Shown in pieces: positions 1 to 64,000 of a DNA stretch of 64,000 bases (the first letter of the stretch is position 1; each line of letters opens with the position of its first letter). A program made the position numbers and the translations under genes. This DNA comes from Owenia fusiformis (Eukaryota; Annelida; Polychaeta; Sabellida; Oweniidae), in contig CAIIXF020000007.1 in the NCBI GenBank assembly GCA_903813345.2, forward strand, positions 193,730 to 257,729. Reading direction: 5' to 3'. Below the pieces are notes generated by a model. It was not told the DNA's origin and ran no database searches. It saw only the letters and a list, made by a program, of their open reading frames with translations.

Positions 1-131
1 ACAATTTCAGACGATTCTAACTTGAAGTATGAATATTTTCTGATCATGAACATGGCTGGGTGTTTGATTTTCTATGTTTGAATTTCCCCTTTAAGGAACC
101 TTTAGACAGATGCCTCCTATGCTTGCCTCAC

Positions 132-236
132 CTGATTGCCTCCCATGTTGTGGCACTGCCACATTTTGATTGGCTTGTTCATAGAGTTGGAATCAACTGC
201 ACTGTCCAGGCACCATGGAGAGTGTTTATTACGCAC
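132..236 (-). CDS. GALNT: GALNT coding exon: start of the ricin-type lectin domain
   Basis: This exon encodes residues 522-556 (105 nt, phase 0). It reads VRNKHSPWCLDSAVDSNSMN and KPIKMWQCHNMGGNQ. The Cys-Leu-Asp and Cys-His-x-x-Gly-Gly-Asn-Gln pattern is that of the alpha repeat of the R-type lectin domain found at GALNT C termini, which binds existing GalNAc and guides later additions. The acceptor is CTTTCTAG|GTGCG and the donor CAG|GTGAGG. The remaining roughly 100 residues of the domain must lie beyond base 1, so the gene is incomplete here. Confidence 0.93.
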
Positions 237-540
237 CTAGAAAGATTTGGGTGTAAATGAGTTTGTATCAACACTATACAATATCTAAGATAGAACAATC
301 CACCAATTATGTATAAAATTGTTGTTACAACTTGATTCAGTGCTTGATATTAAAATGTGGGCTGAATAAAGCATACAAATATCTGAAGTTCTTCCTAAAT
401 TCTGAAATTCCTAAATTGAGAAAATTGCATTTAGGGAGAATAACACTTATTATTTAGCCAGAAAAATAGTAACAATGTTTTAAGTTATCTCGTATCTTTT
501 ATGAAAACAAACGCATCAAAATGTCACCATGGTAACATAC

Positions 541-669
541 CTCTCCAGAAGCCACAGCTTCACCAGGAATGAATAATTCTGGATATACATTTTTGACATA
601 CCAGTCAAAACTTTTACAATTTAATCTTTTTCTTAAAGCTTTTCTGGCTGAGACATCTCCAAAATCTCC
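541..669 (-). CDS. GALNT: GALNT coding exon: linker between catalytic and lectin domains
   Basis: This exon encodes residues 479-521 (129 nt, phase 0). It contains [20 protein letters not shown], followed by [20 protein letters not shown]. This is the usual GALNT transition in which the Cys-Lys-x-Phe-x-Trp-Tyr block precedes the lectin domain. The acceptor is CTTTTGTAG|GGAGAT and the donor GAG|GTATGT. Confidence 0.95.
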
Positions 670-808
670 CTACAAAAGAGAAATAAGTGTGATTTGACAT
701 AGAATATAAATATGAAGACAATTACTGGCATTGACAACAACAAAAGTTCATCACATATCATTCTATACAATGTAATTTGATTGATTTTGATAGGGTACTC
801 TCACTTAC

Positions 809-994
809 CAGATCATAATTAAATCTTTCATAATAATAATTTTTATATTCATCCATCCACACTTCAGCAAGTCGGACAGAATTCTTTTTGACAACATTTA
901 CTCCCGTTTTCCAAGAGTAAGGGCTGCGTTTACGGAAGATATGTCCTACATGGGAGCAGGGTGCAATCTCTAATGTACCACCACACATCCAAAT
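809..994 (-). CDS. GALNT: GALNT coding exon: end of catalytic domain with third metal ligand
   Basis: This exon encodes residues 417-478 (186 nt, phase 0 at both ends). It starts [20 protein letters not shown], where the His of VGH (about residue 434) corresponds to the third Mn2+ ligand of GALNTs. It continues with [20 protein letters not shown], the conserved C-terminal catalytic block. The acceptor is ATTTGCAG|ATTTGG and the donor CTG|GTAAGTGAG. Reading past the donor only yields intron sequence. Confidence 0.97.
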
Positions 995-1361
995 CTGCAA
1001 ATAAGACACAAAAAGTGGGTGAAAAAATGTGATATGCAAAAATCAAAAAGAAATTAGAAATTTTGATTCCAACAAAGGATGGGTATCGATATGGTGAATT
1101 TTTTGAATTTTGAAAACATGTTTCTCTTAAACCAGTCATCAAAAAAATTTAAAAGTTGGGTTTACTAAAAAAAATTTAATTTTAATTTCAATAAATTTCA
1201 CAGATCTGTGCATTACTTTCAAAGGTTGACACAAATTAATCATCCTTGAGTGTTTATTAGAAAGTTTTAAAGTTGGCAACAGATTTAAAATACATTTTCA
1301 AATAGGTGGAAAAATTAAAAATATTCAATAAATATCACATTAACAAGAATTGAATCCTTAC

Positions 1362-1479
1362 CCTAAAAGAAAGTTCAAGATTTTCCCCTCCCCATATGTC
1401 CATTCCAGGATCATATGTACCTAGCTCCTCAAAGTATTCCCTGCTGATGGAGAACAACCCTCCAGCCATGGTAGGTGAC
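1362..1479 (-). CDS. GALNT: GALNT coding exon with the WGGEN motif
   Basis: This exon encodes residues 377-416 (118 nt; phase 2 in, phase 0 out). It reads [20 protein letters not shown] followed by [23 protein letters not shown] (about 406-410) is the Gal/GalNAc-transferase motif of GT27 enzymes and includes the flexible catalytic loop region. The first base completes the Arg codon split by any of the seven variable exons. The acceptor is TTATTTTAG|GTCACC and the donor AGG|GTAAGG. Confidence 0.97.
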
Positions 1480-2048
1480 CTAAAATAAAGGACATATACA
1501 ATAACATTCTTCTCTTACTCTTACTTCATAAATCTATTAATGATAAGTGAAGTTTGATTCACTTAATGATGTTCACTGGTTGGTAACTTTTTCAGGTTTT
1601 ACGACATTTTGTTAAAGCATGACTGTTGGCTATACCATCCCCAGAGTAAAACTTTAAATCATTTCCTTGTGTTATTATTTTTGAACCAGAAAGTTATTTT
1701 TCCAAAATGCTTGTGTCACTTTATTATCTAATCTCATGTAAAAATTCAACATTTTCCCAAACTTAAGTGATTGTTTTATTGAAATGTCCTTTAAAATCAA
1801 AAGTATGAAAATTGTATGAATAAACAATGATTTAGAATAATGAATTAACTCCTAGATTTAATTTGCTTACAAATATACATTTAATATCAAATAAAAAATA
1901 ACCTGCCCAAATTATGAAAGAAATTAAGGTTTCACTTCTATAAAAGAAAGGATCAGGTAGCATAGGGAACTATATAGCAATGACTTCATCAGTATTCCTC
2001 ACAGGTGAATTCTCATGCTATTCATAGATGTCACATAACAATTTCTAC
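1480..2048 (-). other. GALNT intron after the variable cluster
   Basis: This AT-rich 569-nt intron separates copy 7 from the constitutive WGGEN exon. I see no ORF or mobile element. As the only intron shared by all splice choices on the 3' side, it would be one logical place for a common docking sequence. Confidence 0.6.
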
Positions 2049-2262
2049 CTGATAGGGGCCACCTCAGATTTACGCCTTGCTCTCTCTTTAGCTGGGATAC
2101 CATGCCAGTTAAACTGCAGGCCCCAGTCGAACCCACCAATGCTGGTAGACTTAGCGCTACCATGCTGATACTGCAAGTTATCATCTGATATGACATCAAT
2201 GACGGGACAAACTACGTTTCTCTTATCCTCGGCTATGCGGTCTAACAGGGGTTCCAACCACC
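2049..2262 (-). CDS. GALNT: GALNT variable exon copy 7, canonical-type version
   Basis: This is an intact 214-nt exon (phase 1 in, phase 2 out). It has the best acceptor of the cluster (CTCTTTTCTTCAG|GGTGG) and donor AG|GTAGAA. It encodes GWLEPLLDRIAEDKRNVV, CPVIDVISDDNLQYQHGSAK, then the typical GGFDWGLQFNW and HGIPAKERARRKSEVAPI. The Gly-Gly-Phe and the x-Arg-Arg-Lys loop resemble ordinary animal GALNTs far more than the other copies do. It is therefore probably the ancestral or default exon. It lies last in transcript order, 944 nt from copy 6 and 569 nt from the next constitutive exon. Confidence 0.95.
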
Positions 2263-3206
2263 CTGAAGAAAAGAGAGGGGTGGATATAAGATGGGATCTA
2301 GGCTAAGAATAAAACATAATAATACTTTATAAACTAAAAATACACTCCAGGGAGATGGTCCGGGAAGGAGGATGGGATACAAATAACTCAAATCTATTCA
2401 TATTTGACAAAGTGGCAAATGAAACTCCATAACTGGCAAATTGAATTATTTTTGACATGAATGAAATATATGCATTCTGGAAGAAAACAAACACCGCTGT
2501 TTATGCAATATCCCTGAAAAGTCCTGCAACATGCATATCTCAAGATAAGTGAGACAAAATCAAAAGGATCTAGTATGTTCCTCTAAAAGAAGAAGTCTAT
2601 ATTCCTGCTGTCTGTTCTCTCCCTTTCCCTCTGCTATGGGGTAGGGGAGGGGCACTGGTGTAAATGTAGCAGACCACATGGGTCATATTCCCCATTGCCC
2701 ATGGTTTTATTTCACTTTATAAGAAGCTACAACAGACAATCAATATATATGCCATAGTATTAAAAACAGGTGACTAACAGGAATACACTGGTGGTTGTGA
2801 AATGGTCATAAAGCATGGCAGACATGACATTACATGGATTCACATGTACACACAGCCTTTTGGCACATCACTGCAGCCTAAAATCTAGCTTTTAATGATA
2901 GAGATGCAACTCCTGAATCAGAAACTTGAGTTATTACAGCCTGGACAATTGGGCACTTTAATTAAATACATGTAGCTAGTGTTACTTATCAGCAAACAAA
3001 ATGGAAAGGCTAATTTTGTGACTCTTCTAAGGGGCAGTTTAATATAAGAGTTAATTGGTAAAAATTGCTTACAATGCAAGTTAAAAAGTCAGCATTGGAA
3101 CAATATTGTTTCAAAGATTCCTCAAGCCCAGACTACAGTAGTGAGTTGAACTCAAGCTGCACTTTACAGGTAAGTTGCACCTCTAACAAACAATTGTAAT
3201 CTGAAC
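2263..3206 (-). other. Longest intron inside the variable cluster (copy 6 to copy 7)
   Basis: This 944-nt stretch is about twice the length of the other intra-cluster introns. I find no decayed eighth exon copy: no GWLEP-like or DPIR-like coding remains on the minus strand. No transposon ends are seen. Confidence 0.5.
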
Positions 3207-3426
3207 CTGATTGGATCAGAAATCCTCTTCCTGTAGCGCTTCCCATGTACACCAACTTTAACATAATTCCAGTTGAAAATGAGATCCCAGTTAAATATTC
3301 CAATAGGTGCACTCTTGGCTGGGAAAGGTGTATACGCCATAGTGTCATCACTTATAGAGTCAATCATTGGTGTAACAACATTACTTTTATCAACAGCGAT
3401 ACGATCCAATAATGGTTCAAGCCAGC
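3207..3426 (-). CDS. GALNT: GALNT variable exon copy 6, most divergent loop of the series
   Basis: This is an intact 220-nt exon with acceptor CATTTTAG|GCTGG. Its donor AG|GTTCAG is the least consensus-like of the gene. It encodes GWLEPLLDRIAVDKSNVV, then TPMIDSISDDTMAYTPFPAK, then GIFNWDLIFNW followed by NYVKVGVHGKRYRKRISDPI. The Pro-Gly-Leu-Arg loop shared by copies 1-4 (Pro-Gly-Ile-Arg in copy 5) is replaced by a basic, glycine-containing stretch. Phases match the other copies. Confidence 0.91.
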
Positions 3427-3933
3427 CTAAAATGAATATGTGTGCATATTGTCATATTACCGAAAGATCTAGATGGTCAATTTCCTTTTTTATAATTTGT
3501 CTGAATTAAATCTACAAAATAAAAATAAAACTTTGTGTAAAAGTTTCTGTATCAATCAGGACTCCACCAGTTTTACTAAATGCTCTCAGTAATAAAAAGA
3601 AGTGAGACGCAATGCAAAATTTCCAAGGATGCAATATGTAAAAATTATAGGTGCATGAAAGGGGAGAAAGGAGCATAGTGAAATATAGCATACTGAAATC
3701 CCCCATTATATAAGCACAACACATATTTACACCAAGGACCAATGGGAAAGATATATCCTCTTAGCAGAAGTACCCTAGAAGACAGATTTTATCCAATTAT
3801 TGAAAATATAAAAAAATAATAGTGTCACTGCTAAAGAAGACTGAATTCTAATAACATGAGAGGTTGGAGGAGACATCATAACTTCTATGAATACTGAAGT
3901 AACAAATCATGGAATTCCAACTACTATGTGCAC

Positions 3934-4153
3934 CTTATTGGATCAGTGACCCTTTCCCTGTTTCTTATTCCAGGTTCATGTAGTAAAATAGACTTCCATT
4001 TGAAAGTAAGATCCCAGTTAAATATCCCAAACGCTGTCTCTCTGCCTGAGGTATGTCCATATGCCATTGTTTTATCACTTATAGTGTCAATCATGGGGGC
4101 CACCACTACAGTTTTATCAACAGCAATTCTATCTAGTAAAGGTTCAAGCCAAC
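3934..4153 (-). CDS. GALNT: GALNT variable exon copy 5
   Basis: This is an intact 220-nt exon with acceptor ATATTATAG|GTTGG and weak donor AG|GTGCAC. It encodes GWLEPLLDRIAVDKTVVV, then APMIDTISDKTMAYGHTSGR, then GIFNWDLTFKW with loop KSILLHEPGIRNRE and the end VTDPI. The Phe-x-Trp pair is kept and the loop is more divergent than in copies 2-4. The acceptor tract is A-rich and poor in pyrimidines. Confidence 0.92.
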
Positions 4154-4605
4154 CTATAATATATGTATGAATATGTGGTCTGATTATCAGAATGTTTGAT
4201 GGAGTCATCTTCCTTTGGTGTTTATATAATAGAAAGAGTTGTACAGTTTTGGTGATCTATAATCTACAAAAGAAAAGGTCCATATTATATATCAGTAAAT
4301 TCTATATGTGTATATGACCTCCTCTCCCAAAGATTCGCCCAATGCTCCAGAGAAAAAATACATTTTTTTCATGGATATGCAATGCATGAAATCATGAAGA
4401 TGCAGACTGTTAATGAATGAAACTTAAGACGAATGCAGATAAATCCTAGAGGGAACATACAGCTAAGTACAAACAAGAACAACTGGAAAACTGAAGAGAT
4501 CATAACAGGACAGAACAAAAGGTACATAAGCTTGGAAGGAGTGGAGTAAATAACATCTAGTAATGCTAATTAAAGTATTCTGGAAAACCCCGTTAATGTT
4601 AGCAC

Positions 4606-4816
4606 CTTATTGGATCTGTGAATTTCTCTCGATATCTTAGTCCAGGTTTATGTAGTTTAAGAGGTGCCCAATTGAAAACTAGATTCAAGTTGAATATCCC
4701 GATTGATGCAAAGACTTTTGTATATTCCAATGTTTCATCACTTATTGTGTCAATCGTAGGGGCCACTACATTTGTTTTATCAGTTGCGATTCTATCAAGT
4801 AATGGCTCAAGCCAAC
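4606..4816 (-). CDS. GALNT: GALNT variable exon copy 4, three codons shorter, with a Trp to Leu change
   Basis: This is an open 211-nt exon, nine bases shorter than its neighbours but still phase 1 in and phase 2 out. The acceptor is TTTATTTTAG|GTTGG and the donor AG|GTGCTA is weak. Relative to copy 3 the loop between the ISDE block and SIGIF is three residues shorter. The otherwise invariant FNW of the first strand reads FNL. The pocket strand LVFNW-APLKLHKPGLRYRE is intact. The in-frame deletion with preserved splice sites argues for selection, but the lost Trp leaves open that the copy is decaying or has altered activity. Confidence 0.88.
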
Positions 4817-5184
4817 CTAAAATAAACATTTGTAAATAAGTCAAATAGATAAATATTGAAATTGCTATAATATGATCATTTTCCATTGTTATGATATTCG
4901 TGCAACCAAACTTATTTCTTTTTGGCTTTGATGTTTCTCCTATCTACAAATCAAAAGATAATGTTAATTCTACTATAAGAAATATGTATGATCTCTCTCT
5001 TTACCTGATTAAATCCCAGAAAACAATTTTTTCATGAAAACGACAAATCAATGGGAAACACTGTAAATAAACTAGCCAAACTAAAGAAGTCTAAATTGGA
5101 ATTGGTATATAAGGAAAAGAGGGCACAAGAAACATCTAGAAGAAGTGGAATTATATATCCTAAAATGAGAATTATTACTTGCAC

Positions 5185-5404
5185 CTTATTGGATCTGAGA
5201 CTTTCTCTCGGTATCTTAGTCCAGGTTGATGTAGTTTAACAGGTGCCCAGGTGAAAACTAGATCCCAATTAAATATCCCAATTGATGTAGCCCTTGCTGA
5301 TCCATGCGTAAAGTGCAAATCTTCATCACCTATAGCCTCAATAATCGGGCAAACTACATTTGTTTTATCAGTTGCGATTCTATCTAGTAATGGCTCAAGC
5401 CAAC
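5185..5404 (-). CDS. GALNT: GALNT variable exon copy 3
   Basis: This is an intact 220-nt exon. It has no internal ATG in frame, so a simple ORF search overlooks it. The acceptor is TTATTCTAG|GTTGG and the weak donor AG|GTGCAAGT. The encoded segment runs GWLEPLLDRIATDKTNVV, then CPIIEAIGDEDLHFTHGSAR, then GIFNWDLVFTW-APVKLHQ and PGLRYREKVSDPI. It carries Glu like copy 2 in the IIE position and has Gly instead of Ser in the usual ISD triplet. Phase 1 in and phase 2 out, as for all copies. Confidence 0.92.
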
Positions 5405-5639
5405 CTAGAATAACATTTGCGAATACAGGTCAAATAAATGCATGAATATTGCAATTACTAAATGATCATTTTTTATTGGTAATGATTTTCTAATTTTAGG
5501 CTTTGACATTTCCCACATCTACAAAAGAAAAAGCTTAATATTAATTCTAGTCTCAGAGGAATATACGATCTTGCACCTCTCTGATTTAACTGATGACACC
5601 GCAGAAAGCAAATTTATTGGGCTTTATTTCTTAAAATGT

Positions 5640-5830
5640 TAACCAGAAATGAATGGAAAATACTGTAAACTAACCAAACCAAAGAGGTCTAAATGGGAAT
5701 GGGTATACATGTATAAGGAAAAGAGGGAACAAAACAACGTAACCAGAAATGAATGGAAAATACTGTAAACTAACCAAACTAAAGAGGTCTAAATGTGTAA
5801 GAAAAAGAGGGAACAAAAAAAAACATCGAG
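5640..5830. repeat. Local duplication in the intron downstream of variable exon copy 2
   Basis: A block of about 60 bp, beginning ACCAGAAATGAATGGAAAAT and ending in GGTCTAAATG, occurs at 5645-5695 and again at 5741-5795. A diverged relative occurs at 5050-5100, downstream of copy 3. The block therefore follows the donors of copies 2 and 3 in transcript direction and was duplicated along with the exons. Confidence 0.8.
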
Positions 5831-5873
5831 AAGAAGTGGGAAAATATCCCAAATTCATAATTTTTGTTTGCAC

Positions 5874-6093
5874 CTTATCGGATCTGAGACCTTTTCCCGA
5901 TATCTCAGTCCAGGTTGATGTACCTTAAGAGGTGCCCAATTGAAAACTAGATCCCAGTTAAATATCCCAATTGATGTAGTTCTGGCTGATCTATACGTGA
6001 GTTGCAGATCTTCATCACTTATAGTCTCGATTATCGGACAAACTACATTTGTTTTGTCAGTTGCGATTCGATCTAGTAATGGCTCCAGCCAGC
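5874..6093 (-). CDS. GALNT: GALNT variable exon copy 2
   Basis: This is an intact 220-nt exon with acceptor ATAATTTAG|GCTGG and weak donor AG|GTGCAAAC. Codon 22 of the exon is Glu (VVCPIIETISDE) where most family members have Asp. The pocket strand reads GIFNWDLVFNW with Phe and Trp at exon codons 50 and 52, followed by APLKVHQPGLRYRE and DPI. It is closest to copies 3 and 4 (shared VFxW-AP), and its introns also resemble theirs, so these three look like the youngest duplicates. Confidence 0.93.
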
Positions 6094-6585
6094 CTAAATT
6101 ATACATGTTTATAATATAGATGTCATGTTATTATTCAAATTTGCTAAGATAACTGTAGAAAATTGGGAATTCCTTGATCTAAAGACAATCTAAAAAATAA
6201 AGTCTGGTGAAAATTCCTGTATGTGTACATTGTACATGTATACATATTTCAGATGTCTTCCCCGGATGTCTCCCTCTGATTTTTCCATTCTTGCCTAAAA
6301 TGAACAAACTCAAAGCTATCTGAAAGCACCTTCAAAATCTTCAAATGGAACCATCAAATTCCAGACACCAACATGATCTCCCTCAAATACACCTGATGCC
6401 CTCGGGGAAACAAATTGCATAGAATCATAATAGGGATACAGTAACCTACCAATTAATCAAACTACTGAAGTCATTGGTACAGAAGAGGAGAATGACTTGG
6501 CATCATAACATAAACATGAAAAACATGCAAAATAAACTATCCTAAAATTCTAATAATTAGAAATATGGCGTGTGTGTATTTGCAC

Positions 6586-6805
6586 CTTATTGGATCAGTG
6601 ACCTTTTCCCTATATCTCAGTCCAGGTTCTTGAAGTCTAACAGTTTTCCAAGTGAAAATAAGGTCCCAGTTAAAAGCACCAAATGGTGAAGTTCGGCCCG
6701 AGAAACTCGTAATACTTAGATCTTCATCACTTATATTGTCAATCATTGGAGTCACAACATTTTTTTTGTCAGCAGCAATTCGATCAAGTAATGGCTCAAG
6801 CCAAC
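6586..6805 (-). CDS. GALNT: GALNT variable exon copy 1 (transcript order)
   Basis: This is an intact 220-nt exon (phase 1 in, phase 2 out) with acceptor TTTATTTAG|GTTGG and weak donor AG|GTGCAA. It encodes the conserved start GWLEPLLDRIA, then VVTPMIDNISDEDL, then AFNWDLIFTW, with Phe and Trp of the acceptor pocket retained. The following loop, KTVRLQEPGLRYRE, is specific to this copy in its first half. It ends DPI plus a split Arg codon that joins to SPTMAGG in the constitutive exon at 1362-1479. There are no stops or frameshifts. It lies closest to the constitutive donor and directly behind the minisatellite. Confidence 0.93.
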
Positions 6806-6904
6806 CTAAATAAACAAGGTTCATAAAAAAGTTAATTTTCTTGAAATGCCAATTATTAGTTGCATCTAACTGGATCTGAGTAACATTCTCCATATATCTG
6901 AATC

Positions 6905-7696
6905 AACCCAACCTATAAGACAGTAAGTTGGCCTGAGAGCAATGATTTGACCTCATTCAATCACTGAAGCAAGCCTGAAATATGAAAAGCCTGAAATAAA
7001 CAAATGTGCATTTTACCCAACCTATAAGACAGTAAGTTGGTCTGAGAGCAATGATTTGACCTCATTCAATCACTGAAGCAAGCCTGAAATATGAAAAGCC
7101 TGAAATAAACAAATGTGCATTTTACCCAACCTATAAGACAGTAAGTTGGCCTGAGAGCAATGATTTGACCTCATTCAATCACTGAAGCAAGCCTGAAATA
7201 TGAAAAGCCTGAAATAAACAAATGTGCATTTTACCCAACCTATAAGACAGTAAGTTGGTCTGAGAGCAATGATTTGACCTCATTCAATCACTGAAGCAAG
7301 CCTGAAATATGAAAAGCCTGAAATAAACAAATGTGCATTTTACCCAACCTATAAGACAGTAAGTTGGTCTGAGAGCAATGATTTGACCTCATTCAATCAC
7401 TGAAGCAAGCCTGAAATATGAAAAGCCTGAAATAAGCAAATGTGCATTTTACCCAACCTATAAGACAGTAAGTTGGTCTGAGAGCAATGATTTGACCTCA
7501 TTCAATCACTGAAGCAAGCCTGAAATATGAAAAGCCTGAAATAAGCAAATGTGCATTTTACCCAACCTATAAGACAGTAAGTTGGTCTGAGAGCAATGAT
7601 TTGACCTCATTCAATCACTGAAGCAAGCCTGAAATATGAAAAGCCTGAAATAAACAAATGTGCATTTTACCCAACCTATAAGACAGTAAGTTGGTC
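6905..7696. repeat. 109-bp minisatellite, about 7.3 copies
   Basis: Near-identical units begin at about 6905 and recur every 109 bp; the block ACCTATAAGACAGTAAGTTGG starts at 6911, 7020, 7129, 7238, 7347, 7456, 7565 and 7674. Units differ by only a few substitutions (such as AAACAAATG versus AAGCAAATG), so the array is young or homogenised. On the transcript strand each unit contains TTTGTTTATTTCAG|G, ATATTTCAG|G, GCTTCAG|T and GTCTTATAG|GTTGG, all resembling 3' splice sites. It lies in the intron just before variable exon copy 1. Confidence 0.97.
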
Positions 7697-7996
7697 AAGC
7701 ATGGGAATCCAATCCCAATGGGTCCATTCTGATATGAAGTATGCAATTTAAACTGAAAACAATTACAAAGCACATTTTATCGAAACATTTACTACAGACA
7801 TACGATTTTTTCATTTTTTCCATGGATTCTTTATTTCATACTTCAGATCAACCTCACTGGGAAATCAATTCATAAACCAATCATTGGTTTGTAGTTTTAA
7901 ATGCTGAAAAGGAGGGATATATTAAAAATCCTGGATAGATGAATGCCTAAAGTAGACCTATTACATTAAGACACAGATTCTTTCACTAGTCCTTAC

Positions 7997-8167
7997 CTTT
8001 AGTGCATTCACAGTGAGAGTCGAGATAAGTGAGAACAGAGCCGATGGCATGTGAGGCTCCCAGAAGTCTGGCACGGATGAGACCCTCTCGCTTCTTTGTG
8101 CGTACAACCCTTGCCTTTCCCTTGAATTGGTCAAGTAGGTAATTGTTGAGTTTCTCTTTAAGATGAG
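7997..8167 (-). CDS. GALNT: GALNT coding exon with the DxH metal-binding motif
   Basis: This exon encodes residues 247-303 plus one base of codon 304 (171 nt; phase 1 out). It contains [16 protein letters not shown] and then YLDSHCE, in which Asp296-Ser-His298 is the DxH motif that coordinates Mn2+ and UDP in GT27 enzymes. The donor G|GTAAGG is strong. It is the common 5' partner of the seven variable exons, each of which completes the split Gly codon and continues Trp-Leu-Glu-Pro. The intron to the first variable exon is 1,191 nt and contains a 109-bp minisatellite. Confidence 0.97.
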
Positions 8168-8891
8168 CTGGAATGGTAGAAAATAAAATATAAGTTAAGT
8201 ACTAACTAAGTTACCATACTAACTTTTGTAGAATAACAAGAAATCAGTTGTATACGTGGATACAAGAAATTTTAATAGTGTGCTTTATTTCGATAGTGTT
8301 CCAAATCTAAGGAATTGTATCAATCTATTAGGAAATTTTCTCAGGATTCCGAATCTGAAATCGAAATTTATATAATCTCTTTTGAATTTCAAATAAGTTA
8401 AAACAGTATAAAAAGACTTTAAAAAGTCAGTAAACGTAAAAGTTTTGAGTGTCAAAGGTCAGGGTCAAAATCCAAGTCAAATTCATGTTTCCAAAATTTT
8501 CAATTTTCTTTCTAATCTTTTAGAATATCTTGTTAGTAATAATTTTCTAAGTTCAGCCAAGGATATCAAATGATTCCCCCACTCTATGTCTCAATGAATA
8601 TTTTACCAATCAATTCTAATTAATTAATTAAGGGTAAATTCAAGGTGTTTCAAATCCATCGATATTGGTATCAATTTATTTGGAAATTTTCTCAGGATTC
8701 TGAATCCGAAATCAATATTGAGATTTGACTTCCGATTGACTTACATTGAGTTTTTACAAGTAAAAAATAAATTATGTTCTTTCTCATTTTCTCATTAATA
8801 TCAGAAGTCAAAATTGTTTTTTAAATAAAAAGTCTGAATCTGGAGTCTTCAATTGAACTTTCTACAATTTCACCAATCTAGTTTTAATTGG
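8168..8891. other. Intronic sequence with a diverged internal duplication
   Basis: This AT-rich sequence upstream (transcript sense) of the DxH exon has no coding potential. A stretch at about 8299-8375 is repeated with divergence at about 8650-8730; both contain GGAAATTTTCTCAGGATTC followed by GAATCxGAAATC. No terminal structure was found. Confidence 0.5.
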
Positions 8892-9225
8892 CATTATTAC
8901 CACTTTGCCGGGCCAGTTCTAGGGGTTTTAGTGCTAGTTTAGAAGGCGTTTATTTTACTATATCGACCTGAGAAATGTGTGACGTCATAGTGGTGGTCCA
9001 TATGGACCGGTCTAGAATATATTCTGGACCGGCAATTTTCCCCGGGAAATTAGATATCGTTCAAAGCGTAAGATTTTCTTGCTGTTTCAGTCCTGTCCGT
9101 TAACGGTGGTAATAATACTAATAACGTCATTTCTGCGAGCGATATAGTGAAATATTGGACCTTGGGCCTTCGGCCCTTGGTCCAATATTTCACTATATCG
9201 CCCTTAGAAATGACGTTATTGTACT
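8892..9225. mobile_element. Dispersed element, copy A, ending in a long perfect-looking hairpin
   Basis: The sequence from CATTATTACCACTTTGCC to TAACGTCATTTCT is found again, inverted, at 35645-35907. In this copy it runs into a hairpin at about 9116-9225 whose arms contain GATATAGTGAAATATTGGAC and the complement, separated by a few bases (GGGCCTTCGGCCC). No protein is encoded. It is most likely a non-autonomous DNA transposon or foldback fragment; the superfamily is not clear. Confidence 0.75.
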
Positions 9226-11052
9226 ATTGAGCATAAATAAAATAAAAGAGTTGTTAATTTTATCAATTAATCATGTTCACAGACAACTGACACCTATACA
9301 GGTATATACACATATGATAAATCATTTCACTGTATTAACTCATTGCTGGCCAAAGCTATTTTAGAGGTTTTCTGCTGGTGACTGGCCATTTTTTGCATGT
9401 TTTTATATTAAGCATAATATAAAATGTTATAAAATCACAAAAAGTGAAATAACTTTTCTTGTATAGACATATTTTAATTTGCTTAACTAATAGATACATA
9501 AGGGTGATATGAAAATTGAACAACTAAAACTGATAATATTTCAGTTAAAGGGAACTTTTTACTATATCCCTATCTGACCCGAATGAGCAACCTGGTGGTG
9601 AAACTGGTAACTACCTACTCACATCTGAGTTATTGCACCCAACCATGTTCCCCTAGTGACCCTTACAATATTTTGTAAGATTATTGCGTGACCATCATTG
9701 GACAGCGCCCCAAGATGTCTCAGGGTTGGTCAGATATGATTATGATTTCATAGACAAAATATCTCGGGTTGGTCAGCGATGAGTTAATCGAGATTTCAAA
9801 ATATAAACTGCTGTTAGTTCAGACTTCATGAGTTAACAGATGTAATGTGCAAGTCATTGATTTATCAAAACACTAGATAGCATGCAGTGTAATTCAAAAT
9901 AAGAATTTATTCCAATTCACGAAAAAGTCTGATTTTTAATTTAAATCTGACAAGAAGAAAGGCAAGCTGTTGAATGTTCAATTAATCAATTCATGTTTTA
10001 ATTTCCTTAACATTGTATTGAATGACTTCACTTTGGTAACAGCTTAAATAAATATGCGTATATTATGCATATGTCCCGAACTCAAACAAACTTCTGTTTA
10101 ATCTTATACAAGTAGTCGCATGTTATAAAACAGCATTTATCAAACAATCTTACATTACAATACATACAAGTGACCAATTCTGCTTCATTTATTTTTTGCT
10201 GTTTTCAAATTTTCACACTATATGATTGATAATGTTAATTATGTACTGTAGTGTTACATAAAAAGGTGATACGTCAAGAGTTGACCACGACGGATGGACA
10301 TACAATTACAGTTGAACAGAATACATTCGCTCATTAAGAATAAAGAGAAGGTGTGTCCATTATTCTGTACATTTTCACAAATGAATCAAAAGTACAGTAA
10401 ATAGTATTTTTAAGCAAAAAAACTATAAATGTTTCTCAAATGCCTGTGGAGATGCATCTTATTCAAAAATCTATATTAAAAGAGTCATGGAAACGGATAT
10501 ACATGTATGTACAATTTGTAGAAGTAAAATCACAATTTTCAATTGATTTTCAAGCTAGTTCCTAAGACCCAGACATATAACAATATGTGGCATTGATGAA
10601 ACACATGTTTCTAATCAAATAATATAAATCTAAGATTATATCTAAACCATCTGTTGTATTGCTGTGTTAAAAAACATTCTGAATCTTATCACATTGATTA
10701 TCTGATTTTCTCCCTTCATGTTGATCATTCTAAAAGTTCTGTATTCTTCCTCCCATTGGAAATGGTCAAAACAGAAAAATAATTTGCATACAAGAAAAAA
10801 ATCAGGATTTTATTCTGCTTGGATTAATAGGGAACATGTTTCTAGTATGTTAACATTTTCTTGCTAATCACAATCCTTTCTGTATTCTCTTTATGTACAC
10901 CCAAGCAGCAGAGATGTTTCTGGTTCCATTTGCAGGATGACAAATCTGTTCCCTCCACAGTTTCTGATTTTCATTTTTGATAAGTCAAGCTCTCCCTATA
11001 AATCAACCCCTTCAAATAAGCCGAGTCACAATGGTCATTTCTTATTTTGTGA
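9226..11052. other. Intronic sequence, no gene seen
   Basis: A segment at about 9400-9480 (AAAAAGTGAAATAACTTTTCTTG then GACATATTTTAA) resembles 35105-35180, so it is repetitive. Around 9560-9790 a block with ATATCTCGGGTTGGTCAG and CATCTTGGGGCGCTG-like stretches looks like transposon debris. The rest, to 11052, is AT-rich and featureless. Confidence 0.5.
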
Positions 11053-12066
11053 GTTTATGGAGGTTATAATGAAAACACGCGCTACGCGCTAACGCGCCAC
11101 GCGCCAATGCGGTAATAGAAAATGATCCTTCCCCCACGATGTGTGCGCATGTTTTAAGCGCATGTTTATGATTGGTCTATACCCTTGGCCCAGGGACATG
11201 TATAATTAGGGTTATGACTCCCTGGGAACTTGTCAAAACATTGACACTTCAAAGACTGTATAAATCACCGCTAACCTGTCAATCAGACTTTGATGTGAAC
11301 TTTGCGGCCGCAGGAAATAAACAAAGCTCTCAAAAATTACGCTTTTCAAGTTACGATTTCTCTAAGAATATAAGACCGATTAAGATGTTCTTCACACCGT
11401 TAAAAAACAGAATTCAACTTCAATTTAGGAAATAATTCCAAAACTAAATGAACGTGTACTTTTCTCTGTATTTGACCTGAAAGAACATGAGTAACTTAGA
11501 ATTAATAAATATTTACGGCCAATTACCGGACAATGATAAAACACGCTGGTCAGGTTTACATTACTTTTAAAATCGTCTCTTATTTAAAACTTTAATTCCA
11601 AATGAAATACAATTCTGTTTTCGACGATATTCCTGGTAAAATAGGTAATACAATTCACTGGGACTGACGTAATTCAAAACTTTTTAAATCTAAAATCAAA
11701 TTGAGAAAAACGAAAGCAAACATGAAAGGGGGGGTTATAGGGGTCTTGGAAATCCATATACACTATTTTTCACTAGCCCCTTAGTCTTATACCATTTACA
11801 GCATTTTTCACCCCTTTTACAGTATAACATACAGTGTATGCAATATTTTTCACATCTCCATATAGTACTATATTTTACAAAAAGCTCAGGTAAATAATAT
11901 ATCTGTACGATAATTTTGAAATTACCGTTGAGAAAAGTTTGGATAATATTCAGAAGGAAATAACAACATAATGCAAGAATCCACGTAGTACCAAACTGCC
12001 AAATGTATAATCATACGGCAAATATGCAGTACACAGCCCCGTAGCCAGGGGGCTTAGGAGCAACAG

Positions 12067-12392
12067 TGTCAAGATATAGGGACAGAAAATATTGACATTT
12101 TAAAAGTACCGTTTTTTCGTTTTGTTATTATGGAAAGTCAAACATGACTATAGATGATGTTTTATGTAGGCATTTATGTATGATACTTAACCTGTAGTAG
12201 AATGGATGATTTTTGTAGGCATTTATGTAGGCATTCTTAAAACACGTTACTTTGCCTTAAAAACGTTACTTTATTGGACTTTAACTTTTCTCCTCGAAGA
12301 ATGGATAATTTTATATTAAGCATTTTCAAAACACAGTACTTTGCCAATAAAACGTTACTTTATCGTTACTTTATTGTCCCTATATCGTGACA
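12067..12392. mobile_element. Small relative of the 57-62 kb foldback element
   Basis: It begins TGTCAAGATATAGGGACA and ends with the inverted TGTCCCTATATCGTGACA. Its first 180 bp are almost identical to the left end of the large element at 57443-61907, including the subrepeats with ACGTTACTTTGCC. This is a short, internally deleted copy. Its right end abuts the foldback element at 12397. Confidence 0.88.
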
Positions 12393-12396
12393 TATA

Positions 12397-15049
12397 CACG
12401 CGGTAGTATCTCTTCGGGACGTATCGAAACCAGGCCGTCCCGAAAAACCGTTAATTTGAATTTTAAACCTACCCCAGTGTTTGAAAATCAAGGATTGTGA
12501 GTCTCACACTTCACCGTTTTTCTTCAAACTTGTTCCGTACAAAGCTTCACAGAAATACCTTTCAGTCGATACATTGTTTTCGTGTACAAAGTACCTCGTT
12601 TTAGCGGCGTTTTGGTCCCCAGCTGTGAGATAAAGCAAATTTTCATAACTTTCAACTGTTAGTCAAGTTATCTCGCCAGTCTTTTACCCATTCTCGCCCA
12701 TAATTTCAGAATGGACTCCCATTACAACCTTCCATCGCTACGTCTTGATTCTTGGGCATCAAACGCAGCAGTTTCTAAATCATCCACACATCTCTTCAAA
12801 TTTGACCAATACGTCCCGTCATCTTCCACTACGCCCCGCCGAGTCTATCACTATACACGTAGAGTTGCATTCTAAAACAATTTGTCCATCGATGTGTCCG
12901 TTTGTAGGTTGCCATTGTCGATTCTAAATACTAATCGGATTGTGTTTTAAGATTTACCCATTCTTGTCCATTTTCAATATACCTAAAATAGGGTGATCCA
13001 AAATCTCCCTAAAATTTAGATTTCCCGATATTGCAATATAAAGATTTTAATTACTGAACAATTGAAAATATTTTTAAGAAACGTTTAAAGTGCCCTATCC
13101 TTGAAAAAATGTTAAAATGCGAAAGGATGGGTGATGTCAATTATATTATTTTCAGCATAACGTTAGAAACATGTATCATTTTATATGGTACACGTTTCAT
13201 AATGTAATCCAATGGAATCATACAGAAGAAAGGTTGACACACAACAGTTAAAATCTTTATATTACATTATCAGACCAAGTCAGTAGATGTTGTTTATATA
13301 CCAATTAGTGTTGTATGATGATGCATTATTTACATGAATCTAGAAACGTTTTTGTGCCAATATTGCTCAATTTTGATAACATCTCCGTTATTTTGAAATT
13401 AAGCGTGGCAAAGTTTCCCGATGGATTTAGCTAAAAAGTGGTGCCTGTAGGGTTATTGAAAATCATACATGATGAAGAAAAAATACATATTCCTGAAATA
13501 CAACAGTTTAATTTTGAGTTATAAACCATTTATGAAAACGGCATATTTGTCAAAATGACCAAAACTTCAAGTGAGACGCGTGGCAAAATTTCCCAGGGGT
13601 CTAGAGTGGAAATATTTGTACCAAGAGTCAATTTGTAACTAGAATCTATCAGATGACAAATTTTTGGAAAATTTTGCAGATTTGGACAACCCTAACCTAT
13701 AACTTTGTTGAACCTGAAGAAACGTATCAACTTTTTGTTAAATAAAGATAGCAAATTCAGCTGTCTACTGTACCTAACTTGTACTTTTTGCTTGTACTCA
13801 GATTGATGGATATTCTGTCGTATGACATGCGACAAACATATCAATTCTCATGGGTTTACATGGGAATGTCGATTTTTAAAAATTCATCAGATTTATCATC
13901 CATTTCCGATATATTGTAATTGAGAAAAACATCAAGAAAATTTGGAGGTATTGGGAATAAGGTCAAGTTATATTTCCGTCAATTTTATAAGTATTTCCCC
14001 CGCAGGTTATGTAGATAAAAATTCAAACATAAATAGGCTTTAACACGTAGTTCAATGGGGAGCTAAGGTTGCCAAACTTATGGAGGGGACAGTATCATGT
14101 AAAAGTATATTTTGTCACCAGTTACACGAAACCTGCTACTGCATTATTGAAACTATTATCCCGGTAAAGGACCTTTTTCAGATTCTATTACCGCCTCCCC
14201 ATGAAAAAATATAAATTCATCTGATATTTCAAAATCAATGTACAGGTTTAATTATAACATTTATGTGTACACTAGTATCCTGTTGACCTATATTCAGCAC
14301 TGTATTGATGGTTAGACCATTTATTGTTGCAAAACAAGATTCCAAATTTTATTGTGTTTCAAACCAGACACTTGGTTCCCTCACAAAATCAAATACAGGA
14401 CAATTACATATAATTAAAGTTAAAAAGCAACATCTTCACAAACATTTAAATTATCAATTTCATGCAATCAGTTATAGTTATACTCCGTATGTATGCTAAA
14501 CTTAAGACTGGTGTTAAGAATCGACCAAGGCAAACCTATGTAAAATTACACAACGATGAACAAAATGTTTTAGAATACAACTCCACGTTTGTAGTCATAG
14601 ACTCGGCGGGGCGTAGTGGAAGGTGACGGGACGTATTAGTCAATTTTTAAGAGATGTGTGGATGATTTAGAAACTGCTGCGTTTGATGCCCAAAAATCAA
14701 AACGTAGCGATGGAAGGTTGTAATGGGAGTCCATTCTGAAATTATGAGCGAGAATGGGTAAAAGACTGGCGAGATAACTTGACTTACAGTTGAAAGTTAT
14801 GAAAATTTGCTTTATCTCGCAGCTGGGGACCAAAAACGCCGCTAAAACGAGGTACTTTGTACACAAAAACAATGTATCGACTGAAAGGTATTTCTGTGAA
14901 GCTTTGTACGGAACAAGTTTGAAGAAAAACGGTGAAGTGTGAGACTCACAATCCTTGATTTTCAAACACTGGGGTAGGTTTTAAATTCAAATTAACGGTT
15001 TTTCGGGACGGAGTGGTTTCGATACGTCCCGAAGAGATACTACCGCGTG
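12397..15049. mobile_element. 2.65-kb foldback element with arms of about 455 bp
   Basis: The arm 12397-12853, beginning CACGCGGTAGTATCTCTTCG, is the reverse complement of 14598-15049 with only scattered differences. AT-rich ATATA occurs directly outside both ends (12392-12396 and 15050-15054) as a possible 5-bp duplication. The unique centre (12854-14597) has no ORF above about 65 codons. High arm identity suggests recent activity or gene conversion. The transposase source is unknown. Confidence 0.88.
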
Positions 15050-15189
15050 ATATATAGTTCGGAGGGTGACTTTGGAATTTTTGAAAAAGTGACCCCCCCC
15101 TGGGAAATCCTGGTTACTGTCCTGGCATATGACATATAGAGACTACTATATAGAGATCTGGATTACCCCCATAAATGGGTCACAACCAG

Positions 15190-15364
15190 GCCCGTAGCCA
15201 GAGGGGGAGCTGGGGGAGCAGAGCTCCCCCTCTGGTCAGAGATTCTTTCAAAATCATGCAGTTTTTCACCATTCTGAGAATTTTTTTCATGATTATTAGC
15301 CAAAATTGTGAAAAAGCTTCCCCTGGAAAAAGGCTCCCCCTCCTGGTAAAAGCTGGCTACGGGC
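15190..15364. mobile_element. MITE with GCCCGTAGCCAG inverted ends
   Basis: The 13-bp end GCCCGTAGCCAGA at 15190 is inverted at 15353-15364 (CTGGCTACGGGC), with further inverted matches GGGGGAGC/GCTCCCCC inside. A lone related end (CCCGTAGCCAGGGGG) occurs near 12037. Open frames on both strands here are by-products of the inverted structure. Confidence 0.8.
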
Positions 15365-16125
15365 AAGCCCCCACAACTACTTGTGTATTGAAATCCCAAA
15401 TTTATGGGGATAAGCTGGATCTGCAGTATTCGTTCAAACTGTACTTTAAATTTCATAATAGGCTTCTTTAATTCTTTTAAAACATATGTTTATTTAACTT
15501 ATATGATGCCATATACGATAAATGTTGCCCCCTCTTATATGCAGTCATACACAATAGATTTTCACCCTCCTCTTATACGATAACCCTATACACCCCCCCC
15601 CCCCCATGAAAGCTAAAGAGTGTAACCGGGCACGAAAAGAAAATAGAAAAATATAAATGCGTGAGATATAACTTCAAATACAAAGAGTAAAGATATATAA
15701 AACATCTATGACTTGATATTAAGAGGTAACATGCGACAAATAAACATTATATTAAGTCATTAGTCAAGTAGTCGAGCCCCCGGCTCAGATTTCGAAACGG
15801 GATTTTTCTCGCCGATGGATGGACCCAAATAATGCAATGAAATAGGAAGCATATTCGCATATCTGCGACCATTATTCATCTTGTAAGGTGCTACTTTCTA
15901 TTTATCTTCCTTTTAAATCAGATAAAACACACTGACAATCGATAATCTTTGCACAGTTAACGATCAAACATTGGGCTTCTTCATACTTCTGCTTTCTGAT
16001 GCGCCACCTAATCTCTTCACTCACTTGATTTTTATACATGTTCCCGGGCCTGTGGGAACGATCATTCTGAACAGTGCGTTAGTGCGCTAGCGCGTTAGCG
16101 CGTAGCGCGTGTTTTCATTATAACC

Positions 16126-16990
16126 GTTTATGGACAAATGCAAGGAATGGGGCAGTAATGAATAAACAAATATTTAGCTCAGAGACAAAATTAAACAGAA
16201 ATGCGAGAAAATCAGATACTTCATTCAAATGATTTTGAGTAAATTGGTGAAATATCTGGATCTATCTCAACTTTTTGGAAAAGGGTCATGTAAAAGATAA
16301 CCTAACAAGGGACTTCCAATGTTGAGTTATCAACTTCAATTATGCCAATTTTATCAGAATCGCAACGGTTCAATGGATTCTACTTTATTCAATATTTTTA
16401 ACAAAGCATGTACCGTAATTTTAGTTTTTGTTGACAAAGTTTATCTATGGTAACTAAACTAGAAAACAATGCTATAAAATGAAGGTTATGATCACCTAGC
16501 AGTAATGGAATGAATTTAGACTGTTTTATATCTCTTACACTCTAAGAGATTTGTTAGCATAGACTAGTAATGGACAGAATTGATTTGTCCATTTAAGAAT
16601 AAAATAGCAAAACAGCGGAAAAGAGAGGGATGGGACAGAACAAAACGTTTTGCAATGGAACAGAATTGTACACAGACCTTCTCATTTTTATAATGGAACA
16701 GAATTAACTTATAGAGTAGAACAATAATTACATTACATTAACAACTTACACATTTTACTTACATACAGCTTGTAAAATACCTTATAGTCATGTTTCAATT
16801 AGATGTACTGTACTGTAATTAATGTGTCCTGTTCTATTCCAAGTGCTACAATGTACCTTATGTTCCAAGTTCAGATTGCAAAGGGAAGTATTGCAGAATG
16901 ATACTGAAGGTTGAAGTTTGTCTTCTAGGGAATCGAGGGAGGGTAAGGATTATTATTTAAAAAAATGTTTTTTTAAATAATAAAACCAAA
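16126..16990. other. Intronic sequence, nothing recognised
   Basis: AT-rich with no ORF above 60 codons, no repeat structure and no homology I recognise. A palindromic ATTATTTAAAAAAA/TTTTTTTAAATAAT pair closes it at about 16950-16980. Confidence 0.5.
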
Positions 16991-17927
16991 AACTTTGATC
17001 TTCCTGATATTCTGACTAAATGCCTAATAGGCTAGGCAAATGGAAGTTTAACATCCCCAAAATTGCAACAGTTTTTAAATTAGGCTTATATTGTATATTG
17101 ATACCAGTTGAAAAACATATCAAAAATGTAGAAAAATATATGCAGTGGACAAATATGAAATGTCACATTCTAGGTACCCCCCTCCAAATTTGAGTATGGG
17201 ATTGTAAATATTTTTGTATTTCAAAATGGGATGCTCTTCTCAACTAAACGAGTAATATTATGATAGTTTACTGACATAAGAGCAACTAAAAATTGTTAAC
17301 CAACTATTTGAGTGCAATAATTGGCATTTCTAGCCCCGAATATCTGAAAATAGGCCATCAAATAGCCCGAATTTAATATAACAATGTATTTTTTTCTGTA
17401 TCTATTCATCAGAATTGCATGAAAAAAATCAAGGAGGTCATTATACACCTGACCATTGTATTTGATAAGTATCAGGGTCATTAAGTGGATATTGAGGGTG
17501 AAAATAATATTTGAAATTTCAAAATTTTACAACACACACTTTTGGGGTGACCTTACTTTTGTTTAATCACTTCCAAGATATGTCATATTTGAACTCAATA
17601 GCACAACTAAATTATTCGTAAAGGCTTATTTTATCCTGAAAACAGTTTTTTGATGTTTTCAGGAAAGGATTATGTAAAAAAAGTAGAAAAACAGCAAATG
17701 CCAGGTGAAATATAGGAGAAGCCCTACTTTTAGTTGATAACTGCTAAAATATCAAATGTTTTTTTCCTTTTAAATTCAATTTGATATATAATATACCTTT
17801 TCTGGTAAAAGAGAGAACGATTTGTTAGAAATTAAGTACAATCGGTGGTCTAAAAATATCCTAGAAAAGGCAACAAAATGTTAAATATCCCTGTCCCTGA
17901 CATCAGTTTTTTAATAATATGAGCCAA

Positions 17928-18455
17928 AAAGGTAACCCAACCAAATGTTTGTTAATAACCTAGTCATTCAGCATGGGTGTGACATCATATTTGGCACAAT
18001 TACCTTGTTCAATGTTCATTGTGTCATTGATCTATCCTTAATAGTCACGATTTTATTGCCATTTACAAAATGTGCTCAAAATATCGAAATGTGCCTAACT
18101 GACTGGACATCAATACCACCATTTTTTATTATCTGTGGACCTTTTTTCTATACTAACAACACTTGAAACATTAAAACAAGAGATAAGAATGAAAATGAGA
18201 GCCATGACACAAGATTTTTATGCTCCTGATTTGAACAACTACGTACGATACGTTCAAGTTGGCCTCCAGGCATGACACTCATATTTCATGGCATGGTATA
18301 AAATGGCCATAAAAATCGTGACCACTAGAGATAAACCACCGAGACTGGGTAGATTGATAATACATTGACCAAGGCTCAATTCTGCCAAATATGACACTAA
18401 ATCCAGGATGACTGGACTGGGTTATTAAGATTTGTTTGGGTTACCTCAGTCTTTG
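17928..18455. mobile_element. Imperfect hairpin element, arms about 180-200 bp
   Basis: Left arm 17928-18110 starts AAGGTAACCCAACCAAATG and right arm 18245-18450 ends with the inverted CATTTGT-like/GGGTTACCT sequence. Matching blocks include CATATTTGGCA and GTCACGATTTT. There is no coding content. It is probably an old foldback MITE. Confidence 0.7.
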
Positions 18456-18822
18456 GCTCGCCCTGTATTAAAGAAAAATTGTTACTTTTGACTAAGGTGT
18501 TCTTAACCAGTGATATTGAGAAATGAAATGAAGAAGTTCAACTGAAGAATGTTGGATTTCAAGATGAAATTTAATAAAAAATGAGGAAAAGGTTTCTACG
18601 TTAATAAATACTACTGAGTTAACTAGTGTAAATCCCTGGTCTTTATACAGGGCATGGCTCGATTATGTTATGTTCATTATCAAAAATGCTGCCTTAATTT
18701 TGTAATCTTAACCTTCATATATGTGTCTTACTTATAGAGAGCGAAAAATAATGCTGATTAAATAAGCTAATATTATGTTGTAACAACAATCAGTTACAAC
18801 CTTGTCTATCACCAGTCTTCAT

Positions 18823-19124
18823 CAGGGGTGGATCTGGGAACCAGCAAGGGGGGGTGCCAAATTTCAGGTCAGAGAAGAAGATTTCTGCGCTTGCGCGGAA
18901 AAAAATGCTGGGCCCCTAAACCGCTAAAGTGGGTCCGAATTTTGAAATATTGAGGCCCATTTTCTTCGAATTTGGCCTGAAATTAAAAAATAAGGCCTTA
19001 AAAGGCCCTCTTATGACCAAAAAGGCCCACTTTTTAGGGCCGTAAGGTTTTTTGGTCCCAATTTTTATTCTGGGCCCACCCAAGGGGGCACGGCCCCCAG
19101 CCCCCCCCCTCAGATCCGCCAGTG
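18823..19124. mobile_element. MITE with CAGGGGTGGATC ends and 5-bp target duplication TTCAT
   Basis: The left end CAGGGGTGGATCTGG faces the inverted right end CAGATCCGCCAGTG. TTCAT is duplicated at 18818-18822 and 19125-19129. The element has GC-rich interior palindromes (GGGCCC-rich). The same end sequence and duplication length occur at 48182-48339, so the family is real. I do not assign the superfamily. Confidence 0.88.
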
Positions 19125-19439
19125 TTCATTATTTAGTCATCATTATTTTCATGATCAGTTATGGAGGTATTTGCACAAATTATGCCTTTGCATACCTACT
19201 TCATAGAAGTACAATATGCCTTACACACACAATGGATGATCTCTATAATTGTTGTTTTCCGCAGCATCAGAAGTTGGAGGAAGAACACGGGGCTGCAATA
19301 ATTCAGATCTTGCTGCTCTCGTTTAATAGAATTTTTGAAGCCTAAGTTCATTTAGGGTTTCACCATTTTTCCACCATAAATTGACAAAAGAGCATGTTCC
19401 TCTGCAATGACAGAGTTACTTGCATTTCACTGGTTTTCC

Positions 19440-19882
19440 ACTTGATTACGTTGTAACAAAATGTCGGAACATCGAAGATATGATTTTTCTTTTTTCCTTA
19501 TTTCACACGTTGTAGGCAGAATTATCACAAACATGTATCAGTATTATATGTTTAAAAAATGGACATATTTGCGAACAAATAGTTCAGAAGACAACAGAAT
19601 CGTCGATCGTCGCAACAGTTAAGATCTGCACTTTGAACTGCCACCGTTTATGTAACTTAAGTAAGGAATTAAATCAACAATTCTGTTGTCGTCTGAGCTA
19701 TTTTTGCGCAAACATGTACATTTTCTAAAACATATGATACTGATACACGATTGTGAGAAAAAAAACATCGTGGTGATTCTGCCTACAACGCGTGAAAAAA
19801 AGGAAAAAAGAAATATCGTGCCTTCGACGTTTAGACATTTTGTTACCGAAACGACCCGTTTCGGTAACAAGCGTAATTGATC
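19440..19882. mobile_element. Foldback hairpin element, arms about 190 bp
   Basis: The left arm from 19440 (TGATTACGTTGTAACAAAATG) pairs with the right arm ending at about 19882 (TTACCG ... AAGCGTAATTGATC). Within it, CGTTGTAGGCAGAATTATCAC faces GTGGTGATTCTGCCTACAAC. Near the right end there is an extra short palindrome TTACCGAAACGACCCGTTTCGGTAA. The overlapping open frames on both strands are explained by the fold. Confidence 0.78.
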
Positions 19883-19999
19883 GGATCACCAGTGCTTTGA
19901 TAATTTGAAAACAACCGCTTGTTTTCTCAAGAATTCACTCTTTTCTATCTGCCTCAATGATAGCTTCTTGTCTATGCCATATATCACCTGAATGCGTTG

Positions 20000-20316
20000 T
20001 CACACCCCAGAAAAGATAAACAAAATATTGTCACAGACCACTTTTCCCGAAGACAATCTTATTTCATTTATATTCCAACATTTTGATTCTTGGGTTGCTG
20101 CTTTTGGTTCAGGTTTGAAGAAAATGTTGAAGTTTGTGTTTTGTGCATGATAAATTAAAAGCACAAGTAGATCTGTATGAGTACTGTATTTGAGGTTTGG
20201 ACACTTTGCATTGCAGTTTTCACAATCACAATATCTGCATCTGATTCTGAATGTAGCACATGTACACTTGAAATGTTTTCCAACCTGACAGACAGATTTA
20301 CCATCATTCCTACGCA
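20000..20316 (-). CDS. Unrecognised Cys-rich open frame, probably transposon-derived exon
   Basis: On the minus strand a good acceptor (ATATAATTTCAG) opens a frame of about 105 codons. Its first third has eight Cys in a zinc-binding-like spacing: C-x7-C-x-C-x6-C-x2-C-x-C-x2-C-x3-C, within VCQVGKHFKCTCATFRIRC and the following CENCNAKC. The rest is unremarkable and ends at a stop at 20000. It lies inside the GALNT intron in the same orientation, between old inverted arms at 16996-21390. A domesticated or decaying transposon protein is more likely than a GALNT exon. I do not recognise the family. Confidence 0.3.
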
Positions 20317-21428
20317 CTGAAATTATATTAATGAAAGACTCCCCAGATATCTGAGATTTAAATGTGCTCTATCAGTTTAAATTCCGTTTAATAACCATAA
20401 ATTCGTTTCTACAGCATTACATCCAATTAATAGTTCCAAAGTAATGTACACGTACTCTTATGTAATGATTTCTTTATCCGATGAATTTAAATTTTGTAAT
20501 TGCGGATTGTAAATAATAATTTAAACAATATTAAATTACACAGAAACTACAACTTACATTATTTAGATAAGCCTAGAATAGACCAGTTATCAAATACCCT
20601 AATATCAGAGTGGTGATATGTAATTATTCATCAAATACAAGTGAGGTCACCTTAACATTTCACCTGGTGCAACTAATAATTCCTATTTTTCATACTAATA
20701 AGGTATAAACCGTCACAAAACTTGTATTTTAGATGATGACAATCCTATATAAATGATTTAGATGTCAACTCTAATACAAATGTGATGCATTGTGGGAGTT
20801 AGTCATCAAAACTATAGTCTCCCCTATAGTAGGCGGGGCAAAACTATGAAAATGAAATGATTTTTTTCTTCCTAAGTATACACGTTAGAATTCTGACACT
20901 CACCAAATATGAATTTCATATAAATATGTAACACCATGATTTTTTTCATGCTTTTCTGACAAACTGATCCTAAAATATCTAAATAGATATGTGATAACAT
21001 GCCTGTTTTGTGGCCTATTTTGTTATACTTTGGGGTCAAATGACCAATTACTGGTCTCAAAAATGATTAAAATAATATTTTAATTATTTGTTAATATGTG
21101 ACCTATCATAATAATGCTTGAATACTTGACTAAAGTATTCAATTTGGGAAAGAAAAATTGTTTCCTACCAATACTCAATTTTGGGGTAGGGTTGTAGGGG
21201 GTACCTAGGAAGTGAAATTTCATATTTGTCCACTGCATACATTTTTCTACATTTTTGATATGTTTTTCAACTGATATCAGTACATAATATAAGACTAATT
21301 TAAAAACTGTTGCAATTTTGGGGATGTTTGGGCCTTTTATGAGCCCATTTGCTTGGCCTATAAATAATCAGGAAGCGATGTGTATATTATTTTATTGACT
21401 CTTATATATGTCAATGATTACTACTTAC

Positions 21429-21595
21429 GTAAATCTGAATAATCATCCACCAGTATGATTTCTTTAATTAGTTCTGGAGGTGATCTGTCGATGACACTGT
21501 GGACTGTACGCAACAAGACGGACCAAGCCTCATTGTGGAAACATATTATGACACTGGTATCAGGAAGGTTGGAGTGGTACGACAGTGGCTTGCAT
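21429..21595 (-). CDS. GALNT: GALNT coding exon: GT-A nucleotide-sugar binding fold with HNEAW motif
   Basis: This exon encodes residues 191-246 plus one base of codon 247 (167 nt; phase 2 in, phase 1 out). It carries the family hallmark [17 protein letters not shown] at about residues 210-226, followed by [18 protein letters not shown]. This is the N-terminal half of the GT27 GT-A fold that binds UDP-GalNAc. The acceptor is TTTCAG|ATGC and the donor C|GTAAGTAG. The following intron (8168-21428) is about 13.3 kb and is filled with transposable elements. Confidence 0.97.
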
Positions 21596-22467
21596 CTGAA
21601 AGTTAAGTGGTAGCCGAGACTGCATTATACTTAAAGGGCTAAACAAGGTATATGTCCAAATCTGCAACAGATCACTATGAATTGAAAATATTTCATGGTT
21701 TCATAGGATAGGAATTATAACTATTAGAACTTTAATAAACCAAATGTTTACATGATAATAACAAATGATGATGCAATTATTTAAACACTATAGCATATTT
21801 CCAGGAACCTACACATATACAGAGTCAGGATGAAAATGAGAAGCATATACCAATTGAAAATTAATCAACTGCATTCTAAATAACATGCAATTCTCATCTT
21901 TGAAGACAAAGACAAAGACACTATTTTTACATTCAACAATATCCAAGCTTCTATTAACAGGGAGGAAATAAGTTCACTGGTTAAATAGTTACACAGTGTT
22001 GTACTAAGCTGTTGGTTCACACTGTAATGACGAATCATGGAGTTATGAAATAATGTTCTTAGTCTCGTGTACATGCACACACATGTTAAATGAGACTAAT
22101 GTTTTGCAAGCTAAAAAATATTTAAAGACCGAGATTCTGAGCATCAAACTTTATGTCATTTTATATGTTTGATAGTTTGATTAATTAATCTTCTATATAG
22201 AAATCAGCATTTGTCTCTTTAAGTAATTAGTGATATTGCATTTTATGATCACCCCCATTAATGACTGTTTATATTGAAGTTGTATCCAGTCATGCAGATA
22301 TTGATTACAATCTACATTCATTTAGAAATAAAAATAATACTGCTCAAATATTTTTGCTGATCCCGCTTTTGCTTAAAACAACAATAACAACAGGCCTTTG
22401 TCCTTTCAATAATATTTATTGGAACATATTTTAAATCATGAAATAATATTAAGGTAATCCTACTTAC
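21596..22467. other. GALNT intron, nothing else seen
   Basis: This 872-nt AT-rich intron lies between the exons at 21429-21595 and 22468-22621. No ORF or repeat in it could be supported. Confidence 0.6.
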
Positions 22468-22621
22468 TCTTCATCCCTCATGTCAGGCAATGAGCGATGT
22501 AAGGAGATCATGTCACTGGCATACTGATTGAACGCATTGTTTTGGAAGCCAGCATCGTATATCTTCCTTTCAGAAGGTGACAGGTTCTCTTTCTTGATAA
22601 AGACAGCTTTCCCCATGGCAC
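22468..22621 (-). CDS. GALNT: GALNT coding exon: start of the luminal catalytic region
   Basis: This exon encodes residues 140-190 plus two bases of codon 191, and it joins in frame to both neighbours (154 nt; phase 1 in, phase 2 out). It contains the sequence AFNQYASDMISLHRSLPDMR, a strongly conserved pre-catalytic block of polypeptide GalNAc-transferases. The acceptor is TTTGTAG|GTGCC and the donor GA|GTAAGTA, both near consensus. This block is followed in the next exon by the conserved Cys and the HNEAW motif, as in all family members. Confidence 0.96.
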
Positions 22622-22982
22622 CTACAAACATTCCATACACTTGAGGTTAGTATGTGTCCTCTGTATAAGCTTAAATTGTCTCATTGTGGCTTGATTATGG
22701 GAAGAAGCACTATTCATAATTAAATCAACTGAAACTATGTAATTGAAAATATATATTTGAAAGTCTGAATTTTCATACTTGATCTCACTAAAGTTTTTAC
22801 CAGTTTATTTATCACTTGGAAGAAATAATAATAAGAGTCTGTTGTTATTTATCTTGAAAAAATTGTTCATGTACAATTTCTATGCATAATTTCCATGTAT
22901 CATTTTTGTAATGTCACAAGATTCCATGAACAATAAATTGATGTAATTTTAGATTTGACCTTCATTGTAAGTTGGTACTCAC
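22622..22982. other. GALNT intron, nothing else seen
   Basis: This 361-nt AT-rich intron follows the first coding exon, with donor GTGAGT and acceptor TTTGTAG. It contains no repeats. Confidence 0.65.
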
Positions 22983-23400
22983 CAGGTTTATTTGGATCTT
23001 CTGTGGTGGTCTTAATTTTGTGAACACCATGGGCGCCTCCCAACTGCATATTATTACTTTTATCATTTGGTTTAAACCTTAAATTGTCATCTGGCTTATT
23101 ATCTGGATCATCATGTATTCTCCTCCCTAAGTTATCCCCTTTGCCATGTATATCATCATCTGGGACTGGGACTATTTCAATTCTGTCATTAGGATTATCT
23201 ACAACTGGTTGTACATGATGATCTTGTGGTGGTTCATGAATATTCACTGCCGCCCTATTAAATTTTGGATGTGGTGAGTCAGGATCCTCAATGTCACTTT
23301 TACCACCTCCGGTAAATGTTGTTATTCCTATGGCTATAAACCATAGTATTGGAATGGCTAGGACTAATTTAAATATGAGACTACGACGTCTACGCAGCAT
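22983..23400 (-). CDS. GALNT: GALNT first coding exon: cytosolic tail, membrane anchor and stem
   Basis: This exon encodes residues 1-139 plus one base of codon 140. The protein begins Met-Leu followed by four Arg, then a hydrophobic stretch at about residues 9-29. That is the type II signal anchor expected of a Golgi glycosyltransferase. Residues 30-139 form a Pro/Asp/Asn-rich, low-complexity stem without domain signatures, as is usual for GALNT stems. The start is chosen because it is the first Met of the frame and directly precedes the basic tail and anchor. The donor is G|GTGAGT (intron phase 1) and joins in frame to the exon at 22468-22621. The family assignment rests on the downstream exons; alone this exon would only suggest a type II membrane protein. 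Confidence 0.93.
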
Positions 23401-23542
23401 GATGCAGCAGTGTTAGTTAGAACCGTTGTTGTAGAACACGGTCACTTATATTGAGCTTTTGGAAAAGTTGAGCTTGAGCCGTTGCATATAGGAAAGTATA
23501 GCTTTTGTCACCTGCTTTGTTCAAGCATCTTTTAAACACAAT
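23401..23542 (-). other. GALNT: GALNT 5' UTR part of the start-codon exon, with a short upstream ORF
   Basis: Directly upstream of the start codon, a good 3' splice site (pyrimidine-rich tract ending TTTGCTTTCAG) places the exon start at 23542. At least one further non-coding exon must then lie to the right, at a position I cannot determine. The 142-nt leader contains an ATG at 23487 that opens a 13-codon upstream ORF ending in TAA at 23446-23448, 45 nt before the main start. Such an uORF could lower translation, but that is inference. If transcription instead starts inside this segment, the acceptor is fortuitous. Confidence 0.6.
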
Positions 23543-23590
23543 CTGAAAGCAAAGAAGAATACATACATGATTTTCTATGATAAAAATGTT

Positions 23591-23865
23591 TTACAAATTG
23601 TACATACTGTAAGAATCCAATATATAAATAAAGAACATAAACTCGTAAAAATGTGTGAAATACATTAAAGAGAACCAATTCATTAACATGATGCTTGAGT
23701 AGGTGTTCCGATTCTGCTCAATAAGACGTAATGTTTTCTGATCCATTTGAGGAAGCATTTCCCTGAAGTGACAGAATTGAATAGCTGACAACATAATATT
23801 CATCTCATTTTGTTTCATCCATAACTTATTTTCAACCAACGCTCTACCTTGATCATCAGACCTTT
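23591..23865 (-). CDS. Unrecognised coding-like open frame upstream of GALNT
   Basis: From an AG at 23866-23867 a frame of about 90 codons runs to a stop at 23591. Its middle has non-simple, protein-like composition (SDDQGRALVENKLWMKQNEM and REMLPQMDQKTLRLIEQNR), predicted as amphipathic helix, followed by a hydrophobic stretch of about 25 residues near the C terminus. I do not recognise a family. It could be a terminal exon of another minus-strand gene, a pseudogene fragment or a transposon remnant. The stop lies only about 50 nt before the GALNT 5' UTR acceptor, so it cannot be part of the GALNT reading frame. Confidence 0.25.
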
Positions 23866-24475
23866 CTAATAAAAAATATCAATTAGGATGTCAATTTTTT
23901 CAATGTCATAATTTTAGTATTATAATCTAGAGCGCCAATACATTCCACTTATGATATCCAATCCCTGGCAAGACGTCTCAATTAGTTTATACATCACACA
24001 GAAGATCAAATGCTTCACAAATACTAAGAATTACAAATTAATTTTCTCTCAGCATCCTAAGATGACGTCTCAATTTGCAATATTAAATAAATTGATTCAT
24101 AAAGCGTAAAACTATTACCGATTACTTCAAGAATCCATATATGTTGGAATACTTCAGAAGATTCCGTTTCACAAATGATTCTATTGTATAAAGAATGTTA
24201 AGCCTTGCTAAATCAGTAATCATGCAGTATACCTATTTTAACATAACATAAATCTTTGTGTTTGGTTAATGCTGTGTTGCAGGCAATTAATTATAAATAT
24301 AATATTGATGTTAATAGCAATCAATTATATATCAATACCTCAAGGAAATATACTCTGAATTATTATGTTCAAACCTATCTGGTTGGTTGTAACACATGCA
24401 ATTATATTATGGCTATTTTGTTATGTAACAGGTTATGCCAGGACTATAGTTGACTTAGAAAATATAGTATATATC

Positions 24476-24712
24476 ATGAGGTGGAGTGGGAGGGGAAGAG
24501 AGCTGGGAGGGGGTTGAGTTTGAAAAGGAGGGTGTAAGATGGAAGACACTCGGATTGAGAGGGAGGATGGGAAAAGCTTGGAGGAAAAGGAGGTTGAGTT
24601 GGAAGAAGAGGGTGTAATATGATAGTTGGATTGTGAGAGAGGGGGTAGAGGAGAGCTTGAAGAGAGAAAAAAGGTGAAAGGAGAGAAGAGGGATGTAGGT
24701 GAGAGTTGAAGA
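24476..24712. repeat. Purine-rich (G/A) low-complexity tract
   Basis: About 235 bases are nearly all A or G on the plus strand, with blocks such as GGAGTGGGAGGGGAAGAGAG. It lies about 0.9 kb upstream of the GALNT start exon. Such tracts can form triplex DNA or act as GAGA-type elements, but no function is shown here. Confidence 0.7.
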
Positions 24713-25810
24713 AATATATTCCTGGTGATTTTTACTTCCTACTTGATAAAGCTGATCTATTATTACACTGTAACCGTTTACTCAGCCAATTTATATCAGT
24801 CAAGATGAAAAATGAATTCTAAGCTCTGCAGACTTCAATGTAAACAATCCCCCAAGTGCATCTTTAATTTACGATTTCCCAAGTCTTTATTTGAAGCTAT
24901 AAAACATTATCTCTTCATTCTTCTGTACAAATTTATTCCACACGATATCACATGGAAAATGTACTTTCTGGTAACTGGTGTTTTCTGTAGTGAGAAAATA
25001 CAAAGAGAAACTTTGAAGGGAAACAACCCTAATTTTAGCTGTAATATTGGTCATTTTGTGTTTCGCTTTAAATCATCTTAATCATCTCCATCTCCTAATA
25101 TTTCACTGCAGTCTTCTCCTAATTAAGTACATGTAAGTGTCTCATAGATAACAATACAAACATTGAATTTAACAAATTAAGACACAAGGTGAGCAAAACT
25201 TTATTAATAATCTACCCAGCATGCCCAAAGCCTCTTTCAGATCTCTTGCATCTGTAAAAATTTCAAGTTGAAGGAACTAGTGGTTTTCCTGGGGTTTTGA
25301 TTAAAAGACTAATACCCACCCACCCAGACATCCAGATGCAAAAAGTGGTATATTGAAAACATGACACCATGACAATCAACATCTCTGGGCACATATACTT
25401 ACATCTTTTAAGAATAAAATATGTTTCATAGATTCTTTTAATTTAGATTTGGATTTATATCTCTGACATGTTACATGTCAGTACTCAAAGAAAATGGAAA
25501 TAAATTGATACCAGCTGAATTTTCTCATTTTGCTTAAAGATTGCAAATCTATATAAAGCAAAATAAACACAATAATACACTGTACATGAACAAATCTTGT
25601 TTAAATTTCTAATAAGATTGGATTAAATGTTTTTAAAGAAAGTCATCATGACCTGCCAATAGAATAAATAAAGTGTACATGAGATTGGAAAAACTTGAGA
25701 AGGCTGGATTGAGGAAGATGACACACAAAAGGATTTCATAGATGATGACACACAGCAACTTTGTTTTGAACTTTCCAAAAAAAGAGACTGGTAGATAAGC
25801 ATTGATCTGG

Positions 25811-26003
25811 TAAATCAGAATGGGTGGTTTCATTTCATTCATATGAAGATGTGAAGTCTAATCAGAATGGATGGGTTCATTTCATTCATATGAAGATGTG
25901 AAGTCTAATCAGATGGGTAGACTTTTTATAAGTCATTGAACCCCACATTGAACCCCACATTGAACCCCACATTGAACCCCACATTGAACCCTACATTGAA
26001 CTC
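25811..26003. repeat. Two adjacent short tandem repeats (about 50 bp x2 and 12 bp x5)
   Basis: A block of about 50 bp with TTTCATTTCATTCATATGAAG is present twice (about 25817-25862 and 25867-25912). It is followed at about 25936-26001 by five copies of a 12-bp unit, TTGAACCCCACA. No coding content. Confidence 0.85.
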
Positions 26004-26659
26004 CTCCACTTCACTTCATTTGCAGCAAATAGAAATGGACAAAGAGTAGTATTCTTTTTAAGTGCCTCTATCGGCCAAGTTGATTCTGAAAACTTGGTAT
26101 TCAGGTTGAGGTTCGCAAAGCTCCTTTCTTGGACGGGTTCTGTTTGTATGGTCCATGTTTATTTATCTAATTCTACTGGGTTTACCATAATGCAATATTA
26201 GGCAATAGAGACATCATGTTAAAATACTTGTTAAAATTTTTGATGAATCATGTCTCCATTCTCCGAAAGGACTTTGATCACAGTTCTATTCTCCAAAAGA
26301 ACTTTGATCATGACTCTATTCTCTGAAAGGGCTTTCATGGTGTTACTTCTTCCAGTGCTGCCTTTAGGACTTCAATTACATTTCTAGCATTATTCAATCA
26401 ATCATTGATGGCAATCAAATTGTGCGTACACAAAATTCAATTCACTTTCAACAGCGTCTCTGTAATTTATTGTTCCTATGGCCATCATTGAATAACAGTT
26501 CATTATGATGATTATCGAAACTCAGATGAGTTTATACTGAGTTTGCATTGACTTAATTGAAATTCAATTCTGCTACAATTGACCCTTTTCTATATAAATG
26601 GAAAAATGTGGCCAGCGATTTCACATTGAAATTAAAATCCCTTTAAGAGTAAATGAACT

Positions 26660-26935
26660 TTTAAAGGTTTTTCAACATTGTGTCAATGGGAATTTATACA
26701 ATGTTTCAGAAAACTTGAAAATCTTAGAATTTGAATAAAGGTAAATAACTGTACAAATCAAAGTTGTTTTGGTAGAAAATTACATACAGAATTCAAATAT
26801 GCCATCAATTGGAAGAAAATGTTGGTCTTTAATGGTTAAAAATGCAGCTCCTAAAACCTAAAATCTCATTAAAAACGGGTCTTTAATGGTTAAAATGCAG
26901 CTCCTAAAATCTCATTAAAAACGAGATTTCAAAGT
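26660..26935. repeat. Dispersed repeat, copy 1, with an internal duplication
   Basis: This stretch is similar in the same orientation to 37255-37460 (shared TTGAAAATCT, GAATTCAAATATGCCA, GGTTAAAAATGCAG, ACxAGATTTCAA). Its end is duplicated: TCTTTAATGGTTAAA(A)ATGCAGC occurs at 26826 and 26879. No ORF; transposon remnant of unknown type. Confidence 0.7.
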
Positions 26936-26999
26936 TACATGGAAAAGACTATATTGCAACTTAGACTCAACTATAAATCCCATATAGAAAAAAACTTCT

Positions 27000-29900
27000 C
27001 CTCTTAAATCATTTTCTTTTTCTATATATGGTATATTATCATGGGAATCAATGATTTATATAAATCACATCTTCTTACATATTACAGTAACTCAACTTTA
27101 AAGAAATGAAAATAATCTTTAGGGTGTGTCCTTAAAGGTAAATTTTCTTAAGGTCCTTATTCATTGCAGTTTAAACATTTGAAAAGAGAAACTGACTGCT
27201 CTTTCACTTAATTTTTTCTCGATACTGAGCATGCAATTTAAATATAAATTGGTTTAAAATTAGAATACAGCAAAATACACACTTACTAATATAAAGATAT
27301 ACAAATCCCTGCAGTAAAATCTCCGAATTGTAGAAATAGCATCTTTAAACAATATCTAATAACTTGCTTGGTTAAATTTAAACTCAACTGAATCGAAGGA
27401 CTTGTCAAACTAAAATGAAGATCAGTACAGAGTGGCGATAAACTCGTCAAAAATCCTCAGATCATGTGGCAGATTGCACTTATTATACTCCAGCACATGG
27501 CAGTGACATTAAGACCCTTACAAAAAGTTAACAGTGAAACAACATTATTTTATTACTCTTACCAATAAGTGTAAGAAAAAATATATAATTAAATGCATAT
27601 TTGCATCTTCTAATGATTGGTATCCTCATTAATCAAATCAATTAATTCATTTATTTGTTTGCAAAGGAAATGGTCTCATGACATTTTTTTGTAAGAGACT
27701 TTGTAAATTATGTTTTCTTAGATTGATCAAGTTTATGATGTAATAATGACTATATTAGCCTTTTTCCAAACCTAAAATATATTCCTTTTTACCACAAATG
27801 CCTTAAAATGAAATAATACTGAATTCTGGCATTTAGAAGGATTCATTAAAAACACATGTTGTTTCTTACCTAATAGGTACCAATAGCTCAGCTTTGAACA
27901 TTATACTTTTTGAACAGCAATGTTCTGCAATCACTCGGTTAAAAGACGGTGAAACAACACTTAACATATTTTTATGAACCTTTTTATGATACACAGTATA
28001 CATTGTTTCAATTGTTAATTGATAGCTTAGTAAATGGATTACTAGACTCATCACATTTCAAGATAGAAATGCCCAAGCAATATCTTGTATTAATTTGTTT
28101 CATTTTATAGACTTTATTACAGATATCCTGTTACTAACAGAACAATTCTATCAATGATGTTAACTAGAATTATTACTTCTTTATAAGCTATGAACACTAT
28201 TCATGATAAATCCCCCCTTTGACACAAGTGATGACATATAGATACAAGTAACTACAAAGGGTCTTATAATAGACTACAAATAAAACATTTAAAAAATGAA
28301 TGCCTATCAGTTTTTGATGTAGATTTTTTATATGAGAATTTATTTCCTCTGGCTTTCAGAGAGTAACATGGTTTATATCAGTACACACTCAAATCAAAAT
28401 ACTCTAAATGTAATTATTATAAAACTTAATTAGTAGTGTTAATTGATGTACAGATGTTTTTAGGTTATCACTTATATAATGACCCCTCAGTAAAACATAT
28501 GAATTAGGAAAAACTAATACAGTACCTAACATGATTTTTATAAATGCATTCCAACTAGCTGTACTCGGGGCCAATATAATTACATTTCTCACTTATTTAA
28601 CTAATACAACTTAATATTTATATAATATGTGTAGTATATTGATATTGAGTATATAATAAATCAATTAATCATATTTTGAGGGAGGATAGAGGTTAACCCA
28701 AAATGATGAGAGCACAGAGTGCTTGAATGCCCCACATATGAAACAGCTACAAACAGCTTTGCAATGAAAAATCAAGTCCCTAGTCAAATTCTAGAAGCAT
28801 ATCTTAATTCAGAAAGCGATAATTTTACAAAATAGCATCAAAAATTTAATTGCATAATTTAAATCAGAGCACTATAAAAAGGTGCTCATGTGGAGACACG
28901 TTACAAAATGAAATATAAAACTTAATACTTGCAATTCTTGATAAAGTATGATACTCATGGGTTAAGCACTTTCCTATAGTGTCATTTTATAATTCATTTG
29001 GAATCATTGTTCAACTTTATAGATCCCATTGGTAAAATTATACATCATTATTTATGTTCTTTATCAGCATAATTTGATTCCATTCTAAACAACATTGGAT
29101 CTTAGTTGCAAAAAAATGCTAAGAAATTCTTCTTCAGGTAGTTTATAAGTAGACTAAGAAACACTCTCAGAATTATATTTTGATCTACAAAACAGCCAAT
29201 AGAACACAATTTTTGACAATGAAAAATGAGAGAAACATATCTCAAGTCAAGTGACATATATCATAAATGGACTATGGGAGATTAATCAAAGATTTATTTT
29301 ACAAAAAGGCTATTGTTATGGCTTTAAAACTATTGATAATGTGTCACTTGAAACATAGATCTATTTCCCTTTTGCATAGCCTTTTGCGTGCATATGTTTT
29401 ACTATTCATGTTCAACAATACATTTATGATCTACTTAACCCTGTACTGTCTCCTCATCAGCTAGGTACCCTACCCTCTGATTTTAATAAATGATTTCATA
29501 GTTTGATAATATAAGTTCTACGTTTCAGCTTATATGGAAATTTGAATGTCAGGATAATATTGGCCCGGAATATTGGCCACTTGATTTTTAATCAAGGTTC
29601 ATTTTAGATTCATCCTAAGTTCATTTCAGCCTCATTGAATTGAATCCCAGGCTCTAAAATCTGAATTTTTCATTTTTGCCACCTTTTGACATTTTACTAC
29701 ATACCTATTACCTATACAATTTTAGAAGCTCAACTTCGCAAAATCAGATGAGATAGATCATTTCTACACATTTTAAAACAATTTTGTGTGAATTGAATGT
29801 AATAAAAGCAATTTTAGTGAAAGATTTTGTGACAGATTTCCTTTGAGTTTCAAGGTTATTTCTGAGGTGACGAGAAATCTCGCCACTCCAGGTAGTCAAG

Positions 29901-32900
29901 AGGTTAAAATCAATCCAAGTTCATCCTAGGGTTATATATCATATACAAGAGAAAACAATGGTTATTTTCATATACCGGGTCATAGAAGGCTTCGGTTTTA
30001 GTTTCAATTCGATCTGAAAAAACGTTACTTATTTAGGATTTTCTTGATTTTCGGAATGTCATATATCTAGATCCACATCCTGGAATGAATTCAAATGTCT
30101 AAATAATGAGAATATGTAGACATAGTACATAACAACAGAATGCAAATATCTGAAACAATAAACAAAGTCCTATATGTCATAATGACAGTACAGTTATATA
30201 ACCCAATTACTGGAATAACCTCTCATTATTTCAGTTCCTGATTTATGGACTTGAGTGTTTATTGTAGCAGCTTGGATGAAGTAAGAATTACATTGTAATG
30301 TGATTAACGGCAAATGCAGTAAGTCACTTAGAATAAATAGTACCAGGGGTACTGACTCACATGGTGATACTCAAAAAGAGAAAATGGCTGACAATAAAAA
30401 AGCAGATATAAAATTTTGCCTATTTTTTACAAAAATATTTCATAAAACAACAATGCGTGACACCTGAAATTATTTATAAAGCTATTAAATGGTCCAAAGT
30501 GAATTATAAATATTATTATTAAATTGGTTATCTTTGGAACTGGTTTTGTATTGGGGGGATATCTATATTGATGCTGAAACAGAATAACTGAAAACAGGAA
30601 TCCTTATGACCCAGGTTTTAAAACATGGCACTTATTGTTTACAGACAGACAGATATCTTGTGATGGACAGACAAGTGAAAGATTGCTAAAGCTTACCACA
30701 TGGGCTAAAAAAACATGGAACCTCCATTCATTTCTTCAAAAAGTTGATGATTGGACACTGGCTTAAAGCCCATATCCTTTTAGAAGTCTTAAATACCTAG
30801 AATTATGGATTTCTGTTGCGAAATGTTTTGGGGCCACAAGGGAAGGATAAATACATCACAGAATTTTTATCTTAACTTTAACATATTGTGTTCTGAAATG
30901 AAATCAGTGTAATAAGTCTATGTTTATTACATTCACCAAACTGGCTTCATATTTTGAAAGTAAAATGTCAATAATTGTTCAAAATATTAAATAACAACAT
31001 ACATTGAATGGAGGTGATCTCATTAACCTCATATTTCATAATTATAAAAATTGCCAGGTTAATCGGGAAAAGAAGTCCTAAGAAAATGTTTCAAGATGAG
31101 AAAACGTTAAAACAGAAATGTTGGAGATCGTCATCAAATATATTTTCATCAATTCCATTTTTAGGAAAACAGCAAAGCTAAGTCCAATAAGTATAAAATT
31201 GTGTGGAATAATTTCCACAGAATTCACCAGCAGATATATCGTACTAACTTAATTCTATTGAGTTTGATTGAGGTTGACTGGCATACAATTATGTTGTATT
31301 TTCCGCAATTAGGTTAGAGGGTCTCCATAGACAATTAGTTTAGGGGGTCTCTATAGACTTCCTGTCAAATCGGGATGGTTTCCAAGGGGACATATTAATC
31401 ACTGGCAGGACAGGATTTAAAAACCAATACATTTATTTAGATGGTATACTAGTATGATATTTCATGGAACTGTAGGATGCAAATCTTTAATAAGAATAAG
31501 TGCAACATGTCTAATTCTTATTAAACATTTATTAACAATGAAGAAAATGAGAAGATATAATAATCTCTAAGAATTCAAAAAAGCTTTATTGAATGTAAAG
31601 AGAGAAGTTCATGAATAATTTCTACTTTACCGAGCAAGAGAAATATATTCATAGGATATTAGAAACATCTTAAGAGTTAGACAGACTGAAAATGATATAG
31701 TAATTACACCAGCCAAAAACAATCAATAAAATTTATTGAACCAGTTTAGGGCTCAAGTGAAATGTTGCTCTTAAGTTGGCCATAGTGTAATAACCTTATG
31801 TGCCATGAGAGCAGTACCTTCTACCCTATAATACCTTTGGGGGCTTTCTTCAAACAGTGCCTGACACTACAAAGACCTCCTTTTCCCTGTTTCTGACATC
31901 CCTTAGAAATAGAGCATTCATCCATTTCTTTTTAGAAATTTCTTGCAAGTTACAAATTAGAAAAACCATGTTGTCACCCTGAGCCTATGGATTAGCCAGT
32001 CAGAGTATGCAGACGAGGCTCTTTAAAATCACATAATGATCTTAGAGTGAATGGAAAGGGATGTGAAGTACCTAAATGTAACACACAGTGGTAAATATTG
32101 CACTTTGAAAAGCAAAATAACCACAATGTTATTTAACCAGTATGCCCAAAACCTGATCAAATTCAAATTGAATAGATAAGCCATTTTCCAGGATTTGTTG
32201 ACAAGATTCATGTAGGCCCGCACACACACCTGCCCAACCACCCAGAAGCATAAGTCAACGACAATAAAGGACTTTTCCGAAACACCGAAAAATTATTTTT
32301 CATCATAATCTTTTTTAAGTATAAATCCATCTCATCTCCAGTCTAAATGTGACTGAATAAGAAAATAAAACACTGTCTCTTTCTAATGTTGTCTTTCTAA
32401 GTCAAGTCTAGATAGAAAGCACTGAGGAGTGAAATCCTATAATCTACAACTCATTACCAATAATTACAGATTATCTCATGATCATGAGAATTATCTATCA
32501 TTGGCAAATCTCGAGTTACAGTCGGTCAATCACATGGATCAGAGTTGAGGATATACAGTAAAACATGCTCAAGTGCAATGACTTTGTACATGAAAATATA
32601 ATGCTCCACTTTGAAGGTGTTCAATTTAAAGAGATTAATTTTAGATTAACTTATAATGTATATCAGGGTGTTGAAAAGTGTTCTACTTAATATGAAGGTG
32701 TTCTACTTCTAGAGGTGTTCCCCATCTATGGGTGTTTCATATTCAGGATTTTCCTTTAGAAACATGTTATTAATTCTATTATATTAAAACACTTTATAAC
32801 AAATTATATGAACAATGGAACAGTTTCCAATTAGGAAGATTCTGTGAGTATCTGCAAGTCTTTACAAACCCCAAGAGATCGACAATGTTAACTATCTCTC

Positions 32901-33081
32901 TAAACACACTTTCTGCATTTCATAAAAATTAAGTATTTTCTCACAATTTGCCTCTTTAGTTAAAGATTCCTTCTCCAGAATATATATTCTTTTATTGACT
33001 CTTATATATGTCAGTCTCTCCGACACATGGGTCACTATAGGGTTATTTACATGTGTTTTATATACATGTATATATATAAGG
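27000..33081. other. Non-coding AT-rich sequence
   Basis: No ORF with protein-like composition and no RNA gene was found. The sequence TTTATTGACTCTTATATATG at about 32993-33012 also occurs next to the GALNT exon at about 21392-21411, so a short repeat family is present. It is presumably intron or upstream region of the GALNT gene. Confidence 0.5.
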
Positions 33082-33545
33082 GTTATGTACTGGGAGGTTT
33101 TGGATACAGGTTTTATCCCAAGGGAAATATGTGTATATCCCGAGGCACCACAGGGACCGAGGGATATACACATATTTCCCGAGGGATAAACCCTGTATCC
33201 ACAACCGACCGTACATAACAGATGTATTTCATACCTACTGATGTTCTAGGTACGTCATATACCTTATAAAGTTCCAAAATTCAAAAATATACTCAAGATA
33301 CGCATTTTCTTGGTGTTATAAAGTGGTTTTTAAGTTTCTGAGATTTTCAAACTCATATAACTCATATTTTGAAAAATAAAATTTGAAAAAAAAATTGAAA
33401 AAAATGTGAAATTTTTTTTTTTAATTTCAGGAGCGGGACCGGGATGGATACAGCGTGTATCCATCCCGCCCCGGGCCTTGGCTAGATACAGTATATATTC
33501 CCGCTCGTTATGTACCTAGAACCTCAGTAGGTATGAAATACATAC
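33082..33545. mobile_element. Composite of two adjacent hairpin elements
   Basis: The first hairpin (33082-33219) has ends GTTATGTAC/GTACATAAC and arms with GGGAAATATGTGTATATCCC and its complement. The second pair of arms (33221-33256 and 33510-33544; GTATTTCATACCTACTGATG inverted) encloses another palindrome with GGATGGATACAGCGTGTATCC at 33439-33460. Open frames on both strands here are structural by-products. Probably MITEs. Confidence 0.75.
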
Positions 33546-35227
33546 AAACATGCAAAATCATAAGTAAAATAGAAAATAGAAAATTCAAGACCACTGACTG
33601 CAATATATTGTCCAGTGTACAATATCTTGATCTTCAGCCATTCATTACTTTCAGAGTATATTATTTATTGATGATTTGTAATAATGGGGTATAGGTTAAT
33701 ACAAATGAAATACTTGTAAGAAATGGATTCAAACATGCAAATCTCCAACTAAGCAGAAAGGGAACCTTATGATCTAAAATCATCTAAGCTAATGACTCCT
33801 AATAAAATACGTAATCATCACGACATATCCCTTTAAATAACTGCATGAGAAAAAACTTCAATGAAGAAAATAGAAACAAATTCAAGCTTCACAGCTTACA
33901 TGAGATAAGAAAATACTAAAGAGTATAAATATATTACACCATAGAGATGTCTATTTAAAAGTGAATGAATAACATAGACAAAAACAACAATATATATAAC
34001 CTCTGAACAAGAATTTGGTTAACATAATCAGTAAGAGTTGTTATCTCAGGGATTTAGTCTATGAAATATGATGTCATTTCAACTTTCTGTGTTCTTCCTA
34101 ACACAGTGAATCTCTTGAATTTTCAGGAGACCATCAAATGTAAACATTTAGAGTAGGCCATGAATCCATTGTAGTATAGTAAGTTTCCCTTTAACATATA
34201 AGTAGTTTGAACTGGCAGATACTTCAATATCATCATTTAAATTCAACATGGCCACTATTTTCAATTGAACAAATTAGGTATCATTATAGCAAATGTCTAT
34301 TATTTCAAACTACATTTCTTACTGACAATACAAATTAATTTCAAATCTTTGGAGACATACCTCACAAATTGCAAGAAGTCAATTTGACTTCCAGTTCTTG
34401 AGAAATCAGGAATTCAAGACATCTCGCTTGAACTACCGTACCCACTTCTACATTGGATTCAGTATGATTGTTACAGTATGGCATCAACGTGATAAAATAT
34501 AACGACCAGCGAATAAGTACACTTAAAATCCATTGAAGAGTATTGTTTTCTTTTAATAAAATGTTTACGTAACATTTTATTAATGGATTATAGCTCTGAA
34601 TGGCACTGATGCTACTATTGTAATTTACAGAGAGAGCAGGGCGGAGTAAAAAATGATGACAGGTATTTGTACTATAAAATACTATTAATTATCTGATAAA
34701 TCATCTCGGTAGTTATAATCTTCTGTACTTAATAGCATATATATGTCAAGAGTAATATGTCTTTTAGTCGTAATTCAATGAGAACTTTACCAAAAAGATG
34801 GTTAAAGACATGGATATGCAGATACTGAATATGTAATTATACTATACATTAAATATTATATATATTAAATAACATCTAAAAAATATTTGAAATTGATATT
34901 AAAAACAAAACTGTTGCATGAGCCATCCAATATTCCAGATGCGAGTAGAAATAATCTTGTAATACGTCATTAAAAATTCATAATCTATGTGTAAAATTGC
35001 ATTTAGAAATGTGGTTTTGAAGAGTTTATCAACTTTGAAAATTTAATTTTCTTTGAAAATGTGACTTCTAGGTCGGGGAGATTCCCCATAGACCCCATGT
35101 TGTAAAACCATAAAAAGTGAAATATCTTTTCTTGTGTTGGGCAGATAATATTGTCTTTTACTGGACATATTTTAACGATAGTGACATAAACTATGTTTTT
35201 TCTTATAGAAATGACAAACAAATGGTT
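33546..35227. other. Non-coding AT-rich sequence
   Basis: No gene was seen. The segment at 35105-35180 (AAAAAGTGAAATATCTTTTCTTG) is a relative of 9400-9480. Confidence 0.5.
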
Positions 35228-35282
35228 TGAAAATGTTTGGAATTAGTTAAGAAAAATTGCTCGCGCAGTTTAATCTTCGATT

Positions 35283-35314
35283 GATTGGTTATGACGTCAG
35301 CGCCTTGACCAATC
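35283..35314. promoter_or_regulatory. CRE flanked by two opposed CCAAT boxes
   Basis: ATTGG at 35284 and CCAAT near 35310 face each other around a full TGACGTCA. NF-Y plus CREB-type sites in this spacing are common in promoters. Whether this is a live promoter or part of a repeat is unknown; no gene follows on either strand. Confidence 0.3.
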
Positions 35315-35644
35315 AGAAAGTTAGCAGGCGCTGGCTTTTCAAAACTTATAATGGCCCGCTGTCTTATGTACACTTTGCACTTAGGTATGTTACCCTTAAC
35401 TTACCCTTGCAATTAAGTACTATATTTTTTATTAAAGAGTTCGACGAAGTGAATCCCAATTTGTATGAGGCGCAATTTGAAAAAAATATGTTTTATTATG
35501 TACCTGAACTTACAAGTATGACTGTTGCAAATGTCTGAATGAATGGAGGTGGTGTGAAAAATATCTGAACTGTTCCAATTATTGTACTTGTACTGTTTGA
35601 ATAGAGAAATAAAAAAAAAATAAAAAAAAAATCATAGGTATGTT

Positions 35645-35907
35645 ATAATTCACTATATTACCCGCAGAAATGACGTTATAAGTATTATTAGCACCGTTAA
35701 TGCCCAGGGCTGAAATAGCAAGAAAATCTTATACACTGAACGATATCTAATTTCCCGGGATAAGTGCCGGACATTAATGCATTATTGGCCCGCCACTATG
35801 GCCCACCACTATGCCGTCACATATTGCTCAGGTTTATATAGTAAAATAAATGCCTTCTAAACTAGCACTAAAACCCCTAGTACAGGCCTGGCAAGGTGGT
35901 AATAATG
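35645..35907. mobile_element. Dispersed element, copy B (inverted relative to copy A)
   Basis: This is the reverse complement of most of 8892-9155, with shared blocks such as AGAAATGACGTTAT, GAACGATATCTAATTTCCCGGG and CTAGCACTAAAACCCCTAG. It lacks the long terminal hairpin of copy A. No coding capacity. Confidence 0.78.
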
Positions 35908-37254
35908 TAGAATATTTAAGGCAGCCATTTAGATTCCATTTACTAGGAATATACCAAAGACATTATCAATATGCAGACCATTGCTATTAGTCTCAGTTTC
36001 TGCTATTGTCATTCCTAAATATTTATTTGATTGAAAAAGAAACCCCTAAATGTCATGCTAAATTGAAATGAGAGTTAAGAATGCATGTATGATTTCATTT
36101 ATGATCCAATTGATGATTGACAAGAAAATGAATGGAGTAGAAGATTTCTATCTAGGTTTTCTAGAAATAAAATGGAAAGGACTTGATATAAGGGATCTAC
36201 CAGCCCATAATTACCATTAAACAATATTGCAAGCTTAGTGTACCACTGACTGATGACATCTGATTTGTGTGAGCCCTCAGAAAAAAACAGATACCATTAC
36301 AATCTTTCAATGAAACTGTAGTGAAAATTGTCAAATCAGCAAGAAATAAAGTTACGATAGTAAACATGAAGCAAACACTCAGAATTGTTTGAAAATGTAA
36401 AACATATCAGAATCTGCATTCTTTAGAAAGAAATAGAGTGGAATGACCATGGGTAGATGGACATTTTGAGAATTAGCATTTAATGAACTCATAGGGCCCC
36501 ATGGGAGTAAAGCTCATGTTCTTTAAGCCAACTGAAATGTGAGACAGCCTGGTTTGAAATAGAGTTAAAACAGTGGAATTTCTGAAAAATTAACACAGTT
36601 CATGAAAATAGTCTGTGAATGACTCCATGCAACAAAAACATAAGAATTCTCTGACCATCATATCAAACTATTTGCATGTAATGGGATGTAAAAAAAGAAA
36701 TTATACAGACTAGAAACCTAGAAACTGCTATCTGGCTATTACAGGCAGTGGACCAACATAGAATAAATTACCCCCGATCATGCCTTTTATTTGCCAAAAA
36801 TAGTAAAATGAAGAGGATTTAACATGAAATAACTTCATGAGAATAAAGTCAGAACACTGAATTATATAAAAATCCCAGGAAAACAACATTTGATTCAAAA
36901 TGAAAGATGAAAAAGAGAAAAATGTCTTTTGGAAGAGTGTAAATTAGATCAGGGAGCAGATATATTAGTGAGATTTAATAGACTAGACTCATTACATTTG
37001 CTAATTAAGCAGATTAGCTCTAAATTGATGGATATTCTCAGAATAAATATTGAAGTTTCTGCAAATGGAATTAGATGAAATTTACAAAAATAACAAAACT
37101 AGGTAGAAAAATCAAATTCTCTACTATATGTACAAGTATTTTTCATCTATTTTTGGGAATGTCCCATTGACACATACATAACAGTCTTGTATTGCAAACA
37201 CTTCTAAATATGGACACTTTTGGCTAGTCATTCTCAAATATTCCAAATGGATAT

Positions 37255-37460
37255 TTAAAGCTTTTTAAACATCATGTCAATAGGGATTTAGCCCAACCTT
37301 TTTCAGAAAATTTGAAAATCTGGAAATTTGAATACAGTAACTGTGCAAATCAAGATGTTTCAATAAAAAATTACATATGATATAGAATTCAAATATGCCA
37401 AAATGTTGGTATTTGTTGGTTAAAAATGCAGATCTAATATCTCAATAAAAACAAGATTTC
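37255..37460. repeat. Dispersed repeat, copy 2
   Basis: Diverged direct-orientation relative of 26660-26935, without the internal duplication. No ends or target duplications could be defined. Confidence 0.65.
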
Positions 37461-38807
37461 AACCATTTCAATGCTATTAAGAAAACCTCTGTTGCATAAA
37501 TTATTAGCAACAGGGCATTTGTGTAGGATTATAATTTTTATTGCTCAATGGCACTTTTTAGACTTCTAATATTGTTTCTGAAGGGCAGTTTTATAGTCTT
37601 ATATCAGTTCTTCAGTACATCTTGTTGGCATATATTATTTCTAAGAGCTGTAAGTACTTCTCATTTTCAGACCAGAATATTATTTATGACCTAATGCTAC
37701 ACCCCTAAGCCCTAAGATAAGCTAGCTTCTTATTGTAGAGCAAGTTTATCAAATGGCAAACAAATGTTTATATTAGACTTCCTTAAATTATAATATACTG
37801 TCTGTTATCTAGTTACAGTCCAGGATACCATGCCACGACTAATGTTCTAAAAAACTAAAAATATGATAACAAGACCTATTTTAACCTACTTTGTGCATCT
37901 TTATGGGATCGTGCTAGTTCTTTAACTAAGTTAGGCGTGGCTGTTCATTAAAATTTCATTATCAAATCATGCAACTGTTTTCATTGTGAAAATGAGTGTT
38001 TATCAATGTTTGACAGATGTATGACAGAAGGGAGTAAGTTTCGTGATTTTACATCAAGTATTACCCACAGCTCCATCTGTAAATGATGGATTATCAATTG
38101 TACACCCTCTCCCTCCATGTAACAGCATTATTGCAAATAATCCATTGTTTACAGGATTTGGATAATAATACAGGACATCATTTCTATTTCTAACAGGATA
38201 GCTTCTATTCAGTTCACTATGACCCTTAAGTGTTAACAATAATAACTGACAGATTGCGTGTGAATGTGGAAACACGATATATTGATATATACGCATACAC
38301 TGACAGATTATCCTAAGTGACACTCAGGATATTGGGATTATCCAGAGGTAAATACTGTATATCTGCCCAAGGGCAAGGGGTAATCCAAATATTTTGACCT
38401 ACCCAGTAGGATGACCTATTAATCCTACATTTCAATGATGTATTCCTTATAAACACAAATTAAGTATTTTTCAGAAGGTGTCTGAAAATATTTGGATGGT
38501 GCGCCCCTGTACTTGGATGAAGCTCGCACCATATATCAACATCCTATTGTCTCCATATTGTCTCACTGATTAAGGTTTCAACATACAAATAGAATACAAA
38601 GACATACGCTACTAGGAAATCTTTTAATTCCTCAGGAAATGGAAAAACACCCAGTAGATTGATGGGGCCTTGAACCTATTTATAAATCAAGTAGATCAAT
38701 CAAAGGACAATGCACTGCACTGGTATTAGACATCAATTTAATATATTAATAACAGTATATGTGTAGAGAAACACATTTTCTGTTTGTTAATAAAGTGATG
38801 TACTATT

Positions 38808-38864
38808 GTTTATTTGTTTGTTTGTTTGTTTGTTTGTTTGTTTGTTTGTTTGTTTGTTTGTTTG
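38808..38864. repeat. (TTTG)n microsatellite
   Basis: About 14 uninterrupted TTTG units. A shorter array of the same motif is at 63343-63381 and an interrupted one at 56880-56925. Confidence 0.97.
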
Positions 38865-41800
38865 GTGATACCATAATCAACACCCCATTGCCTCTCATGG
38901 AAGAATTCACTTGTTACCCAAATTGAACGTTTTGGAAAAAAATTTCAATTTTGCTATTACATGTATTGTTATTCTTGTAAATGAATTGTTTACTTGATGT
39001 ACAACATTGTTTTCTAAGATGTACTAATGTCATCAATACTTGATCTATACTAAATTATTTACTGCTATTTTACTCTGAATAACTTGATCATTCATACCAA
39101 GATATAGACACATATAAAATATGATATAAATACTTAAAATGTTCCTATTAATACTTACACAGATTAGTCCCTAAAAGGCCATCCCGACTTAGATATAAAT
39201 AGATTTGCATACTGCACCACCGAAGTGATAAATTCTTGTCCCACACCTCAGCTTTCCATAAAACCAAATGATATTAATTCCGATGAAATCATGCAGTAAC
39301 TATCGGCTATTGATTCTCATTATACTGCATACCAGTGCTCTACAAGATTCACTTGCCAATGATCTACTGTAGAGACAATCTCCATATGCAGATTTCCGTC
39401 TGCTTTTTCCTTACACATCAATCATGCTTATTTCACATTATTTCTCTCTAAATTTTGAACGAAGTTGCTAATTTTCTAGCATTTCTATATAATTTAGAGT
39501 ATTTAATACATGTCTATCTTCTCTATTTCTTGTTCATTTCACTCCTTTCACCTTTATTTCACATTTTAAAACACTAACACTCAGAGATTCTACTTAAGAA
39601 ATGTATGCCAGTTCTACAGGAACAAGAAGTTAGAAGCAACTGAGCCTAGTTCCATTACAGAAACTGTAAGATACAAAACAAAGACTCGGGACAAATATAA
39701 TACCAATGTTTCATTGGATTCTCATTAATAATATATCCGATCAATTAGATAAAGTATTTGGAGATTGATTTTGCCAGGAAAGCAATACATAAAACACTAA
39801 TATATATCAGATACCTGGGAGGATAGATGCTCTAAGAGTAACAATTGATTGTACCTGCATCACTGGCGCCTAAATCCCAAACTGTATTACTAAAGATAAT
39901 AAGCTAGTTGGGGTTTATTTTTTACCTGGTGTCACCTAGAAATCCTCCAATTTTGTTATAGCTGAAATATCAAGGCTTGCTCTAATGAGTATATTGTGAA
40001 CAGAAAGATGTGCTGTATTAACTAAATGCATATTTCCATTTTGGAATGTATATGTATAATAAATATACATTATTTAGGTTTGGCATTAAATATTATAGTC
40101 CCTTCCTTATTTCATTTTTAATAGCTGAGACTGGGGGGGGGGAGTAATGGGATGACTGGGTGCAAGATTGTTTTATGTTACTTCTACATAGGGATGCTTA
40201 GACATAAGACACTCATCACAGTTTCTATGAATAAAGCATTAACTTCAAATTCTGCCAATAAATCAGACAAGAACACAGCACTAACAGCAGTCTAATTATG
40301 ACACTGTCATCTATCTGGCTTACTAATGATTTTTCAAATGGATAGAACACACAGGTTGTTCATTTAGTCATTTTCTACATACAGTGATACCTGTATATCA
40401 GAACAACTCTCTAATTCGAACATTTAGTCAGTTTTCAGCAAGTGAACCCTGATATAAAACACTTGAGATGCTAGCCTTTAAGTCCTAACCAAGATCAATG
40501 ACTATCTTGTTAATAGTGTTAATAGTAATTACCCTCTGTCAAGGTCCTACACTATCAAAAATTACTACTTATAGAAAATTAACATTATGCAGTAGACTAG
40601 ATGCGAGTAGAAATAATATTGATTTATGTCATTAAATATTCTAAATTCCGTCAAAGTGATGTCATATCAGATGTGTTCAACTTGTCAAGTTTTACTGTAC
40701 CTTAATATTGCAATGTCTTAGTCAAGCTACTAAACAGATTTCACTTCTTGTGATTTCATGTTGACTTAAATAAATTTTGTTTTCAAACGGTCCCTTTATG
40801 TCATAAAGATGTTACCTTAATTGCCTCAGCAATCATCTTTACTCAAATTCTCATGTATACCCGTACGAATAACAAAATCAAACTTATTTCTTAAACAATA
40901 TCAAGGGCATAAGAGAATCAGCTAAGATTAAGAATATGTAGCTGTGTAGTTCAGATCCCAATGAGTTTATAAATGAAGAAGGAAAGGTTTCTCATGCAAT
41001 TCTCAGATAAAGAATAATCATCCTTGTGACAACCACTGAAGTATTTTGGAAGTCCATAATGTGAAATCAATAGTGTGAAGCGATCAGTTTTGAGTAATGT
41101 AATAGATAGGCAAATAGGTTTTTTAATGAAAAGCTGAGAAATGGGTAGATATCATAATAGAGTCCGCTCTATCTGTTACTGTCTTCTTTCCGGGTGTCAA
41201 GATAATGTGTATAATTATTCATAAGGCTGGGGAGAAAATAGTTTATTGACCAAGCAGCCAGAAAGAACTTTTTTTGAAAAATGGCATCATTCGGTATGCT
41301 CAAATAGTCAAAGGCATTAACACGCAAATTGTCACCACCTGCCATTTTTTACAGATGCTGACCACCGGCTGCCAAATGCAAAACACTGTCTTCACTAGTG
41401 ATGCTGACATAAGAAGCCAATTTCTCCAAAAAGAGACAAATGTAAGAACCTGAATCCATGCATGCAAAATACCAGCATATAACTCAATTTAAGGCTATAT
41501 TTCAAAAGCCAAAGATTCAATAATCTAGCATGCTGAAATAATAATTACATTGTTTCAAAAAAAGAACTGTTATCAATATCTGCTACGCAAAAAACAATTT
41601 CCAAATCAGCCATGCATGGGAATGGAATACTCATTGCTTAAACCCATCTTCAAAAAAACATGCTGACCTTGATAGACATAATACTGGTGGAGTTATCGCA
41701 GACTTAGAGTGGAACTTCAAGTGGTAGACTGGTAGTTATCAAGAGCTATACCTATACATCTTTCCATTCTTCATACTCATCATTTCCATTAAGAATCAAC

Positions 41801-42496
41801 CTTCCAGACAATACGTTTCTAGAGTAATTTATTTCTTTTTAACCACATGGATATATGAAGAGAACATTTACTTCATACTGTAGTTTAATGTTGTCATTTG
41901 TGAAGCTAGTGGAATTACCAACATCCCAAAAATATTTGAGGCGAATTCAGATTTGAGAGACAAAACTTAAATCAAAGATAAAATAGTGTATGACATCATT
42001 TTAAGTTTCAGTCGAATAAATCCTTAAAGAAATACTTTTTTCTGCATATACAGTTGAAATAAATAATAATCCTGATTGTTCAATGTCAATGTAACAGCAT
42101 TAGCGAAGATTCTGCAAAATGAGAGAAAGCCTGTGTTAACTTCAGAATGTCAATCTCTAGATTAGAGTCAGACTTGATCATGGAATAGGTTACTTCCAAG
42201 GGACATGGAGATGGGTTAATAAAGATAATCTTTATCACATAAATTCTCTTATCACCATGGTAAAACAATAGAGCTTACTTTTATAGCATCAGCTAATCTA
42301 ATGTGTAAGCTGATAATACTGGAAACCTGCAGTTGGTCAACTAAGCTTAGAATCACAAGATATCAAGATTATCTTCATAAAAAGAACTGTGTGACTTGGA
42401 CATCAAGATTATCTTTATTAGAAAGTACTGTTTTACATTACATGTCAATAAATTGGTACACAATCGCAAGATGGTTAGGTTTTTCAATATGTTCCT

Positions 42497-42531
42497 ACGA
42501 CCTTGGCCTTGACCTTTGACTTCTGACCTTG
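42497..42531 (-). promoter_or_regulatory. Cluster of AGGTCA-type half-sites
   Basis: On the minus strand the sequence reads AAGGTCAGAAGTCAAAGGTC then AAGGCCAAGGTCG. It contains an AAGTCA-A-AGGTCA direct repeat with one-base spacing (DR1, as bound by HNF4/RXR-type receptors) and CAAGGTCA-type extended half-sites. TGACCTT repeats can also arise as simple sequence, so function is unproven. Confidence 0.25.
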
Positions 42532-43978
42532 TAGATATGGTGTTTATTTAAACTGATGCTCCTGACAGAGGATAGAAAGTTGAATATTAAACTATTTGGG
42601 GAAATCAACATGATTTTTAATCTTCCAATTGTGATAACTTCGATGACTAAAGAGAATGTGATATAAAAACTTCCAAACTTCAATCATGGGCTTTCAACCC
42701 ATGCTTCAATATAAAAGAATATCTCAAAAAACAAAACAGTAATTGTTTATAAAACATTTGACCATTGGTCTAAAGTGATATTACAATATATATCAGTATG
42801 TACTTACATCTATAGAAATATGTGTCTAAACATTTCCTAACTCTTTCTTGCCACATCATCAATTGGTCTGAAGATAGTCAGGCCTCTTATCAATCAATAT
42901 ACAGCCTAAGTAAATTATCAATCTACCCTATGTTTTCCTAACAATTTCTCTCTCAAATTTGAAAGAGCTATCCTTCACTTTCAAGCATTTACATACAATT
43001 CAGAGAACTAACTACAAGCAGATGTATTTCATTTGTTGATATTTCAACCCATTAACTCAATTTTATGTTTGAAAATGTAACCATTGTTATATTTTACTGA
43101 TAGGGGAGTCAAGATTGCAGTTATTGTATGTGTAATTATATAACTTTCCAACTTAACTTTCCAATGTATTTCTATATTGGGATCCTGTCACAGCTGTTCA
43201 TTAGATATTGACAGTAATTAGAGGATACATCTGCTCAATACATTTGAAAGCCCACATAATCAATAAAAATGTTATTATAAGTTTGTTAAGTTTTTTCAGA
43301 TTTCTTGGCAGTAAACTAGAGACGTGTCTTATAAATGAAGAGTCAAAATCAATAAACACAAATGTAGAGAATTTCTATTGATTTTACAAAGTTATGCAGT
43401 TCATTACTAAATTCTTGAAAGTTAATGCATTACAAAAGAAAGAAAAAGATGGATTACTGAACAAAGAGGGGATTCTGTCTATGCAAGAGATGAACTTTGA
43501 TTCTTACAAGGGAGCTCTTATGTATAATATATCAAAGGATCAGAACAATATATCTCGGTCAGCCACAATCGGCAATATCTTTTCCCATACAGAAAGCAAA
43601 AACAATCAAACAGCCCATTATCTCATTTTATATTGTGATATATTATGCAATGCCAATACCATTCATTGAAATATACTGGGCAATATATTATACAAATCCT
43701 GCATTGTTAATTAGAGTGTTGCATTCGGCAAACTGAAATCACAAATCTGGAGATTAACCATGGTATTTTATCAAACAGTAGAACTTTAAGTAAACCTTTG
43801 GGATTAAAAAAGATATACTTGTATATCAAGAGTCTGCCAGATTGAATACCTTGACATATGTATATGTCACAAACTATAACATCCTTAAGTAGGCCAAGAA
43901 GAAAGATTAATATAGCTAATTAATTAGGCATGTTAGAAATAGGCTTTTATACATTTAGGCTTGTTATGCCTGGGTCAC

Positions 43979-44094
43979 ATTTCCTCCGATCCATCGGCCG
44001 GTGCCTGGCCGATTGAGTGTTTTGTTCAATATTGTATTCAATTTTGAACAAAATACTCAATCGGCCCAGTGCCGTAGTGAAAATCGGAGGAAAT
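43979..44094. mobile_element. Short hairpin MITE
   Basis: The ends ATTTCCTCCGAT and ATCGGAGGAAAT are inverted, with inner inverted blocks GGCCGATTGAGT/ACTCAATCGGCC and TTTTGTTCAA/TTGAACAAAA. It is 116 bp with no coding potential. Confidence 0.78.
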
Positions 44095-47000
44095 ACCAAG
44101 GCAATACATAGGCTTGCATACACAAATCAGGTGCATGCACCATTTAAGGTCTAAAATCAAAACTTTTCCGAGACGGATGTCCCCGGACCCCCCATTAACT
44201 GTTAATGGTCATAATAATAACATAATATATGAAGATCAACGGCCCCTAGATCAGTAACATCATACATATCTTATAGTTTTGGTTATTGGTTCCTTGGTTT
44301 TTTAGTTTTGGTTATTGGTTCCTTGGTAATCACAGAGTTTAACGGCAACTGTAAGATTGTTGTGAAAACAATTAACAAAACATATCTTGGAATTAGGACG
44401 TCATGATTCAATTGACCAAGATGGGCCATATGAAGACCACTGAAGTCATGTAAGGGCCAAAATATGTCATAAAACAGTTAAACATTCCTTACATGTAGTA
44501 AAATGAAACAGTTGCCACAATACTGATTAGATGACATGCCATCAAGTGCAAGATATGATGATGGAAACTGTTTGGCTTTTTAGATGAGTTGAGTGAGATG
44601 AAGCTCCTCATATGGACTTTTTCATTGTAAAGGGTCTTTTGATTGCACAAATCTTTATTTGAGCTCATTCATTGACTTCTGTTGATCTATCTACGTTAGT
44701 TGCAATTCACATTTTGCAACATGTAGTTCAAAAACGCAAGATAAGCGTTATACCAAGACATGATGACAAACTTCAACCTCTTATCCTCTTAATACCAATG
44801 GGCCTCTGATCCATGCTTCATAAAGAAAAAATCCTTGAAAAGCCAAGTGTTACATACTAGGACTTTGACAGAAGTCTATTTTTTAAAGTCTTTTGATTGA
44901 TACATCACACAGATTCTCATGAATAGTCAATATCAATGATTCATTTATATTTGTGCTGTAAACAAGATCTGATTAAGGATAAGCATTTAGCATTTGCAAT
45001 AATATACAACCAGAGTTCATCTCTTAAGACATAAACAAGGTGGCGCAGTTATCATCATGGATATATTCATGATGATGAATTCTTTCTAGTTCTATAATTA
45101 ATGATGTTTTTATGAACTGATCTTGACCTTATTTCCCTACGAATCCACGGTGTTAGATCATATCTCTTGATAAATCTTAGTCTTAAAACAAATCCCAAGT
45201 CTTACAGATCACTGCTAAAATAAAGACAGATTAGGCGGAGACATCCCAAAGCTGTCACTTTATATAAAAGTAACATTCCATAAATAGAAGATGATGATGT
45301 ATATTGGAATATGTCTGATGACACCGGACAAGATAATCCATGATAAGGCTGAACTTCAGAGCTTCAGATCCCCATAATGTCACATCGTAGATACAACCGT
45401 AGTATAAAGATCAAGCACAGGCAAGAAGTATCCTTTCTTAAAGAGCAAATACCAGTAACTCTCATCTTTAATGACGTTAAAATATATTTTTCAGAATGCA
45501 ACTTACACAATCAATGGACTTGGATATTAAAATTAGTTTCTGTAAAAAAATATTTCAAATAGAAAACTAATTTAAATTGAAAATGTTACGAGTAGTCTTT
45601 TCATTTTAGAACTTGTCATACTATAAGTTTAGAATACATTTGTTTTTTTCTTTGATATTTACAGAAAAGGAGATTTGTGTCAAATTCTATTAATTGTGTA
45701 AGTTACTTATCATTATGGATAAAAAAACATTTTAGGTTATTGACACATTTAAAGGCAATATAGTGTCTGTATGATACTAAAATTCAATTGAAATTCAAAA
45801 ATTGAAATAAATTCAGAATAACCTGTGACTTGCACCAATTAACAAACTTTGATACAAACTATTATAACCTGAGCAAAGGGTCTACTTATAGACTACCCTC
45901 TGCCTAGTGTTGACTTTATTACAGTTTAGCAGCCCCACCCCAATTCCTTCAATGATGTGATCAATCATTCTTTTCGTAAAATCCCGGGGGTGAACTATCT
46001 GATGAGAACAAATTACATCCAGCAGAGATGAGTTTTGAAACTGTATAGAACATTCCAATATTATCAATCAAGGACCCACGGTCCTGTAATCACACAGTGG
46101 TGTGGATATGCATAAAATGAATATGGATATGACTCAATCTGGATAGCAGTTTTAATTTGTGCGGCTAATGTTGACAGACGGACAGACCAACGGACGGCCG
46201 GATGGACATACGGACCAACAGACAGACGGACGGACGCCTGGTCGATCCCATAGGCTCACCGTGTGAGCCAATAGCATATGATATGAGGATGATACAATAA
46301 CTGGATTAATGTTTAACAATAGTGTGAACTCATAAAGTACAAAACATAGGATAAACAATATAATACTATGCCTATAAAAATCAATCTATTGTGCTGTACT
46401 ATAGTATAACACAAAAATCACATTTGATGGCATTCAACTTATCCAGTAAACATGAACCATAACAATATACTCTATTAGTATCATTTTTTATCTTCAATTA
46501 TCTGACATCAAGTACCACAATCATATCAAAGATGAACATTTCATTGATATCCAGAGAGAGACCCTATGTTTATATCGGTTTTCATCTGATAGAGTTGAAA
46601 ATTGATGAAGAGTCAAAGTGGAAGAGAACAAAAAAACAATTTTGAACTTTTTATCAAAATCATCATTGTGATTTGCCTCTAACATCAACCAAAGCTGTTG
46701 TTCCACACTATAATTCATTTAGCTCACATTTTAAAAAATAATTATTTTAATACATGTTTATGTCTTACCTTGATCTTGTGCACCTGACTGTTTCTATAGC
46801 ATTTATAATCATTCACTTCAATGTATGTTTCTTTTCAGTTACTTAGCTCCTCGAGTCAGGATGATCTGCAGCAGAAAATAATACAACCTTAATATTTGCA
46901 CGAGTAATGGTTTTATTAGCAAATATAGGAACAGTTGATGAAATCTCATGAGCCTCCATAGGTGGGAATTATCTTAGTAGTAAAGTATATGATCTTATGG

Positions 47001-47181
47001 TCAGGAAATATAAAATGTACTTTTACTCTAGTGTTGGCACAATGTTGGAATCGCATTGTTTATCAAAATAAATTGAAGTTATTTTTTGCCATTAAAAAAA
47101 GCTCTTATAAACTTATGACTAAATGGTTGCGCTATGATGGGCTGATTGAGCTCTGCATTTTTACTACACTACACTACACTG
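44095..47181. other. Non-coding sequence with a degenerate ACGG-type microsatellite
   Basis: A tandem duplication (TTTTGGTTATTGGTTCCTTGG twice) lies at about 44275-44325. At about 46175-46240 an imperfect GACGGACAGACC array precedes ATAGGCTCACCGTGTGAGCC, a palindromic block. No gene found. Confidence 0.5.
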
Positions 47182-47653
47182 TAGTGTTGTCGCGATTAAT
47201 CGATACATCGCGATATACATCGCCAAAGCTGGTTCTGGCGATGCATCGATGTCTGAAACAAAACATCGATGTTTTTGAAAAAAAATAAATTTGCTAAAAA
47301 TCGCCCTTTCTTATCTTATTTTGACGCAAATTGCTTACCTTTTTTCATGTCTTATTACATTTTCCAATGTTTTCTGATACTCTTTCGCTTTAAAACTGTT
47401 TTAGCTAGTCGAAATGAACCATTAATCTAAAAAAAACAACTTTACTTTCATTTCACCGTTACTAGAAGTTCCCGGATGTACCACCGTACTCTTATTAATT
47501 TGTTCTGTTCGGTATTTTAGTGCATTAGCGTTCAGTATTTTAGTGCACTTTTCTCGAACTTTTTCTCGATGTACATCGCGATGTGCATCGATGTTTACTA
47601 CTGAAAATTGCCGATGTATCGATGTACGATTATGCCACATCGCGACAACACTA
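47182..47653. mobile_element. hAT-type MITE with perfect 8-bp target duplication
   Basis: The inverted ends TAGTGTTGTCGCGAT and ATCGCGACAACACTA delimit 472 bp. CTACACTG is duplicated exactly at 47174-47181 and 47654-47661. Subterminal regions are full of CATCGATGT/ACATCGATG-like repeats. An 8-bp duplication with this end is typical of the hAT superfamily. No transposase; open frames on both strands come from the inverted subterminal repeats. Confidence 0.93.
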
Positions 47654-48181
47654 CTACACTGTGTTTCAAAGAGTGTTTTAAACAAAATTAGAATAAACCG
47701 ATATCTACTCAGAAATATAAATATGTAGGTTAAATTGTCTTTATCCTTAATGGTGTACAAATATACAGTTAAACCTATCTTAGTGAACACCTGAAAATTT
47801 AGTAAACATGATTTCTCAGATCATACTCAGTGACGTCTATATGAAAACTTTCCTTGAAGTAATACCTTCTGTGATGCCCAAAGTAGTTGCTTTATGCAAG
47901 TTTTACTGTAATTTCATTCGTCACTGTTGAGTGCTTTTTAATGTATAATACCAATTCAGGTAAAATTTTCATATTTTTAATGATTTGATAAATACTTGAT
48001 TTTATTTCTGCTTATTTCCTATACATTTCATAATTATTATGTTGCACGTGGTAAGCACGTAAATGCACGATATATCCAATCATATAACATACAACATATT
48101 TACTGCTGAATAAACAACTACATTGTTAACCAAGGTGATAGATAATATATGAACCTTCATAATAGTGAAATTATTTGGTAT

Positions 48182-48339
48182 CAGGGGTGGATCCAGAATT
48201 TTGTGTTAGAGGGGGCGTGTGATAATAACTGTGAGTGAAGAGTCAAATTTTGTAAAAAGCGATGAGGCAAAACACGAATTTTCCGACTTTTTAGGGGGGG
48301 GGCGTGCGCCCCCCACGCCCCCCTCTAGATCCGCTGGTG
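48182..48339. mobile_element. MITE with CAGGGGTGGATC ends and 5-bp target duplication GGTAT
   Basis: It starts CAGGGGTGGATCCAGA and ends TCTAGATCCGCTGGTG, flanked by GGTAT at 48177-48181 and 48340-48344. It is a shorter member of the family at 18823-19124, with a G-run/C-run palindrome in the right half. Confidence 0.88.
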
Positions 48340-48579
48340 GGTATCATATGTAAAATTCAATAAGCCCAATTTTAAAAACTTAAAAAACTTAGTGAAAGTT
48401 GTCAGATTGTAAAAACATATATGTGTCACAATGTTGGAACTGTGGGTTTCACAAGAATCACATAATAATCAGTAAGTTTAGTTTGCAATCAGGTGTGTTA
48501 TAATCTGTATATGAGTGTCACTATTTGAAGACTCTCTTTAGAATCTTCTGTGTCAGTAATATGTATAATATGAAGGTTT

Positions 48580-48656
48580 TACAATTTAAAGCAATTTGAT
48601 TGTCACAATTTAAAACAATTTGATTGTCACAATTTAAAGCAATTTGATTGTCACAA
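48580..48656. repeat. Three copies of a 25-bp tandem repeat
   Basis: The unit ACAATTTAAAGCAATTTGATTGTC is present about three times with one or two differences. No other feature. Confidence 0.85.
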
Positions 48657-51361
48657 TGTCAGAAAAAGATAAGCCTCTTATAATTGTCAGAAAATCGTCC
48701 TGCATCAAAATGTGATCTAGCCTCATTATAAAATAATTAAACGTTCAAACCTGAGATGAAGATAGAAGAGAACCATGTAGGTTGTCCATAGTAACAGGGC
48801 GATAATAAAGTGAAACACATAAAAGTCTATCAGAATTGACATTTATTTCATGTTTTCACTTCTACTAATATGACAGGCCTTTGTGGTCATATTTCACAGT
48901 ACTAAAAGCTGGGTAGGGTAATGAGTACTTTGTACTATGTCAGACAATAGATGGCACTGTGTTCAACATAAAACAGCCATGTCGAACTAATAAAATCTGA
49001 CAATGTTCTACTGAAACGCCTAGCAACAACCTTAATATTCTTCTACATCATAAATCATCAAAATTAATTACTAACATATTTTGTAAGAAGACTTGAATGA
49101 GCGTATTAAACAAGATACTGAATGGTGTAATGCATATTTGTGGAATGAGGTACTGTAGTAAATGTGAATGACGATATAAAAGGTGAACTTTCTTAATCTT
49201 ACACCTGTTTCATTTTATTTTTCTTATGAGTTCAATAGAAGAAAAATGAGAAAATATTTGAATAATACAAATACTGTCTGAATTCCATGGTTAATAAGAA
49301 CAACGATAAATAAAAAATCAGCGTTTTCTATTCTAAAAAGGATGTGAAAGTCAGGTTGCATTAAACCAAAACGTATACAGCCAATCTCCAACAGATTGTG
49401 GGTGCATCACAACGAATCACTTACACAAATGAACACCCTCAATTAAAACTGCTCTCAGCGTATTAATTTACTAACAACTTTGGATTATTAGTGAAACTGA
49501 AATGTGGGACTTTTATCAATGATATATGCACTCAGATACGATTTATGAATTTTCCTAACATCATCAGGGGTGTCACTAGAATTTCTCACAACAGGCTAAA
49601 TAAATGAAAACAAGAGGCAAAATTAATGGAAATCATAAATATAACATGGAAAAGTTGAAGTCTCTAAAAACAACAGGCTATTTTGTGAAAACAACCAGCG
49701 AAGATTGCCTGTTGCCTGCTGCTAATGAAACCCTCTCATAAGACTTTCTTATAACTGAAGGCAGAAATGAATGAAAACAACAAGCAAAGAAGTGATGGAA
49801 TTATAATTCTAACATTGATAATATTGAAAACAGGCAATTTTAGAGAAACAATGGGAGAAAACAACATGTTGCCTGCTGGGAATGAATCCCTTGACCTGAC
49901 CATTGTTAAATTGTTCCCAGAATATGGTTTATTTAAATATATATGAATTACAATTTTGTTTTATTATCTTTCAATAAAAAAAATATATTTCAGTGGCTAT
50001 AAACATGAATTATGGAAGGTTTTATATATGAAGGAATGGAATAGGATGAGCAAAGAGAAGTAATAATTTATATAACGCTGACACATTCTAGATCAAATAC
50101 ATGCATTTGCATCACTGAGACAGGATTTTTGTCAATGGGGCCGGGGATCTCCCTGTAGATATACTAACAGTGATTATCATTAATCTCATTACAGACCCAG
50201 GAGCTGACTGCAATAATCTTTAATCCTAAATAACTAACTAGGAGTGACATGACATGAATTGAAGAATTGGGTGTCATGTAATCAGTGACATTTGATATTA
50301 GACAATCTGACTTGACAAATAATACAGCATTGAAATCCCCAATGGCTGGAACCATTAAGTCTATAGCAAATCCCACAAAAATAAAGCTTATTAACAAGGA
50401 AATAGTACCATTCAAATACCAGAAAAACTCATTTATTCGAAATACATTTGCCATGATATTAATATCAAATAATGATAGAATTGTAACTTATATCGGTGGT
50501 ACAATCTTATGTATTCAATGGTCAAATCTATCCCTGATCCATTTACATTTAATCTCACTTTATTTGCAATTCAATCAAAAGTCAATAACGAAATGTGATT
50601 TTATTCCAAAACAGTGATGCTCAATTAACGCCACCACTGCTTTTCCATGAGGCTCATCTGAGAATATCAATACCTCACTAGATGTTATTACTTACAGCTT
50701 AGAGCACTGTAACAACTTGAGAAATGATCTATTGTATATGAGGATACCAAATCACTGGAGCAATTAGTTTTTCTTTGGAACCTCCAGTAAATTAGGTTGT
50801 AGACTTAAGGTGGCTCACTGCCATGGAAGGAATATATTGCCTCAAGGTAGCCAGAGAAAAATGAATCTTGCTAACTTTTGAACATGTTGGTATATTTAAC
50901 AATGTGGTATTGCAGAAGAAGAAATAACTTGGGTATTAAGAGATAAATATAGTAAAACTTATAAAGTTGAACACCCCTGTTAGTGGAACACTATTTAAGA
51001 AATATCAAATTCATTCTGCTTACAAAGGATTTGGTGTAGATTTCCTCTATGCCAATCAATGAAATAAGGAAACTGAGGGAAAGTAGATTTCTGAAAGAAA
51101 GTGATAGTCAATAACAATGATTTTCACTATGAAAGACATTGAACCATGAAAAATGAGAAAATCACCAATGAGTAATGTTTCCAGAGAGGCCATATATCTT
51201 GGTGTCTCATGTCCTAACAGTGTTACAAAAGGAATCCTTGGAAATCAAGCATGATTAATCCTTGAACATAAAATGTAATTTTCCGAAATGATCTAATCCA
51301 TAATTTCAAAAAATAAACATTTGTATCCAAAATATATTCTTGTGCTAATTATATTATTAAC
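48657..51361. other. Non-coding sequence, possible old transposon fragments
   Basis: At about 49567-49735 and 49750-49900, blocks with CAACAGGCTA, AAAACAAGAGGC and TTGCCTGCTG recur imperfectly, suggesting a decayed repeat. Open frames overlap on both strands at 50164-50617; neither is recognisable as a protein. Confidence 0.45.
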
Positions 51362-52143
51362 TAGATAACGGCAACTCCGCGGAGTAGCAAATCCCAACGA
51401 ACAAAATATCAATTACCGAATTCCAATCAATTATACTCATTACTTTGGTTAAAATTGAAAAAATTAGATTTTAGAATTGCGAATTCCTGCAAAGCAGCCA
51501 TTATGAATTTTCTGAGGTACAAATCTGAAAAATAATACCATAATTGTGATCTACTCCAAAAACCCTTCAATTTGAGTATAATATAGCCATACTTTGAAGG
51601 GATCGAAAAATTATTGCGAAATCGTACATTAGACGGCCATTTTGAATTTTACGAGGCTCGAATCAGAAAAAAGATACAATATTTGCAATCTACTCCTTAT
51701 TGCTTTTCATTTGAGTATAATAAAGCTATACTTCAGAAAGATCTAAAAATTAGCGAAAATTTCTGTTTTCCTGACCCCCCATACACGGCCCCTGGGGGTC
51801 AGGATGAAAAACACGGAATATATGTGAAATAGATAAATGTTGTGAATATACTACCAAAATTTCAAACAATAATATAAATTACTTTGGTTTAGAATGAAAG
51901 ATTTATGATTTTTGCGAAAAAGTCCAGTCATTTTTAAAGCGGCGGCCATCTTGAAAAAATTTTTTTTTGCGTTTTTTTGCCAATATACATCTTTCCACTA
52001 AATATGAAGAAAATCCGTCTACTATAGTATTCGAGTTATCTTCCGGACGGACAGACGGACGGACGGACGGACTGACTGACTGACGGACGGACGGACGGAG
52101 GGCTTCACTATATCCCTACCGAACTTCGTTCGTTGGGATAATT
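51362..52143. mobile_element. Repeat element ending in a GGAC microsatellite
   Basis: It begins near TAGATAACGGCAACTCCGCGG and closes with a (GGAC/GACT)n array at about 52035-52098, then TATCCCTACCGAACTTCGTTCG and TTGGGATAA. Internal blocks GCGGCCATCTTGAA and CGGCCATTTTGAA recur. I know this style from lophotrochozoan genomes; the boundaries are approximate. Confidence 0.55.
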
Positions 52144-53118
52144 AAGGTTAAAATAGTGAAAGAAACCATCAATTTCAAGTTACAACTAATGTATTTCTGC
52201 ATTAACAGTGTACAAATGCAAAATTAATGTACCAAACAGCTTTACATGGCATAAACCCAAAAGGTATGTGTTCACACAATAATTAGAAACATTATTAAAC
52301 TACTTAATACAATAACCAACAAATGTAGTAAAATTAAATCAGATAATCAATATTAAAAAAAAAATATTTTTAATATTCCAGTGTCATGATGCCCTAATGC
52401 TTGATCAAGTGTAAAATTATAATTAAATCCTTCAATTAAAAGGCTCTAACAATCAGCATTTAATTGTCAGTAGCATCTGTCATATTCGAGGGTTTCATCT
52501 TAGTCGCTGCGTCAGGGAGAAATGCATGTTGTTTTTATATGGAATTTTACTTTACTTTTCATATTAGAATTTGAATAACACTGTTGTTTCACATCATTTT
52601 GTCTATTGTCAGAAACTCTTGAAACTTCTGATATATGCTGATACGACAGCTCTGGATACGAACACTGATTATTTTTTATCTGGGATTTGTGTTAAGTGAT
52701 ATAACAGAACTACAGGGTATACAGAACTGTAGAGGGTGGGCCAAAAAAACAACACACAAATTAAAACTGAAATAAAAATTCATTTATCTCATGCTATCTA
52801 CGAACAATGGAAATTGTACTGTATTTTGTCCCAGTCTGTATAGAGATTACCCTGCGTGGCATTCTCGGCCACGGGGCATTCCCGGACAAACCCTTGGTAT
52901 CAGGTGCAAATCTGGGACAAAGTTAGAATTTTTACAATATATAGCACCACATCTATAATATGATGTGTCTAATACAAAGTTTCAATAAAGAAACCATATA
53001 AAACAAAGAATTATTGAAGATCGTCCGACAATGCCCCGTGTCCGAGATTACCCCTATGTCCTCTAGCGAGCTTGAAGAAACATACGCCAAATGCATTCTA
53101 ATTAAATATGCGCATGTC

Positions 53119-53221
53119 ATTGGTCAATTCCGGGCTCAATGATGACGTCAGAAGGAATGACCATATAAAGAATGTTGGTCAAATTTGGCCGACGAACACT
53201 GATTGGCGCGGTGAGTTCACA
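53119..53221 (+). promoter_or_regulatory. Promoter-like cluster: CCAAT, CRE, TATA
   Basis: In order, the plus strand has ATTGGTCA (53119), a full TGACGTCA (53143), ATATAAAG (53163), ATTGGCG (about 53212) and a donor-like GCG|GTGAGT (53221). A TATA-driven start about 30 bp downstream would give a very short first exon ending at that donor. A diverged version with CCAAT, TGACTTCA, CATATAGG and AGTGAGT is at about 54085-54185. No coding region follows on the plus strand. Confidence 0.35.
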
Positions 53222-54084
53222 GGTTTATTTTAGTTTGAAAGAGTGAAGATGAAGCTCTCTTTTAAGAAGTGAAGTCAAACGAATGCAAAGGGTATATAGA
53301 GATTATAGAACCTATTAATTGAGCTATATATGATGTAACAGAAGAACTTACAAGTGAAATTAAGATCCATGCACTTAGCACCCATCACCTGTATGATGCT
53401 ATAATAACAACCTAATAATCACTAATACCTTCATTCATGTCCAGATTATATTTCAAAGGTGATTTCCTGTTACCTTAAGCAATTCGAAAGAATAAAATGT
53501 GACTTGATATCACTTTTATATCATGCTACTAGATTAAATATAGTGTACTTTCAAACTCTCCAATAACTTCAGCTCATATTCTAAATGCCATGAGTATATT
53601 TTATATTGTGAATGTTATGAAAACCTAACTAAATCATCCTGAAAGGATTCAGGTAAACATTGCTCTTTGCAGAATGATAGGTTTATGGTTCCTGCTACTC
53701 GTCTTTTTTAATCAGTGGGAATGATACCTTCAGTGTTAAGTTTAGGAGATTAAAAATCCTTCAGGCTTCTTTTTACTACACAGAAGAAAAAGAACTTGAA
53801 CTAATAAATGAATAATAAAAATGATCAGAAAATCTTTTTTGTTTGTTTGGTAAAAAGCGAAAGCGGATTTGTAGCCTAATCTTCAAAAAATCAAGAGGAG
53901 CCCCCCCCCCCATATCTGCCACTGTAAGGTGTGAGAAGCAATTTTGGAAATCAATTCCTGCCTACCCCGACCACATAGTTTACTTGAAAAATGACCTCTG
54001 AATAGTTCAGTGGCCCGACCCTCACTGACAGTTTCTGTCACAGTCATAAATCAATTAAAACCAATGCACTGACATTTCCTCGAC

Positions 54085-54185
54085 CAATCAGTCTCAGATC
54101 AGTTTAATAATGACTTCAACAAATGCCCATATAGGGGAAGTCATGCTTCTTTCGACAACAAACTGTGGTTGGCTCAGTGAGTTTA
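54085..54185 (+). promoter_or_regulatory. Diverged duplicate of the promoter-like cluster
   Basis: The order of elements matches 53119-53221: ACCAATCAG, TGACTTCA (degenerate CRE), CCCATATAGG, GGTTGGC, CAGTGAGT. The following about 60 bp (GTTTxxAGGTTTxTxTTA, AAxGAGTxxGAAG) also match. It may be an old tandem duplication of promoter plus leader, or a repeat family. Confidence 0.3.
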
Positions 54186-54828
54186 AAGGTTTCTCTTAAA
54201 ATCAAAGAGTCTGAAGATACCTGTTAAGGAGTTAGGTCAAATGAAAGAAAATTGGGTATTCCCCTCTACTTACTTTTCTCTCTATAGTATGATGTGGAGG
54301 ATCACGTCAGTTAAGTATTGGATCCAGAAGTTCACAAGTTACAGCTTTTACATGACCGACATCTATACCTAAAAATACAGGATTAATAACACTCAATCTA
54401 AGACTCTCTTGACAGTGAAACGTGACATATATTCAAACACCTCTCAATGTGAACATTTTTGTCGAAATTTGTCTCCAAATCTCTCACTGACTCACAAAAA
54501 ACTTTGACAAGTGAACAGCTGCTAAATAGAACACTTTTGGCCAGTTTGAGAGTTGTTCAGATTAAATAGGTTTTACTGTAGTTCACATTTGTAAAAGTAC
54601 TTTCTACAATCAGAGGATACAGGCTTCTTCTGGTAAACAACAAGTCTAATTACAATAATAAGAATCTGCAATATCTATAATTATTTATTGACCACAGGAA
54701 ACTTTTATTAATCAATGGTTATAAGGCTAGCACAGTTAATGCCACTCACAGTCTCACTCACTGAACACTTATCAGAATATGAACACTTTCATTTTCTAGC
54801 AGCAATACTAGTTGTTTGGTATAAGAGG

Positions 54829-55862
54829 TATTTGTATTAATACAATAGAGAGATATTCACGATTTGAAGGTGTTCGCAATCCACGTGTGCAAAAAAGGTG
54901 TTTGTATTAATACAATAGAGAGATATTCACAATTTGAAGGTGTTCGCAATCCATGTGTGCAAAAAAGGTATTTGCATTAATATAATAGAGAGATATTCAC
55001 GATTTGAAGGTGTTCGCAATCCACGTGTGCAAAAAAGGTGTTTGTATTAATACAATAGAGAGATATTCACGATTTGAAGGTGTTCGCAATCCACGTGTGC
55101 AAAAAAGGTATTTGTATTAATACAATAGAGAGATATTCACAATTTGAAGGTGTTCGCAATCCATGTGTGCAAAAAAGGTATTTGCATTAATATAATAGAG
55201 AGATATTCACAATTTGAAGGTGTTCGCAATCCATGTGTGCAAAAAAGGTATTTGCATTAATATAATAGAGAGATATTCACGATTTGAAGGTGTTCGCAAT
55301 CCACGTGTGCAAAAAAGGTGTTTGTATTAAGACAATAGAGAGATATTCACAATTTGAAGGTGTTCGCAATCCACGTGTGCAAAAAAGGTGTTTGTATTAA
55401 GACAATAGAGAGATATTCACAATTTGAAGGTGTTCGCAATCCACGTGTGCAAAAAAGGTGTTTGTATTAAGACAATAGAGAGATATTCACGATTTGAAGG
55501 TGTTCGCAATCCACGTGTGCAAAAAAGGTGTTTGTATTAAGACAATAGAGAGATATTCACAATTTGAAGGTGTTCGCAATCCACGTGTGCAAAAAAGGTG
55601 TTTGTATTAAGACAATAGAGAGATATTCACAATTTGAAGGTGTTCGCAATCCACGTGTGCAAAAAAGGTATTTGCATTAATACAATAGAGAGATATTCAC
55701 AATTTGAAGGTGTTCGCAATACACGTGTGCAAAAAAGGTATTTGCATTAATACAATAGAGAGATATTCACAATTTGAAGGTGTTCGCAATACACGTGTGC
55801 AAAAAAGGTATTTGCATTAATACAATAGAGAGATATTCACAATTTGAAGGTGTTCGCAATAC
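54829..55862. repeat. 70-bp minisatellite, about 14.7 copies
   Basis: The unit reads TTTGTATTAATACAATAGAG, AGATATTCACGATTTGAAGG, TGTTCGCAATCCACGTGTGC, AAAAAAGG and recurs every 70 bp (AAAAAAGGT at 54891, 54961, 55031 and onward). Units fall into subtypes: TTAATACAA, TTAATATAA and TTAAGACAA. Most other differences are CG to CA or TG. The array stops abruptly at GGGTGTTCCAAAAGTA near 55862. Confidence 0.97.
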
Positions 55863-57442
55863 AGGGTGTTCCAAAAGTAACAGGACTGGTGCTGGCATTT
55901 TGTTAAATATGCAGCAATCGTCTTCAAAATTTTACATAATGTACTTTCATGTATCGTTACTAAGACTGCAAAGTTTCCACAAAATATATGAAACTAATGC
56001 CGACCTGCGGGCAGAAGCGCTATCAAGGTAGATGACTGGCTTCAAATTGGGTATTTTCAATAACTCAACCATGAATTGTTCAGACTGTTATACATAATGA
56101 TATTCCAGGAAATTGAATAAATGTTAAATCATTATGAAATTATACTTGAGTCTGAGTTGTATAGCAACACCTTCACAACAAAGGAACTAATAAGATAAAC
56201 AAGAAATGTTGCATTATAATAGGTGAATTAGATACTTTCTTCAGTAATACAAAAATGTTAGATATCACATTTTCAGGAAAAAAGTTGCCCCGGGTACTGG
56301 AATGTGATGTTACTATAGTACTCACTCTAACCCCATTTCATCATTTTTGTTAACATTTTTGCTCTTAGAAGATGTTTATATTTAACTTGGAGATCTGCTT
56401 AGACTGATTATAGTATTTTCCTATGTTAATGAATATTAACACATGTATTATTTACAAGCTGTATATTTATAAATAGACATGTAGTATACTACTGTATAAT
56501 AATAATAATACGTTATCTTATAAGTATGTGTGTGGTGTAGTAACACCACACTTATCCTTTCTGTGAGAACTCCAGATACTCTCAAGATAGCATGTGTAAT
56601 ATGTAGCTCATCATACAGCTCGAAACATGTGAATTGTATAAACAATAAACATGCATGTATGTTGTAGCATCACCATAAGGTGTAATCTTACACATTCTGT
56701 TGGGATTTAGTTTGTGACAGTTTACAGTGATGTATGGTATATCATTAACTACAACAAACACACACAATCATGCCATGTATACATACATGGGAAGTACATA
56801 AATAAAATACAAAGGAGGACATAAATTCCAAAACAAACCTTTGTCATATTGTTATATATTGGTGAAAAGTCTAGCTTGATTGATTGTTTGTTTGTTCATT
56901 TGTTTGCTTGTTTGTTGTTTCTGTTGGGAACATGAAATTAATAACATTTACACTTTATCACTCAGTAAGCCAGTATAATCCCATCCTAAACCAGATATAA
57001 CAACTGGGCATTAGCATATATCAAATTATTGTTCAGTGATCTGTACTCTATGTTACAAGCGACAATGTCAATATTTCAGTATTGTCTCATTAATAGAATT
57101 ATTTGCTTGAAAACTTGATATTGCTCAAATTTCCTAACAAAATGTTATTGACTTTTCCTCTTCTCCCAAGGCAATAGATATTAATTATACTTGTGTGCAG
57201 ATACACTGATCTCCCCAACATTAAAGCAAGTGGGTGCAGCACCCACCTGAGACTTTGAAAGCAATCTGGCACTCACCTGAATAAAAATCTATTTGCACCC
57301 ACTTAAAATGAGAAAAACATGAAAAATGGGTTTATTATGACCAATTTTGGTCTGAATTGTGAAAATGAGAATTTTGCACCCACTTGAGAAAAAATCCTCT
57401 GGAGAACGCTGAGACATTCACCTGATTATAAGACACGCCCAT
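55863..57442. other. Non-coding sequence between two repeat arrays
   Basis: It starts with GGGTGTTCCAAAAGTAACAG, which reads like the edge of another repeat. At about 57225-57410 blocks with GCACCCAC(C/T)TGAG recur and GTGGGTGCAGCACCCAC is palindromic. No ORF of interest. Confidence 0.45.
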
Positions 57443-60400
57443 CAACAGTGTCAAGATATAGGGACAGAAAATATTGACATTTTAAAAGTACCGTTTTTTC
57501 GTTTTGTTATTATGGAAAGTCAAACATGACTATAGATGATGTTTTATGTAGGCATTTATGTATGATACTTAACCATACTCTACGAAGAATGGATGATTTT
57601 TGTAGGCATTTATGTAGGCATTCTTAAAACACGTTACTTTGCCTTAAAAACGTTACTTTATTGGACTTTAACTTTTCTCCTCGAAGAATGGATGATTTTA
57701 TATTAGCATTTTCAAAACACAGTACTTTGCCAATAAAACGTTACTTTATTGGAGTTTAACTTTTCCCCACACATGCCGGAATGTATGATTTTTTATGAAG
57801 GCATTCTTAAAACACGTTACTTTGCCTTAAAAACGTTACTTTATAGTCTAACTTTTCTCCTCGAAGAATGGATGATTTTTAGGTAAGCATTTTCAAAACA
57901 CAGTACTTTGCCAATAAAGCGTTACTTTATCGGACTTTAACTTCTCCCCACAAAGAATGTATGATTTTTTATGTAGGCATTCTTAAAACACGTTACTTTG
58001 CCTTAAAAACGTTACTTTATTGGACTTTTCTCCTCGAAGAATGGATGATTTTTAGGTAGGCATTTTCAAAACACAGTACTTTGCCGATAAAACGTTACTT
58101 TCGTGGACTCTAACTTTTCTCCTCGAAGAATGGATGATTTTTAGGTAGGCATTTTCAAAACACAGTACTTTGCCGATAAAACGTTACTTTCGTTGACTCG
58201 CGTGGACTCTAACTGTTTCCATGCCAAGTTGTTAAAACACGTTACTTGGCCAGTTTATTCCTTCAAGTGTCGAACATTTTAGCCTGGCATTTTTAAAAAG
58301 CGTAACTTTGGCCGATTTCCGTAACTTTCTTGTACTCTTAAGTTTTCCTCCACCGAGCGTTGGTAAATTTTAGGTAGGCATTTTCAAAAAGCGTTACTTT
58401 GGCCCTTTTCCGTTACTTTCTTGGACTTAAACTTTTTTCGATGTGTAACTTGGAAAATCTTGTCAGTGAGTGGTATTACTAATTATTGTAAAATATGAGA
58501 TGGACCATAGTGTACTGTAAAGAGAGGCTAGTAGTGTTTTTCCATCTATTAATTCACTTATTCCACCTTGAAAATCTTAAATTCTTGCAGAAACTTTTGT
58601 ACAATGCCTAACTTTTGTTTTGGTTTGTTTCGTAGTTCGATGATCTTCCATGTTATTTTCGAAATAATAACATGGATGAAACTCCCTAAATAGGTACAGC
58701 TTTACTGCACGTTATACCTAACTATCTGTAATATACAATAGTTACGTTCAATGTACTCAATTAGGCGGTTAAAAGACCAAAGTGGATCCTTTTTCATGAA
58801 TGTACGTTAATTTATAGATTAGTTTAGCCGATAACAGTGTTGAATGACTTCAGAGTTGCAATTTTAGCGATTCATACGATAAAAGATCGATTCATCCCAA
58901 ACACCCACTTTACCGGAAGGCGCTCTCTGATGTCCGCGCCATTTAGGTCACTTATAACATGGCATTATTTTTCACTTCCCTTTATTAGTACGTTTGAATG
59001 CAACCATCTTAGACATTGATGCAGTAATTTTGACCATGATCATGATCATGAAATGAAATGATCATGAACGAATAACAGATTGACAGATTGTCATTGATAT
59101 GTGAAAATTTGGAAGGTGTATTTTCTGATACTGAGCGACATCTTTATAAAACACAGTTTTCAATCCGACTATAAGTATGAGTAATTCATAAAGATGTCGT
59201 TCGCTTCAACTACATCTCATAAACGTCGAACTAAATCACTAGTTTTCAAGAATTATATACATATTGTATTATTCAAAACACGAGCTAACAAACAATACAA
59301 TCGTTTGCATCAGAATATCAATGTATTTTTCCATTTAATATTGCACTGTTGTCTTTTGATTGCTTTTTATCGACTGACGGAGACAAAACTCAAAATCATC
59401 TATTGAGTACTTTGAATTTCAAAAATAAGCAATCAAATGACCATATTGCAACAATATTTGGAGAAATAGAAACCTATGTACAAGGCCTAACTTTAGTATT
59501 TCAGATAGTTACAGCAAACGTTTGGCATTCAGTAATTTATTGAGTTTCATCCATGTTAATTTTTCGTGTCGAAAATGTCATGGCAGAGAAGCATCGAAAT
59601 ATAAGAGGCCACACATATGATAGCTAACTACAAAACAAACCAAAATATACAAAAGTTAGGCCTCGTACAATTGTTTCTACTTTTACAAAATACTGTTCAA
59701 TATCGTCCTTTGATTCCTTATTTTTTACATTCAAAATACTCAATCGGGCAAAAAAGTTTAAGTCCAAGAAAGTAACGGAAAAGGGCCAAAGTAACGCTTT
59801 TTGAAAATGCCTACCTAAATTTCACCAACGCTCGATGGAGGAAAACTAAGAGTACAAGAAAGTTACGGAAATCGGCCAAAGTAACGCTTTTTAAAAACAC
59901 CAGGCTAAAATGTTCGACACTTGAAGGAATAAAGTTAAAAGTAACGTTTTACTGGCAAAGTACTGTGTTTTTAGAATGCCTACATAAAAAATCACCCATT
60001 ATTCGAGGAGAAAAGTTAAATCCACGAAAGTAACGTTTTATCGGCAAAGTACTGTGTTTTGAAAATGCCTACCTAAAAAGCATCCATTCTTCGAGGAGAA
60101 AAGTAAAAATCCAATAAAGTAACGTTTTTAAGGCAAAGTACTGTGTTTTGAAAGTGCGTGCATAAAAATCATCCATTCTTCGTGGAGATCAGTTAAAGTA
60201 CAATAAAGTAACGTTTTAAGTCAAAGTAACGTGTTTTGAAAATACCTGCATAAAAAATTATTCATTCTTTGTGGAGATCAGTTAAAGTCCAATAAAGTAA
60301 CGATTTTAAGGCAAAGTAACGTGTTTTAAAAAGGCCCTACATAAAAAACCATCCATTCTTCGTGGAGTATGGTTAAAGTCGAATAAAGTAACGTTTTACT

Positions 60401-61907
60401 GACAAAGTACTGTGTTTTGAAAATGCCTAATATAAAATCATCCATTCTTCGTGGAGATCAGTTAAAGTCCAATAAAGTAACGTTTTTAAGGCAAAGTAAC
60501 GTGTTTTAAGAAGGCCCTACATAAAAAACCATCCATTCTTGGTGGAGTATGGTTAAAGTCGAATAAAGTAACGTTTTACTGACAAAGTAACGTGTTTTGA
60601 AAAGACTACACAAAAATTCATCCATTCTTCGTGGAGAAAAGTTAAAGTCTAATAAAGTAACGTTTTTAAGGCAAAGTACTGTGTTTTGAAAATGCCTAAT
60701 ATAAAATCATCCATTCTTCGTGGAGATCAGTTAAAGTCCAATAAAGTAACGTTTTTAAGGCAAAGTAACGTGTTTTGAAAAGACTACACAAAAATTCATC
60801 CATTCTTCGTGGAGAAAAGTTAAAGTCTAATAAAGTAACGTTTTTAAGGCAAAGTACTGTGTTTTGAAAATGCCTAATATAAAATCATCCATTCTTCGTG
60901 GAGATCAGTTAAAGTCCAATAAAGTAACGTTTTTAAGGCAAAGTAACGTGTTTTGAAAAGACTACACAAAAATTCATCCATTCTTCGTGGAGAAAAGTTT
61001 AAGTCCAATAAAGTAATGTTTTTAAGGCAAAGTACTGTGTTTTGAAAATGCCTGCATAAAAAGCCATCAGTTCTTCGTGGAGTATGGTTAAAGTTGAATA
61101 AAGTAACGTTTTACTGACAAAGTACTGTGTTTTGAAAATACCTAATATAAAATCATCCATTCTTCTTGGAGATCAGTTAAAGTCCAATAAAGTAACGTTT
61201 TTAAGGCAAAGTAACGTGTTTGAAAATGCTTACATAAAATTCATCCATTCTTCGTGGAGTATGGTTAAAATCGAATAAAGTAACGTTTTACTGTCAAAAT
61301 ACTGTGTTTTGAAATTGCCTACATATAAAAATCATCCATTCTTCGTGGAGATAAGTTAAAGTCCAATAAAGTAACGTTTTTAAGGCAAAGCACCGTGTTT
61401 TGAAAATGCTTACATAAAATTCATCCATTCTTCGTGGAGTATTGTTAAAGTCGAATAAAGTAACGTTTTACTGACAAAGTACTTTGTTTTGAAAATGGCC
61501 TACATAAAAAATCATCCATTTGTAGAGATCAGTTAAAGTCCACTAAAGTAACGTTTTTAAGGCAAAGTAACGTGTTTTAAGAATGCGTACATAAAAAGCA
61601 TCCACTCTTATTAGAGAAAACTTAAAGTCTATTAAGGTAACGTTCTAAAGGCAAAGTAACGTGTTTTAGAAATGGCTACATAAAAAATCATCCATTGACA
61701 ATGAACGAACGTTTTAAAGGCAAAGTAACGTGTTTTAAAATGCCTGCATAAAACATAATCTATTCTTCGTAAAGATAATGATTATATCACCAGGTTTCAA
61801 CAGCCAAGGTAGCCAACGTTCCTTAATTACTTTTCATAATAACAAAACGAAAAAAACGGTACTTTTAAAATGTCAATATTTTTTGTCCCTATATCGTGAC
61901 ATGTATA
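57443..61907. mobile_element. 4.46-kb foldback element whose inverted arms are tandem-repeat arrays
   Basis: The left end contains GTGTCAAGATATAGGGACAG and the right end CTGT-like TGTCCCTATATCGTGACA. A candidate 8-bp duplication ACGCCCAT lies at 57435-57442 and 61908-61915. The left arm (57443-58690) and right arm (about 59545-61907) are inverted relative to each other. Each is built of roughly 90-bp subrepeats with AAAGTAACGTTTT and CATCCATTCTTCGTGGAG; in the right arm these form dimers of about 178 bp. The central loop, about 850 bp, has no transposase. This is the plan of Foldback/Galileo-type elements of the P superfamily; that placement is inference. Confidence 0.88.
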
Positions 61908-61915
61908 ACGCCCAT

Positions 61916-63744
61916 TGTGACCTAAATTCAACCTTATATTGTCAACCAGTGGGTTCTTTGATTTATAACCTTTTTAGAATGCATTAAATTGACTACAAAC
62001 CCTTTTAAAGCTTTTAATCCAATAGATCATTATGTTGAAACTGAGTAAATGACTTACCTGTACGTCCGGTAATATATTCCTGGCCTGATAAAAACAATGG
62101 TTTACCCTAAGCAAAGTCTCTCTCTTTATAAACGATACCAAATGAATGCAAAGGGTATGTTTAATCCTACTCTATAAATATATATATGAAATCTACAAGA
62201 CTTTTCCTTCAATACAATGACAAATATTGAATGCTTCCTAAAATCCCAATGTTAGGTTCACCAGTCTACTGAGCAAAGAGCAATATGTTTGGCATACATT
62301 TACCATTACACTAAACCATAGTTTATACATGTATTGTTTAAATATGCTATTCTCAAGCTTTGATCTATCAATATTTATTAAGCGAAGGGTATAACAGTAG
62401 CACATGGATCAATTATATTATAATATGCATATTAACATATACATGTATCACTAATCAAGGTGTTAAAAGTAATGTAAATATTGAGATGTATTTCACTTTA
62501 ACGCAAGGCAATCATGTTTGACATTAAAATGATCAAAATTGATTGACTTCTGAGTTCAGTTCATTGTTCACAAATATCAATCTAGCAATAGTTATAACTT
62601 ATTAATGACAACTGACCTTTATCTTATTAACAGTCAAATGCAAGACTATTAAATGCCACGTGGCTACAGACTATTTTATGAATTTAAATCAAGTGTTTTA
62701 ATCCAAAACTCCAGTATGAATATAAACTTAGCATATCATTAATCATTAACTGCTATCAATGTATAAAACATCCTCTTACCCAGTGTTCAATTAATGTTAA
62801 CTCAAAGCATTGTAATAGACAAATTTGCACAATACTTTGTACTGAATAATTCGTTCTATTAATTTGAGGCACATGTCAAATTATATAGTCCGTATTGACA
62901 AGTTTAAAAAAGTATGTTGACTTAATGTGAGCATTTAGTGTGTGAAACAATAAGTCCACAATTTATAATAATATGCACCAACCTCCCAATTGTAATTTTG
63001 TAGTTAATACTTTACTAAAATAAACAAAAGTTGAAGCGAGTTGACACGTCAAAAGGTATCAAAGGATGTGGCTATTGTCTAAGCTTTTTACAAGGCATAA
63101 CTTATCACTTGAACATGACGTGAAACTACTTGACCATTTCAGCTTACAAAAATTGGAGCTAACATTGTTCATACAGTGTTCTTAATGCGCCTAGGACTAT
63201 ATGCGAGCCTGAAATTTAATCTATCATTTTATAGCAGGATGTGAATTATCATTGATGATTTAACAGATTTACATAAGAAGAACCCTTGTCAATTTGAGAT
63301 GAACCTCAAACAGTTCGTAGATACATGACTTTTTAATAAGCTGGTTTGTTTGATTGTTTGTTTGTTTGTTTGTTTGTTTGCATAAAAGTTTGTTTTCCCA
63401 TCCAACAGTACAATACAGCTATAACCCCTATCGAGAAAAAACATTCAGTATTGTTAGGAGTTCACTACAGAGAGGGTATCTTATACAGATGTTCACCAAG
63501 ACAGGTTTTACAGTTAATATATAAAAATATGCCATAATAAAAAGGATACAGCCATTGTTCTGCAGAAAATCTGAGACAGTTCCTACTTTTTAGCCTTTTG
63601 AATATACTGTACTTTTTCATTTTCTGATTGTTTTTGCCACTTTACTATCTTAATATATAATTGTTGATGTTTATTTTGATGTTATAAGAAAATCAATTAT
63701 AGATATCTTGTATATATTTTGTGTAAATATGTTAATTAATCAAA
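61916..63744. other. Non-coding AT-rich sequence
   Basis: A short stretch near 62140 (AATGAATGCAAAGGGTATG) also occurs at about 53279 downstream of the promoter-like cluster. A TTTG microsatellite is at 63343-63381. No gene was seen. Confidence 0.5.
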
Positions 63745-63945
63745 ATTACAGCCATTTTATTGAGGAATTTTATTCAGAATTCACATGGCAGAGAAGCATC
63801 AAAATATAAGAGGTTGCATACTTTATAAGCCAATTCACAAGCAATCCAAGATATACAAATGTCATTTGTGTGCAATATGAATCTTTTTATACATTATTGC
63901 ACAATAGTCTTTAGATTTCTCATATTTTAGGTTCAACTGGTTGCA
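63745..63945. repeat. Partial relative of the inner arm of the foldback element
   Basis: ATGGCAGAGAAGCATCxAAATATAAGAGG at about 63785 matches 59578-59607, and the similarity continues with divergence (CAATCCAAGATATACAAA versus CAAACCAAAATATACAAA). A further copy of the family may begin here and continue beyond the window. Confidence 0.7.
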
Positions 63946-64000
63946 TTGAAGCAGTGTGATAGACTGTAGATGCCCATGTAGATGCCTAGTGAGCGTTAAA

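Follow-up and report, generated by a model that had tools for sequence, protein, structure and literature searches.

A polypeptide GalNAc-transferase (GALNT) gene on the minus strand of the window (the whole stretch of 64,000 nt that was analysed) contains, at 2049–6805, seven intact homologous exons in tandem, each of 211–220 nt, which very probably act as a mutually exclusive seven-way cassette and alter the choice of acceptor. Each mature mRNA would carry exactly one copy. As judged by alignment to GalNAc-T2, a segment of the acceptor groove would be exchanged in this way, and every form would share the lectin domain, the gating loop and the motifs for metal binding and for the active site. 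With the groove residues exchanged and the remainder unchanged, the seven enzymes would be expected to differ in the Ser/Thr sites to which they attach GalNAc.

The Exon Array and Its Reading Frame

The variable exons, numbered c1 to c7 in the direction of transcription (Table 1), adjoin one another, are similar in length and have the same phases (phase 1 to phase 2). All seven are 1 mod 3 in length, are preceded by AG and followed by GT, and contain no stops in the correct frame; the coordinates, phases and lengths given in an earlier note on this DNA were all confirmed. Pairwise identity among the copies amounts to 47–87% for DNA and 49–86% for protein, which rules out assembly duplicates as their source. 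A chance origin of the array is ruled out by homology, copy 7 matching a solved GalNAc-transferase with an E value of 1.8e-23.

When the copies were spliced in silico between the flanking exons, any single one gave an open, in-frame product (7/7), whereas joining none, or two to seven together, left the frame open in 0 of 121 combinations, exactly as the earlier note had claimed for two copies or none. Loss of the frame upon joint inclusion or skipping is common, although not universal, in clusters of mutually exclusive exons. Here a stop would follow the lost frame, and RNAs with none or several copies would presumably be discarded. The same frame loss, together with the weak donors described below, is also what one would see if the copies were ordinary cassettes, several of them often included or skipped, with frameshifts switching the gene off and diversity as a by-product. 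To this explanation we give almost no weight, as a single poison exon would suffice for such a switch, and six further coding copies under purifying selection would not be needed.

Table 1. Features of the GALNT gene and its introns (positions in the window).
Feature	Position	Strand	Remarks
Open frame with probable first coding exon	22900–23412	-	MLRRRRSLIFKLVLAIPILWFIAIG, anchor-like, then stem; read by eye, exon end approximate
N-terminal catalytic exon (...VDDYSDL)	21429–21595	-	ends placed by eye
Upstream shared exon	7997–8167	-	171 nt; carries DxH motif (DSHCECTK); ends in phase 1
109-bp minisatellite	6906–7696	.	7.3 copies, 99% matches; intron before copy 1
Variable exon copy 1 (c1)	6586–6805	-	220 nt; intact splice ends, open frame
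Weaker relative of TTTTCTTTTGTAGAT	6188–6202	-	before c2
Variable exon copy 2 (c2)	5874–6093	-	220 nt; intact splice ends, open frame; terminal-branch omega 0.06
Acceptor-like intronic element TTTTCTTTTGTAGAT	5517–5531	-	127 nt before copy 3
Variable exon copy 3 (c3)	5185–5404	-	220 nt; intact ends, open frame; groups with copy 2
Relative of TTTTCTTTTGTAGAT	4942–4956	-	before c4
Variable exon copy 4 (c4)	4606–4816	-	211 nt; three codons absent; intact ends, open frame
Relative of TTTTCTTTTGTAGAT	4262–4276	-	before c5
Variable exon copy 5 (c5)	3934–4153	-	220 nt; intact splice ends, open frame
Relative of TTTTCTTTTGTAGAT	3510–3524	-	before c6
Variable exon copy 6 (c6)	3207–3426	-	220 nt; intact ends, open frame; terminal-branch omega 0.21
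Variable exon copy 7 (c7)	2049–2262	-	214 nt; intact ends, open frame; outside the c1–c6 clade
Downstream shared exon (SPTMAGGLF...)	1362–1479	-	118 nt; starts in phase 2; carries DIWGGEN
Single catalytic gating-loop exon (IWMCGG...)	809–994	-	carries GHIFRK
Shared exon: end of catalytic domain and linker	541–669	-	
Lectin-like exon (CLDS...QCHNMGGNQ)	132–236	-	motifs read by eye

Shared Exons and Domains

By its sequence, the gene is a GALNT gene with a GT-A catalytic domain. A 230-aa stretch of the form with copy 7 matches Pfam PF00535 (3.9e-22) and PF02709 (1.1e-8) and, among solved structures, PGANT9 (1.4e-109) and T1 (6e-91); PGANT9 scores best, with 154 of 226 aligned residues identical. 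The metal motif DxH and the active-site motifs WGGEN and GHxFR are all present, all in shared exons and none in the variable exon. In the stretch beyond the window start and window positions 1–22500, one copy of the gating-loop exon was found, and no duplicate of it as in pgant5. Two more lectin-like exons lie past the window start, making three in all by motifs read by eye. One lectin exon of the alpha type, and no second one, was found in the same searched interval, where the other matches were to the beta-type exon or weak.

The Variable Exon and the Acceptor Groove

The variable exon aligns to residues 233–302 of human GalNAc-T2, and by this alignment the 70–73 swapped residues are shown to be part of the acceptor-peptide groove. 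It covers the acceptor contacts of GalNAc-T2 Val255, Leu270, Phe280, Trp282 and Tyr284 (PMC4432651). Phe280 and Trp282 are retained as F and W in all seven copies. Counted ungapped from Trp282, position 255 is N, T, A, T, T, S, and V in c1 to c7, and position 284 is T, P, P, P, S, Y, and G, where for copy 7 an aligner gap just after Trp282 would give His and not Gly. The alignment is gapped around Leu270, so that the residue at 270 is not assignable in the copies. Copy 4, with its three lost codons, has Leu at T2 position 276, at which the other six keep Trp, and in the GGF motif copies 1–6 all have Ala or Ile in place of the second Gly. Net charge varies among the seven segments between -3 and +1, so a charge switch of the PGANT9 kind was set aside as the sole theme.

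The earlier note had proposed seven enzymes differing in one segment of the catalytic domain, and the T2 acceptor contacts within the exon, along with purifying selection on copies 1–6, support that proposal. The altered GGF motif of copies 1–6 and the missing Trp of copy 4 could also be read as signs that alternative splicing of the copies yields proteins that are inactive or altered, acting as decoys, as Golgi lectins or as brakes on other GALNTs, and not enzymes of new specificity. We consider this unlikely: Phe280 and Trp282 are kept throughout, the latter being required for T2 activity (PMC4432651), the active-site exons are common to all forms, and the two-way cases of the fly are active enzymes with different substrates.

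Evolution of the Copies

Copies 1–6 form one clade with support of 100/99, and copy 7 falls outside it. Copy 7 is the one closest to single-copy GALNT exons: over the variable exon its identity to PGANT9, T1, T2 and T12 is 54–55%, compared with 37–52% for c1–c6. It would represent the ancestral-type default. Copies 1–6 are under purifying selection, omega over all six being 0.25 (2 delta lnL of 64.9 against omega of 1). On their terminal branches omega ranges from 0.06 to 0.44, and a value of 1 was rejected at p<0.05 on four of the six, while for c3 (p 0.17) and c5 (p 0.19) it was not rejected individually. These data bear directly on the possibility that copy 7, which has the most pyrimidine-rich acceptor among the seven and resembles ordinary GALNT exons, is the only one used, copies 1–6 being silent or nearly silent tandem duplicates. 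Such dead exons would gather stops and evolve at an omega near 1, whereas all six extra copies, evolving at a quarter of that value, have retained their splice ends and frame after diverging to dS 0.32–1.86; we therefore regard this possibility as distinctly improbable, and mutually exclusive use of all seven copies as the preferred reading.

Other GALNT Exon Arrays in the Same Genome

The animal is probably a marine worm. Its genome matched an annelid haemoglobin-linker family; it gave no match to a mitochondrial COX1 query and none to a molluscan haemocyanin family, for which the control genomes had no match either. For Owenia fusiformis, functional data reportedly exist (PMC9539403). Three further GALNT-like genes of this genome carry the gating-loop exon more than once. 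A GALNT2-like gene carries a six-way array of the catalytic-loop exon that is frame-locked (the frame is open in 6/6 single inclusions vs. 0/58 others), a GALNT10-like gene has a three-way array that is not frame-locked, and a GALNT1-like gene (C7:34.137 Mb) has a pair of exons that seems to correspond to the segment alternatively spliced in fly pgant5. We tentatively suggest, with slightly less confidence than would make it the probable reading, that splicing, in addition to extra genes, is a means by which this animal varies its O-glycosylation. The two sides of the acceptor groove would then each serve as a cassette, the Phe280/Trp282 side in the gene described here (seven) and the Phe361/His365/Phe377 gating loop in the GALNT2-like (six), GALNT10-like (three) and GALNT1-like (two) genes, so that four genes could encode as many as 18 acceptor sites through splicing, with the choice made in each tissue to suit the mucins produced there.

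How GalNAc-transferases choose their sites is a long-standing question, on which naturally occurring enzymes that are the same but for one groove-forming exon would come close to ideal experiments. With seven isoforms that differ only in one groove side, and six of another enzyme that differ only in the gating loop, one could trace specificity to individual segments. If true, the splicing route to O-glycan diversity, two-way in flies, would be scalable and would have arisen more than once.

Comparison with Known Systems

Two-way GALNT exon switches, those of fly pgant9 and pgant5, are already published, as are tandem duplicated exons in GALNT13, Pgant5 and gly-5, where the passage cited does not state the exon or copy number for GALNT13 and gly-5 (PMC9741552). 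The precedents in the catalytic domain, fly pgant5 and GALNT13/Pgant5/gly-5, go unmentioned in the earlier note. In fly pgant9, a single GALNT gene has alternative exons, A and B, that alter the choice of substrate according to tissue (PMC6115407). The comparison with PGANT9 drawn in the earlier note is apt in that no solved relative scores better, but the fly switch is two-way and lies in the lectin alpha subunit, whereas the present array is seven-way and lies in the catalytic domain of a gene in which one alpha-type exon was found. Fly pgant5 likewise has alternative catalytic-domain exons, A and B, and one residue of the flexible loop alters substrate preference (PMC12776162). Its two forms, however, differ in the gating loop and helices, whereas the window array, in another gene, is seven-way and concerns the preceding acceptor-groove exon.

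Among fly clusters of at least three exons, the quoted part of one list gives Dscam (48, 33 and 12), MRP (8), Mhc (5 and 3), TepII (5) and others of 3–4 (PMC6071210); a seven-way array would rank just below MRP, and no GALNT appears in that part. The tandem homologous exons are a feature shared with Dscam, MRP and Mhc, where one exon is chosen. In the literature searched, no GALNT exon array larger than the published two-way switches and tandem exons was found, none of the matches listed for lophotrochozoan exon arrays dealt with GALNT, and a search on splice forms of C. elegans gly-5 matched no paper.

Splice Signals and Candidate Control Elements

None of the seven variable exons has a G at donor position +5, vs. 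6/6 shared exons whose donors were read. Donors of this kind on all seven copies would suit the choice of a copy by regulators. They may have been inherited from one ancestral exon, in which case they are not seven independent observations. In the GALNT10-like array and the GALNT1-like pair the +5 G is present in 5/5 donors, so weak donors are no rule for such arrays.

The acceptor-like element TTTTCTTTTGTAGAT recurs 98–140 nt ahead of c3–c6. With at most two mismatches it was found in 4/8 introns vs. 1/240 control segments, the motif having been chosen from these same introns. Introns 2–6 align at 40–52%, except for introns 3 and 4, which align at 71%. The element may serve as a decoy acceptor or a regulator site, or it may be a relic. 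In control of the Dscam type, a docking site in a flanking intron pairs with a selector ahead of each copy. A docking-selector scan of 85 candidate 40-mers from introns 1 and 8 against introns 2–7 gave a best mean gain of 2.9 kcal/mol over 5 shuffles, the candidates' mean being +0.3 with an SD of 1.1 kcal/mol; in these AT-rich introns the scan has little power, and there was no clear winner. A docking array was also considered as a role for the 109-bp minisatellite, but nothing other than its position favours this; all 8 matches of a genome search for it lie within the locus itself.

Structure of the array and its reading frame

In the window, which corresponds to C7:193730-257729, the GALNT (polypeptide GalNAc-transferase) gene runs along the minus strand from an anchor-like first exon to lectin-like exons past the window start. 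The seven-copy array within it is genuine: all seven tandem copies of the variable exon (c1–c7) are intact and 1 mod 3 in length, as the earlier note had claimed, and each has AG and GT ends. The note's further claim, that inclusion of no copy or of two breaks the frame, was confirmed by joining the upstream exon, every subset of c1–c7 and the downstream exon. Any single copy leaves the frame open (7/7), and none of the 121 combinations with zero or two to seven copies does so. The inter-copy introns are 368–944 nt long; splice-site crowding is therefore ruled out as the cause of exclusion. Among the human clusters of PMC5740500, 377 (60%) have lengths not divisible by three, which makes this a frequent but not a general feature of mutually exclusive exons. 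A mutually exclusive seven-way cassette with altered acceptor choice is the best reading available, predicted from the sequence.

Exons of the window GALNT gene and tandem exon copies in other GALNT-like genes
Feature	Position	Strand	Remarks
Anchor-like first exon	22900-23412	minus	within open frame
Next exon	21429-21595	minus	
Shared exon directly before array	7997-8167	minus	DxH motif
c1	6586-6805	minus	AG before, GT after, 1 mod 3
c2	5874-6093	minus	AG before, GT after, 1 mod 3
c3	5185-5404	minus	AG before, GT after, 1 mod 3
c4	4606-4816	minus	AG before, GT after, 1 mod 3
c5	3934-4153	minus	AG before, GT after, 1 mod 3
c6	3207-3426	minus	AG before, GT after, 1 mod 3
c7	2049-2262	minus	AG before, GT after, 1 mod 3
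Shared exon directly after array	1362-1479	minus	
Shared exon	809-994	minus	
Shared exon	541-669	minus	
Lectin-like exon	132-236	minus	others beyond window start
GALNT2-like loop exon, six copies	C8:11451160-11451307, 11450255-11450393, 11448311-11448449, 11445796-11445928, 11444541-11444682, 11442340-11442466		
GALNT1-like loop exon (L004), two copies	C7:34137160-34137340, 34136770-34136950		181 nt each
GALNT10-like loop exon (L005), three copies	C2:21043166-21043270, 21043936-21044034, 21044644-21044754		105, 99, 111 nt

Shortly before c1, a 109-bp minisatellite occupies window positions 6906-7696 in 7.3 near-identical copies, and all eight matches to it in the genome (498 Mb, 525 contigs) fall there. 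Past the lectin-like exons, in L003, the stretch beyond the window start, lies a simple repeat at about 5400-5600 whose minus strand reads SVSQSVSQ.

Position of the variable exon in the enzyme

The variable exon aligns to residues 233-302 of human GalNAc-T2 (T2). The acceptor contacts of T2 named in PMC4432651 are Val255, Phe361, His365, Leu270, Phe377, Phe280, Trp282, and Tyr284, five of which map inside the exon; according to the same source, Trp282Ala almost eliminates activity. Phe280 and Trp282 are conserved in all seven copies. From c1 to c7, position 255 is occupied by N, T, A, T, T, S, and V, and position 284, counted ungapped from Trp282, by T, P, P, P, S, Y, and G, the aligner placing a gap after Trp282 in c7 that gives His instead of Gly. 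Position 270 falls within a gapped stretch where no residue can be assigned in the copies. The DxH motif is encoded by the exon preceding the array, and WGGEN and GHxFR by exons following it, all shared, which supports the earlier proposal of enzymes that would differ in one catalytic-domain segment and have the donor-sugar part in common. In this arrangement the array alters one side of the acceptor groove, with the donor and catalytic motifs untouched.

In the fly, pgant9 (PMC6115407) and pgant5 (PMC12776162) are each described as having two splice forms of differing substrate preference, whereas the window gene has seven exon copies. From the position in the groove and these fly genes we infer that the copies may retune acceptor choice.

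Splice signals

G at donor position +5 is found in none of the seven variable exons, versus 6/6 shared exons read, a part of those in the window gene (Fisher p 0.0006), and 5/6 homologous single-copy exons of other GALNT-like genes, with ends set by eye (p 0.005); both values overstate independence, as the variable copies are kin. An acceptor-like motif, TTTTCTTTTGTAGAT, lies 98-140 nt upstream of c3-c6 with at most two mismatches. It occurs in 4/8 introns versus 1/240 control segments, having been picked from the same introns. Among 85 candidate docking sites scanned for docking-selector pairing, none stood out clearly.

Descent and selection of the copies

Copies c1-c6 form one clade (support 100/99) with c7 outside it, in a tree of 17 rows in which 10 of the 14 inner branches have less than 80% support and the bootstrap is not fully settled. 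Over the variable exon, c7 is 54-55% identical to PGANT9, T1, T2, and T12, and c1-c6 are 37-52% identical to them. In a codon model with the topology fixed by the analyst, omega over c1-c6 is 0.25 (2 delta lnL 64.9 versus omega 1). On the terminal branches, omega 1 was rejected at p<0.05 for c1 (0.30), c2 (0.06), c4 (0.19), and c6 (0.21), and was not rejected for c3 (0.20, p 0.17) and c5 (0.44, p 0.19). Pairwise dN/dS is 0.12-0.51 in 15/15 pairs within c1-c6, and in each of the six comparisons with c7 dS has reached saturation. Given the low omega and pairwise values, the extra copies c1-c6 appear to have been retained for their encoded protein sequence.

Other GALNT-like loci in the genome

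The genome is tentatively that of an annelid such as Owenia: Eryth_link_C, a linker family that marks annelids, scores above its cut-off here and in 0 of 14 control genomes. A protein search of the genome gave at least 41 matches, sorted into 17 GALNT-like loci among the matches listed. Nine have introns in the region, all read at least partly, and four of these nine, the window gene included, carry tandem exon copies. The GALNT2-like gene at C8:11442340-11451307 (stretches L001 and L002), compared with T2 by search, has six gating-loop exon copies, all 1 mod 3; the frame is open with one copy joined (6/6) and closed with any other number (0/58). The equivalents of T2 His359 and Arg362 are invariant in all six, that of Phe361 is F in five and Y in one, and that of His365 varies. 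None of the six donors has +5 G, versus 7/7 shared exons read (one end assumed). Partial acceptor-and-exon-start repeats lie immediately upstream of the last copy.

Two further genes, which we take by resemblance to be of GALNT1-like and GALNT10-like types, have two and three loop-exon copies, with +5 G in 5/5 donors. The GALNT1-like pair reads as the same segment that the fly splices alternatively in pgant5. The GALNT10-like triple has lengths of 0 mod 3, so this array is not frame-locked; its first two copies are identical over the first 25 residues, and the gate differs. With the groove exon multiplied in the window gene and the gating loop elsewhere, both sides of the acceptor groove would have been turned into cassettes, in different genes of the same animal.

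Tandem alternative exons in GALNT genes are already known as a kind. The precedents found in open-access PubMed Central are pgant9 and pgant5, with two forms each, and an entry in PMC9741552 for GALNT13/Pgant5/gly-5, listed with tandem exon duplication events in vertebrates, arthropods, and nematodes, that itself gives no copy number. No GALNT exon array beyond two forms was found in that search, which covered open-access papers, most of them as titles and the starts of abstracts. Within this scope, the novelty lies in an array as large as seven-way, in its use of the groove exon, and in the six-way array that parallels it.

In L008, another stretch of the genome, the minus strand at about 5500-6080 carries a 66-bp tandem repeat built from the terminal part of a GALNT-like loop exon (VGHIFRASHPYDMG...) together with that exon's donor, several units lying within one open frame.

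The remaining eight of the 17 loci, four of which were retrieved, have longer open frames, from 289 to 763 aa (stretches L014, L015, and L016, C7:14.298 Mb, C6:32.54 Mb, and C8:27.70 Mb), some matches running across a stop. They look as if they were mRNA-derived copies; two are adjacent in L014, and at C8:27.70 Mb another two are separated by about 11 kb.
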